A program made the position numbers and the translations under genes. Positions 1-64,000 of a stretch of DNA of 64,000 nt are shown in pieces (the stretch's first letter is position 1; the number at the start of each line of letters is the position of its first letter). Source of the DNA: Erythrobasidium yunnanense (taxonomy: Eukaryota > Basidiomycota > Cystobasidiomycetes > Erythrobasidiales > Erythrobasidiaceae); contig BCJC01000002.1 in the NCBI GenBank assembly GCA_001600175.1, positions 750,318 to 814,317 on the forward strand. Reading direction: 5' to 3'. Below the pieces are notes generated by a model. That model was not told where the DNA came from, did not search any database, and saw only the letters and a program-made list of their open reading frames with translations.

Positions 1-2915
1 GAATCTTCAGCTCACGCGGCAGCTTCTGCCGATCATCAACGCAGCATCGCTACGCAGACGGACGACAAAGCCGTTGATCCCGACCTCACTGAAGAGGAAG
101 ACCTCGCTCAACCTACACGGGCCAGCCATCCTTCCATGCTTCCGACTCCAGAACCTTCTGATTCTTCCCCGCATTCACCCCGAGTCATCAGAGACCAACG
201 GCACGCGCAGTTGGGAGAACCGTTCCAACCTCCCGCCGTTCCGCCTATCGAACCGCCGAGGGAAAGAAAGTCATCAGCATGGAATCTCGATGCTCAGGGT
301 CTCCTTAACTCTGTACGCAATGCCAGCATCCCAGCTAGGACAGCTTCGCCAGTTGCCCGGGAGCCAGTGAAGCCAGTGCAGCAAGCGCCTACGGAGCTTT
401 CGATGGAAGAGGTGACCTCACAAGCTGCAGCTAGGGTGAGAGAGATGATGATGGCAGAAGCGGCGAAGCGAGCTGCTGCTGAGGCTGCCAGCTCTGCGCA
501 GGACTTCGTGGAGGAGACGGATGATGAACAGCAGCCAGAGGCGCGGGAATGGCCCACTTTTACAGACACCGCTATCGTATCTCGTCCACCTACGAACGCT
601 GGCAGTACTGGCAAAGTTTCCGCAGGAATCTCGCAGAAACCTACATCTCAACTAGGAGGTCCTGCGTCAAAGCTGTTCAAGAGCTCCTCTCCGCCAGAAC
701 CTGATGTCACAGTCAAAGTTGAGGAAGTCAACGACACAAGCGAAACAATGGGTCAAGCTCCCGCGAAATCACACGTGCCGCTACATATGCCATCAATTCA
801 TGAAGAGATTGCTAGAGCAATCAATGCCAGGCAGCTTGACGACTTCGAAGGAGGGATGGGTGCACCTCCGAATGATGGCTATATGTCAAGCGACTCGGAA
901 GGTACAGAAGCACTAATTGAACAACGATTAGTGGGCACCAGCCCTGCAGGCGATGACTCTCAGGTCAAGCAGACAAACAAGCGCGACTCAGTTAAGGACA
1001 AAGCGGCAATAGACAAGCTGCTAAAGAGCAAAGGGTCGAAGAGCGGGAAGAAGTCTAGGACGACAAAGCACGTTGAGCTTTCGGCAACTCTATTTCCCGA
1101 AGTAGTGATTGATAAGCCAAAAAGCGAGGACAGTAGCAAGAGCAAGGGCAGGAAAGCAAAGAAGGCAGCGAAGAAGGCAGCCAAGAAGGAGAACGAAGAG
1201 ATTGAGGCAAGGCCAGCCAAAAGGGCGAAGAAGGACAAGCTCAGTTCGAAGGGCAAGGGCAAAGCGAAAGCTGTCTCTCCCTCTACACTTCCGCCCGCTC
1301 CTGCTAGCAAGTCTAGCGATGCAGAGGAGGAGGAAGAGCGAAAGCAGAACGGTGGAAACACGACCGACGACCCTCGCTATGGGACTGGAAGCGATAGTGA
1401 TAGCAGTACAGTCTATGTCACTGCTGTCGCTGCTCCCAAGAGCAAGATTATCCGGTCGAGGCCGAGTACAGGTCATCGTCATTCCAGCAAGCCCGATAGC
1501 AAGCCGAGGAAAATGTCAAACAAGAGCAAGGGTTCGACTATACCTACTCGTCTTTCGCATGATATAGAGAGCGATTCTTCTTCCTCTCCACCGCCGCCAT
1601 CACGAAGTCAGGGCAGAAAAAGTGGTCTTTCCTTCATCAAGTTTGGCGGAGACCAGTTATCCAGTCGCCCAAAGAGCCTAAAGCGGAAGATAGATGATTA
1701 TGTCTCGAGCGGTTCCTCAAGCGAATCTTCTTTCATCGTCGAGGACAACGAAGAGAAGAAGATGCATGGAACGTACAGATTAGGCAAATTTGAAAATGAA
1801 GAGGAAGGCTCGTCGGCCAGCGAAGAAGAACAGTTGATTGTACCACCAAAGAAGGCCCCTCCTGTCACGCGGGCAGGATCCACAAGCGTCAAGAGCTCGC
1901 CAAAGCCTGCTTTTACCCGGAGTGTCATCAATGCTCCCAGCGGCTCATTGCTCGGCAGATACTCCAAGAAGCGTGATGTGCCGGATTCAGGATCCGACAG
2001 CGACGAGGATCTTCTGGAAAGGCCAAACAAGAAGGCTCGCAAGATGGAGACACGGGTAGCAAGTGATTCCGGCTCCGACACCAGCTCGGACGAGGACTTG
2101 CCCCTACTTCTGTCGGCACGAGCGAGTCAGAGCAATAGGCCACCAGGAACCGCGCGTAAGCTTGTGAAAGCTGGTGATCTGGATCCACCACAAGCACGAT
2201 CGAAGTCAAAGAAGCCAGACTCTTCGAGGAAGCCAGTTGATACTCCGAAAGTTGCGGCCAAGCCAAAGGATAGAGTGAAGCCGAAAGACAGGCCTAGACC
2301 CGCACCATCAGGTGCTGCTGCAGCCAGGCTGAGGGAGATACAGAGAAAGCGAGAGGCAGCGGCAGAGAGTACCTCCAGCGAGTCGGAAGAAGAGTCTGCC
2401 CGACAGCATGAAGCGCCAGCTATGCACCGGTCACCTTCCTCTGCAGATCCCCTACAGCTGGAATCTCCGCCCAGGCAGGTAGCCTTAAGGAACGCTCAAG
2501 CAGGCACGTCTTCAATCGAGCCGCCGACGAGTGAGAGGAAGCCAGATATTAGCAAGGATGTCATCGAGCTGTCGAGCTCCCCAGAGCCACAGCAGGCTTT
2601 GGTGTCACGATCGGTTTCGAGCATCGATAAGCTGCCTGAATACCTGCAAGAATGGGAGAAGGTATTCCTACGGTCCAAGCTGGGCACAGTTAATAAGATC
2701 AGGAAGACCATTGGCAGCAAAGCAAACATACCTGGCTTTGTCGAGCATCTCGTTGCCGTAAGTGAAGCCCACGACTGCTTAGCGGCGCCTAATTGCTGAT
2801 GGGGACTGTTTCACAGCAATGCAAGAATGATAAGGATCTAGATTTACGAGAGTTTGCGGATGATTGGGGTGGTTTGTTTCAGTTCAAAGTTGCTCTGGGG
2901 CAGCTTTTCGCGTAA
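1..2915 (+). CDS. Large disordered Ser/Lys-rich protein, 3' part (5' end outside window)
   Basis: The frame is open from base 1, so the ATG at 136 need not be the start and the gene probably begins upstream. The protein is highly charged and low in complexity: lysine-rich stretches (KKAAKKAAKK, around 1160-1190), many Ser-Asp/Glu clusters of casein-kinase type and basic NLS-like patches. This suggests a nuclear or chromatin-associated protein. The only ordered-looking part is the C terminus: after LPEYLQEWEKVF the frame meets a GTAAGT donor at 2758. Joining to the acceptor ending at 2816 adds 32 codons (QCKNDKDLDLREFADDW...) before TAA at 2913-2915. Without splicing the frame would stop at 2799. 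I do not recognise the C-terminal domain, and no function is claimed. The long antisense frames here are shadows of low-complexity coding sequence. Confidence 0.75.
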
Positions 2916-3038
2916 ATCGCGTTTGGCAGATGAAGTAATATTGATGTTGTGTTATATGCCGTTCATTCCAAGTATGTAGCCAGCTAGTGCTTCCTTAGCC
3001 ATCCAATGTAGCCGAAGTATCATTTGTCTTCTTCCGTC

Positions 3039-6000
3039 ATGGATGGTCCAGAGCACAGAGGCGCCTATTCAGGATTGCAGAACCATGAACACGACGAGCA
3101 GACTGAAGTAGACCTGCAGAACGACAGACGACATCAACATATACAAAGCGCTGGCGAATCGAGCAGCGAAGACGTCGAAGATTCAGAGATTTTGGGCCAA
3201 GGCGGAGTTGCTGGCGATAGCACTTTACCGCGATATCGCTCGCGCTCGACGTTGAATCACAATGCAAGTGGTAACGGAAGCGTAGATATGTCGTCGTCAA
3301 TGCCGGCCATCAAAGCTTTCGACTTCGAGACTGGCGCACGTCTGGATTCGAGCCAGAGTAGCAGCTCAAACAATCACAATCATGAAATGAGCAATGCAAG
3401 CAGTACAACAACCAAAGTCGATGACAGCTGGAGCAGCTCAAAGCCCAGGAGGGTCGACTGGAGCCTGCCTCAAGATACCGCAGCAACCGGTGCAGCCAGA
3501 AACGACGAGAAGCCAGTGTTTGAGAGGCCATCTTTCAACAGAAGCATGTCCGACTTTGACAAGGATGATCAGGGTGCAAGTGAGGCCGTTTTGACCCGCT
3601 GTAGCGTAAAAGCCGTTCGCTGATGATGATTGTCTTGTCAGCTTTTGATGACTAGTAAGCTGGCGAATAAATATCGGCCTACACGCATATGGCTAATGTA
3701 ACTCTAGCGACTGGGATGACGATGATGAGCTGGTGAAGCAGCTCGATGAACGATACGAGCAAGAGCAGAAGAAGCAGCGAGAGGAGGCTCACAGACATGG
3801 CACTGTCATTCGCAGGTTCTCGCCTGTCCAGTCAGTCCTTTCCTCATCGCTGGCGCGGTGTCTCGAGCTAACCTTCTCTCACATACAGCCTTGCCAAAGT
3901 TGTCTTCACTACCTTTCTCGGCAATGTCATCCTCATCCTTCTGCTCATAACACCCGCTGTCGTGGTTCAGTTCCTCGTGAAGAGCCCCACGAGCGATGAG
4001 CACTTGGTATACGTCTGCGACAATATTCAAGCCTGGTGCTATTGGGTGGCCTTCAATTTCATAGCACGATGGGTAATCCATACTGCTTTCGAAGTCATTC
4101 CACGAGTAGTCGTCGCTATCATCGAACTCATCTGGGGCGATTCAAACGAAAAGTTCCGAGGCTGGGTGGAGGTCTTTACCGCTAGCAAGAGCCACATGAA
4201 GGTATTCATATTCATATTTCAAATCATCCTGACTTCCTGGTCTGACTTGGTGGTCCTTTCAGCCACTCTTCTTTTCGGGCTTCTTCTTCGGCTCCTTCGC
4301 CATCATCTTCAACTCGATATTCTCGCTTCGCAACAACAATGATCCGGCCAATTCGCGCGCGCAGTACACATATCGAGTGTACCAGGTGGTCGAGCTTCTT
4401 TTCTTCATCTCTCTGGTCTACGGTATCGAGAAAATCCTCATACGTATCATATCTCTGCGCTTTCATGCAGTAGCATATGCCGAGCGTCTCAAAGACAACG
4501 CTCGAGCGCTATCAACCTTGGACAGGCTGAAAGATTACAAACCAAGAAAGAAGCGAGCCTACAATACAGGCAGTTATCCTCATACCCCTCGAAGCGTTTT
4601 GGAAGGTGCAAACCATTACTTCAGCACTCATGTTGGTGCACCGGGACATCGCAGCGGGACTTCCACACCCGCCATCAGAAGTCCTCTTACAGGTGGTTCT
4701 GGTTCTGCCACGCCGCCTAGCGCCCCAGCTGTACCAGATCAAGCACGGCAATCCATTTGGTCAAGACTGCCTCTTCCTTCGTCATTCAGATCGGGTCCGG
4801 AAACGCAAGACAACAATATTATTCCCATGCAAGTGACCAATCAAGCTCAACAACAGCAATATCCCCCTTCTACAGTACGCAGAGAACGCCAGAACAGTGG
4901 ATCTGCCAGTATCGCCCCTTCATCCATTGCACAATCGACTGCCACAACCTTGACGCCAGTAACACCTGGTGCTGTTGCAGAAGCTCTAGTCGCAGAGAAA
5001 GGTCGGCGGAAGAGCATCTTCAGGAAGAAGCGCGTTACGGCGCAAGAGATTGCGCGCCAAGCGATGGTAGATCCGCTCAAGACTCTACAGAACCCTGGTA
5101 TCGTCAAGAACGGACTAGGTCTGGATTTCGCAAGTCCTGCCGACGCAAAGAAGCTTGCTAGGGATTTGTTCTACGCGTTCAGATCGTCTAATAATAGGGA
5201 CTACCTCATCACGTCCGACTTCTACCCTGCTTTCCCAACTGTGAAAGAAGCAGAGGCGGCCTTCGAAGTCTTCGATAAAGACAACAATGGCGATATCAGC
5301 CGGTCGGGCAAGTCTGAAGCTTTGTCATACGTGCTTCTAGGCTGACACTTACTTTGATTCGAATAGAGATTCGCCATACAATCCTTGCTGCTTACAAAGA
5401 GAGGCGCTACTTGGCCCGAGCTTTGCAGGATGCATCTACGGCTATCGGGGTCCTCGACAGGCTGTTCTTAGCCGTCTGCGTTTTCATCATAGCGCTCATC
5501 GCTTTTGCAGTCTTCAATGTCAACATCTATTCAAACCTCACGACAGCCTACACTATCGCGATCGCAGTCTCCTTCATCTTCAAATCGGCAGCCCAAAACG
5601 TTTTCGACAGTGTCATCTTCCTCTTCGCGACTCATCCCTTCGATACTGGCGACAGAGTCGTCATTGAAACGGAAGTTTTTGTGGTCAAGCAATTGGGTCT
5701 GTTCTCGACCCTGTTCACCAGATGGGACGGGACCGAGACCATGATAGCGAATAGCAAGCTTGGAAGCCTATTCATTACAAATTTCAGACGCAGTCCCCCT
5801 CAATTCGAGAATGCAACGCTGCAATTGGGTTGGCATACTACCATAGAACAGCTCGACGCTCTTGAGGCTAGGATGAACGAATGGCTGCAAAGAGATGAGA
5901 AGCGAATGTGAGTCTATAGTACTGCATATGACTGCAGGTTGCTGATTTGCTCATGATGCTCAGGTTCTCGCCAAGTACATCGATAGTACTGCAGAAGTTC

Positions 6001-6468
6001 GTGATGCAACGCTACATTGAGGTCACCGTGGGTATGACGCATCGCGCCAATTGGCAAGCGTGGGGCGAAAGGTAAATCATCCCTTGCAGTCTGTCTATAC
6101 CTTCACAGCTGATTGAGTCTCGTTCTTGTGACTTCCGCGCATCTTCGTATAGATGGGATAATCGCACAGCTTTCCATGCAGCCCTTATATATTACACGAA
6201 AGAGCTAGGTATAACATGCTATGCTTCTCCACAGCCCGTGGAGTACTGGCAAGAGGATCTGGACGCAGAACCAGTCTTCGACGATGACGAGGACCTGGAG
6301 GATCTTCGATCGCCTTTGAGTCCTGCGGATGGCCCTGGCCAGCAACAGATGCCAGCCCCTCTTGCACCATTGCAGCCACTCATGGGCTTCCTCCCGCCCG
6401 AAGGTTCCAATATGCGCAGACGGAAAGGATTTTCCCGCAAACGAAACATGGCAGGAGTTGGTGCTTGA
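3039..6468 (+). CDS. MscS-family mechanosensitive ion channel with EF hand (fungal Msy1/Msy2 type)
   Basis: Predicted channel of internal membranes that, in fungal relatives, releases ions or calcium on hypo-osmotic shock. Modelled exons: 3039-3579, 3642-3654, 3708-3830, 3889-4201, 4263-5307, 5367-5907, 5964-6071, 6153-6468. The order is a Ser-rich N terminus, an acidic YDWDDDDELV segment, several hydrophobic helices (for example VVFTTFLGNVILILLLITPA and ELLFFISLVYGIEKILI), a linker, an EF-hand loop (FDKDNNGDIS then SE), two more helices, and an MscS pore/beta domain (SAAQNVFDSVIFLFATHPFD, GDRVVIE, WDGTETMIANSKL). The ATG at 3039 opens the long frame; the frame extends upstream only as a TTG. 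Two splicing oddities are listed separately: a 13-nt microexon and a GC-AG intron in the EF hand. The family call rests on recalled motifs and is firm; the exon phases fit throughout. Confidence 0.88.
3642..3654 (+). other. 13-nt microexon of the MscS gene
   Basis: No single intron joins exon 1 (ending before GTGAGG at 3580) to the exon starting at 3708 in frame. A 13-base exon between acceptor TTGTCAG (ending 3641) and donor GTAAGC (3655) restores the frame exactly and yields ATFDDYDWDDDDELV, which resembles the acidic YDW motif I recall from fungal MscS proteins. The flanking introns would be 62 and 53 nt. Confidence 0.65.
5308..5366 (+). other. GC-AG intron splitting the EF-hand glutamate codon
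   Basis: The exon ends CGG TCG G, followed by GCAAGT, a strong GC-type donor. The acceptor GAATAG ends at 5366. The join gives S-R-S-E-I-R-H, completing a canonical 12-residue EF loop whose position-12 Glu codon is split G/AG. No GT donor nearby gives the conserved join. Reading through without splicing ends at TGA (5343-5345). Confidence 0.8.
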
Positions 6469-6569
6469 TGCATTGTGCATGATCTCTGTAGCCATCTCTT
6501 GTGTATATCTCGTAGAAAGTATAGACGGCCCTTCTTGCTGGTCAAGGTAGCCAAAGCGCAAGTCGTACA

Positions 6570-9500
6570 TTACGTTACTGCTTGCAGATCTATCGGACCG
6601 TCTGAGATGAGTGTGACCTCGAATGATGCTTCTGTGCCCGGCCTAAAGGTAGAAGGGATGAGATAGTAGCCAGCGGTAACTGCTCTCAGCTGCACATCGT
6701 GCGACGACGAGCACCCAGCAACGAAGGCTGCATAAGGACCTGTGCTTATCACCTCTTCACCAATCGTTTCGTCAGGCTGTATGTGGTGGATGGCCAGTCG
6801 CGTTGCTGTCGTATTCGGCAGAGCTGTCAACCGCATACTACGCAACAGTCAGCGCACATCCTCCTGGATTTGCCTGCATTACCTACCGAAGCCTTCGAGT
6901 CACAGGGACTCGAAGCAGAAAGCGAGGGTTGTCATTGTAGCTAGGGTGTTTGCCGCATCCACCAGCTGTCTTCCCAAACCAGCGACCACGTATTGTTTTG
7001 GTGAACTTCCCAGCGTCCTCTTGCGGTATGCTGTTCACTAAGATAGATTGGTTCGTCTGAACATCCAACGTGAAGGCAGCTTCTTCGCCTGCCTTGAACG
7101 TTGAAGGCAAAAGTATATACGTCCCAGCTGTGTGTATACTACTAAGTAAGGTCTTGTTTGGTCAAGATCGGCACTTACAACTCAGTTTACTAGCAAGAAG
7201 AGAGGCGACACCGTGCGTATAGGTGCCTCTACCTGAATCTGCCATTATTACACACGTTTCGAGCCTGGCAACCCGGTCAGCTTATACGACATGTATCAAG
7301 CAAAGCAAAGTCACGCACTGCTGTATGCGCTCCAATACGCCTCGTACATCAACTCTCACGAGCTTGACATTAATGGGCAGATCGTTGCGTGCGCGCAATG
7401 TCACGGCGAGCTCAAGCGTAGGTGCAGCAGGAGACAAAGAGAACGCAAATTGTGGATTGTGTATGTATGTGGAGAGGGAAGGATTGCCTCCGGCACTCTT
7501 GCCTCGCCAATGCTCCTTGATCTGTTCGTGGCTGGTCAGGAGGCCAGAACCATCAGAGTTGCTACGCCCGACTCACCGTACGAGCATTAGGCAGACTTGT
7601 ACTTAAATCCATGAAGCAGTGTTCGCAAGTGCTGTAGCATGTTACGGACAGCCGCAAATCCCCAGCAGAACCTTTCCTGCTTATAAGCAACGCTAGTCGC
7701 GATTGCGGCCGTGCGAGCTTGACTTTGACGAGTATGTGAGCACTGTCGGTGAATTCGATCTTTGGAGGAAAGGTCAGATTGTTACACCGTACCAGGAGGG
7801 CGTGCTGCTCACAGCGGCCACGGGTCGCGAGGCTTGTTCCCCTGACGAGCTGGGAAGCTCCGAGATCTGAATGGCGATATAGTGTTTGGCCCCAGTGATT
7901 TCCATGTGACGGGAGACCAGCAGCCAGACTTCATCGGAGTCTATACTTGCAGACGGCCCAAGTTGTATGGCTAGAGATGGACTATCGTCTGCCGGACGGT
8001 CAGCATCTGTAATTCAAGTATAGTGAATGCATCTACCTTGAAGGCAGGCTCTGAAAAAAGCCAGTCAGACAGCATCGACATAACCCACACAACAGAACTC
8101 ACAAATGCACGGCTGAACTATGATCGAAGCTCTGAGAATCCCAATTACAGTACACAGAGCTGAAGTTCGCGCAGACATAGTCCCACGATAACTTCGTAAC
8201 TCGTTGTGCTGGGTGTTATACTCAGTAGCCGATCTCTCAAGTCGTGGGTCCGGAGGGCGCACCTGATTGGTAGACAGCATCGCCCTCGACTGGCTGATTT
8301 CCACACGCAGTCGACCAGGGATCGATAACTTCGAGATATCTTTCACCCGATGACCTTTCAGACAAGCCTATATAGAGCCCGTCAGTATGAGAGAAGACTC
8401 CCTTCGGCTATTAACGCACTCAGGACCGCATAGGCATGCTTGGAAGCCAGCTCGCCCTTTTTGAGTTTGATTGAACGTTCGCCCGTGCCCAGAGTCACGA
8501 GACACGTGCCTATACAGAGTGTTAGTCAAGTACGGAGAGCGATCGATGACTGACCTTCGCTGAAAGCTTTGTACAATCTGGTCCAAGTCTGCTCAGAGCG
8601 AAAGGTAGGGCTATTATGGTGATCAGTTTTCAGCCTCAATATGCGGGCGGGTCAAGCGTACTGTCGGAAGGCGATCTGTTCAGGAATCCAACCTGTGAAG
8701 GCACTAATGTAACGCGTCAGTTCATATCGCAATGGACTTGAGACGGGCGCAGCGCACTATATGTCGATGCTTGGGTCACTGATGGCAACCCTCAGGATGC
8801 TGAAGACAACTATAATAGTGGTACAACTCACGAGCCCGGTATCTGATAGCCTCCATGTAGCTTCACATACTATACACAAAATTGTCAGCGGGCAGCCGAA
8901 ACACGAGATAATGCTTACGGCTTTCTCCAGGCAAGCAGGCCAAAATTCCTGCTCAGGATAGAGAGTCGCGCATAGCGGAGTATTGCTAGCATTGATCGGG
9001 AAGTAGTCATCGATAGTGACCTGCCGAGCGGCACCGTTGCAATGCAATTTGACATAGTACTTGCCGGCTTTGCTGTGTTCAGGCCAGCCGGTCTCATCTT
9101 GAGGGAAGAGTGCATTCACGCCCAACTGTTCGCAAAGATGGTCAACCTCCACATTCAGATCGCACTACAGAGAGCTCCTACCTTGGACCCGAAGCGATTA
9201 TGATGGTGTAAGCACGCGATAAGAGCTGTTATAACCGAACAGTCGGTCACGCAGTTCTGGACGATAGAGGTTGCGAGGGTTTCAGGAGATAGAATCTTTG
9301 GGCTTGCAGCCAATTGGGACATTCGCTTGAATGAGTGCAGTTCCGCTTGTTGCTGCTTCGACAACGGAAAGTGACCAAAAGGATCTCTGGGCAATCCTGC
9401 ATTAACAGGCTGCTCCAGTCGATATTACATCATATCGCTTACGAGTATTGCAACTGGTCTTCCCCTTCTGTCTTGAGATTCTCCGGCCAAATAGGATATC

Positions 9501-9881
9501 GCTGCTTGTCGATGAAGGCGGATCTTTCCAAGACTTCGGCTTGCTCCACTGGAGATGCTCCTCATGAGTAACGCGTACGCTATGTGCAGATACCTCAACC
9601 TCACGCTCGTTCAGAAAGCTAACGGGGCCCGGTGATGCTTGCGGCCGAACAGCCTTGATCTTCTCTGCCCTAACGAGCAGCTTCGCAGACGCAGTTTTAA
9701 GCTTCTCTTTCGCAGTGGCATCTTCAGTATTGCGGATCAGCCAGAGGTAGGACTGGGCCGTTTGCAGACATAGGCTGTAGGCCGCGGACAGGTCGCCTTC
9801 ACGTTCTTTCTGCAGAGCTTTCGCGGCTGATGAGCTTGCTAGGGTAAGGCGGTCGTTCCATGCTTTCTGTGCATCTTGCAT
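6570..9881 (-). CDS. RIM13: Calpain-like cysteine protease, RIM13/PalB type
   Basis: Predicted protease of the fungal alkaline-pH pathway, which in relatives processes the Rim101/PacC transcription factor on ESCRT-bound complexes. Start chosen at the ATG at 9881, which opens an MIT-like helical repeat (residues about 1-80: MQDAQKAWNDRL, ALQKEREGDLSAAYSLC). The calpain core follows: the active-site Cys region SIVQNCVTDCSVITALIA (about 9250), YYVKLHCNGAARQVTIDDYFP, EFWPACLEKA, then by splicing YVKLHGGYQIPGS, GWIPEQIAF, and the His region ASKHAYAVL (about 8440-8460). The usual Asn-Pro-Trp reads VIDPWS here. The C-terminal beta-sandwich modules show GRWFGKTAGGCGKHPSYNDN (about 6960-7020) and YYLIPSTFRPGTEASFEV, typical of calpain domain III and PalB C termini. 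There are many short introns; the joins between 7,100 and 8,250 were not all resolved. Confidence 0.87.
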
Positions 9882-10126
9882 AGCCCAGGGTAAGCAGCGC
9901 AGTATCAGACAATAGCGGACATAAGGAGAGCCGGGAGAGCGTATGATCTGAAAGCTGAATAGATTGCTCAGAAAAGCCAAAGAGGCATGTACAGTTGTAG
10001 ATACACGAATGAAGACGTCTAATTCATGAAGGTGCGTTGCTGACTGAAGCTTTTGTGGGATTGTCGACAACAATAGAAACGGATAACAGATCTGCAGAAC
10101 TCATCCCAAACATAAATCAAGAAGAA

Positions 10127-12250
10127 TTAGAAGCACTGGAAGACATACACAGTCAGCCGCTGCCCTGAGCTTTGCGTAAGTCCAGAAGCTTACCGAGAAC
10201 AGATGACCGTGAGGGTCCGCGCCCATTTGACCGTACTCAGAGAGGTCGATCTCCGCATAACTATCAAAGTTACTGGAATCGCCATCTCCCTCAGATCGAG
10301 GCACATAAGGTGCGGGAATTTCCTTGCGATAGAGCCTGCTCCAATCGACTTCGGAAAAGTAGGCATGGCCAAAGATATCGCGAGATCCATTGGCCAAGTT
10401 ACCGAATCGCTTTGTCAAGTCGGCAGTAAGAAGGTTCTTGAGCAAGTCTTTCGCTTCGGCCGCAAAGTACGAAGGATAGCGGATCTTGCCAGCAATAATC
10501 TTCTCGTACAGGCGCATTGGGTTGGAATCCTCGGTGAAGAAGGGCGGGTATCCAGCCTGCACATCAAACATAAGTAAGCGTCATGATAACGAAGGTCGAG
10601 AAAAACTGCACATACGAGCATCTCGAAGACGAGCACACCGAGAGCGTACCAGTCCACGCTCTTGTTGTAACCTTTGGATTGTACAACCTCTGGCGCGAGG
10701 TAGTCTGGAGTACCACATAGAGTCCAAGTAATGTCCGGAACATATTTGGCGAACCCGAAGTCGGTGACCTTGATGTGGCCATCTGCTGCGAGCAGGATGT
10801 TTTCGGGCTTGAGATCACGGTAGATGATGTCCATAGAATGCAGATAATCGAGCGCCAGCGCTACTTCTGCAGCGAAGAACTTGGCTACCGGATCGGGAAA
10901 GCGCTGTGATAGCAAAAGAGGATGATCAGGATCGGAACAGCATCTAAAGGCACTCGCAACTTACCTGAGACTTTCTTAGTAGGCTGAAAAGCTCGCCTCC
11001 GCTGACGAAGTCCATGACCATGTACAGATTGGCGGAGTCTTTGAAAGTTCCCCAAAGATTCACTAAGAACGGATGCCGAACCCTCTCGAGCATTTCTCGC
11101 TCAGAGTTGGTGTGCTCGACTTGCTTCATTTTGACTACGCGTTCCTTGTTGAGGACCTTGATTGCATAGAATCGCGTGTTGTGGCAGGAGCGAACGAGAT
11201 GCACACGTCCGAACGAGCCGGTTCCTGCGTGACGCACGCCCATTAGCTACTATAAGACTACAGGATAGTAGTCCATTACTCACCTAGCGTGCGAATAAAG
11301 TTGAAGTCCCCGAGCGTATATCTTGAGCTCGTCTTGCGGATCATAGACGAAGTCTGCGACAAAGCTGGGGAGTCGTATCTTGAGCGTTCGGACGCCGAGA
11401 TAGACATCTCCGAGGTTGGTCGCGCCATTTGTGGCCTCCGTGACACGCTCTGTGTAGCTTGCGAAGATGGCACCGGCACTCGCTCGACTTCATGGTATGG
11501 TGTCTTGACGGGTGTTGTTGGCGTCTTGCGGAACGATGATGAACTGCGTTCCTTCTCTCTATCGCTTGTAGAGCCGGGTGTAGTTGCCGAAGTTCCTCCG
11601 CTCGAACTGCGACCAGTCACGCTGTTGTATAGAATATCGGAAGTTTCGCTCGCAGCGTAGCTCGACTCGGAAGACATGGAGTCTGTCTTGCGGTGTGTCT
11701 GATGCGATGTCGATGCATGCTGCTGGCGCTGATGTTGAGGGCTGGGAAGAGGCGGTTTTTGTTGAGTGAAGGATTGGTAGCTGGGAGTGGAAATGAGAGG
11801 GGGAATCTGCGGGCGAAGAGCGCTGTTTGCAGATGAAGGGCGTCGCGCAGAGACGGTTGAAGCACGTCGTGCGGTGCCCGCGCTTCCTTTCCTATCTGAA
11901 CCAGCGGTATGCGGCCGCCTGAATGATCCATCTTCCGCCGTTTGTAAACCTCGGAGTTCCTTCAAAGAGACCTGCGGAGCTTCTAAGTGGTCTGCAGAGG
12001 AATGTCCACTGCCTGAATAGGGCCGAGTGTAAGATTGCTGATAAGGTTGAGGAGGTTTCAGGGAGGAAGCGGAAGTGGGTTGCTGGTAGGTGGAAGGTCG
12101 CGATTGAGAGGCGTCGTACTGGATGGACATTGCTGATAGTGCAGCTGTAGGGTGGTGAGTGATCTCCTTGGGCTGCACCACAATTTTGAGATCGTCCTTT
12201 GGCTTGGCTGAGGCCGTCGTGGTAGCCTTCTTGCGAGTGAACAGAGGCAT
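10127..12250 (-). CDS. cAMP-dependent protein kinase catalytic subunit (PKA, AGC kinase)
   Basis: Ser/Thr kinase downstream of cAMP. The first exon (12250 to about 11284) encodes a disordered N-terminal extension of about 320 residues rich in Ser, Thr, Pro and Gln, far longer than in animal PKA but common in fungi. The kinase domain follows: glycine loop [12 protein letters not shown] (split by an intron at Gly), the lysine in [17 protein letters not shown], hinge [12 protein letters not shown], catalytic loop [22 protein letters not shown], activation segment [16 protein letters not shown] and the [15 protein letters not shown] helix. The C-tail holds the AGC extension ([24 protein letters not shown]). 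The last exon is tiny: a GTAAGC donor at 10193 joins to codons TGC TTC TAA (10127-10135), so the protein ends HLFSCF, a terminal F-x-x-F as in other PKAs. The kinase assignment is very secure; the fungal symbol is left open. Confidence 0.93.
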
Positions 12251-13286
12251 CTCTGGCTGCTTCTACTTGATTTGCTGAATAGTAGAAGATAAAGGGGAGA
12301 CAAGAAGCCTGTCTTGGTGAGCTGCTTAAAGCGGCGCGCGCAGGCTAGCTAATAGGTGATCTTCCAGCAGGACGGACTTGTGCCCAGCGAGCGAGCGAGG
12401 GTGAAAGTGGTTGTAGACTGAACGAGTTGGATCAGAACCAGGAGAGCGAATCGACAGTAAGAGATGGCTTCTCCTCCTTCGCAAGTTTCCTGTAAGTCCA
12501 GGGTCAGTTGTGACGGGCCTTCCAGCCCTCTCAGGTTGAAAATGGTCAGCCGGGGATGGGAGCCTGTTAGGATATCATCGGATCTTTGCTGGATGAGGCA
12601 GGATTGTACGCAGAAAGCGCCCGTTCAGGTAGGCAAGTATGCATTATTTGTTTCCATTTGCGGGTGAACCAGAGCAGAGAGAAAGCCTTCACCTGCCTTT
12701 CTTGGGGAGGAGGCGATCGAGGGCTGGGTTTCGGGAGCGAAGAGCCCTAAAGGTACGCCGTACGTCCGGCCTGATATTACACTACTCGTATACTTTTCAT
12801 TTTCGAATTCTTGCTGGCTTGTCGCGCGTCTAACTTCCAGCGAAGGCCGCGAGGCAGCTTGAAGTCTGAAAATCAGCAAATGGCTTACGCTTGCATGATG
12901 GTGAATGCATAGCTAGACTGCAGTGCGATCCTCGTACAACAGAGTGGATCTGCAGGCAACTCGGCCCGCATTCCACGGGACTGTACCTCACTGTCTCTGA
13001 GACCTGGACGGGACGTCAGGACAGAATTTGCAGTTACGGAAAGATAAGACCCAGTAAACATACACTTCGCTTCTCGCTACGGTGCTGAATAGCGCGATTT
13101 GTTGTCATGAAAGGTCGCGTCCCGAAGGGCAAGGTGCTTCAGGAACCATCGCGTATTTTCGGTTCCTCAAGCGCGCACGTTGTACATAGCTATATGTACA
13201 CTATTAACCTGTCTGTTGCAAGGTGCAGACCAGCTGTAACGACTATTACTACCTTTTCATACACTATGACTCCCCGTAACCGCAGT
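12251..13286. other. Intergenic, PKA upstream region and downstream flank of the membrane-protein gene
   Basis: About 1 kb without a supportable gene. Only short frames on both strands, none with splice-consistent extension or recognisable motif. It should hold the PKA promoter and 5' leader and the 3' end of the minus-strand membrane-protein gene. No discrete regulatory motif was identified. Confidence 0.5.
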
Positions 13287-14121
13287 TCACGCCCACTGGA
13301 AGGCGCCCAGCTTTATCTGCGCGACAGGCATGTTAAGAGCTAGTCCTAGATGCCCTAGTATACCCAGTATCGTGAACGCGACTGCTACCCAGGCTTGCGC
13401 GAGTCCGCCCTGAACGTGCGCTTCCCAGGTCGATCCCAAGGCTTCGCTCCACTTGTTGAAGCCTTGAGCACCACGTTCCGTCTCGATGTGTAGACATGCA
13501 GCGACTGACGAGACCGTGTCAGCTGAAGATGGATATAGAAGATTGTTCCGACATACCGGTCATTCCGAAAGCAAGCACAAGGCCCATCAGACCTATCGCA
13601 CCTTTGTTGATTCTGGGAATATGCGCTTGTATGCGACCATCGACCATCTGGGGTAAGATGCGAGGGAGGCAGACCATGGTTGACAGTCCGATGGCGAGCG
13701 TGAGGACGCTTATCACAAATAACAGAATACCAGGCAGATCTGGCATGTTTGCTACTAATTGTCCGCGAAGATTGGCAGGAATCTGTGCCATATCGTATGT
13801 CACATTGTATGAAGGTATAAGGCTTGGTGTCGTGCAGCTTGTTGCGCCATTCGGAAGGCGGAAGCACGATCCCTGCACACCTTACGTCAGAATGGCACTT
13901 ACGCACATTATGTTCAGGCATACCAGAGGACCTGTCCAGGCATCTGTTACAGGCGCATTCTCCGCTCGATTGACGATATGAAGTAGAGATGAGCCTGCTG
14001 AAAAGCTGGGGACTGGTCCAACCAGGGTACTGAGGTAGAGCGCGATTGCGATGAGTTCCGATCCCAGTGTACAGAACACCAGGCCATAATCTCTGTAAGT
14101 CTCGAAGTGGGATCTGCCCAT
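13287..14121 (-). CDS. SUR7/PalI-type four-helix membrane protein
   Basis: Modelled from ATG 14121 to TGA 13287-13289 with two introns. Exon 1 begins MGRSHFETYRDYGLVF and contains the first helix (LGSELIAIALYLSTLVG). The join after NIMC gives GSCFRLPNGATSC, an extracellular loop with paired cysteines like that after helix 1 of SUR7/PalI proteins. Helix 2 is GILLFVISVLTLAIGLSTM, helix 3 lies in GAIGLMGLVLAFGMT, and helix 4 is AWVAVAFTILGILGHLGLAL near the C terminus, which ends KLGAFQWA. SUR7 relatives sit in eisosomes; PalI/Rim9 relatives act at the plasma membrane in alkaline-pH sensing. The sequence does not separate these subfamilies. It is divergent from the next gene. Confidence 0.65.
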
Positions 14122-15056
14122 CTCAGCTACCTATACGCTCAAGTTTCGTGAGAGAAGGAGAGTGAGAGTCGCAGAGCTCGTCTGCATGCACGGCGAGAGG
14201 TTAATGTTTGCTTTGCTGCACTCGTTAGCGCGTAAAGCCGTTCGTGTTTATTGTCTTCTTTTCAGACGAGCATCTTCCTCTCGCGCTTTGACCACAGCTC
14301 CAGGCTGAACAAAAAGGACTTGTCGAAAGCTTGAAGCTTGAGCATCGTACTAGGAATCAAAATCTGACAGGGAAAGCAAGATGCCAACAGCTGTGCGCTG
14401 TTCCACTCGGTTGCTCAAGTTGCCGGCAAGATCGATGCCAGTTCGAGCGTCCTTCGAGCTGGCTGGCTGGAAAAGACTTCGCGTAGCCATAGCATCGTTC
14501 AGGTCCCGCTATGGTATGAAGAACAGGGCTTCCAATGCATTCTTATCGTAAAGTTCTGGTCAGCTGGTTGAGATCAGGAAAAGAGGCTCGATGAAGCCGC
14601 AGAACTTCTATATCGCATGGCATGCTCAGGCATGTCATCTATATGCAACACAAGCTTCCTACACAAGGCATACTCCCTCTCTGCACCGACTCCCGCTGTA
14701 CTCGAGAACGTCTAATCCCCATCAGCTGGTGCCATGCTTGCGTTACTAGCAGGCTCGCTCGCGAGCACCTATATATGTCCGCCAGCTTGCCTTCTCCTTC
14801 TTCTGATGACACACCGATATTGCTGATTCGCCTATCGCGAGCACCGCCTATCCGTTCGACATACCTCGTAAATCCTCCTTGACGATGAAGCTTGCATCTC
14901 CAGTACACCGTCCAGGCAGCCTATCATACTCCAAACACCCTCCTTACCTCACTGACAGACCACCCTCCCTTCAGTCTCTCTTTAGACTTTATTCCGAAAG
15001 CCGCCTGCATAGCTAGCGAATTTTCACCCGACCTATGAACACAGCGCGCTTGAAAG
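14122..15056. other. Divergent intergenic region between two membrane-protein genes
   Basis: About 935 bp between ATGs on opposite strands, so it probably holds both promoters. Short frames here (for example 14622-14882 plus, 14639-14908 minus) overlap each other and lack recognisable motifs. The region just before 15000 is rich in CT-tracts (CCTCCTTACCTC, CACCCTCCCTTC), common in fungal leaders. An ATG at 15035 is out of frame with the gene start at 15057 and would be a short upstream ORF if transcribed. Confidence 0.45.
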
Positions 15057-16948
15057 ATGGAGAGTACGTGCGTCTCCCACGTAATCGCAAAGTACGTACC
15101 TTCTTTCTTGCAACATGCGCCTTTGCTGAGACTGGAGTACCTAGATCGTTCTTACGATCTTGCTGTCCTTCGACTTCATCACGCTAGTCCTGGTCATAGT
15201 CAGTAAGTTTAAACCACTTGAGGATCTGCTGTGTACTGTTGCCAACTGCACTGCAGGCCTTATTCGCCCGGTCCCTCAGTTCTCAACTTCGGGCGCGTTG
15301 CTGCAAGTCCAGGCTCAAGATGCTTTGCAATTCAGCAAGCGTTGGCTATGGGCACGTCCGGACGACGAGCACACAGTTACCGAACTCACACCTGGACACA
15401 GTCGTGCTTCACTCTTTCATCTGCAAACTCTGCATACACCGGCAGCTACCGCTTGCACACTCCTTTCGCCCGCACACGATTCTTCCGCGTCCATATCGGT
15501 AGTGAAAAGATGGAACGACAGATGGGATCCTGCTCACGTCGAAGAAGACTGCTCATGCACGGCGGGCCATACTTCTACTTCCACTCTCACAAGCAAGAAA
15601 CCTAAGAAGAAGAAGAAGGAGCCTCACACGAAGACAGTCACTGAAACGAGTACTCCTGCTGTCACCGAACCTACCTCTACGCCCACTCCCACACCTACTC
15701 CCCCTAGTACTGGTACTACAGCTGCAGCGGCTACTGCTGATATCAACGATTTCGTAGCAATGTGGATTGGCATCCTGGGCGTGTGCTTGCAGAGAGCGTA
15801 TGTCTGGCTTACCTGACATCCTGCAATACTGATTCATTATTATGCTGGCAGAGCTGGTACACTAGTCTGTACCGGCGCTTCTTTGTGAGTACCTTCATAA
15901 GTGTATTTAAATCAGTACGCAGCTGAAGAGTGTCTTGCCAGCACACCCAACTACGGAGCCATCTATGAGCAATCAGGGCTATCAGAACCGATCCGTGCAG
16001 TCCTACCTAGCGGAACGAGGGGAGCTTCTATTGGCTTACTTATAGCTGTCAGTGATCTCTCAGCTTCCGAATCTCCGAATAATGTGCTGATTAAGCTGAC
16101 TCATAGGCCATGTCGTATGGGGTCTGTCTTCTACTGTAAGCTTGGCCTATTCCTTCGTGTTCTGCACGAGCTGACGAGCGTCTTGTGCAGCTTCACCGTC
16201 GCAGTTCTTCCAGTACGCACTCCTCTGTGAAGTGCCAAAACAGCTACAACAAGCTAACCGAACTCCACAGTCCTCGTTCTCCTATACGCCAATGGGCCAG
16301 CGTTCCCTCGACTCCCACCATCAATGGGTTCTCTCCGTAGCTTCCATCATCGCCGCCATCGGCTTCTTCAGTGCTCTAGGCTCAACAATCGTCATGCGGA
16401 ATATCTTCCAGAAAATGGTCAAAGCTATCCCTGCGCTCGATCCGAGGTTGTTGACGAAGACGGGGAGCGGGTTTCAGCAGCTTGTAAGTACAGTTTGAGT
16501 CTTCAGAGGGATGTGATGGGAAGGATGGGAAGCTGAGGTGGTTCGGTGGATAGTATGCTATATCCGTCTTTGGTGGACTCATCCTAGTTGCATGCTTGGC
16601 TCTCGTAGCTGAAGATGCTCGTTATCCATGGTACGCCATCCCCTCCCTTCCTTCTCCTCCCCTCCGCTAACCCTTCCTTCCTTCTTTCTCAGGTGGTATC
16701 AAGCGGACAGGGTAAACGAAGGACCCGCAGGCCAGCAGCTCGCTCCTCCATTAGATTTCTCCGCCCGGCGACCTGCGAATCCCTTCGGTGGCCCTTCAGG
16801 AGGGGGAGCAGATGGACAGACTGTAGTTCCTGCAATGAGCATGGCTGGTTTTGGAGGGGCTACGCCGGCGATGGGCGCACCGATGTCGTTTGTGAACACA
16901 CCGGCGCAGATGCAGGCGATGTCGTATGCTCCTAGCGGCGTGATGTAG
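15057..16948 (+). CDS. Multi-exon multipass membrane protein with Lys/Thr/Pro-rich loop
   Basis: Start at ATG 15057 (MESTCVSHVIAK), then a GTACGT donor. The next short exon gives the first helix, IVLTILLSFDFITLVLVIV. A long loop follows with a run of lysines (KKPKKKKKEP) and Thr/Pro repeats (TPTPTPTPPSTGTT), then NDFVAMWIGILG and further helices spread over several short exons: IGLLIA, VLSVASIIAAIGFFSALGST and ISVFGGLILVACLALVAED. The C-terminal tail after YPWWYQADR is Gly/Ala/Met-rich and ends YAPSGVM at 16946-16948. Overall plan: at least four membrane segments, one charged loop, cytosolic tail. It may belong to the broad SUR7/PalI-like class but I see no diagnostic loop motif. Several internal joins (15780-16260) are approximate. 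Confidence 0.55.
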
Positions 16949-17170
16949 ATTCTTCGATGAAGGCAAGACAGTGGCGGAGAGGGAAGACGGAGAAGACTGT
17001 AGATGTGCAGCAATACCGGATTGCGTTCCTTCCAATTCACCATTCTATCGTACTACTGCCCAAGAGTCTATGATTGGGCTACTGTCTAATCTATGAAATA
17101 ATGCGATATGATACACGTACTACACTCTAAGCACAGAATCTAGCTATTCACCACTGCTCTATTCGCTTTT

Positions 17171-18906
17171 TCATGCCGTTCTACAAGTCGCATCGCACCC
17201 CGTTGGCATTAACATATGCGCACACATGCTCACCTCTTCTCCCTCATCATCTTCCATATCCAATCCATCGACCTTCCAATCCCGTAGCGTGACCACCCTC
17301 TTCTCCCTGTACCCCGCATTTGCCGATGTCAAGACCTCAACAACTTCTTCAACGGTCTTATACGCATTCACATTTATATAATTGGTATCTAGCAATTCTT
17401 GAGCGGTGATTGGGTCGTGCAGGTGATAGGGCAGGGCGTGGGAGATGTAGTTGGCTTCTAAGAGAGGGAAGGAAGCGAGAGTCTCGGCGGGGAAGATGGA
17501 CCAGATGTTTCGTGTGACGCTTTTACCTCCGTTGTCAGGGAGGAGGATGGTTATTGTAGGAGGCGGAAGCATGGCTCGCCCAGCTGCATTGTTCACACTT
17601 AGGTCAGCCAAAATACTAAATCCTCCCAGCTCCGCAGATCGGCGGCTCACTAGCATTCGCCATCTTCCCAAATGCCCTCCACATTCTCCCCACTTCCTCT
17701 GCTGTCCCTACCAAACTCGGCAATGCCAGCATCTTAGGCGGCGCGCTATAGTACCCATCCACATCTTGCCAGTATCCATATTCTCGAGGCAAGTAGTGTT
17801 TTAGATATCTGTTTTCGAGACAGGTGCCGTGCCATGCTATGGCGTTTGCGAAGGATAAATGAGGCCAGGAGAAAGACATGTGGTGTGCGTAGATGGTCTG
17901 CGGAGACGCATCGAGAGACAAAGAAATCAGTGAGAATCCTTTCGAGGAAGAACTACGAAAAGGAGAAGGGCTCACCGTCGGTTCGATGACCTTCACACTC
18001 AGGCCATTCTTACTCCTAAATTCGCTTTTGAAAGGCAACTGGCCCTCTTGCACCTCCTCCGCTGCTCTTTCTGGCTCCAATGTCCGCAGCTTGGACGCTC
18101 CAAGTAGGATATTTGTATTTGCTTGATCTCTGCTGACTTGTTTTAGGTCTTTCTCGAGCACGCCTCGCCAGTGTGCGATTGATGCGGGTGAGGACGTCAT
18201 GTGGAAGAAGCCCGTGTTGACGTTGCCGTCTATTGTTCGATATTTAGTAGGGAAGAAATGCGGGATAAGGATGATGGGGAAGGGAGTTTCGCGCACCGAT
18301 GGCTTCGTCTTGGATCTGCAAGTCATAGTCGCCCAAGGGCGCCAATCTATTCAGAGGATTCTCTTTGAAGAAGACGTCCGAGTCTACGAAAACGACATCT
18401 CTCCCTGTTTCTAGTGTATCTATGAGTCCCGCAAGTTTCGGCCAAGTCGCAGGAAGGATAATCTCGGGTCTTGTCTGCTCATACTCTCCATAACACGTCC
18501 ATCCCTTCTCTTTGCATGTAGCCATGCATCCTGGATCTATGCATAATGTGATGAGTCTATGTTCTCGTTGGGTAGTGCCGTATGGCTCTAGAGTGCGTAT
18601 GAAGTGCTGTAAGTGGGGAGTACATGTTTGGCTGAAGTAGATGTCGGCGAGTGTTATCCATATAAGGTCGTTGGTATCATAGTGCGAGAGGAAGTCTGGG
18701 AATGTCTGGTTGATGGACGAGATCTGGTGGGAGTGAGTACTTGATGATGATGATGATGATGATGATGATGAGAGGATGTTGTTGATTACACTATGTGCAT
18801 GTGATGATAAGAGGTGGTCCGTTGTTGAGGATGATGTGCACAGCCAGACGAGGCCAGTGAGAGAAGCAACTCCAGCAGAGATGCTCCATCCAAGATGGGA
18901 GAGCAT
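17171..18906 (-). CDS. Type II membrane glycosyltransferase (nucleotide-diphospho-sugar transferase type)
   Basis: Starts MLSHLGWSISAGVASLTGLV at 18906, an N-terminal signal anchor, then a serine run coded by a GAT/ATC trinucleotide repeat (about 18747-18770). The catalytic part contains a DxD motif, DVVFVDSDVFFKENPL, expected to bind Mn2+ and the sugar nucleotide, then NVNTGFFHMTSS and RDQANTNILLG, the pattern of Golgi transferases of the PF03407/GT77 kind. The rest (NAIAWHGTCLENRYLKHYLP, YGYWQDVDGYY) is less characteristic. Introns lie near 18235-18300, 17900-17975 and 17585-17655. It probably modifies glycoproteins or cell-wall glycans in the Golgi; donor and acceptor cannot be read from the sequence. 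Stop at 17171. Confidence 0.72.
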
Positions 18907-19730
18907 CGTAGATTATGAAGTATTAGACTATTGTCAGTGAAAGCATTGCAACAACATCAAGCGAGAAGCTACGTCTCTTTGAAAAGCAGTACCTGCAAAG
19001 TCGCGTTGGTGTCTGCCGGGCGTGCCTCAAGTACGGCTTGGCTGCAGCTCAGAGCGCGTAAAGAGCAGGGCAGGAACATGGCAAGGACGGAGCACATAAG
19101 CTGGTATCACCCAGTGGTCCGTATATGGCGGTAGCTACGCGAAAGAAGCCATCAAGCTCGACGCTGCTCAAAGGCACAAGCTGCTACAAGACTTTCCCCG
19201 TGCATCCCACCTCTCCTTACTCACATTTCCAGCCAGCTAAAAATGCGGTGTGCAGTGACTCCCAATTCCTAACACGTTCTTCCGGAATTGGCTGATCTTC
19301 ATCGTTGCGTCTTGACTGGACCAGCATTTGTGCACTGACGATGCGAGTCGAGTAGCAGCCAGATATTACATTGTATAATAGACTGTCAATGTAGCCGTAA
19401 GGTCCGCAGCTTCTTTGTGCTGGGGGAGACGTAGCCTTTACCGCGGTCGTTATGTGTCATCGAACGTCACTCCAGCACCACTTCGCAGCTCCACTTTGCT
19501 CACATACGCTCAATCTTTTGCGCAACTCTACTGATTGCAGGAGGGAGAAACGACTGCATTCAGAGCCAGCCAGTATACGGAGAGAGTGGGCCAGCTAGTC
19601 AGCAGCGGGAGCCAGAGTTGCGGGAGATCAGCCCAGAGAAAGCGGCAGCGAGAGAGTGACGGAACGGGGACGAACAAGCAGCAGCATACGATATACTTAC
19701 AGTACACCCTACACCAACTATATACACGCC
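18907..19730. other. Divergent intergenic region: glycosyltransferase / PBS2 promoters and PBS2 leader
   Basis: About 820 bp. No supportable coding region: the frames here are short, and the longer one reaching 19656 only prefixes PBS2 from a GTG. The last 150 bases are purine-rich (GAGAGAAAGCGGCAGCGAGAGAG) and look like a 5' leader. No defined operator seen. Confidence 0.45.
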
Positions 19731-22369
19731 ATGACCGACGAACAGCCTGTGGTCGACGGCATGAGCGAGCTATCTCTGAGCTCCAGCGAGAATGGCCAGC
19801 AGCAACAGCGACAACAAGGGCAAGCAGAAGCATCTACGCTCACAGGACCTACTTCCAACGATACTGTGGTAGATGCGCTGGTTGATCCATCTCCCGAGGC
19901 AAACCTCCCAGCACCGTCGTCAGTCCCAGCTTCGAATGGAATAAGCAGCAGCGTGGCCGAGATCTACAAGCCTGAATTAAGCGATGGGTCTACAAGCGTC
20001 GTAGACGCTACTCCCATCCCTCCTCCCTCTGCAAGTGCAAGTTCAGAAACGAATTCCCAGCTAGACCCAAAATTGCAGGCTATAGCAGCTATCAAGTGCA
20101 AGGACTTTGCAGCTTCTCCTCCACCTGTACGACCTGCGCCTACTACTACTGGACAAGCATTATCGACGGGCGTGCATGCGAATGGAATGAAAGGACTAGC
20201 TTCTGCGCCTGCTGTACAGACACTCGCTACGACACCTGCGTCATCTACATCATCTAGCCAAGACATGGCACTGAGCACAAGTGCTCCTGAAAGTGGTGCT
20301 TCTACACCTAGTATCGCTACCGCTACGGTGCAACAGCCAACGACGAGACCGACACCCACTTCGAGACCAAGTCAGCTGGGCGCGGGAGCTGGTGCTGGTG
20401 TAAGGAGGCCAGGACAAGGTGGTTCAGCTGGACTAGCAACAAGGATTCCTCCGAGCTTACAAGCCAAGATGGCCGCTGTGCGTTATTTCTGACCCTATCC
20501 TCCCTTCCGAGGTGGTTTAGCTAACTCGTAGGACTCTCGCAGATGGCTTCTCGCTCAAACAACCCTACGTCCATCAACCTTGCACAGAACACGCACCTAG
20601 GCGCCGGCGAGCGGATACAAACGAGTTCTCTATTCAAACCATCTTCCTCCTCCTCTTCCTCCTCCTCTTCTTCGTCATCAGGCGGTATTCCCTCTCTAGC
20701 AGTCCGACCATCAATGGCACCCTCAGGAGCTCCAGGCAGAGTCGGCGCCGCAGGTCCTGCGTCCTCTTCTTCTGGTGTTCCACAGAGTAGGGGCCCAATG
20801 ATGGGAGGAGGAATGGCGCCTCCAGGTGGTGGACTTGCAAGACGCAGAGGACCAGGTGCAGGATTGACATTAGGAGGAATGGGAGGTGGTAATCCTAACG
20901 GGCCGCCTGTGAATGGTATCAATGGAGCGGGCGCGCCAGCTGGCCCTCCTGGACGTATGAATCGGCCGAAAATGCAACTCCCGAGCGGGGAGGCGAATGG
21001 TGCTGGTCCTTCTGGCACCAATGGTGCACCAGGACAAGGTAACGCAGGCGGAAAAGGCGCTTTCAGCAATTTCAGCAAGATCGTCGACCCGAGTGGGAGT
21101 CTGAACTTCCAGAACAAAGCCGTCTTACATGCAAAAGGCGTGGATTTCAGCAATGGGTCGAGCTTTAATATAAATATGGACGAGTTGCAGTTGCAGGATG
21201 AGCTGGGAAGCGGGGCGTATGGGACGGTACAGAAGGTATACCATAAAGTAACGAAAGTAACGATGGCTATGAAGGTGAGTCAACACACCATGGCTATATG
21301 AGGTATCGTTATGTTGGAAGAGAAAGAGCTGACGTGGAGTGCCTCATCAGGAAATCCGGTTAGAGTTGGACGACTCCAAGCTGAAAGGTATCATAACAGA
21401 ATTGGATATCTTACATCGTGCAACGGCACCCGAGATTGTCGATTTCTACGGAGCGTTCTTCATCGAAGGATGTGTGTATTACTGGTAAGTACACCGCTCT
21501 CACCGCTTAACGTGCAATGACTGATGTAGGCATTTGCGTGCTGCGATAGTATGGAGTACATGGATGCTGGATCACTGGATAGATTTGCGGGATGTCCGAT
21601 ACCTGAGCCGGTACTGCAGCGCGTCACAGCATCGATAGTCAAAGGCCTCAAGTTCCTCAAAGACGAACTACAGACGATGCATAGAGGTGGGCGTTGTCTT
21701 CTCTTATCAGATGGAAGGAGAATATGCACTGACATGAATCCGTGCTTGCGTAGATATCAAGCCAACAAACGTACTCGTGAACACAGCTGGCGCGATCAAG
21801 CTATGTGACTTCGGCGTATCAGGGCAGCTCGAGCGGAGTTTAGCGAAGACCAACATCGGGTGTCAAAGCTACATGGCGCCCGAGCGGATCAAGGGCGAAT
21901 CTCTGAACTTCCTGGGCACATACACCGTCGCGTCCGACGTATGGTCTCTGGGACTGTGCATCATCGAATTCTGTGTCGGACACTATCCCTACCCGCCGGA
22001 AACGTACAGTAATGTATTCGCACAGCTCCAGGCGATAGTGCATGGAGACCCGCCGGGACTACCGGATGGATACTCGAAAGCTGCAGACGACTTTGTAGCG
22101 GGATGTCTACAGAAGGACGCCAATAAGAGGCCGAACTACGGTCAGATGCTAGTGAGTTGTTCTTTCATCTACCCACGTAGAGGGTAGGTATATGAGCTGA
22201 TGCGTGATGGCGTTGTTAGCAACATCCTTTCTTGAAAGACGAAGCGACCCTCGATATAGACATGCAAGCTTGGGTCAAGGAATGTCTCGAGATTCGAGCG
22301 CGAAACAAGGCAGCAGCTCTGGCTGGCTCAGCCCCTAGCACCCCGGCTACAGCAGCACCCCCGGCGTAG
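19731..22369 (+). CDS. PBS2: MAP kinase kinase of the HOG osmostress pathway (PBS2 type)
   Basis: Dual-specificity kinase that phosphorylates the Hog1 MAPK. Start ATG 19731 (MTDEQPVVDGMSELSLSSS), the first ATG of the frame. The N-terminal half is disordered (Ser runs, Gly/Pro-rich), where scaffold-docking sites are found in relatives. The kinase domain begins LQDELGSGAYGTVQKVYHKV, with MAMKEIRLE formed by splicing, VYYCMEYMDAGSLD, catalytic loop MHRDIKPTNVLVN, and activation segment LCDFGVSGQLERSLAKTNIG plus CQSYMAPERIKGE. The S-L-A-K-T spacing is the MAPKK phosphorylation signature and matches Pbs2 best. Introns are at 20478-20542 and about 21274-21351, 21486-21550, 21688-21754 and 22151-22219; each gives a conserved join. 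The C terminus is Ala/Pro-rich, with stop 22367-22369. Confidence 0.92.
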
Positions 22370-23099
22370 TATTGTCTTACAGTTTATAGAGCGTCAGCAG
22401 CAGCCCGCCCGTTGACTACCTCTACCTCGATCGCTGCTCAAGATTCGCCAATTCTCTCATTTCAGTCTCGATAAATTTCGATCCTCTCTCCCATCCTTCA
22501 TGCCAATAACGAGATTTGCTTTACGATTAGATGGTCTTTCTTCATACCTCCAGTCCCATACGCCTTCATCGCTTCGATCTTCCTCATCACCCCTCTCCCA
22601 TCCCATGCAGATTACATACACGATAGATTCACACCACTGCAAGACTGTGTATAGTGTAGCATCATCGTCTATCTTCCACTCTTCGGTCCTCTAATATGCA
22701 CTTTCTTCTCGATGTTGTTTCGCGATTCTTGTAGTAATTTAGCTAGCTAGCGAGCGATCAGCAGTGGACAGTGAAATGGCAGTGACAGTGTAATACAGAT
22801 GCTCCATCTCGTCGACGATGCATCCTTGACGGAAAACATTTACCTTTACGCTTGCCCGATTCGAGATGAGCGTGAAGAATGCACGCATGATGGACCGTTC
22901 AAGTTGCGACTGAAATGTGACAAAGGCTGCTTGAAGACCGACCTACTTCGACTCTTTACACAAGACTACAACACTTCTGTATACCTCCCTACCAATGCTG
23001 GCTTGAAGACTGCCTTTATGCCGGATTCAAGCTGCGAAAGGCCGACCATCATTACACGACAGTTTTGAGCTGTAGAAAGCTGGTCATCTTCCAGAAATC
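22370..23099. other. Intergenic, PBS2 3' flank and lipase promoter
   Basis: About 730 bp. A frame at 22799-23068 encodes 89 residues with no motif and no splice extension, so I do not call it. A pyrimidine-rich stretch at 22440-22600 probably lies in the PBS2 3' UTR. Nothing else recognised. Confidence 0.4.
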
Positions 23100-26000
23100 A
23101 TGATAGACCATCTGTTAGGAAGGCCATCGGCTGCTTTGAAGCGCACGCAGGTGCGACCAAGATCACAACACAAATACGCGACGCCCGGCTGACGTTGTTG
23201 TTTGCATAATCCGCAGGTGATTCTGGTTGGTCCACTATCAATCCAAGCATACGAGAAAGCTGTAATAACGATTTGCGTGACAGGTCCTTCTGTTCTGGAC
23301 AATCACACTGCGTTCCGGCAATAAGAATGGTCCCCCTTTCATCCGCTGGCTCAGCAGGCGCTATCGTGGGCTCGCACACCTTGACAAGAGTAGAACGTGC
23401 TCTGAGAGCTCTTTACAGGCTCCCGCATTACACCCTGGCAGGTCGTAGCCGGTACCCTGACATGCCTGTAAGCAAGAATGCACGTGAGCCGGTGAGAGAT
23501 ATGCCTCAGCCTGACTTGCTTCCACCACCACAGATACGCTGTCAAGAACATAGATCGTGTCATCGGCCTGCCTGCTCCAGAACCGCTAGCCCGTCTCGTA
23601 AGTTTGGCTACGAACTAGCTGAAGGAGCAGTCCTGATACACTATGCTGTTGATTCGCAGTACTCAAGAGACTTCTACAGGGCGACATGGATAGGTGCGCT
23701 AAGCCTCGACTAAACTTTCTCTCGCTTACGACATAATAACGCAGTCACCGCACTTGATACCGGCTTTGCGACGGCGATGCACGTCAAGCCAAAGTGGGTA
23801 CGAGACATACTCAGTCTTCTCTTCAGCGGGTACTACCTGCTATTCGCGAACGACGCGGACGAGAAGGTAGGAGTCGATATACTATTGGCCGAAGAGTCCG
23901 CTGAATTATGGCTGCACAGCTGCGCAAGTACCGTGCCGTATGCTCAGTCGAGATGCTCCGATCGACATGGGAAAAGACTACCAATCCGATCATACGAGCT
24001 CTGACATTCATGGAACGTCCGCGCGTGCAGACAAGGCGGAAATTCATGCTTCCCCGACCGAAAGGCTCGCCCTACACTCGACCTGTCGCTGTACATCTCT
24101 ACTATAATGGGTCAACAGCTCAGCTCGAGCAGTCGATAGATCTGTGGCTAGACGTGCCGGGTGGAGGCTTTGTCTGCATGACTCCTGAGCACCACGAAGA
24201 AAGACTCCTAAGCTGGGCAATCGCTACTGGGAAGGCGATACTTGCCATCGAGTATTCGAAAGCACCTGGCAAGTGCACTTGTTGCAAACGAAGCTGCGCT
24301 TCTGACTTGCTTTATCTTGATAGAATACCCTTATCCCTATGCTATGCACGAGGTTCTAGATGTATATCGTCTCTTACACGAGACAAAAGGCAGTGCTATC
24401 GGAATGCTTCGAGACGAGATCCGGATAGTCATGTCTGGCGACTCGGCGTGAGTTTCACCTCTTCTTCCGCAGAGATCAAGGCTGATGAACACATCCAGAG
24501 GAGCAAACATAGGTGCTGCCGTGATCATCAAACTACTGGAAATGCCCGCTGCGGGAAGACCGCCTTTGCCTCTCTCCCTCATCTGGACTTACCCTGCGCT
24601 CGACTTCAACTTTACCTCCTTCATGCCGCCTGAGCATCTTCAGATTCTCCGACACGAGTCTTCGCACCATCTCAAAGGTATCGTAGAACAGAAGGATCAC
24701 CTGAAACACCAAAGTCCGCTTACAGTAGTAGACGACCCAACTCGACCTCGGCATCGACGGAAATCATCATGGAGCAAGAGCTTCAGCAAGCTTCCTTTGG
24801 TACAAAGCTTGAAGTCGCCCTTGACGACTCCGAAGACGGCTATTCCGCGGTTACCGATACCAAGCGCATTCACTGGCTCCTCGCAAGTCGCTGCTAGTCC
24901 TGCACCGATGGACGATGGAACGGAAGCAGATAATGAAGGGGATGGAGAAGATTACATTCCGCTCACTGACCGGGAGAAACCACTTTCTGAGCGAGTCCAG
25001 TACTGGAATCCAGTATGTCGAGTGCGCTTCGTTGATGGTACGGAGTCTGACTATTGTACAGGATCGAGGCTATGCCGAGCTAGATGGAGACCACATAGGT
25101 CCGGTCTATGGCAAGGGAACAAGAGCTGCTGGCTTGGGCACTCGCTTGACCATGACGAGTCGGACAGGCTTTTTCAACGACCGTATAATCTCGCCTAGTA
25201 TGATGAGAGCAATGGCCATCTGCTAGTAAGTATGGTATTTTCCCACAACCCAAATCTCAGCTAATGATACTATCTTTTGTAGCGTCGGACCTCGAAACTC
25301 GCCAGATCTCTCGAAGAATTACTACATCTCTCCCATTCTCACGCCATCAGCTTTATTGGCTCAATTTCCTCCCGTATACCTTCTATGCGGCGAGAGAGAC
25401 CCCTTCAGCGACGATACCCTCATCTTTTCCGGTCGGCTCAGAGATGCAAAGCTGGCTCGCAAGGCTGAGCTAATGGCGAAGCAAGCGAAATATGGCGAAG
25501 GTTTGCGCATGAGTAGCTGTCTCCCATCTCAGCGGGATCCAATCCTTGATGAGAACGAGCAAGATTGGATCACGACGCGTTTTATCGAAGGCTGGTCGCA
25601 TGGGTGAGCTATATCGTCGCCATGCTTAACAGGACTCCGACTAAGTTAGTTGAATAGGTTCATGCAGATGGTCACCCTTCTGCCGAAGGTCCGGCAGTTC
25701 TTCGACCTTACCGCAGACTGGGCATTGCATAGCTTCGCGAGAGAGGAAGAGCGACTTCAGCATATCCATCATACCTTAGAACAGAAAGTCGCATCTTCTG
25801 GAGCCCAGGGCCACGAAAGCACAAGCGAGAAGGAAGACGAAGTCTTGTCTTTCAAGCCTCGCCGTCGGGGTTCAAGAACCGCTTCACCAGTTCCTGCAGC
25901 GGCCATCAGGTCACAGATCAAGGAGAGTCTCTCGAGCTCGTCTTCGGGATCCGATAATGCCCTCAGCACACCTGCCACTTCGCTTGCAGACTCAGACTCG

Positions 26001-26351
26001 AGCAACGGTCTACCTCGTCGACGTGCATCTCCTTCGGAAGGCAAAGTGTCTGGCGGACCTGTACAGCGGCTCCTCAAACAGGAGTTCGAGGACATACCTA
26101 CCAGCAGAAGGCGAAGCTCAGATTCTTCGCCTTCAGATTCTTCGCCTTCACGAGCTGGTGATGGCGTCATTGCAGAAGGCCAGCCCGTAGCGATGAGGCG
26201 TGCTTCTGACTCACTCGAGAAGGGCATCACCGGTACAGCTTTCGTAGAAGCTGCAGATCTTCTCAAGCGCAGAAGGGAAGAGGCCGTACAAGGTCTCGGC
26301 TCCGCTCTAGTGACGAGCGATGAAGAGCGAATAGCAGATGACTCGCATTAG
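23100..26351 (+). CDS. Hormone-sensitive-lipase-like alpha/beta hydrolase
   Basis: Predicted acylglycerol or sterol-ester hydrolase of the HSL family. The ATG at 23100 (MIDHLLGRPSAALKRTQ) is the likely start; joins before 23,400 are uncertain. Then YAVKNIDRVIGLPAPEPLAR, YSRDFYRATWIVTALDTGFA, PKWVRDILSLLFSGYYLLFA and EKLRKYRAVCSVEML, all completed by splicing. The hydrolase core has an oxyanion-type GGGF motif in DVPGGGFVCMTPEHHEERL, the nucleophile elbow GDSAGAN (split by an intron at the Ala), acid-region YLLCGERDPFSDD and the histidine in GWSHGFMQM. An unusual disordered insert (about 24630-24990, basic then acidic) separates nucleophile and acid, and the Ser-rich tail after 25740 is long. 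Introns: 23694-23744, 24269-24323 (GC-AG), 25013-25061, 25226-25282, 25604-25657 among others. Convergent with haspin. Confidence 0.82.
24269..24323 (+). other. GC-AG intron in the lipase gene
   Basis: The exon ends AAA GCA CCT G, then GCAAGTGC; acceptor TTGATAG ends at 24323. The join gives EYSKAPEYPYPYAM, a run well known from HSL-type enzymes. The alternative GT donor a few bases on breaks the frame relation. This is the second confident GC-AG intron in the window, again phase 1 and splitting a Glu codon. Confidence 0.75.
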
Positions 26352-26667
26352 CACAAGACTCGGTTTCTCAATATTGTGTATCAACAAAAATCAGACCCCC
26401 ATACGTAGCAATAGCATATCAACGCATTTCTTTCTCATTTCAGCACCTCTTCGCAGCATATCTCGTTCTTCAACTCATGCCGCGATGTATCATTATGCCT
26501 TGTATGATAGCCTCATGATTCACATCATACCTTTGTACTATATTTACATCAACATTGTCCTAACCTGCCGTGAAACTCGAAGAAGAGGAGAAATACGAAA
26601 AGCCCGACTCGACACGCTTACTATCTACAAGAGAGAGAAACATAGCAGCTACACTGTCGCAAATATA
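26352..26667. other. Convergent intergenic region lipase / haspin (first copy)
   Basis: About 316 bp, A/T-richer than its surroundings, holding the two 3' UTRs. No coding potential supported. It is repeated identically at 28110-28425. Confidence 0.5.
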
Positions 26668-27177
26668 TTAAGCGTGCGTCCACCATAGCACAAACTCGCC
26701 TGCGCTCGCACAAACCTGGGCTGAGGTGCTATCCTCGGTCTCCTGCGAAGAAGCGCTCGTCTTAGCAGCTCTACCTTTCCTCTTTGGTTTGCCAGCCCCG
26801 TTCGTCGCTTCGACCGCCGCTAGTGCAGTTTCGATACTAGCGCTCAAGATAGCCAAAGCCGCTTTGAGCGAATCGTAGGCCGCTTTTTCCTGCTCATAGT
26901 CTTGTATGGCAGATGTTATTGTAGGTTTGCCTGTTCGAGGCTTTGTCGGTGTGCCTGTGTGTGAGACTGCTCGTGATGCAAGGGTGCGTGTGCGCGGGCC
27001 CGCTGCTTTCCGGACGGGCTTCTTCAGCTTCTTGTCACTTAGAAGCTTGAGCGCTAGATAATGGAGCCACTAGCAACCGGATGCGGAAGTCAGCAAAATA
27101 GATGGCCAGGAGGGCGGGGCAGACTCACGACTACGTTTGTGATTGGGCAGAAAGCTTGCCAGTCACCCTTTATGAGT
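26668..27177 (-). pseudogene. Haspin 3' fragment cut by the sequence gap (duplicate copy)
   Basis: Identical to 28426-28935, the C-terminal end of the haspin gene, and cut at the N run. It contains the last intron (donor GTGAGTCTGCC, acceptor TTGCTAG) and the Lys/Ala/Ser-rich tail ending GEFVLWWTHA. It is probably not a separate gene but the assembly duplicate of the real 3' end. Confidence 0.85.
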
Positions 27178-27277
27178 NNNNNNNNNNNNNNNNNNNNNNN
27201 NNNNNNNNNNNNNNNNNNNNNNNNNNNNNNNNNNNNNNNNNNNNNNNNNNNNNNNNNNNNNNNNNNNNNNNNNNNNN
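27178..27277. other. Assembly gap, exactly 100 N
   Basis: A run of 100 N, the conventional scaffold gap of unknown length. The sequence ending at the gap (25520-27177) equals the sequence starting after it (27278-28935). The two contigs therefore appear to overlap by 1,658 bp and were placed end to end rather than merged. A true tandem duplication is the alternative. Confidence 0.95.
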
Positions 27278-28109
27278 TCTCCCATCTCAGCGGGATCCAA
27301 TCCTTGATGAGAACGAGCAAGATTGGATCACGACGCGTTTTATCGAAGGCTGGTCGCATGGGTGAGCTATATCGTCGCCATGCTTAACAGGACTCCGACT
27401 AAGTTAGTTGAATAGGTTCATGCAGATGGTCACCCTTCTGCCGAAGGTCCGGCAGTTCTTCGACCTTACCGCAGACTGGGCATTGCATAGCTTCGCGAGA
27501 GAGGAAGAGCGACTTCAGCATATCCATCATACCTTAGAACAGAAAGTCGCATCTTCTGGAGCCCAGGGCCACGAAAGCACAAGCGAGAAGGAAGACGAAG
27601 TCTTGTCTTTCAAGCCTCGCCGTCGGGGTTCAAGAACCGCTTCACCAGTTCCTGCAGCGGCCATCAGGTCACAGATCAAGGAGAGTCTCTCGAGCTCGTC
27701 TTCGGGATCCGATAATGCCCTCAGCACACCTGCCACTTCGCTTGCAGACTCAGACTCGAGCAACGGTCTACCTCGTCGACGTGCATCTCCTTCGGAAGGC
27801 AAAGTGTCTGGCGGACCTGTACAGCGGCTCCTCAAACAGGAGTTCGAGGACATACCTACCAGCAGAAGGCGAAGCTCAGATTCTTCGCCTTCAGATTCTT
27901 CGCCTTCACGAGCTGGTGATGGCGTCATTGCAGAAGGCCAGCCCGTAGCGATGAGGCGTGCTTCTGACTCACTCGAGAAGGGCATCACCGGTACAGCTTT
28001 CGTAGAAGCTGCAGATCTTCTCAAGCGCAGAAGGGAAGAGGCCGTACAAGGTCTCGGCTCCGCTCTAGTGACGAGCGATGAAGAGCGAATAGCAGATGAC
28101 TCGCATTAG
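27278..28109 (+). pseudogene. Lipase 3' fragment after the gap (duplicate copy)
   Basis: Begins inside the lipase exon at the codons for LPSQRDPILDENEQDW and continues identically to the stop at 28109, including the intron before FMQMVTLLPK. It has no promoter, start or catalytic serine on this side of the gap. Annotating it as a second lipase would be an artefact if the overlap reading is right. Confidence 0.85.
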
Positions 28110-28935
28110 CACAAGACTCGGTTTCTCAATATTGTGTATCAACAAAAATCAGACCCCCATACGTAGCAATAGCATATCAACGCATTTCTTTCTCATTTCA
28201 GCACCTCTTCGCAGCATATCTCGTTCTTCAACTCATGCCGCGATGTATCATTATGCCTTGTATGATAGCCTCATGATTCACATCATACCTTTGTACTATA
28301 TTTACATCAACATTGTCCTAACCTGCCGTGAAACTCGAAGAAGAGGAGAAATACGAAAAGCCCGACTCGACACGCTTACTATCTACAAGAGAGAGAAACA
28401 TAGCAGCTACACTGTCGCAAATATATTAAGCGTGCGTCCACCATAGCACAAACTCGCCTGCGCTCGCACAAACCTGGGCTGAGGTGCTATCCTCGGTCTC
28501 CTGCGAAGAAGCGCTCGTCTTAGCAGCTCTACCTTTCCTCTTTGGTTTGCCAGCCCCGTTCGTCGCTTCGACCGCCGCTAGTGCAGTTTCGATACTAGCG
28601 CTCAAGATAGCCAAAGCCGCTTTGAGCGAATCGTAGGCCGCTTTTTCCTGCTCATAGTCTTGTATGGCAGATGTTATTGTAGGTTTGCCTGTTCGAGGCT
28701 TTGTCGGTGTGCCTGTGTGTGAGACTGCTCGTGATGCAAGGGTGCGTGTGCGCGGGCCCGCTGCTTTCCGGACGGGCTTCTTCAGCTTCTTGTCACTTAG
28801 AAGCTTGAGCGCTAGATAATGGAGCCACTAGCAACCGGATGCGGAAGTCAGCAAAATAGATGGCCAGGAGGGCGGGGCAGACTCACGACTACGTTTGTGA
28901 TTGGGCAGAAAGCTTGCCAGTCACCCTTTATGAGT
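27278..28935. repeat. Second copy of the 1,658-bp direct repeat
   Basis: Matches 25520-27177 without a difference that I could find. It ends at 28935, where unique haspin sequence continues, so this copy is the one attached to the full haspin gene, while the first copy is attached to the full lipase gene. Confidence 0.93.
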
Positions 28936-31215
28936 CGCCGCATTAGTCTGTAGCATTCGTACTGCTGGTCTCCTTCGCCATCAAATAGAGCCTCATCTTC
29001 CAGTCCTCCACTTAGTATCCGCCCCTCTTTCAGCGTCGCTCTCGACAGTGTGAAGTCGATAATAGTAGCCGTAACGTCCCTCGAAGTGGCTCTCAAGCAG
29101 TCCGGCAATACCTCACTTCCATTTTCCACCGCTTCGATAGGCTCATCCAAAGTCTTGATCAAGATATTCCCCCAGTGCAGATCACGATGTTCGAACTGCG
29201 TCTCATTCTCGGCTGATGCTAGAGAAGTCGCTACTTGATGCAGGATGGAACAAGCTTGTTCCCAGTTCTTGACGCGGAAAGACTCGAGGTCCGTCCCGCC
29301 GTGCGAGAGACAGAGAAGAAGATAGAGCTGCGTATCGGGAAAGACGTCTACCTCACAGTATCAGCAGGATTACTTGTCTTCGGCAGAAGTTGGACGAACC
29401 TGGTCTAGCGTTCTCACCCTTCTCGGGATGTGATTTGCTAAAGTCGTCCCATGCAGAGAGGAGGCGTGCAGGGTATTGACCGGACGCAAGATAGGCACCA
29501 CGCAGATGCGTGAAGCCGGAGACGTTCCCTGCGTCTGCCATATTTGCTCCTTTGGAGAGTAGTTTGGTAATCTCGACTTCTCGCACGACATCTTGGATGA
29601 GAGATGTTTGCGGCAGGTCTTCCTCGACCACATCATGTGATACATGGCCAGATGACGGTCGATGTATCGGGATGACTTTGACTACTATCTCATCCTTCAT
29701 ATCTTGTTTTTCTGAATCTGTCGATGTGCTAACTACGAATACTTCAGAGTACGTAGCTTCTCCAAGCTTTGCCCAAGTGAATGACTGCGCAGCAGTATGG
29801 GAAGGAAGGAGAGGAAATACATTGATAATAGAAGAGAAGTCGTGGATCTTGTTAGAATAAGGCGAGCAAGCTTGCAGTAAAGGCTTGACATCGTCCGGGA
29901 CGAAGATTTCTGCCTTCTGTCCTAGGTCGGACGCAGCACTCGAGGGCTGTATATTCACTCCCCGCTCTACTTGTTCTTGCGAAGCGGATTCAGGAGGGAC
30001 GTCTCTGGATCTGATGATTTCGATGCTGATATCGCTATCTGACTCCGCCGACAGGCCTATGACGCGCTTCCCTACGGACTTCACGCTGGAAGTGCTGTCT
30101 TCCGTTGATGGCTGAATGGAAGACTTGTCTGATCCAGCTTGTGGAGAAGCCGTCCTCGATCTCGGGATAACTACCTCAATGATCGACTTCCTCTTCGCTA
30201 CAGCGACATTAGCAGCAGGCCGCTTCGACGCCGCTATGGGCGACACAGGTTCCCTCTCCCTAGGCGGCCTCTTTGGTTTCTCCTTGATTTGTTTCTCCTG
30301 CTGCTGCTGCTTGGGCCGCTTGGCATTACGATTCGCGCCGTATCTGTCAGAATGCACGAGGGGTGTGAGAGGTCGTCGCCATGCTACATCTGCATGCTGG
30401 CCGTGTCCTCTTGGAGGGGGAAGAGCCATTGGTCGATTGAGGAGATAGTTATTGGAAGATGTAGAAGTAGAGGTGGTAGTAGACTTGCGCTGAGATGTAT
30501 GAGGCCGTGCGGGGGTAGAATGCAGCGGGACATTGGGAGTCAGATAGGATAGAGTGGATACGACTGAAGGCCGAGCTTCTACGGGCTTCGGGAGCGCCGG
30601 CTGAGTATGAGGGCGGCTATTCTCCTTCTCTTCAACTGTATGTACTTCCACAGCCTTCTTCTTCGTCACAGCTGCAGGCTCTTTGCCTTTCTTTATCGGC
30701 GAAGAAGAAAGTGGAATATTGTTTGAATCCTTGCGAGCCATAAGAGCTGGCCCTTTCGCTTTCAGTATTGCTACATGCTCCTTCTTGCTTGGTCCTGCTG
30801 GTGGTGAAGATATAGGGCTTTCCACCACTCTAAGCTTCTTTGCTCTCGCAATTGGCTTTCGTGCCGGCTCAGCTGGGATTATATGGACATCGGAGCTTGA
30901 CGACGATGATGCTGAGCCATTCTCGGATGAAGAGAGCGATATAATACGCTGGCGCTGCGACTCTTTTGCAAGAGTAGGTTTGTTTTGATCGGGGAGTTCG
31001 CGAGGTGTGACGAAGGCAGAGGAAGTAGGAAAAGGGAGTGCAGGAGATTCATCATCATCATCATCATTATTAGTATCAGGATTGTTGTTTGCTATCGCCG
31101 GCTTTCCCATCATTTCGAGCCATTGGGCGTGCCTAGTCGCTGTCGAGCTCCCTCCGTTGACTCTGCGCTTCCCATAAGAAGTGTACCGCCGTGTCTCGCT
31201 GGAGAGAAGGACCAT
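28426..31215 (-). CDS. HRK1: Haspin-type histone H3 Thr3 kinase
   Basis: Atypical mitotic kinase that in relatives phosphorylates H3 Thr3 to recruit the chromosomal passenger complex to centromeres. Start ATG 31215 (MVLLSSETRRYTSYGKRR). About 450 residues are disordered, with basic patches and Ser clusters. The kinase part begins near FTWAKLGEATYSEVFVVS, with EIVVKVIPI (lysine), REVEITKLL, ARLLSAWDDF and, after an intron near 29354-29403, TQLYLLLCLSHGGTDLESF. The catalytic loop is FEHRDLHWGNILI and the metal motif is IIDFTLSR, the haspin replacement for DFG. The tail after the last intron (28,8xx) is Lys/Ala-rich and ends at TAA 28426-28428. This is the intact copy; its last 510 bases also occur before the gap. 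Confidence 0.88.
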
Positions 31216-31768
31216 GTAAGAGAGTCTTAGAGGAGTGTTATAAAGTGCTGTAAAGGAAAGTGTTTAAAGAGTGTGAGGGTCAGTCTTGGAGGAATGTAGA
31301 CCCGGCCTAACGAGCCTCTGCTCTCGACAACCGACCATCAAAACTCAGCCAACGAGCGCAGCAATACGAACACCAAACACACCATATAAAGAACATAAAG
31401 ACTCCCATCGAATCGCCGTACGTTTTGAGCGAAAGATTCGACGCCAAACTCGGCCTAGCCTGCGAGCCAGCCTGACATCTCGCTCTGTGTATTTCATCCG
31501 AATCTACTGGGATCCTCATCGTTGTGCTACATCGTCGTGTGCATGGTCACTTGTTCTGTGCTCTAGCAACACCTTGTACGTTGATTGTCCTTTTTCTGCG
31601 GGTTTTCAGCGCAGCGCCCTCGTTGTGCTGGCCAAATCCTGGCCAGCTGGGCGGTATCCGGCGTCTACATGTTGATGAAAGTTGTGTCTGATTCCTCTGT
31701 CGTCCTCCTGTATCTTCCTTCACTTCCCAACACCCCCCTTTGTACATTTTCCAGAAACAGTGACAGCA
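31216..31768. other. Divergent intergenic region haspin / RNA-binding protein
   Basis: About 550 bp between divergent start codons. Overlapping short frames on both strands without motifs. The last 80 bases before 31769 are CT-rich (TTCCTTCACTTCCCAACACCCCCC), suggesting the leader and transcription start of the plus-strand gene. Confidence 0.45.
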
Positions 31769-33233
31769 ATGGCAGACATCGATATATACGGCGACGAGAG
31801 TGATGTGTGTCAGATCGTATTGTAAATGCCAATACAACATCAATACTGAAACATCCTCGGAACTCTCGCTTCTCAGCTGTATGGTGACCTCGATGAATCT
31901 AAGCCTTCCGTCAACTCGTCTTCGTCCGCAAATGCATCAGGCTCGACCGGCGCTACATCGCAGCAGGATGGAGGGTCCAACAATGTCAAGGTGAGAGGGC
32001 CGCTCCTCCCGGACGAAGACAAGACCTAATTGCTGTCCTGACAGATGGAAGACGCTGGTAGCAACAGTAATTTCGGCCAAGGCAACAACAATAACAACAA
32101 CATGATGCAAGGCTCGATGTCACCCATGGGCGGCGCAGGCGGGATGATGAACATGCAGAACCCCATGATGATGCAGAATCCCATGATGGCCATGGGTGGT
32201 GGACAGAACGGGATGGGCATGATGGGCTTCCCTATGCAGGGTATGCAAGGGATGGGCAATATGGGCGGCATGCCTAATATGATGGGTAATATGGGAAACA
32301 TGATGGGCGGAATGGGAAATATGAACAACAACAACAATAACAACATGATGGGCGGCATGCAGAGCCAGCCGAGAAACCAAGGTCTAAATGCTTTGAACAT
32401 CGTCGACCTGCATTGGGTGAGTGCTCTCCCTATTTGTATCAGTTGAGCGATCTTTGAAGGCTTGAATCGCAGTGGACTTCCGATGAAGACCTCCGCAGAG
32501 TGTGCGCAGAAGCTGGTGTCACGATTGCTCTCACAGACGTCACTTTCGCCGAACACAAAGTGAATGGAAAGTCAAGAGGGTGAGCCATACTCTCCCCCAG
32601 ATCCACGAAATCAGGCTTGACGATCGATGAATAGAATGGCCTTCGTCGAGACACCAAGCCAAGATGAAGCCGAGCGTGTCAAGCAATGGTTCGAGGGCAA
32701 GTGAGTACGCGCACAAATTCAAGCGCCAGGTGTTCGCTTATATCGTACGCCAGTGAATTCCAAGGCAAGCGCATAGCACCTAACATGCAGTCTGGCTCCT
32801 TCAATCCTTACAAAGTGCAGAAAGGTAAGTGTCATCCTCTCTCGTTTCATTCGCTTCGAAGCTGACAACGATTTGGCGAACAGACGGACGACCGACTGGT
32901 CAAGGCGGCATCCGGACAGGCGCGATGGGAGGCGGTGACGGTGGACCACCCATGGGCGGCGGTGGTGGTCGAGGAGGAGGTATGAACCGCGGCGGTGGTG
33001 GTTTTGGGCAGAACCAAGGTCGGGGAGGCTTTAATGGCGGTGGTCGAGGAGGCATGATGGGCGGCAGCGGCGGGAACAATAACATGATGGGAGGAGGTAT
33101 GATGAATAACAACATGGGAGGAGGAGGAGGGATGATGGGCCGTGGAAGAGGTGGATTCGGAAATGGTCAGATGCCGCCGTCTGGTCCTGGAGGCTTCAAC
33201 CAAGGACAGAAGAGACAGAGGCAGGACTACTAA
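31769..33233 (+). CDS. RRM RNA-binding protein, CPSF6/CFIm68-like
   Basis: Start ATG 31769; exon 1 (31769-31804) encodes [12 protein letters not shown], and exon 2 continues LYGDLDESK. This opening closely resembles the N terminus I recall for CPSF6 (ADG..HIDIYAD). A long Met/Asn/Gly-rich tract follows (32080-32360), then one RRM assembled from short exons: [70 protein letters not shown]. The C terminus is Gly/Arg/Met-rich and ends GQKRQRQDY at 33231-33233. In relatives CFIm68 works with CFIm25 in poly(A)-site choice and export of mRNA. The Gly/Asn/Met tracts look prion-like. The large minus-strand frames here are shadows of the repeats. Confidence 0.75.
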
Positions 33234-33468
33234 TCACCTGCATCTCTTCCTCTTTCCTCTGCTCGTTAGCTCACCCTACCTCTCTTCAGCTGTTATCTTC
33301 CACTTTTCTAAGTCACCCTTTATATGCATTCCCTTCTGTATTTCTTTCATGCTCTAGAGTCTTATCAAATACAATGCTTCATATCTGTAGTACCAAATCC
33401 ATACCTAACTCAATCCTGCCAATCGCCAATTGTCTCTTTCGGACGACTTCGACATCATCAAGCGAGCC

Positions 33469-34681
33469 ATGAACGTTGATCCCAACATCCGTCGTCCCCT
33501 ACCTCAACGTCTGATACCACGTCCTTCAGAACTTGCGCATCTTTCACCAGAAGCGAAACGACGGCACGATAAAACCGTCGCTTTTCTGACTGCTCTGACG
33601 AAGGACGGCTATGTCTCTGATACGAGATATACTGAGAATGAAGGCTTGACGGAGAGCTGCTGGTTCAGCTGCAGATCGTCGAATGAAGGTGCGCAAGTCG
33701 GCCAAAGAGCTTGCGAATGATACAAAGGCAAGCTGACGCGCTATGTCTATTCTTCTATAGACAGGTGAGCTTGATGTTTGCTGCTTAGACTGCGTGCCCT
33801 ACTAATTCAAATTGATGCGATTCAAGACGTGCGCGGCGTGAACCTGAGTGCAAAGCGATATGCTACATACGTACAAAGCCCAAGAAGGACGAAGAAAGTA
33901 GTGCAATATGTGATTCAGATGCGGGCTCAAAGTTGGAAAAAGACGTAGCGCTGTTCAAGAAGCCGGAAGCCTACAATATCAAGGCACCTCCTACGGATGA
34001 GAAGTATCGATTCGGCTTTCTCCGAGGCCGATATATGTGAGCTCACTCTCAACAGTCAACAATCATGTAATCTGACCTTGGCCTCAGCTACCGAGCGCAC
34101 GGCTCATATGCACTCGCGAAGCACGCTTCTCCAGATCTTACTATAGAAGCTCTACATCAGCTCGAAGAATTGCAAGCGAAAGAACAGCCCAAGACGATAA
34201 CAAGAGCTGAGCGGATGGGCCTTGTCAAGCGGGCGCCTGTTGCTCCTCTGACTCAGTAAGCTTGCTGTTTTATCTGAGCTTGACTTCCCTAAGTTGACTG
34301 TCTTTCTGAAGCTACGAAAGGCTATACCCACTCTGCACAATCGTTTCAAGCCGTTTGGAGCGCTTCCACAACCACCTCGTCCGGATCTATTCGCCTGCCT
34401 TCCGCGCCGTAGCTCGTATACCCGACATGCTCTCCGATGGGACGTACATCCGCATCTCCAAAGAGATCTGGGATAGAGGGCTCAGCGGCGATGGCCTTGT
34501 TCTGGGAAAGAAATTGATTGATGTAGGGACGGAGAATGCAAAGAAGTGGTGGGAGAAAGGAAGTAGTGGAGGATTTGGAGGAGGACCGTTTGGTGGACTT
34601 GGGGGATCACCGCCGCCGCCTGCAGCTTCTGGACCACCACCTACTCCGCCTATCCCATCGTCAGACGCTCCAGCAGCCTAG
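33469..34681 (+). CDS. Conserved-looking protein of unknown function with proline-rich tail
   Basis: The ATG at 33469 (MNVDPNIRRPLPQRLIPRP) is the first in the frame. Exon joins between 33,600 and 33,840 are unresolved; a GC-AG intron (GCAAGC at about 33726) is possible. Later exons are clear: ARREPECKAICYIRTKPKKD, EKYRFGFLRGRYI, YRAHGSYALAKHASPDLTIE, then after the GTAAGC intron at about 34257-34311 HYERLYPLCTIVSSRLERFH, SPAFRAVARIPDMLSDGTYI, SKEIWDRGLS. The tail is glycine- then proline-rich and stops at 34679-34681. No family is recognised. Compact, splice-consistent and codon-like sequence supports a real gene. Confidence 0.55.
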
Positions 34682-35131
34682 ACTCGTCTTCAATGAGCTC
34701 TCGCTACACCACAGCGAAGTCTACCTACACAAATGCAATCATATTCCCTTTCGACAGTACTACCGAGACTCACTAGCGAGCAAATTACAAGCGTCTTCGA
34801 AGTTGGTCTTCATCCCACGCATGGAGAAAGCCTTACACTAGCTGTTCTTTACTTCGCGAGCTCTCTATTGGCCAAACAAACGGTATCGTAAATCAGCAAG
34901 AAGAGGGGTCGTTCCTGCACGCGACTCGCATTATGCCTCGCCAACAAGGCCAGGTCTTTGCAAGGAAGGAGCTGAATGGTCAACATGCAGCGTGCTCGTC
35001 ACACACTATACTCTTATTGGCGCTGGAGAGTTACGATCACGACTGGAAATACGGAATACGTAAGACAAGCCTTTGGGCTTCTTACAGGTCTGCCGGCTTT
35101 CACCTGGAACGCGCCATCTAGCAGCGACCTG
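34682..35131. other. Convergent intergenic region
   Basis: About 450 bp between two converging stops. Short overlapping frames only. No repeat or motif recognised. Confidence 0.4.
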
Positions 35132-35785
35132 CTAGTAGTACCTTGCAATACTCTCCTGGGCATGTTCGATGGTGGAGACAGACCCGTACGACGCGGGTTC
35201 GGGCGCCTTACCATGTTTTGTCAACCAGCGTTGGCCCAGCCAAGCAGCTGTTGGCAGGCCCGTCAACCGTACTAGCGTTTTGCCTACACCGTACACTGGT
35301 CCGCCGGCGAGAGCGCCTCCAGCGGCGAACCCGGCTTTCCCCATCAGTTCGGCTTCCCGATCGTCGTGGGCCGTACGACCTAATGTCAAGTCCGCCATCA
35401 CGCTGCCGACTTTTCCTCCAACCAAGGCTGCAGGCTTTGCAGCCCTTCTAACCTTGTTCTCTGCCCTATTGGCAAGCTGTATTGCATGCCGTGCAGACCA
35501 CTCTTTTACGTCGTGATTACCTGTCACAGGAAGCCGATGGTCCTGCTGTGCCTGCGCTTTCCTAGGTGCCGGACCCATGGTCGCAGTAGACTGCTTGATT
35601 CTGTCTGAAGATGGCGCAGTCGGCTGTTGCTGGCCCTCCGTGATACTGGTACGGCTAGATCTTCTTGGGTCGACTACGTTAATGGTACTGGTCTTGCGCT
35701 ATACATCACAGTATCATCAGTCTTGTACCAGGCGCTCGATGCGAGGCTCCGGCCAGCTCACTATGTCTACTGAAGATCTCTGCAT
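35132..35785 (-). CDS. Small Gly/Ala-rich protein, tandem paralogue A
   Basis: Two exons: 35785 to 35762 encodes only MQRSSVDI; a 63-nt intron (35699-35761, GTGAGC...TATAG) follows; exon 2 runs to TAG at 35132. The protein has a Ser/Thr/Gln-rich N terminus, a basic helix (HAIQLANRAENKVRRAAKP), a Gly/Ala-rich hydrophobic stretch (AGFAAGGALAGGPVYGVGKT) and a conserved end, LPTAAWLGQRWLTKHGK then EPASYGSVSTI. It is clearly homologous to paralogue B next door, with the same first exon and intron phase. The glycine-zipper-like segment could insert in a membrane, but function is unknown. Confidence 0.68.
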
Positions 35786-36127
35786 GATCAGACTATTGTG
35801 TGTGTGAACGCTCGTGATGCTTGTTGGCAAGATAGAAGAGAGCAAACAGGATGCGCACCACTCATCAGTTACCGTGTCAATCCTTTCTCCCTCCGCACAA
35901 AAGTTGTGCCTTACCTTTCCGTGTCCTTATTACGCCTGATATGAAGGCCAAGCAATGCACAAACGGCCATTCTTCACATAGAAGGTTGTCCCCGGACGAA
36001 GACAGTCATCCGAAGATGCGACAACCAGTCCTCTAGAACATGAACAATCTCGACGCAACTCTTTGTCAAAACCCACGTTGCCAGAAGCTACCAAGTCACA
36101 CGAAGCTGGAGTATTCAGGGAAGACCC
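35786..36127. other. Promoter region of paralogue A / 3' flank of paralogue B
   Basis: About 340 bp. Contains the conserved block described at 35880-35926, about 100 bases upstream of the paralogue A start codon; nothing else recognised. Confidence 0.45.
35880..35926 (-). promoter_or_regulatory. Conserved upstream block of paralogue A
   Basis: Sequence of the form CTTTCTCC-x-CCGC, AAAAG, TGC, TTACCTTTCC. It matches a block at 36960-37002 upstream of paralogue B at nearly the same distance (about 100 bases) from the respective ATG. It is either a shared promoter/leader element retained under selection or simply residual duplicate similarity. Confidence 0.45.
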
Positions 36128-36852
36128 TTATTTCGGAGCTTCATAAAGGTCCTTATTTGAGTTGATGCTAAACTTGGTAGAAACTCTTTTACGGTTTCTC
36201 AGGGCCGACTTGATGGTGGGCACAGGCCCGTAGGAGGAGGGCTCCGGTTCTTTATTGTGTTTCTTCAGCCAACGTTGACCAGCCCAAGCGGCAGTCGGCA
36301 GCATGGTCGCCTGTGCGACAGTCTCACTGGCAGCATATACCGCTCCGCCCACTATGGCTCCTCCAGTAGCGAAGCCGCCTCTCCACATCCTATCGAGCTC
36401 CTTATCGTCTTCCTCACCCATACCGAAGGCTGTGGTGAAGACCAACCCTCCTAGTACACCACCTACCACGGTCGGAGGCTTCGCAACAAATTTGGCTGTC
36501 TTCTCTGCTGTATTGGCAAGCCGAACAGCCCGTCGAGCGTGTCGTTCCTTGGAAACATCGTCCATACGGCCAATACGTCGACGGGTCTTATCAGGCAATC
36601 TGTTCACTTCGAGAAAGTGTTCGGACTCGATAGGTCGTCCATGAGCCGCAACGTCCGGCATGCTGCTACCTCGAGACGGTGTGACCTGCTGTTGTTGGCC
36701 AATATCGATACTGCCACGACTGGATCTCTTGGTATCTGCTGGTGTGGCGCCACTGGGTCTGCGCTACATATGCAGTAACGCGATCAGCTATCTCGGCATC
36801 GCCCGAGTGCCAGCATGTCTCATCTCACAATATCTACTGAAGACCTTTGCAT
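36128..36852 (-). CDS. Small Gly/Ala-rich protein, tandem paralogue B
   Basis: Exon 1 (36852 to 36829) encodes MQRSSVDI, identical to paralogue A; intron 36764-36828 (65 nt, GTGAGA...TGTAG); exon 2 ends at TAA 36128-36130. The protein carries RRPSGATPADTKRSSRGSID, then ERHARRAVRLANTAEKTAKF, a Gly/Ala-rich hydrophobic stretch (GGFATGGAIVGGAVYAASET), and the conserved LPTAAWAGQRWLKKHNKEPE and PSSYGPVPTI. A basic C-terminal tail (SALRNRKRVSTKFS) is absent from A. Tandem duplication with divergence is evident. Function unknown. Confidence 0.7.
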
Positions 36853-37766
36853 GATCAGTCCTTCTCGTTCTGCTTGCGATTGGCTAACGCTGTTCTCACA
36901 CTCCTGTGAGAGCAGGACAAAGCTGGGAGACTGCATTCACTTCAATGGCAGGGTAGGTTAACCCTTTCTCCACCGCCAAAAGGGTGCGGTTACCTTTCCT
37001 CCCCTTTCTGCAGCTCTGTACAAGGTCAACAACAATCAGCGAATATACCTCAGCAATGTACTTTGTTACGAGAGGGAAAGTGGCCATGAAGGCGGCTTTC
37101 GCTTGCAAGGTCCGTACGATCTTTTCTATAGTGAAGAACTGATTGACGCCCCTTCGCTGGCGATTTCCTTCTTCTCAGATCATCGAGCTTCGTACATTGA
37201 CATACATCCAATCCATCCCTGCGGTCCGTTCCCTGTTCCTCTGCCACTCTCCTACTCATATCGTCTTATGTGAGAAGCATCGGCCTAGGAATCAGATATC
37301 TTCAACTCTATGCTTCATTCTGGCATGGTATCAATGCAAGCTGATTTTACTGTCTTTTGGCTAATTCTCGAGAGTTGATGTTCGAGGTTACTAATAAGCC
37401 CGCTGAAGGCTCAGAGCGCCTCCATTTCGTCGAGACTGTTGTTAGCAAAGCGCGCATTGTCCATGGTCAATCATCTAACGCGCTCTGCAGTCATCCCGTT
37501 GTTGTCGCCACTGCTAGGTCGCGTCGAATTGTACCTAAGATGTCCAAGTATGTAGGCAGTGTAATGACACTATCATCTACAGTCAATCTGCAAGCCTTTC
37601 CGAGCTATTTGCAAGTTTTTCTGTTTGCCCTTGTCCAAGTCGCCCTTTTTCAACCAATTTTCGACGGTCTCTCTTGGGTCTGCTTCATCCCAGCTCGAAG
37701 CAGCGGCGAAGCGTACGAAACAGCGACAAAACAGCTCAGAAAACACAAGCAAAGTAGACAGCGAAC
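36853..37766. other. Divergent intergenic region paralogue B / NAP1
   Basis: About 910 bp. Holds the paralogue B upstream block (36960-37002) and the NAP1 promoter. A plus-strand frame at 37357-37866 overlaps the NAP1 start in another frame and has no motif, so it is not called. Confidence 0.45.
36960..37002 (-). promoter_or_regulatory. Conserved upstream block of paralogue B
   Basis: Counterpart of the block at 35880-35926: CCTTTCTCCACCGCC, AAAAGG, TGCGG, TTACCTTTCC. It lies about 110 bases upstream of the paralogue B start codon. Confidence 0.45.
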
Positions 37767-39422
37767 ATGTCGAAAGCGCAAGCTCAGGCTATCGCCCATG
37801 CTATGGGAGCCGATATCGCACCAACACCGCAGAACACCCCTCTCCAGGCCACCCCAGGGGCTATGAGGTTGGTATACAAGTTCATTAGAGCGTCGAGAGC
37901 GTACCGTATCGATTCAGAGCTGACTCAATGCTGCAAAATCTGTCCTATGCCCTCCTCATCCACTTTCTCCAACCTTTTTTCCCTTTGTTTGTCCACGCTG
38001 GCGATAACACCAATACGGCTTCTGTACATCATGTATAATCGTGATACAGCCGCCCTCATGTCCCCAATACCATCTCTGAAGACGCAGAGTCCGAGGGCGA
38101 CGACGATGTCCCCACCATCTCGAGCAACGCTGTCAGGAACGATATACGCAGCCAACTGGCAGGCGTGAGTGACATGTTCACCTTGCGTTTGTACTCTTTG
38201 TGCCATACTGACTGTCCCGCGTCATTGCAGAACCCTCTCCTGGCTCAGATGGTCCAGGGCAAGCTCGCCGGCCTCGTTGGCAAATCATCAGGCTACATCG
38301 AGAACCTCGAGCCTATCGTCCGTCAACGAGTAGACGGTCTCAAAGGACTTCAAGTCGAACACGCCAAGATCGAGGCCGAGTTCCAGAGGGAAATCCTCGA
38401 GCTCGAAAAGCGTTTCGCCGAGAAGTACAAGCCTATCTACGAGCGCCGAAGACAGATCGTAGAAGGAAAGATTGAGCCAACAGATGATGAGATCAAGGCT
38501 GGATTCAAGGTCGACGAAGACGATGAGAGCGATGATGAGGAGGATGAACGTGAAGAGAAGCAAATCCTGTCGAAGGAGGAGGCTGCAAAGGGACCAAAGG
38601 GTATTCCCCAGTTCTGGCTCACTGCCCTGTCAAACCACTCTGGTCTATCCGAGCTCATCACTGAGCGAGACGAGGAGGCTCTTAAGCATCTCGTCGATGT
38701 TCGCGTAGAATACCTCGGCGCAGGCAAGCCTGGCTTCAAGCTGTTGTTCGAGTTCAGCGATGCAGCGAAAGAATGGTTCGAAGACAAGATCGTCACGAAG
38801 ACATACTTCTACCAAGAAGAGGTTGGCTCGCTAGGCGACTTCATCTATGACCGAGCGGAAGGAACAGAGATCAAGTGGAAGACCGGAAAGGATCTGACTG
38901 TCAAGGTCGAAACAAAGAAGCAGAGAAACAAGAGTAAGTCCCTGCTGTTCTGAAGCGGCTGAGACTGGACATAAGCTGACCTCGCTCCTTGTTTGTCTTG
39001 CTACAGACACCAACCAGACCCGAACAGTCAAGAAGGTCGTGCCTACCGATTCGTTCTTCACTTTCTTCAAACCACCGACACCACCTGAGGATGACGATTC
39101 CAACGCGCCCAGCGATATTGACGAGCAGCTCGAGCTCGACTACCAGATTGGCGAGGACATCAAGGACCGCATCATCCCACACGCCATCGACTGGTTCACC
39201 GGCAAAGCATTGCAAGACGAGATGGACGGCGAGGACTTTGAGAGCGGTGATGAATTCGATGAGGAGGACTTTGACGAGGAAGACGATGAGGATGAGCAGG
39301 ATGACGATGAGGATGTCGCTGGTGGAAGAGCTATCAAAGGTGCAAGGAAGGCTGCTCAGCCTCCTCAGTCTGGCGTCACCCCAGGTTCCGCTCAGGACCC
39401 TCAAGAATGCAAGAACCAGTAA
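37767..39422 (+). CDS. NAP1: Nucleosome assembly protein, H2A-H2B chaperone
   Basis: Histone chaperone shuttling H2A-H2B. Start ATG 37767 ([20 protein letters not shown]). A first intron of roughly 185 nt, long for this window, runs from about 37869 (weak GTTGGT donor) to an acceptor near 38053; then [18 protein letters not shown]. After the GTGAGT intron at 38167 the core begins [15 protein letters not shown] and has the long dimerisation helix ([19 protein letters not shown]), the [20 protein letters not shown] stretch, [20 protein letters not shown], and the beta region with [16 protein letters not shown]. The C-terminal acidic tail ([18 protein letters not shown]) is characteristic. The final basic segment ends CKNQ at 39420-39422. 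Length and motif order fit NAP1 well. Confidence 0.93.
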
Positions 39423-39926
39423 ATCAAGCTGGTATAAGCTAGGAGCGGTGGTACAGGAGCCTTCGCCAAAGAGATGCATGCTTCGACAAGGGTTTAGCTT
39501 CTCGCACCTTATTCGATTACCCTCCACGTATGGACAGCCAGTCACCGGGCTAACAACTACAACAAAACTTCTCTTCTACAATCAATAAATTCTCCCTTTA
39601 GTCGGCGATTGCGAATAAGCGGTCTGCTCTTTTTTACTACCCTTCAATGACAGTGCTACGAATAGACCTTTAGGAAATCTAATGAAACGTTACAAATCAC
39701 TTTGCTAGGCATAGTGCCTTGTCAGCGTACTACGCTTTGCTCCTTGCCTTTGCAGTTTGCCAACCTCTTGAAGTTCCGCCTTGTCATTTCACGGTGCATT
39801 CGGCTTGGCTTTCTTGCACATTTTCGACGATGAGCTGGCCTCATCCATAACTGATTCGAGTACTGGGCTTCCTTCTGCTCGTTACTGCTACCGCTCAGGC
39901 AGCTCTACGCTGTCTAGGCGCCAGAA
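39423..39926. other. Intergenic, NAP1 3' flank and GT25 promoter
   Basis: About 500 bp. Apparent 3' UTR with A/T-rich stretches around 39540-39720. No additional gene supported. Confidence 0.45.
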
Positions 39927-41922
39927 ATGCTGCTTGGCTCGACACGCCCTTCCTCATCTTCAGCGTACAATTTGGCCTCGAGACGCGTCTATGTCATCCT
40001 CGTCTTGCTAGCCTGTCTATCCTACTTCTCCCTGCGTCCTCAGCTGTATCAGAATCTGGCCAAGCCCGACAGTCGCGCCGTAAATGGTAGCGATTCTGGC
40101 GTTCAGGCGGACCGACTCGAAGCGCAACAAGATGCTGTAGATGTAGAGAGAACGCAAGACCATACTTCTCTGGCAGAAGAATGGAGCTGGCATCAGATGG
40201 CAGATACCGCAAAGCAGCGCTTCAAGGAGACTCTTGGTTGGCAGGCCAAGGCAGATGATCATGAGAAGGGTACTACATCATCAGAAGCATTTACTACAGG
40301 CAGTGATTCTGCCGACGACATACTTTCCTATCGCAAGCACCTGGAGGAAGCACATTCGCCATACACGTACAAGAAGCATAGCAAAACCCTCACATTCGAC
40401 CACATCTATGTACTTTCTTTGAAGCATCGTACAGACCGCCGTTCTCGTATGTCAAAGATAGCTCGAGCCCTTGGTCTCGAATTCACTTTCGTAGACGCGA
40501 TGGACAAGAAGTCGCCATTGATAGGCTGGATTGCCGAGCGTGTGAAGGAGATTAGAGTGAAGAAAAGGCCTATACTGGCGAAAGCTTTAGGTGTAGCTCC
40601 GGAAAGTATAGGAGGCCTGGCGGTCGACAGCATCTGGCTCAAGGGAAAGGAAAAGAAGCTTGGCTTGTATTTTCCTGATATACGCAAGTCGGATAAGAGG
40701 TGGACACTTCCAAGTAGCGACCCAGAAAGCCGATTCAGAGCTGCAAATGGGCAGGAAATTGTCGACTGGGTTACTTACCTCGAGAACTCCACCGATCTCA
40801 GCACCCTCAAGCCCGACTCTGTGCCATCCATGGCAGATCTGAATGTCACTGAGCTCCTGCACGACCCTGTCGAGCTTTTAGACGCTCGTCAAGTGAACGA
40901 GGGTGTCATTTCTACCTGGTATTCGCAAACAAGGGTCTGGAAGCAGATGATAGAGAACAACGATAGGAGCGCTCTCATCTTGGAAGATGATACGGATATA
41001 GAGTGGGATATCGAGAGGATCTGGCCGAATGTCGAAAGAGCACTGCCGAAAGACTGGGAAATCGTATATCTAGGGCACTGTTGGGGAAAGGAGCTGGGCA
41101 GTGAGTGAAGTACTCTACTTATTTGCTTCAAGCTGATGCTTCGCCGCAGAGCCACAATATGTCCATCCTCAGCTGCATCGCGCATCGGAACCGCGCTGTC
41201 TTCACGGCTATGCACTATCGCAGAAGGGCGCTCGACACTTATTCGAGGTATTCAGCGATCCCTGGCGAGCCTATCAGACACCAGTCGATACCTTCGTTCC
41301 GTACTTGATTCGAGAAAGTGCAGCCAAGCGCAAAGATCCCGAGAAACCTCTCATATCAGCATTCAGTATGGAGCCTGCAGTCATCATTCAGTCTAAAGAC
41401 CTGGCTTCGGACATACAGACTGGTGTTGGCTCATCTTGGAGGGGTCTCTTGGCGGATTCGACGTGGGATCGGATACTGAGAGACGAAGAACAGCATGTGA
41501 AGCAGCTGAAGTGGGAGGACACTAAAGATGATCCTGCTATAAAGCCTAGACCCTGGGGAAGCTGGTCGACGAAGAAGGCAGACAGCGTGAGCGAGCCTTC
41601 CGAGCACGCAAAGGAAAAGCAAGGAGATGCCGGAACGAAAGAGACTACGTCATTCGACAAAGAGCCGCCGATATTGCAAATTATCGAGCAGCCCAAAGTC
41701 CTTGTTGAGGAAGTGGATGATGCCGAACAGGAGGCTTCTTCTCCTGCTAGAAAGCCTGACATTCAGAAGAGTCATGCTGAAGAAGCTCCTAAGCATCGAC
41801 GAGCTCCATCAGGGTCCCCTGAGCCGTCTGGGCAGGAGTATGACTCTCATGACTCTTTGAGCCAAAATCGAAAGGGTAGACCGCACAGAAGCAGGCGGCG
41901 AAAGCGCCTTGACGGCCAGTAG
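39927..41922 (+). CDS. Glycosyltransferase family 25-like type II membrane protein
   Basis: Start ATG 39927; an N-terminal signal anchor (VYVILVLLACLSYFSLR) predicts a Golgi type II protein. The catalytic region carries FDHIYVLSLKHRTDRRSRM, LGLEFTFVDAMD, and SALILEDDTDIEWDIERIWP with an acidic E-D-D-x-D motif, followed by DWEIVYLGHCWG. These are the hallmark blocks of GT25 enzymes (LPS-biosynthesis and collagen galactosyltransferase-like). One intron (about 41099-41149) joins to EPQYVHPQLHRASEPRCLHG, YALSQKGARHLFEVFSDPW and VDTFVPYLI. The C-terminal 200 residues are charged and disordered. It probably galactosylates or otherwise modifies secretory proteins; the acceptor is unknown. Confidence 0.78.
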
Positions 41923-42154
41923 GCAGCGTAGCATACTTGTTCAGGTAACCGAATGTTGTTGTATAGTCTTCCCAGATGTCGATAGAGCGTCACCATGTAG
42001 CTGCTACGACCGCAGGAACGGGCAAGCATTCCCGCTAAGCATTGTCAATCATATCACATCTTATAGACTTTGTGTTTGTCGGCTCTGCTTGACAGCTTTC
42101 TTGACATCGGTTTCGCTATCTCCTACCAATTCGAGCGTCTTTTCCATCAAGAAG

Positions 42155-44093
42155 ATGGCCGTGACTATCGACATTGCGCAAGCTGGACCGCTGCAGGTAA
42201 GACTATATGTATGCAGTATTGACTGTGATGTCGAAAGCTGACGAGCCCTTTGTCTTGCGAAATCCAAGGCGGCCATCCAGAAAAAGCTGGCAGAATATGG
42301 CTACAGCAGCGACGAGGACGACACTGTTATGGCAGAATACGTTACTGTGATGCTCGCAAACAGCAAGAGCAGCGCCCAAATCACCGCAGAACTCTCAGAT
42401 CTCATTGGAGCCGAATACGACGCTGGCTTTACGGACTGGATATTCAGCACAGCGATACCTGAACACTATACCAAAACTAATGGCAGTGCTGCTGGCGCAA
42501 ACGGCGCTCAAGCACAGGAGTCACAGCCTGCTACTTCGCCGAATATCCCTTCCGGTCCTGCAAGCCAGTCAAGGAGGCAGTCTGTCCCAGCTGAAGATAA
42601 CGACCTAAGAGAAGATCGTGCATCGTCCTCAAACATACAGACTGTCAGCGATAGCCGAGACCTGAACAACAGAGGAGGCAGAGGGCGAGGCTTCCAGGAT
42701 GGCAACATACCAAATCGACAGCAAGGCGGCTTCCGCAACGGCCCAGGCGATAGGAACGGACCTAGAGGTGGTGGTGGAGTGTTTGGAAACGCAATGTCTG
42801 GCGTGAAGCGGGAAGGAGATGCATTGGACAGGCCTAATAGGCGGCCACGGATGTCAGGCGAGCATAATGGAGGAGATCATCATGGAGGACGCTCAATCTT
42901 CGACAGAGCAGGTGTTCGAGCTGGAAACTTCCCGGCTGCGAATGGAGGAGGAGGCGGTTTTGGAGGAGCTCAGCAAGGCGGATTCGCACCTCCTCAAGCG
43001 ATGCAGCAAGCTTTCCCTCAAATTCCTGGTCTACCGCCGCTCATCATCCCAGACAACTTCTCTTCCCTTCCTTTCGCTCAACAACAGGCTATTCAGCAGC
43101 AAATCTTCCAACATCAGCTTATCGCGGCAGCCGCTGCTCAGCAAATGTATATGCCACCTGGTGGTTCTCCGCCGCCTGTGCAGCAACAACAACTTGGCGC
43201 ATTCGGTGTTGCACCGCAACAACAAGTTCAACCAGCAGCACAGCGGAAACCTGTAAAGCTGCCGCCGCGCCCAACGAGCGAGGAACTATGCAAATACGGC
43301 GTAGACTGCAAGAACGCTATATGCAGATACTCTCACCCCTCTCCTGCTGCGTCGAAAGAGTCTGGACTTGTGCTATCCAAGGAGGTCTGTGATAATGGCT
43401 TGCAGTGTGACGATAAGGTGAGTTTCAGTTCTACTCATTTTACTCAATCAATCAGTACTAATGTATCGTGGTCTGCAGGACTGCCCTCGCTCGCATGTAT
43501 CGCCAGCACAAAAGACGGATCCAGAAGGCTTGAACGTGGAGCAATATAAGCAGAAAGCCGCTGCGTCTGCACAGCCTGTGGTTGCCGTAGCGCCTGTAGT
43601 AGCTGCTGCTCCTGCGGCCGGCGCTATGCAAGCTGCGAATCCAGGCGCGAAGCCGTGCATGTTTGGCTCCGCGTGTACACGAGCTGGATGTTTCTTCTCC
43701 CACCCTCAAGCAGCTCCCGCCGGTAATGGCGTACCATGCAAGTTTGGGCTGGCGTGTACGCGCGCAGACTGCTATTTCTCGCATCCGCCTGGACAACGAA
43801 GGATCAGTGCCAAGCCTACACCTCACAAAGCAGCGGGACACCATGCAAAGAACACTTCAACAACTTTCTCCCCTGCAAGCTCGACAAACACGAATAAAGA
43901 TGGATTGGAAGGAAAGGAGAATGTAGGTATCGATGATAGCAAGATGTCAGCGAGGATGAAGCGGTTCATGGAGCAAGGTGGAGAGCGAGAAAGAATCCTG
44001 CCTGGGTCTGGAAATGCGGAGCCAAGCAAAGAAGAGCCGCCCAAAGCTGGTGATGCAGAGGAAGCGAAGGATGATGTCGAAGTCGTCGTTTGA
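42155..44093 (+). CDS. NAB2: CCCH zinc-finger poly(A)-RNA-binding protein, Nab2/ZC3H14 type
   Basis: Controls poly(A) tail length and mRNA export in relatives. Start ATG 42155 (MAVTIDIAQAGPLQ), then an intron to AAIQKKLAEYGYSSDEDDTV. The N-terminal PWI-like helical domain includes YVTVMLANSKSSAQITAELS and FTDWIFSTAIP. An RG-rich segment (GGRGRGFQDG, RNGPRGGGG) and a Gln-rich stretch follow. The C-terminal CCCH fingers are visible: CKYGVDCKNAICRYSH, CDNGLQCDDKDCPRSH (completed by splicing at about 43418-43479), CMFGSACTRAGCFFSH and CKFGLACTRADCYFSH, spaced C-x5-C-x4/5-C-x3-H. The tail contains SARMKRFMEQG, a patch found in Nab2/ZC3H14 proteins. Stop at 44093. Confidence 0.88.
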
Positions 44094-44270
44094 GGAGACG
44101 CAAAAGCACAACCCAAAGTAGCAATAGTATCTGAAAGATTCTCGGTTATGTATGTATCCATTTAAAGCTTTCATTAGACTTTTCCAAAACAACGAGGTGG
44201 CAGCGCAATGCAAACGGTCCTCCCCAGGACCAAGCCGCTCGTTCCTATACCAGTCTTCACTATTGCCTGT

Positions 44271-45449
44271 CTAGCTACGAATTCTTGGTCTATACTGCTG
44301 ACTTTCGAAAGCATTCTGCAAGCCATACTGCCTTTGAGCTGCCCGCTGAGCAGCTGCTTTCGCTTCTCTCCTGCTGATACCTTCTTTTCCAGCTTCTGCT
44401 AGTACTCCGCTGATGAGCTCCACGACTCTCATCGAATCGTCGTTCGCAGGAATGGGATAGGTGAAATGCCGAGGATCGACGTTTGTGTCGCAAAGTGCGA
44501 TAGTAGGGACGTTCAGGGAGTTTGCCTCTCTCAGAGCATGAGGTGTGGTGAGTGGTGAGAAGAGGATAAGCAGAGAAGGGTGGAAATTTGTAGGATTGAG
44601 ATTCTTGGAGAATTCGCCATCGTCGCTGTCCTGTTCTTTTTGCAGGCTTATACCTCGCTGTATGAGGGACGTCGTGTCTGAATACAGCTTGATAGCGTTC
44701 GTAAGCGTTCCCGGCATCCATTTGCCTGCTGCATATCCGTTTCTCCCTAATTTTGCTGCATTCTTCTGCAATACTTTGTCTACGTTCTTGATCCCGCTTC
44801 CTCCGAGGAACAGGACCAGACCATCGTTCTCTACCGTGCTACGGACTAGATTGCTTGCTCTCCTGAGAGCAGTCAAGGTCTCGCGAACGTCGATAATGCT
44901 GACGCCGTGTCGAGTCCCGACGATGTATGGATACGCCTGCGGGCTTCCCAGGGTTGTAGAATGGCCTAGATGCGCTGTGGATGCAAGAAGGTGCGAGAGT
45001 GTGAGGGAAGCAGGGGAGTGCGAACGCGAGAGGGAGTGATGAGGCTGCCAGGTGTTTGATCTCGTCTGGGAAGAGCCGACAGATTCCAGCGACGACACTG
45101 CGCAGAATAGGTCAGGATACTGCACATAGATATATATTGTGAGACGGCACCCACTCAAAGCCATCCTCCGTCGTCGCTCCCTCACTTGCCATTCTTCCTC
45201 GCTGAATTCTTGACCGCCATGTTCACCGCCAGCTTCCTGCTCAAGACTCTGTATCTGTTCTGGCAAATTTCCTTGTAAATGCTCGTCGCCTTCTCTGCTC
45301 GCTGGTCCTGCTACCGATTCTTGCTGCCTTTTCTTGCTGGATGTATGCAGCGAACTGATGCCTATCCGCCCTTTTCCTTTGGCTGCTGACGGTCGCAGAC
45401 ATGTACACGCAGTTTCCAGCAGCGTGCGTGCTGATAGCGAACTGGCCAT
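44271..45449 (-). CDS. MRP4: Mitochondrial small-subunit ribosomal protein uS2m
   Basis: Start chosen at ATG 45449 (MASSLSARTLLETACTCLRP), an amphipathic basic presequence fitting mitochondrial import; the frame extends upstream but without such character. A charged linker follows, then an intron (GTGCCG...CTGCGCAG, about 45104-45156) and the uS2 fold: SHLLASTAHLGHSTTLGSPQ, YIVGTRHGVSIIDVRETLTA, DGLVLFLGGSGIKNVDKVLQ, KWMPGTLTN, PSLLILFSPLTTPHALREAN, LNVPTIALCDTNVDPRHFTY, PIPANDDSMRVVELISGVLA. These blocks (AHLGH, W.PGTLTN, IALCDTN, IPAND) are diagnostic of S2. The end is an Ala/Arg-rich helix. Essentially certain. Confidence 0.93.
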   Translation of the reverse strand: MASSLSARTLLETACTCLRPSAAKGKGRIGISSLHTSSKKRQQESVAGPASREGDEHLQGNLPEQIQSLEQEAGGEHGGQEFSEEEWQVRERRRRMALSGCRLTIYIYVQYPDLFCAVSSLESVGSSQTRSNTWQPHHSLSRSHSPASLTLSHLLASTAHLGHSTTLGSPQAYPYIVGTRHGVSIIDVRETLTALRRASNLVRSTVENDGLVLFLGGSGIKNVDKVLQKNAAKLGRNGYAAGKWMPGTLTNAIKLYSDTTSLIQRGISLQKEQDSDDGEFSKNLNPTNFHPSLLILFSPLTTPHALREANSLNVPTIALCDTNVDPRHFTYPIPANDDSMRVVELISGVLAEAGKEGISRREAKAAAQRAAQRQYGLQNAFESQQYRPRIRS

Positions 45450-45539
45450 GTTGGAATATCGAATCGCGCTGAAGAAGACCGAGGTGTCTCGGAGCCAGCG
45501 CAACTCCCGTATCAATTGCTAAATTGTATTGCTACGACA

Positions 45540-46577
45540 CTATACTACTACATTCCGCTTTCGATTGCGCAAAAGCTGAAGCGCTTTCTGCCGCAGACCT
45601 ACAGTCATAAAGACGGATCGACTAGAACCGCTCGAGATGGACGCTACCTCGGCCTCGGTTGCTTCATCTCGCATCTCGACGCTCTCGCTTGGTGGGTTCT
45701 GGCGCTTCAGCCAGTCTCGCAGCCTGAAGGTCGCTGCCAAAGACATGATGCCGATCCAGAGGGCCAATTCTACCGCATAGATAGCTGTGCCTTCTATGTC
45801 TATAGGCCTGACGATGACTGTGACGATCTTGAATCAGCGCCTGATTTCTACTGCTACGGATAAGAACGCTTACCAACGCTGAGGATAGAAGCCAGATCGC
45901 CTGCAGCATCCAGACCAACGAAGAGAAGCGATATTCCTCGCACAGACTTGTGCGTGTAGATATCCCAGTAGTGTCGAAGGACACCGAGAGCCAGGCCAAC
46001 AGCGGATAGGATAGCCATGGCCTGTAAATAAGCGTGCGGGGCTGAGCTATCCGCCCTGAGATATAGGAAAGGTAGCGTTCCTAGTAGCTCTAGGCCGCTT
46101 CCCAGTATTCCCAAGGAGAGTACGACTAGGCTTGTCTTAAGCAGTGACCAAGCATGGCCATAGTAATACACCTGTCCCCAGGTGATCAGAGACAGAGAAG
46201 CCAAGATCTGAGGCTGTATTTGCAGAGCGATAGACTTCTTCGAGAGTATGTTGTATATGCCCACTGCAGTATACCTGTCAGCGCAGCAGCTTGTCGTATC
46301 GGAGCTGTCGACTAACATGGTATAGAGGCTCTGCGGGAGATCAGCATCTTCCTCCTCCTATTACTGCAAGATATACTCACGCAGCCCAGACTAGCATCAT
46401 AGAGGGCTGTAGACCTTGCGTGTGCGTCGGTCTGCGATAATTTACCCAGATTTGGGGCAGCAATTGGATAGACCAGAAGACTTCGGCAGATAGTCAGATC
46501 ACTAGAGATTTTACAGCTGTTGGAACTGCTTCCATACCAGCGCCTAGAGTTCCGAAGACATCAGAAGCAACTGACAT
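45540..46577 (-). CDS. PQ-loop repeat membrane protein
   Basis: Start ATG 46577 (MSVASDVFGTLGA). After a short intron comes VFWSIQLLPQIWVNYRRPTH with the Pro-Gln dipeptide typical of the first PQ loop, then QGLQPSMMLVWAASLYT and IYNILSKKSIALQIQPQILA. Further helices: YYYGHAWSLLKTSLVVLSLG, LELLGTLPFLYL, AMAILSAVGLALGVLRHYWD. The second PQ-loop position reads VRGISLLFVGLDAAGDLASI. After another intron, ELALWIGIMSLAATF and a basic tail end at 45540. About seven membrane segments, consistent with vacuolar or lysosomal amino-acid exporters of the cystinosin/Ypq class or related proteins; the substrate cannot be assigned. Confidence 0.75.
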
Positions 46578-46813
46578 ATCGTCTCAGGCCGAGATCATTT
46601 AAGCTGCATGTGAGGTCAGTATGTGGAGGACCAGAGTGAGGAGGAGAAAGGAAGAGGAAGAAAGAGAGAAAGAAGAAACAGCAAGCAAGTATGGAGAGTG
46701 TGGGCGATGAAGAAACCGCCAAGTCACGCTTTTCTACCGGACGATTGTCTTGATATCTAGCTTCCTCTCATCTCCTAGATGTGAAGGGAGCTCTTTAAAC
46801 GAGCTACTTGAAA

Positions 46814-47588
46814 ATGGCATCGAGCCTGGAAAGCAAGAAGCAAGCGCCGAGACGATCTGATGATGGCTATACGCGATTTTGGCGAAGCATCGGATTCGTC
46901 CCTCCTACGGTATGCTAGCATCATTCAATCAGGAAAGAACTGACCCGAGGAGTGCAGATCCTGGTACAAGCTGTTCTAGCCTCGCAACACGATCTACAGG
47001 ATAAAGAGATTGGTACTTTGGTTCATGCAAGCCTCTTCGCCTACTATGAAGACGATATTGTGGGATAACGATATATGTTTTCAGGCGGCCGAGGCATATG
47101 CTGAAGCCATGCGATTCGGTACGCGACATCCCTCACGCTAAGTTGATATACTGACTATGGCTTGCAGGGTCAGTATCAACGATTAGCAGCCCGGCGCATA
47201 TATCGGGAAGCTGATCTTCAAGTGGAACAATCCGCAGGATCGTGGCCGGAGGTGAGAGCTTGTGCTCTAGGCAGGTCTACGGTCAATATCTAACACTTGC
47301 TTGGCAGGAGCCGTCGCACTGAGCATAGCATCACGTCGAAAGACGTTGATGCCAAACGTCTCCGTGTCAGCCAAGGGTGACGGAAGGATACTGCCTACTG
47401 GGCCGGGCCGGCATTCTTCCCTGCTGAAACTGCTACTTAGCGGAGTTGCTGGAGCCTTAGTCGGACAGACGGTAGCAGCAGTACTAGGAAAACAGATGAG
47501 TGACCAGATCATTGCGCGGGAGGATATGTTGGGCCGCTTGCAGACACGCTTGCTGGAGAAGCGGAGGGAGTTGCTGGACAAAGCGTAG
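46814..47588 (+). CDS. Small single-helix membrane protein, unknown
   Basis: Exon 1 (46814-46909) encodes MASSLESKKQAPRRSDDGYT and RFWRSIGFVPPT; then a GTATGC intron and ILVQAVLASQHDLQDKEIG. The middle joins (about 47000-47170) are unresolved; AAEAYAEAMRFG and GQYQRLAARRIYREADLQVE are plausible exons. The last exon, after a GTGAGA intron, gives AVALSIASRRKTLMPNVSVS, a predicted membrane helix LKLLLSGVAGALVGQTVAAVLG and a charged coiled-coil end (REDMLGRLQTRLLEKRRELL), stop 47586-47588. Not recognised. The single helix plus short coiled coil resembles small organelle membrane proteins but that is only an impression. Confidence 0.45.
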
Positions 47589-48078
47589 AGCGGTTGCGCC
47601 AGCTTTACACATGGGGATCGTCAATTATATCAGGTAGTGTCTTTTAAGCTTTGCATCAAGAGTGAGATGATCCAGCCCAATCTGCTGGTTGCAAAAAGAA
47701 TGAAAGCATGAAAGCATTGCATGTCATGTAGCATTAGAGTATTGGAGGAAAGGAAAGCGATAATAGTAAGAGGTCTCAAATTGGGCTCGATGTCTTGCGT
47801 GCCTATGCCTTCGCTTTCGCTAGGTATGTGTCGCTTTGATCCCACTGTCAGCTACACCTGATTTGACGGTGTGGGACTGGCTTACAGCGTAGTCTGTTCA
47901 TACTCTGTTGGTACGGCATGATGCTTCTTGCGAATCACAGTGGGCTTAGGAGCAGCGCGCTTCCATCCCTGGACCTCGTATCTGTCGATGCACTCGATCA
48001 GTATGCAGCTTGTTACACCTAGAGGAAAAGTTGCGTACAGCTTGACAGGCTCTGGATCATCTCTGACGCTCCATCGGT
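47589..48078. other. Region between the small membrane-protein gene and the F-box array
   Basis: About 490 bp. A minus-strand frame (47882-48145: RWSVRDDPEPVKLYATFPLG, YEVQGWKRAAPKP) could be an additional C-terminal exon of F-box paralogue F1, but I found no convincing splice join. Otherwise nothing recognised. Confidence 0.35.
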
Positions 48079-49503
48079 TTAACGCAATCCTGAAGGAGGC
48101 GGATCTGCAGCGGGGACGCTTGTAGAAGTGCGATCTGCCATGCAATCCTCAGCTGATGTGTATGGAATGAGGCCTACATCTGACGCGCACATTTTGAGTT
48201 GCTTCAAAGGCGGTTTACAAGACACCATGTAGTTTGGCAGAGGAGAGATGTAGTGAGAAAGGTCGCGGTAGTCAAGGACACAGCAGAAAGTCTTTCGGAA
48301 ATCCTCCAGATAGGGATGAATATACGCCTCTAGCCGTTCTTCCATATCAGATAGCTCCTCTTCGCCTTCGAACTCCGTCTCGCGGTTATCGACAGATACC
48401 CACTGCTCGCAGGGTGGGGCGCTCATATTCCATTCTTTCAGGCTCTGATAGAAGCGCTCCCAATCGATATTTATGTGAAAAATGCTTAGATTGGGAAGAC
48501 CGCCTTCCAACATATCCCAGCAAAGATTGCATGGCGAAGTGGTGCTGCGACGTAAGACATGGATGATGTTCAGGCTGACAAGAGAAGGAGGAAGTTTGCT
48601 CATAGACTGAGTCCCTAGTGGGGATTTGAGATACTGCAGGTTGGGGCAGAGTTCCAGAAAGGACGAATAGGTCTCGTCATTGCATGCATCGGCATTGTAT
48701 TCGATAGTCTCCAAACTTATCGACACCTCCAGCGTTTGCAGGCCCGGTAAGGTCTCCATGTTACGCGCCATAACATACAGAAGTCTCGGCGAGATGGCCA
48801 GATATCTGAGATTACGAATAGAAGGAAAAGGGGCATATGATCTCCACTTTCCATTGATACGGAGGTCGATCGCTTCCAATTTTTGACTTGTGCCCAAATA
48901 TTCGAAGAGATCTTCGAGATCCCACTGGTCAAAACGACCGGATACGGTCAAGGAGGAGAGAGGCGAATCTGCACCGAGGAGAACGCTAAGTAGAAGAATG
49001 ATGCTTCCGGACTGTCTGACGCCTGCAATGACGGTTACGTGCTTGACTCGATGCAAGATAGTTGATGTCCATCGTCTGGCGAGATGTCCGCTCAAGTCGC
49101 AAAGGGTAAGGGAGAATCGGGAAGAAAGGCTAGGTCCTGAGAAGAGTTGATTGAGGCGTGCGTGTACTTCCAGTGCCTGTTCGCCCGGATTCATCCATTG
49201 TCCGTCATCACCTTGGAGCTCATGGACAACGACCTCTTTGACGGTTCCCGGACGCAGGGATTTAAAGACATAGTCATTGCGCGCCTTGTACCATGCGATT
49301 GCTGTGTTTGCCTTATGTGTAAACTGTAGGGAGCTGAAGAGAAGTGGACGTGTGATACGCGCAACGCGCTTGCAGGTCAAGGTGAGGCTGGTGACATTCA
49401 GACGCGTCAGATGAGGTCGAGCGAGGTCTGAAGTGTCTTGCTGTTGGATAGTGTGCTCTGCTATGCGCTGTAGCAGCTCGTCCGGAAGCTGCAGAAGGGT
49501 CAT
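48079..49503 (-). CDS. F-box/LRR-like protein, array member F1
   Basis: Start at ATG 49503, directly before the F-box-like motif MTLLQLPDELLQRIAEHTIQ, as in the other members; the frame is open further up but without similarity. LTLTCKRVARITRPLLFSSL follows, then RPGTVKEVVV, a leucine-rich middle (LPGLQTLEVSISLETIEYN, CPNLQYLKSPLG, LPPSLVSLNIIHV) and a charged end. It is predicted to act as an SCF-type adaptor, by analogy only. It lacks the C-X2-C and C-X7-C motifs of members F3-F8 and is the most divergent full-length copy. The frame is unbroken over about 475 residues. Confidence 0.7.
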   Translation of the reverse strand: MTLLQLPDELLQRIAEHTIQQQDTSDLARPHLTRLNVTSLTLTCKRVARITRPLLFSSLQFTHKANTAIAWYKARNDYVFKSLRPGTVKEVVVHELQGDDGQWMNPGEQALEVHARLNQLFSGPSLSSRFSLTLCDLSGHLARRWTSTILHRVKHVTVIAGVRQSGSIILLLSVLLGADSPLSSLTVSGRFDQWDLEDLFEYLGTSQKLEAIDLRINGKWRSYAPFPSIRNLRYLAISPRLLYVMARNMETLPGLQTLEVSISLETIEYNADACNDETYSSFLELCPNLQYLKSPLGTQSMSKLPPSLVSLNIIHVLRRSTTSPCNLCWDMLEGGLPNLSIFHINIDWERFYQSLKEWNMSAPPCEQWVSVDNRETEFEGEEELSDMEERLEAYIHPYLEDFRKTFCCVLDYRDLSHYISPLPNYMVSCKPPLKQLKMCASDVGLIPYTSAEDCMADRTSTSVPAADPPPSGLR

Positions 49504-49644
49504 CAGGCACGACGCCCACGAGTTGGCAGGAACAAGCAGAGCAAAACGATCCTTTTCGGATGTTTCATAGGTACGCAACATCGAATACAGTACAAACTAT
49601 CGCGCGTCTACATTGACGCCTGTCTTTCTCTCGAATGAACTATC

Positions 49645-51230
49645 TCAATACCACCCCTTCGATGAAACTCGCAATCTCCGCTGCCTGTACTTAGGCTTTT
49701 GGTACGGAGGATGTTTGGGCGTGACAGCGACTGGTATCGCCCAATGTGGTGGACCACTGGAAGCGCATATGGTAAGTGAGATTGAGCCTCGTTACCGGCC
49801 CGACTTACTGCATGACGCCTATCTCGTGGTCGAGCATGTATACATGCGGTATTCGAGGCCTCCAGTGGAAGGGAAGATTCCAAAATTTGGCTCTGCAATT
49901 TCAGCGTCAGCGTCTCGCTCGCGATAGCTTTATACGATGCCCTTACAGCTTAAGCTGGCGGTAATCTTCCTCAAAGATAGGGTCGATAGCGTACGTAATG
50001 CCGGCATTATCGAGCATATCGCCAAGCTCGGATTGGAATTCGTCTACCATAATCTCGTAATATTCGCTTTCGAGCTTGACAACCTCTGCGCTCAGGTCTT
50101 CGATACCAGCCGCTTCAGCGTCGACTAAAGGCTGGAATGTATCAAAGATGTTCCCTTTCCTGCAAGAGTCATGCGAGTTGAGCTCCCTCAAAAAGTCTGA
50201 AAGCTGCCACCAATTGATATCCAGGACTAGATGCTGTAGAGCGGGATAGTGTCCGCGATATATCGCTTGACACAGATTTCAGGAGAGGCGCAGATTCGGA
50301 TGAGCACACGAAAGTGATATGGAGATGGGTTACTGATAGAGGAAAGCCTCTCCTCTGACTGCATCCTAGTGGCGAGACAAGTATCTCCACATTGGGGCAT
50401 AGTGCGTGGACAATATCGCCAACGAACTCATCGCTTGCATGGCGGCCATCAAAGTTGTGGCCATTGAAGTCCTCTGTTATATGAAGCGTCCGGACAGATG
50501 GGAACCGACAGATCGAGTGCTTGTCTTCCATATCCACAATTGCACTCTCAGCAACTCCGAGAAAGAGCAGGGAGATGGTCGCGATATCCGGTAGATGATT
50601 CCCATAAAAATCGAGGTTTTGGATCTTGCTATTATTCGTGATGAAGTCACAGATACTGGCCAGAGACTCGGGACCAAGGCGGGCCTCATCGACTATAGAT
50701 AGGGTAGTCAAGTTTTTGAGCCGCTTGAGCCAAGGGACTGCCTTGTTGAAGTAGGAGACGCGCATACAGTGTCCACTGCGGATCAGATAGATGTGCTCGA
50801 TATGATTGCTAATGGTGTTGAGCCAGTCTGATCCTGTAAGAACAGTGACATCCCTCACCACAAGCCTGAGCCGTGTCGCTACCACTGAGCTTGTGACAAG
50901 ACGACCAATCAGCCGCTCGGTCCATTCTGTTAGGCGTGAAGGTTTGTTTTCGCCATCTAAAACGAGCTCTCGTACGGTGCCTGAAGGCAGGTTGTGCAGA
51001 ATGAAGTTGTCCCGTGCTTCGTAGGAATCCATCTCCTCTTCTTCATCAGATGTGTAGCGAACAGACTGGAAGAAGAGTGGCCGTAGAACAAAGGAGAACC
51101 TGCGGCAGACGAGGACCAGACTCGCAACGTCTTTTCGAGCGTCGTTCATATCGGTGAAGCATGGTTCGTATCTTTCGGGGATGGTGATCTTGGCTATTCT
51201 GATGAGGATCTCGTTTGGGAGCTGGAGCAT
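49645..51230 (-). pseudogene. F-box/LRR-like array member F2, frame broken once
   Basis: Starts MLQLPNEILIRIAKITIPER at 51230, with LVLVCRRFSFVLRPLFFQSV, DNFILHNLPSGTVRELVLDG and LKNLTTLSIVDEARLGPESL. The frame then shifts near 50270-50290: the family pattern continues in another frame as AIYRGHYPALQHLVLDINWW. Downstream, splicing after DYRQLKL could add small exons ending PPYQKPKYRQRRL, a weak match to the start of the C-terminal module. It has neither C-X2-C nor C-X7-C, grouping it with F1. Either a young pseudogene or a base-call error; the reads would decide. Confidence 0.62.
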
Positions 51231-51769
51231 GTTGCCTGCCGAAGGACTACAGTCGGAATGCGGGAGACGGTGGAGGAAGCTAATGCCACGAAGAGAAACG
51301 GCTGACCCAAGATAGCAAGTGTCGCTTGGAGCGGACCATTAGCAAGTCGTACCCCTAGGTTCAACCTACCAGCCGGCACCGCCGCAAAAGACAAGGGCCC
51401 AGACCTTCGAATCAGCGAGATCTGATGGAAGAGTAGAGAAGCTTGCGGAAAGGGTCGGAGCGGGGATCTGCAAGCCTCGTAACCGATATCGATTCAGCGG
51501 CTTTGTGATTTAGCCTGGCAGAGGCGGAGGAAAGGCAGCGTCAGTCTATACCAGGGCTTGTGTACTTGCGAGGCATTGGAATCATTCTGAAAGAGACATG
51601 TCTCGCATCGCAACCACATCCGAAGATAACCTGCCCTGTTTTCTAAGGAGAAACTCTCAGCCATATGCATGCACTTAGCTCGCCATACCCCAGAGCCCTG
51701 TGGACGCATACCGCACTCTTCCAGCCTTGATTGTGTGTTGCACCGAGTCGCTGCTGCCGGCTGGCCCGA
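51231..51769. other. Spacer between F2 and F3
   Basis: About 540 bp of array spacer, presumably the F2 promoter and F3 3' flank. Short frames only. No terminal repeats or target-site duplications seen. Confidence 0.4.
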
Positions 51770-53388
51770 TTACTTAGGGAAGGAGCCATAGAAGCACGGT
51801 TCGAAGGGAAGTCCTGAACATCGCGTGATGACATCCGCCCATCCGCCTAGAACGATCCGTCCGTCCGAGTTGATTTCCAGCTTGTACTGCTTGTAGGTCT
51901 TGGCATAGGGCAGGTGCTTTGGCCTGACTTTGCGTTCTCTACTGCTTGAAGGAAAGGTCATTAGGATCTGTGTTATGGGCTAGTGTGCGGTAATACGCAC
52001 TCTCTTATCGATGAGGAATAACCCGAGAAGTATGCTGCCTTGCTCGCCATCGGGGTGATGCTGTAGCCGATGCTTGCTTTGTTGAGGATAGAGCGAATAT
52101 CGTTGTAGAAGTGTCGGAGCATCAGGTACTCCACATCATATTGTTCGTCTTCCTCGTGCTCTCCTGCCTCACTCGATGCATCGGTCCCTTCTTCACCGAG
52201 GATTTTGCAATGAGTACATCTGTCCGCCATCGCCTTGGGTTCCCACTCAGTATTCCAGAGGTAGTCCAACATTTGTGACCAGTCAACCTCCAGGATGAAA
52301 TATTGAAGAGCGGGGTACAAACCAGTGGCTATACTTTTGCGGAGATGGTCGATTCCCTCAAAATCCCAAGCATCCGCTGTAATGTGCAGATACCTCAGGG
52401 AGGGCGGAAAGTTGCCAGACTCGTGGGGAAGCAAAAGACAGACCAGCCGCTCTACCTCTGGACAGAGCGCATTCACTAGCTCACAGATGGACCCCTGGAA
52501 AGGTTCCGTCTCTCGCTCATATCTATCGCGATAATGTTCGTCTCTGATCTCGAGCGTTCGCAAGCCTTCCAACGGCTTGAGTCGAGGAAGGCAAGATTGG
52601 ATATCATGGAGCGCACCCTCTGCGATACTGAGGGATCTCAGGGCAGGGCTCGAAAGGTACGGGTAATCCAGGGAACGCAGATGTATGACTTTGTCTCTGC
52701 CCTCCAGATTGATATACTCGAATAAACCCGCCAAGTAGGTATCATCGCACCCAGGTACGTTAATGATGGACAGGGACATCAGAGCTGGAAGCTCTCGAAG
52801 GAAGGGTACAGCAGAGTTGAAATTCGAGTACTTGTTGATGGGATAGAAAGGGTCTTCGTCATCGTCTTCAACAATATTGTCAACGAGTTGATAGTGATAG
52901 ATGCGACCGCCATTATAAGACGCGTCCATCAAGAGAGACACGTGTCGTACGCGGTGCGATACTTCGTGCAACCATGATGCTGCTGACATTGGCAGATCTC
53001 GGAAAGATAGCGATATCCTGGGAGCAACAACTGCTGAGTCGAGGAGAGCTGCCGCAGTATCGTTGAGCATGGATGCTACACGAGGGTCTGAGTTGGGACG
53101 GGATGAGCCGATCAGGACAATTTCCTCGACAGTGTTTGGCGAAAGGTGTCGCTGGATGAAGGAGTCGCGCTGCACGCAGCGGTCGTAAACTTCGTGGAGC
53201 GCATCACTGTACGTGTATGTGATTGTGTGAAAGAGAATAGGGCGCAGTACCGCGTACAAGCGGCGACAGGTGAGGACCAAGCTTTGGAGACACTTATCGT
53301 CCTCCTTGTGTCTGAAACCGAAATCGTCGAGATAAGAGCGCGCATGCTGCCCTATCTGATAGATCAGTTCATCGGGTAGCTGCAGCAT
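51770..53388 (-). CDS. F-box/LRR-like protein, array member F3 (intact)
   Basis: Best intact copy. Exon 1 starts at ATG 53388 with MLQLPDELIYQIGQHARSYL, then LVLTCRRLYAVLRPILFHTI, DSFIQRHLSPNTVEEIVLIG, APRISLSFRDLPMSAASWLH and RVRHVSLLMDAS. Leucine-rich segments follow (VPFLRELPALMSLSIINVPG, LEGLRTLEI, LCPEVERLVCLLLPHESGNF, ALQYFILEVDWSQMLDYLWN), the C-X2-C motif RCTHCKILGEE, an acidic stretch and ILNKASIGYSITP. An intron of about 60 nt separates exon 2: YAKTYKQYKLEINSDGRIVL, GGWADVITRC and SGLPFEPCFYGSFPK, stop 51770. The family is F-box-like by its N terminus; the C-terminal module is not one I recognise. Confidence 0.78.
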
Positions 53389-53724
53389 GCTTTCGTTGTG
53401 TTCGCATCGGTACAAGACAAAGAGGTCCGATGTCTGGCAGGTCTGGATTAAGCAAAGCTGTTTGTGTTCCAATGTGAATGCGCAGCATACAACAAGCACA
53501 ATCGATCGTCCATACGCCATGCACCACAGGCCAATGGACAGCCTCAGGGGGCATGGGTCCTCCATGACGGGTTTAGCGACAAAGCTACGCTAGCACACAA
53601 AGAACCAAGTCACGTCCAATCGTGCGTCTGCCTTTAGTCTTTACGGCGCCTGTTGACTGACATACTTCTGCCACGAGCTTGGATAAGGCGAATCGCAGTC
53701 CGCGTGGTGTAGGGCCTAGTCTAG
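53389..53724. other. Spacer between F3 and F4
   Basis: About 340 bp without a supported gene; contains the presumed F3 promoter. In-frame sequence upstream of the F3 ATG includes a hydrophobic stretch (GRSIVLVVCCAFTL), which I read as chance. Confidence 0.4.
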
Positions 53725-55371
53725 CTAATCCCTTGCAAGCGACAGATAATTTCGTCCTCCCTTACAGTACAGACTAGCCCATTGGTCCCACAGCTCGGTG
53801 CCACGATCTTCTGGTCGTGCTCGAAAGGAGCCTTCAAAGCACGGTTTGAAAGGCCGACCGGGGCATCTGGTGCCGATCTCTGCCCATCCTCCCAAGATCA
53901 TGTTACCACCCGAACCAGCTTTCAGCGTGTGCTGCTTATATGTCGCTCTGAAAGGAGGGTGCTTAGGCACGATGTTCGGTCTCCTTCCTGTACGAGAGGT
54001 ATTTTCAGTTCAGAAGGGGAGCAGCTAGTCCTCATGTGCACACACCAGTCAGAGCGTAGTAAATTCGGCTGAAAATATGGCCTCCAAAGCGGCGGCTGCC
54101 CCATGTCGTATTCGATATTCGCCTTTTCAAGCATTGCGCAGAGGTCGCTGTAAAAGTCTTCGAACATGAAGGTTTGGACAGCGTCGTCATACAGCAGTTC
54201 CTCATCATCATCGTCTGTCTCGTCTCCTTCCCCGTCGCTTGGATCCTCTCGCAGATGACAATAGCTGCACCTGGCGCCAAGCGGGGTCTCCTGCCAAAAA
54301 TCTAAATCCCAAATGCAATCTAGTATCTCTTCCCAGTCGATATCCAGGACCAATCTCCGAAGGAAGGGATACGTTCCGGCAGCTATGGCTTCGCAAAGAC
54401 GCATGAGAGCGGGAAGACCGGGGTTGCGAAGGCCTGTGATCCGAAGGTGCTCCAAGGATGAAGGGAAGTTGCCTGTTTCGCCTTTAGGCAGCGGGCAGGT
54501 CAGCTGCTGAAGGTGAGGACAGAGCAGACAGACGAGGTCGCCGGTGCGACCGTCGAATATTTCACGCGGTCCGACATCTTCGTGATCGATAGTAAGGCTC
54601 CGTACAGAGTGATGAGGCTTGATATCCTGTAGACGGGCTGCCATGGCCTGAAACCTGCCCTCTGCAATGCTGAGGTTTCGGAGCGCGGGAAGTAGGGAAG
54701 TTTGGGGCTTCCCAAGTGCAGATAGCCAGAGTTGAAATATTGTTGGCTCGCCGTAGAGACTCGTATAAATCGGGTATGAACATCTCGGAGTCCTCGTCTA
54801 GACCGACCACAGACAAGGACGTAAGGGCAGGGAGCTGTGGCAGGTAGAGCGCCGCGGAGGGAAAGCTGTCCGAGGACGAGTTGCTATTCTTCTTCGAGAT
54901 GAGAGAGACATGTTGAATGCGAGGTGCAATCTCTTCCAGCCAATACTCGATTGACGAAATGGGGATCCCCTCCAGATAGAGTGACACTCGCGGCGCGATG
55001 GCGATGGTCCGCACGAAAGCCGTCACAGCGAGATTGAACTGGGAGGTTGCTGCGGTCGACGCCCATCCACGACGTTTACGGCCAACAATGATCTCTCGAA
55101 CGGTCCCGGGAGGAAGATGGCGCCAGATGAAGCGGTCGCGTTGAAGGTAGAAGTCGAGACGCTCTTGGACTTCCTCTTTACAGACTTGATTATAGGAGTA
55201 TCGGATACTCTGGAAAAGGAGAGGTCGCAAAAGCGCGAGAGCATGGCGGCTTGTACGCGACAAGCTGGAGAGATCAGTGTTCTTCGCGTCGAAGAAGCCA
55301 TCCCATTAGCCTCGTCGGGCCAGCGTGTATTGTCCTATCTTGTATATGAGCTCGTCGGGAAGCTGCAACAT
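53725..55371 (-). pseudogene. F-box/LRR-like array member F4, broken
   Basis: Starts MLQLPDELIYKIGQYTLARR at 55371 but meets TAA at 55306-55308 after 22 codons; the same frame then continues with family sequence (LLRPLLFQSIRYSY, RDRFIWRHLPPGTVREIIVG, APRVSLYLEGIPISSIEYWL). A frameshift near 54690-54700 moves the pattern to another frame: LPALRNLSIAEGRFQ, LCPHLQQLTCPLPKGETGNF, LRRLVLDIDWEEILDCIWDL, and C-X2-C in ARCSYCHLRED. The last exon keeps YKQHTLKAGSGGNMILGG and RCPGRPFKPCFEGSF, but the tail runs on to 53725. The two lesions make a pseudogene likely. Confidence 0.75.
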
Positions 55372-55963
55372 GGATTTTGGTCGCGTCAAGCATTGGGCAG
55401 AGCAAGAAGTCGGAGCTCGCGTGACTTGGCAAGTCTGCGAAGTTTGGACTGCGTATAAGTATCTTGATTACACAAAGAGCATACAACGAGCTCGATTTAA
55501 TGCAATGGTCTCGCGCCTAAGGGCAAGAGGTGGGGCTAGCTAATGAGACAGATCAGTCAGGTAGTCGGCGCTTACTGATTTTAAGACGGCCTTCCCAAAA
55601 GTATGCACAAGACTGTCTCTCTCTTGATTCTTCTGTCATACCGCAGCTCCGTCAGTATTAGCCCGCATAGGCCGACGTTGCAGACGGCAGCGTATGCTTT
55701 GCTTGTGCGGCGGTCACTTGGGATGTTTGGGTCCTTATAGGCTTTCAACCATGGCGGCCCGTCCAATGGTCCGATACGCTTCTCCAGTGAATCGCATCTG
55801 CGAATGTCAGCCTCATAATTCGGCCAGATCAGATCCACGTTAGGCTAGCCCTTAGACTGCTTTCCGCGACATGCGAGTGTTGGAGGCACTGAACGCGGAT
55901 TGCGAGATTGGAGTAAGCATTGCTTGTTGCGTTAACCTGGTCAGAACCTATCCCGCGAATCCG
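55372..55963. other. Spacer between F4 and F5
   Basis: About 590 bp. A minus-strand frame of 85 codons (55581-55838) has no family similarity. No gene called. Confidence 0.4.
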
Positions 55964-57425
55964 CTACTTTGACAAAGAGACAGAGAAGCACGGATCGAAT
56001 GGTAAGCCAGAGCATCGAGAAGCAGGGTCGGCCAAATTTGGAACATGAGCGTAGCCAGCTGGATCGATGACGAGTGGTCTCATGCTTGGCGGACTGGGAA
56101 GTAGAGCGGTCAGTCTGGCTGGCCTTTGGTAGCGGGAAATCACGTACTCTTCGTCCGATCTCTCGGCTTCGTACGAGAGCCTGTCAAGCAGCGGCGGAAT
56201 ATTGTAATATATGTGTTGGGCGTCGAGCATGGCACAGAAGCTGGCGCGGAAATGCTGTAACATTGGATAGTCGAAAACGCCCTGCTCGACATGTACATCG
56301 GCTTGTCCTCCTTCTTGGATTGAATCTTCCAGAGTTTTGCAATAGTCACACCTCCCCGAAGGCAGTTTTGCTCTCCAAACCATATCCCAAAGGTGCCCCA
56401 AGAGCCCAAGCCAGTCGATTTCGAGGACGAGATGGCGAAGAGATGGATAGGCTTTGTTGGCAAAGGCTCGGTACAAGTGAGCTACACTCCACATGCCGTA
56501 CTCTTCGTCGACTGTGAGATGCAGGTATGCCAGCGAGGGTGGGAAGTTGCCAGTTTCACTTTCCAAAAGTGGACAGGTGAGTTGTTTCAGAGCTGGAAAG
56601 TACCTAGAGACTACCTGGTCGAATTGTCTATCGTAGTCGCGCTCGCAAGAGCAATCGAAGAATTCGTCACCATCGATCCTGAGCGTCTCAATGTGGACCC
56701 ACGGCGCAAGAGTACGCTCAAAACAGTTGGCCATCTCAAATGCACAGTCCGCAATGCTGAGAGACGTGAGATACGGCAGGCTGGTCGTTGGTAGAAACCA
56801 ACCTGCATGTCCAGGAGCCTGATAGAGCTCGAATGCTGCAGGGAATCGTATAGTCGATAATATGAACTTTCGTTCCGTAGTGATCTATCGATTATGCTCA
56901 TCGATGAGACGTGAGGCAGCTGTCGAAGTAGCGGAACGAAGGAGTCGAAGAAAAATAGTGATTCTTGGTTTGGCTTGAGCACGAGGGAAATATGCCACAC
57001 GGAGGTTCCGAGCCTCTGCAGCCAGCCTCGTGCAACTCGCAGGGGTGCATCTTCCAGAGTAAGCGAGAGTCGCGGGGCGAGCATGCTTGATCCCGCAGCA
57101 GCCGCGCCTATACCAAGGCCAACGAGCAGCTCGCATGAACAGGAATGACTATACCGTTCGTGTGCGATGGTAATTGCCGTGACATTGTCTGCCGGGAAGC
57201 GTTGGCGGATGAAGCGGTCCCGCCCGACATAGAACTCCACGCGCTCCTTCGTCTGTATACGACGCTCTGAAAGAGGGTTGATTGCAAGACAGCTAAAGCT
57301 CGTCGGCACGTTGAAATGAGGGCGCGGAGGTCGGCGGTCCTGTCCAGTTGCGGTTTCCTTTCATCGCGGGGAGCGATGCAGTATTGTCCAATTTTGATGA
57401 GAAGCTCATCCGGAAGCTGTAGCAT
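55964..57425 (-). pseudogene. F-box/LRR-like array member F5, broken by two frameshifts
   Basis: Starts MLQLPDELLIKIGQYCIAPR at 57425 and continues LRALISTCRRALAVLQSTLF. Near 57250-57262 the family pattern changes frame (KERVEFYVGRDRFIRQRFPA, APRLSLTLEDAPLRVARGWL, PLLRQLPHVSSMSIIDRSLR), and again near 56790-56800 (LPYLTSLSIADCAFEMANCF). The rest is open: LTCPLLESETGNFPPSLAYL, LRHLVLEIDWLGLLGHLWDM, C-X2-C in GRCDYCKTLED, and C-X7-C in RCSGLPFDPCFSVSLSK. The KQxKL part of the module is weak or lost. Two independent shifts support a pseudogene rather than a single sequencing slip. Confidence 0.75.
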
Positions 57426-57721
57426 GGTTGCTACAAGTTTCGAAGCAGTCGGTAGGAGCAAGAGGCTTGACAGAAGAGGTCAGTACATTGCAATCTTCGT
57501 CGGCTATGGATGAAATGGATTATGCAGCAGACAAGATGAAAGCTATGCTACACATGCCGCTGTCGTGCATTTATGCTATTCCGCTGGGGTTGCAATCAGT
57601 ATGCGCAAGCTATGCGCTCTGAGCTCTGTAAAGACTATAGACAGTATAATAAGCATCAAGCGGTAAGGCTCGACACTATGGCGCTAGCGCTCAAGTGCCT
57701 GTTATGGCAGCCTTCCCCTCC
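57426..57721. other. Spacer between F5 and F6
   Basis: About 300 bp, F5 promoter relic and F6 3' flank. Nothing recognised. Confidence 0.4.
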
Positions 57722-59264
57722 CTAGACGATTCTATGGTATTCTGCCAGGTCTTGTGATATAGAACCGTAGAAGCATGGCTGGAATGGGAAGCCGCGGCAC
57801 CGCGTCCTAATCCCCATCAAAGGGCCCAGAGTCATCTGGCCGTCGGGTCCGGGTCCAGCTTGTAGCTGTTGCTGTTTGTAAAACTTTCTTCTCGATGAAG
57901 GCGGGCTACCGAGTCTTCGCTCTAATCTAGAGGTGTTCGTGTCAGCCTGCAACGATAGATCTTGATAGGGGCAGCCCTTACAAATCAAACATCGTGGAAT
58001 ACGGCTCCATGACGAGTTCAATGCCCACCTTGTCACAGCCAGACAGGACATTGGCTTGAAAGTGGCGGAGCATGAGATCCGCAAAGTATTCGAAATAGTC
58101 CTCTGGGACGGAATCTTCGTCCATCGGCATGTCATCTCGAAAGACACAATAATCACATCTGTCTCCGGCCGGTAGGATCCGATAGTGTCTCTGCATGAGG
58201 AGTAGATGGGCCATACGCCAATCTATGTCGAGAACTATCTGTCGTAGATGGGGATAGGCGCCAGCAAAGATTGCCTTGAAAAGAGTCGTAACACATTCCA
58301 GGTCGACCTCCTCCAGCTCCGTTATACGTAGGAATACTAGCGATTGTGGGAAGCTCCCTATATTTTTACTGTCGGACAATGAGCAGGTGAGGCGCTCAAC
58401 GTTCGGGAAAAGAGTGGAAACGAATCGCCCGATAGGCCCCAAAAACGGCCACCAATGTTCGCGGATGTGGCGATCCCGATAAGATTCTCTGTTGATTACG
58501 AGCGTCCTGACCGATGGTAGAGGCTCCGTCTCGTGAAGGTATGCATCGGAGGCTGTCACAGAGTATTCCGAAAAGCTGAGCAATTTGAGGGATTTTGCCC
58601 TGAAATTGGGCAGCTCTGGAAGGGAGATGCTCAACAGCTTAATCCTATCATCCTTCTCTAGGTACTCCCATAGCTCAGCGAACGTATTCGGACTGATACC
58701 ATGTTCGTCAACAACGGACATGGAAATCAACGCAGGGAGGATTGCCAAGAAAAGGCCTACACCCTCGAAGAATGTATCAGGCAGGTGCTTGGAGCTCAGT
58801 TTGAGGGAGACGTGCTGTACGCGGGTCGCGATCTCGTTAGGCCAGAAGCAGATGGCTGACGGTGAAAGATTTTCGAAGCAAAGGGATAGATCTTTCGCGA
58901 GGACTGTGGTCTGAATGAAAAGCAGGACGGCAAGATTGATGAGTGTCGTGTTATTCGGGCCTAGCAGCTCATCGCTCCGCTGAGCCAGCTTCAGTTGCCG
59001 AACAGTGCCAGGCGGAAGATGCTTCTGGATGAAGCGACCACGTTCGACGTAGTATTCTACATGAGTTGTAAGGTCTCCGTCCCAGTAGACGAAGGTGACG
59101 CTTTCAAAAAGGACGGGTCTGAGCAACGCCAGACAGCGCTTGCATGTGAGCATGAGGGCGAGGAATTCGCGTCGCCTGCTTCCGCGCCAGAATGGATCAT
59201 CTTCTGCCAGAAAGATGTAGTGCTTTGCGATCTTGTGAATCAGCTCGTTCGGCAAGCGCTGCAT
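57722..59264 (-). CDS. F-box/LRR-like protein, array member F6 (intact)
   Basis: ATG 59264: MQRLPNELIHKIAKHYIFLA, then LMLTCKRCLALLRPVLFESV, RFIQKHLPPGTVRQLKLAQR, LCFENLSPSAICFWPNEIAT and RVQHVSLKLSSK. Leucine-rich blocks follow (LAILPALISMSVVDEHGISP, LLSISLPELPNFRAKSLKLL, LFPNVERLTCSLSDSKNIGS, LRQIVLDIDWRMAHLLLMQR), C-X2-C in DRCDYCVFRDD, and a conserved end, DKVGIELVMEPYST. A GTAAGG donor after TMFD joins to ERRLGSPPSSRRKFYKQQQL; the module continues GPDGQMTLGPLMGIRTRC and RGFPFQPCFYGSISQ, with a short extra tail to stop 57722. No lesion was seen, so this copy is probably functional. Confidence 0.78.
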
Positions 59265-59514
59265 GGCTGTTTCGAATGTTGCGGTTGGCAAGAGCGAACG
59301 CAGAAAGACGATCGCAATGGAGATATAGCACCTAAGAATACTAATACAAACAGCATAGCGTTGAGGAGATGGTCTAACAACTGCTGCACCCTCCCCAAAG
59401 TCGCAACTTGGTGTGTTTTAGGGTCTTGCACTTTCTGATGTCCCTACAAGCGAGTACAGTATCAAATACATCTCTTTTAGCAGCTTCGCAATGTCTGTTA
59501 AGCGACTCCGTCGA

Positions 59515-61033
59515 TTAGGGAAAGGAGCCATAGAAGCACGGTTCGAAGGGTAATCGAAGACACTCCGTGCTGAGTTTAGCGGGTCCACCTATGGCGATTC
59601 TTCCATCTGCTCTTCTCTTCAACTTGTGTTGTTTGTATTTCTTGCCATCGGAGCGGTCTTTAGGTATGTACCTTTCTGCATATCTGCAAAGCGAATGTTG
59701 AACCAACTCAGTTCGCAGTATCGATAAGACAGGCCTCTTACCTTGAAGAAGCACCCCTAACTTCACATGGCAAAGGAGTGATGTTGTATCCGATGCTGGC
59801 TTTGTCGAGCGTTTCGCATAGCTTCTTGTTAAGGTTTCCAAGCATGAGATATTTGACATCCTCCTCTTCGTCTTGAGACTGATATTGCTCATCTTCCTGT
59901 ACTTCGTGCCCTTCTTCCATCTCGGGCCCCAGCAGTTTGCAGTAATGGCACCAGTCTGACGACGAGTATTCCCATTCCGGAACGTCGAGGTCCAGCAAGA
60001 TGTCCATCCACTCAATGTCCAGAATGAAGCGCCGTAGGGCTGGGTACAGTCCAGCAGTGATGAATTTGCAAAGATGGGACATGCCTTCCGCTCCATAATA
60101 GTCGTCCGTGCTGATGTGTAAGTATTCCAAGCAGGCCGGAAAGGTGCCTGCCTTGTATGTGTGTAGGGGACAGGAGAGGCTCTGCACGTTTGGACAGAGC
60201 AGTCTCACTAGCTGATACAGATTTCCTTCGAACTCTCTTCGAGGCTGAAACTCGGCATCCTTCCCGGATCTAATCTCCAGGCTCTGCACGGTGTCCAGAG
60301 AGGTTATGTGACCGATATGCTTTGATATCCTATATAGATCGCCTTCTGTGAGGGCCAGAGATCGCAGGGAAGGGACCGCAATATTGGGCAATTGTTTGAC
60401 CCGAACATCCAGGGTTTGAATACTCGTCGCATACTGTAGGTAATCGACCAAGCGGGTAAAGTAGCTTGCATGCAGGCCGTACGTGTCGACAATGGACAGA
60501 GATGTTAATTTGGAAATCCGTAGGAAAGGGACAGCGGAGGAGAAGATGCCCGGAGGTGGAATTGCTGAAGTAGATACAAGAGAAATGTGTTGGACGCGTT
60601 TCGCTGTCTCCTCCAGCCAGTACTGTATCGTGTTCAGGGGCAGATCCTTCAGGTAGAGCGAGAATTTGTGTTTGATAGCATTTGATCGCACAAATGCGGT
60701 TACCGCCAGGTTTACGAGTAACTCCGTATTTGGAGACAGTGCTTTGCTACCCTTGCGAATGAGAATGAGCTACTGGACGGTGCGTCGTGGGAAGTGACGG
60801 CGGATGTAGCGGTCGCGTTCAAAGTAAAATGCAACGCGCTCTTGTATGTCACGATCTTTGTATCTGTAAGTGACGCTTTGGAAGAGGATGCGTCGCAAGA
60901 TGAGGAAGCGTTTGCAAGTGAGGATCAGGGCGCGCAGATGGTCGGTCCTGTCGAGCAGGCCTTTCCATTCGTCGCGGAGAGTAATGGTATAGAGTCCTAT
61001 CTTCTGTAGCAGCTCATTTGGAAGCTGCAGCAT
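59515..61033 (-). pseudogene. F-box/LRR-like array member F7, single in-frame stop
   Basis: ATG 61033: MLQLPNELLQKIGLYTITLR, LRALILTCKRFLILRRILFQ, ERDRYIRRHFPRRTVQ, then TAG at 60770-60772 exactly where relatives have Glu or Lys after GTV. The same frame goes on without another stop: AFVRSNAIKHKFSLYLKDLP, RVQHISLVSTS, LTSLSIVDTYGLHAS, LCPNVQSLSCPLHTYKAGTF, LRRFILDIEWMDILLDLDVP, C-X2-C in DWCHYCKLLGPE, and DKASIGYNITPLPCE. The GTAAGA intron leads to the module KKYKQHKLKRRADGRIAIGG and ECLRLPFEPCFYGSFP. A single GAG-to-TAG type change would explain it. Recently inactivated, or a base-call error. Confidence 0.75.
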
Positions 61034-61531
61034 GGTCTCGAGTGATTGAGGTGCGGAGCAAAACAAAGGGGAGACGCGTCGGGATCTGAGGCAATGACGG
61101 ACAGGCAGCAGATGTAAAAAAATCGCACATAGCAATAGCAGGAGAGGAAACACCAAGAACGTATAAGAATTCCGCATTCGCATGACGCGGCAACCTGGGT
61201 CGAAAAGTGGGTTGATGCGATTGGAGCAAAAAATGCAAGGCGTCAGACTTCCGACCCTGGAGTATATCTCTTCTTTGCTGGTGATCGCTTCAGGAGCTGA
61301 AGAGTACTTTGTCTCGGCTGTCGCGAATGTATAAGTAGAGATGCTGCGAAGCAAGCCATATTGCAGCAAATCCAAGCGGTCGGTCTCGACAAGGATACTT
61401 ACGGATAGAGTGTTATGTAATTTGGAAGGTGAAGATTATTTCCCTTGGCTACTCAGCAAGAGGTAAAGGATTTTGTGCTAGCTTCGAAGCTCGAGCTTCC
61501 TTCTGTTCCGAGCTACCTTGCTTGCTCAAGG
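61034..61531. other. Spacer between F7 and F8
   Basis: About 500 bp. Upstream of the F7 ATG the frame is open to an ATG at 61375 and includes a strongly hydrophobic stretch (TFLVFPLLLLLCAIFLHLLP). If used, it would give F7 a membrane anchor, but paralogues do not share it. No other gene. Confidence 0.4.
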
Positions 61532-62820
61532 TCATGGCAAGGTTACGAATGGCATCGGCAGACAGCAATCTTTACACAGTCGAAGGTGATTTGGCCAGTG
61601 CGGGACGGAGCCATAGAAGCATGGGGAGAGAGGGAGCCCGCTACAATGCGTGCTGACATCCATCAAGAATCCCAGCTGCATCTGACCATTCAGCGAAGCC
61701 TTCAATTTCTGCTGCTTGAAAGTCTTCTTGTAGGGAGCATACTTCGAGTCGGCTTGCGACACCGAGCTATACGAATGGGTAATCAGTCTGGTCGAGTTGA
61801 TGTAGTACAGAGGAGGCGTACCGAGATGCAGTTGTAGCAGGATATTCGCAGTAAGCTGACTTGTCGTAGAATGGATTGATGGTATACTCAATGCCTGTTC
61901 GTTCTATCATGGAAGAGAAAGTGTCGCGAATGTGCTGAAGAATCAGGAATTCGACGGCTTCGTATCTGGAGTCCTCATCCTCGTCCTCATCTTCTCCTAG
62001 GGCGCCTTCCGCGTCCTCTACCAAATGGCAATAGTTGCATCTGTTCGCGGGTGCCAGTGCTCCCCAACGCCCTAGCTTATGCTTATCCAACATGTACTCC
62101 CAATCGATGTCCAGAAAGATGTGCTGAAGTATAGGATAATTTCCAGAGGTAATTGCCGTGCAGAAATTCGAGATACTCTTGAAGCCGATGTCCTCTATTG
62201 CTGTGACATGAAGCTGTACCATAGAAGTAGGGAAATAGCCTAGCTTGGCTGAGGCCAGGGAGCACTCTACACGCTCAACTTTGGGGCAGAGGGTCGAGAC
62301 CAAGTCGCCGATGCGGCCTTTGAAAGTCGAATCGACATGAAATGTGTATGGGCCTACGTGCCAGCTATTGTCTATTACCAGTGTCTTGACCGTACACAAT
62401 GGCTGTATGTTGTGGATATTGCGTTCAAGATGTTTGAGGGCCTCTTCTTTGATGGTAAGAGCCTGGAGGGAAGCCGCCCTGACGCTCGGCAAGACTGGAG
62501 AATTCACGTGGAGCACCTTGATCTTATTGGCTTGCTCGAAGTATTTGAATAGCCGCGAGGAATATCTTTCCTGAGTACCGTGTAAGTCGATGATGTATAC
62601 GGATGCCAAGATGGAGAGCCGACTGAGAAATTTGGCGGCACCTTTAAAGAAGGAATGGCACGTATATTCGGAAGTCAGCACGAGGGAAACATGTTGAACC
62701 TGGTGCGAGACGCCTTTCAGCCAGTGCTGCTGCACCGACATTGGTGTGTCCTTGAAGTACAGCGATAATTGAGGAGCGATAGCTGATGTTCGACTAAGAA
62801 AGGTTACGGGAGATGGAACG
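61532..62820 (-). pseudogene. F-box/LRR-like array member F8, missing its 5' third
   Basis: Family similarity starts abruptly near 62,815 at APQLSLYFKDTPMSVQQHWL and QVQHVSLVLTSEY; an in-frame stop lies just upstream, and no F-box or RDRFI block is found before it. The rest is open: FLSRLSILASVYIIDLHGTQ, LCPKVERVECSLASAKLGYF, LQHIFLDIDWEYMLDKHKLG, C-X2-C in NRCNYCHLVED, ERTGIEYTINPFYD. A GTACGC donor after TTAS joins to RSVSQADSKYAPYKKTFKQQ and KLKASLNGQMQLG, with C-X7-C in HCSGLPLSPCFYGS and an extended tail to 61532. 5'-truncated duplicate; expression unlikely unless a new promoter was captured. Confidence 0.75.
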
Positions 62821-63178
62821 AAGTGACATATAACGTTTTATCCTTCGGTTTTCTTTTGTTGAGCTATAAGCTTATAACGATCGGTGGGGCACCACGCTTG
62901 ACGCCCGAAAATAGGACAAAAGAACTTTGCATTGAATCAACAAACCGGTCTATGCGCGTATATTGTACATTTAGGACATCCACGTCCAAGGTGGGAGTTA
63001 GAGCGGCGGCGCTACGAGTACACCTAGCGAGCTCTCGGTCATGGGATAACTGTACGCTCATCGGAGAGAGGTGACGCGTGCTTCTAGGGCACACCTGGGG
63101 ATGCAAGGCGCGGCCTGATCCAAGGGTCTCGCTGAATACAACGCAAAGGACACTACAGTATGGTGTTCGCTGATGAGC
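62821..63178. other. Breakpoint sequence upstream of F8
   Basis: About 360 bp where the missing F8 5' end should be. No F-box family similarity, no gene and no transposon end recognised. Confidence 0.4.
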
Positions 63179-63704
63179 TTAGGTAGGCCGGGAATAGGGA
63201 AACTTCAAATGCGTTTGAGGTCTACTGCACAAGGAATTATCACTGCGCTCCCAGCAGGCTGATATGTCATCGCAATATTCGCAAGAATCAAAGTTTTTCT
63301 CCAGCGCGGTAGGTGAAACGAGGCATGCGTGTAACCTGGTGAAGGAGGAGATTATGATGATCAGGTCGTCTTGCTCGCCGAAGAGTATGGACATTCCGCA
63401 GAGGAAGCCGAACATCCCGAGGGGCCGTATGACAAGCGTAACATGCTTTAGAGCTGTCACCTTGGACAGGAGTACCGTCGATCCAGATAAAGCCTAAGAG
63501 GCGGTAAGCCTTGATGATATTCCCTGCTGTACGACTCTTGGCTGTAACAGCAGGCTCAGCTAGTCTCCAGCAATACTTTTCCACTTGAGAGCTCATCAAC
63601 ACTGATAAGCGCAGTAATTGAAGAAAAAGAAGGCGCAGGGTCTCGCTCTGCTCTGAAAGAACCCTCAGTCCGGTAGTTGTGAAAAGGACGGAGAGCGAAG
63701 ACAT
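63179..63704 (-). pseudogene. Degraded F-box family relic, F1-like
   Basis: A frame reading GSTVLLSKVTALKHVTLVIR and PLGMFGFLCGMSILFGEQDD resembles the F1 stretch WTSTILHRVKHVTVIAGV with SIILLLSVLLGADSPLSSL. The surrounding sequence lacks a continuous frame or F-box start. This suggests an old ninth member of the F1/F2 subfamily. Weak: similarity judged by eye only. Confidence 0.3.
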
Positions 63705-64000
63705 CAGTTACCGGCACAACGAACAAAAGATACTCCACCAGAAGCACAAGCAGCGCCCGCAAAGACCGTGGAGAAATTTGTGTAACCCGGACTTGGATTT
63801 TAACGGATTAATGGAGCAGGGGCCAGCAGGCATGTCAGTAGATCAGATGTGACAGGGCCAGTCCAGTCCAGGGCGGATGGTACGTTGTATAGACTGTTCA
63901 TCGGGGGAGAAGAGGTACTGCTCTTCAGAGAGAACCGGATTTCTGGACCAAGGGAAGCAGCGCCATCGAGGAGACGTACGGAGATGGGTAGATATGCGCC
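63705..64000. other. Window end, no gene resolved
   Basis: About 300 bp. A minus-strand frame is open for about 160 bases to the window edge but shows no family motif. It could belong to the next array member or to spacer. Confidence 0.3.

Follow-up and report, generated by a model that had tools for sequence, protein, structure and literature searches.

The closest described systems to the genes reported here are COI1 and FBXL2, F-box/leucine-rich-repeat (LRR) receptors of SCF ubiquitin ligases, in which an F-box-like start is followed by irregular leucine-rich repeats. FBXL2-type prenylated F-box proteins have the F-box/LRR plan and also carry a cysteine close to their C terminus. The genes described below share the F-box-like start and the irregular repeats with COI1 and FBXL2. 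Unlike these receptors, they are extended at the C terminus by a region that holds four cysteines, two of them (the last pair) encoded on a separate exon, and they give no above-cutoff sequence match. F-box domains are reported to be depleted in Microbotryum (PMC4469406), and an F-box survey of Macrophomina has been published (PMC7991009). No description of the present array or of its C-terminal module was found in the literature, judged mostly from the opening lines of abstracts.

The array lies in a stretch of 64,000 nucleotides (the window; C2:750318-814317) of the 20.9-Mb, 10-contig genome of Erythrobasidium yunnanense, whose introns and gene content by themselves suggest a fungus, probably a basidiomycete. 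As a first-pass annotation of this DNA had proposed, eight F-box-like genes are arranged head to tail on the minus strand, numbered from F1 at the lowest coordinates to F8 at the highest. F1 (48079..49503) is an open F-box/LRR frame, and F3 (51770..53388) and F6 (57722..59264) each have an unbroken main frame plus a last exon. F2 (49648..51230) is frame-broken near 50280. F4 (53725..55371) has an in-frame stop (TAA, 55306-55308), and its frame is also broken somewhere from about 54706 to 54797, F5 (55964..57425) has two frame breaks (near 57250 and at about 56800-56880), and F7 (59515..61033) has an in-frame TAG at 60770-60772. F8 is in two pieces, its second half at 61532..62803 and its F-box half, with the start MLQLPNEL, past the window end at C2:814506-814847 (64189-64530 in window numbering). 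The annotation had the eight genes right and missed that most of them are broken. Five of the eight (F2, F4, F5, F7, and F8) have lost an intact frame to stops, frame breaks, or an insert, and unbroken main frames are left in F1, F3, and F6. It had also listed seven MLQLPxEL-type starts; an F-box-type start is present in all seven members that start inside the window, and the strict MLQLP string occurs in five. The SF3B1 splicing factor gene lies past the array and the window (L009 3724-5610; PDB match, E value of 9.6e-217).

F8 is split by an inserted element of 1,385 bp (62804..64188, of which 62804..64000 lies in the window; no strand assigned), which parts its F-box half from its repeat half. 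A second copy of the element is found on contig C3 (L052 549-1943), where it aligns in three pieces with 91 to 99% identity; both ends are shared, and the flanks differ. By eye, the stretches of flank inspected showed neither a target-site duplication nor a terminal inverted repeat. The open reading frame (ORF) that holds the F-box half of F8 (L009 225-830, or 63925-64530 in window numbering) reads on into the insert below 64189. A ninth F-box member, described earlier as a relic at 63288-63704, was rejected, as this ORF sits within the two-copy insert; it has no Pfam match at an E value of 1.

We scanned seven N-terminal pieces, leaving out that of F4, against Pfam. All seven matched PF12937 (F-box-like) with E values of 0.00038 to 0.054, and it was the top match in six, although the curated cutoff was never reached in the array (best score, 20.6 bits versus 24.3). 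The F-box model PF00646 was also run on the genome, and all 32 places listed lie outside the array. The columns L, P, E, I, L, C, R, and F are invariant across the seven N-terminal F-box pieces. For the repeats, Pfam LRR_14 was matched by one piece only, with an E value of 0.22. A structure model of the F3 main frame (460 residues, without the last exon) had a mean pLDDT of 76 and a pTM of 0.73, with alternating strands and helices. In a Foldseek search of this model against the PDB, COI1 was the best match (E value of 1.5e-4) and the sole one at an E value of 0.001 or better, with low TM-scores of 0.34/0.29. FBXL2 followed at rank 12 (E value of 0.029), and many unrelated chains stood among the lower ranks. 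A PDB sequence search with F3 gave a single match with an E value of 0.66. Together, the subthreshold family matches, the predicted fold, and the repeat pattern support the view that the members are F-box/LRR paralogues, as had been suggested from the sequence.

Six members, F3 to F8, carry a four-cysteine signature, which consists of a C-X2-C after the repeats and a C-X7-C close to the C terminus. Both motifs are present in six of six members with exactly the spacing first described for them. On the minus strand, the C-X2-C motifs are CTHC in F3 (52207..52218), CSYC in F4 (54258..54269), CDYC in F5 (56339..56350), CDYC in F6 (58146..58157), CHYC in F7 (59939..59950), and CNYC in F8 (62028..62039). 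The C-X7-C motifs lie, on the same strand, at 51794..51820 (F3), 53839..53865 (F4), 55988..56014 (F5), 57773..57799 (F6), 59536..59562 (F7), and 61619..61645 (F8), so that neighboring copies are spaced by 1.76 to 2.15 kb. In F1 and F2, the place of the C-X2-C retains its first cysteine alone, and the tail motif is missing.

In five of the six signature members, F4 being the exception, a homologous phase-2 GT...AG intron of 54 to 59 nucleotides is predicted from the sequence between the main frame and the exon that carries the C-X7-C. The predicted introns, all on the minus strand, are at 51942..52000 in F3 (59 nt), 56094..56147 in F5 (54 nt), 57927..57981 in F6 (55 nt), 59684..59741 in F7 (58 nt), and 61767..61821 in F8 (55 nt), and four of these five have a CTRAY branch-point-like site 15 to 19 nucleotides before the intron end. 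F5 has both motifs in one ORF. We rejected it as an intronless variant because its predicted intron is free of stops and has a length that is a multiple of three, and read-through of this intron accounts for the single ORF. F2 has a homologous last exon (last-exon profile, E value of 0.0032) that stops short of the C-X7-C, and F1 has a stretch that resembles the last exon by eye only. The proteins end in CFYGSFPK (F3), CFYGSFP (F7), or CFSVSLSK (F5), while F4, F6, and F8 extend further. A C-terminal CaaX is absent from the tail ends of F3 to F8; unlike in FBXL2-type prenylated proteins, the last cysteine of the C-X7-C lies outside any such box. Above threshold, Pfam gave no match to the last exons of F3, F6, and F7, and NCBIfam, a prokaryote library, gave none to that of F3. 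As far as these libraries and this genome go, the C-terminal module may be undescribed, as the annotation had hinted.

When the post-repeat region and the last exon of F3 to F8 were aligned, 13 of 119 gap-free columns were invariant; besides the four signature cysteines, they hold L, W, I, L, G, P, P, F, and S. Nine of the 119 columns hold any cysteine, and the invariant ones among them are the four of the signature. The chance that four named columns would all be invariant is 9e-5, a value to be read with the fact that the motif was chosen after being seen. Both TGT and TGC are used at the signature codons, which argues that the motif does not stem from recent copying. We rejected the C-X7-C as conserved noncoding DNA, since all 15 last-exon pairs differ more at synonymous than at nonsynonymous sites. 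Last-exon dN/dS values are 0.20 to 0.59, with dS of 1.0 to 2.7, in the 11 of 15 pairs that gave a ratio, and these ratios are rough because dS is near saturation. Taken together, the comparisons support constraint on the four cysteines of F3 to F8. The claim that the four cysteines matter holds to this extent. In the repeats, one more cysteine (column 341 of alignment A1, in an LxCxL context) is present in six of six signature members and replaced by serine in F1 and F2, and a cysteine in the F-box is invariant in seven of seven N-terminal pieces. Conserved cysteines are thus not limited to the signature, and since the repeat cysteine shares its presence pattern, the four-cysteine site is not singled out.

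Whether the two pairs act together is a separate matter. The C-X2-C and the C-X7-C could together bind one zinc that fastens an exon-encoded tail to where the repeat solenoid ends, so that the tail would shape or gate the substrate groove; such F-box/LRR receptors would form a new subclass. We consider this rather unlikely, and the repeat cysteine with the same conservation pattern weakens it. In a half model of F5 (11 alignment rows, with the predicted intron left in), block-mean pLDDT values in the tail were 32 to 46, and the C-X2-C block reached 62, compared with 55 in the F3 main-frame model; when the F5 half model was searched by fold, no match reached an E value of 0.001. With such tail values and modest values at the C-X2-C blocks, a joint cysteine site is conjectural. 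A better-placed alternative, though one we would put at somewhat below an even chance, is that the pairs act apart, the C-X2-C being part of the last stretch of the repeat domain, and C-x3-P-x2-P-C-F in the tail serving as a short docking or modification motif. It fits with the invariance of P, P, F, and S in the tail besides the cysteines, with the separate exon and low-confidence model of the tail, and with the unpaired repeat cysteine that shows the same presence pattern. F1 and F2, however, lack both the tail motif and the second cysteine of the C-X2-C, a weak hint of linkage that may reflect a single event, as branching in the member tree is poorly supported (bootstrap values of 13 to 54).

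The copies are old, judged by their synonymous sites, which are near saturation: pairwise dS is at least 0.97 in every pair that gave a value, and several pairs are saturated. The breaks are recent relative to the age of the copies. In simulations, an unconstrained frame of 472 codons gained on average 1.0, 2.5, 4.5, and 8.4 stops at 0.02, 0.05, 0.1, and 0.2 substitutions per site, respectively, whereas F7 has a single stop against the roughly 4.5 expected without constraint at 0.1 substitutions per site. High dS with few stops suggests that the broken copies probably lost constraint late. That the whole array is nonfunctional, with the motifs as residues of ancestry without a current role, would agree with the five broken genes (four of them among the six signature members, where F3 and F6 alone are unbroken). 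It is nevertheless improbable in our estimation, as F1, F3, and F6 have stayed open across more than 400 codons despite their long divergence. The opposite reading, in which the breaks are assembly errors and every member works, draws on the fact that frame breaks are typical of long-read errors; two of the lesions, however, are in-frame stops, one is the 1.4-kb insert, which is also present as another copy elsewhere, and another F-box array of the genome has two in-frame stops as well. We give this reading slightly less credence still.

That other array, F-box/LRR-like, is at C1:2619500-2629400 (L049). Two of its members have in-frame stops, a TAG at 3553 and a TGA at 8147 of the locus, and an ORF in the same frame resumes behind each, with an intron as a possible alternative. 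With these stops, decay of F-box arrays may not be peculiar to F1 to F8.

We searched the genome for further copies with three queries, F3, F1, and the F3 last exon. Among the best candidates, which alone are scored, F3 had 18 matches and F1 had 12 at an E value of 0.01, all in the array, and the F3 last exon had seven at an E value of 10, of which six were in the array and one was elsewhere on C2 (E value of 0.03). No paralogue outside the array was found with these queries among the matches listed. Profiles of the C-X2-C region and of the last exon were then run on 3,722 translated segments from 15 sequences, namely, the window, two neighboring stretches, eight 3-kb F-box loci, and four stretches from other F-box arrays, which take in 17 of the 32 listed PF00646 matches of the genome. 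They recovered the array members, including F2 with both profiles and F1 with that of the C-X2-C region only, and the next matches in these 15 sequences beyond the array had E values of 0.22 and 1.7. By the F3 last-exon search and the profiles on the 15 sequences, the module is found in the array only within this genome.

A second tandem array of F-box-like proteins, at C1:1312500-1322400 (L048), has repeated C-X2-C pairs after the F-box. It resembles the present array in being tandem and in bearing such pairs, but its matches to the module profiles are at chance level (E value of 3.5 or worse), and its cysteine plan is a separate one. Elsewhere on the same contig, a partial 5.8S rRNA-like stretch was observed at about 1501-1625 of L053 (C1:4391638-4391762), just upstream of a gene that we take by eye to be Hsp70-like; it was the only 5.8S match among the best 39 of 876 candidates scored.

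The array genes probably encode substrate receptors of SCF ligases and evolve by birth and death. The reading we favor, and hold to be slightly better than an even prospect, is that of an old tandem array of F-box/LRR substrate receptors whose cysteines were kept for structure and whose copies are now declining through birth and death. Skp1 of the SCF ubiquitin ligase would be bound by the F-box at the N terminus, while the substrate would sit on the irregular leucine-rich repeats. In F3 to F8, the repeats are followed by the C-X2-C, an acidic linker, a helix, and the last-exon tail with its final C-x3-P-x2-P-C-F. Selection for structure may have kept the four cysteines, and one bound zinc could perhaps tie the tail down where the repeats end. 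In this reading, most copies were broken recently. If the tail is indeed held in this way, the binding groove would be shaped by a metal-pinned lid, which would be new among LRR-type ubiquitin-ligase receptors. Whether or not there is such a lid, old F-box copies were apparently kept for long in this array and then broken one by one recently.
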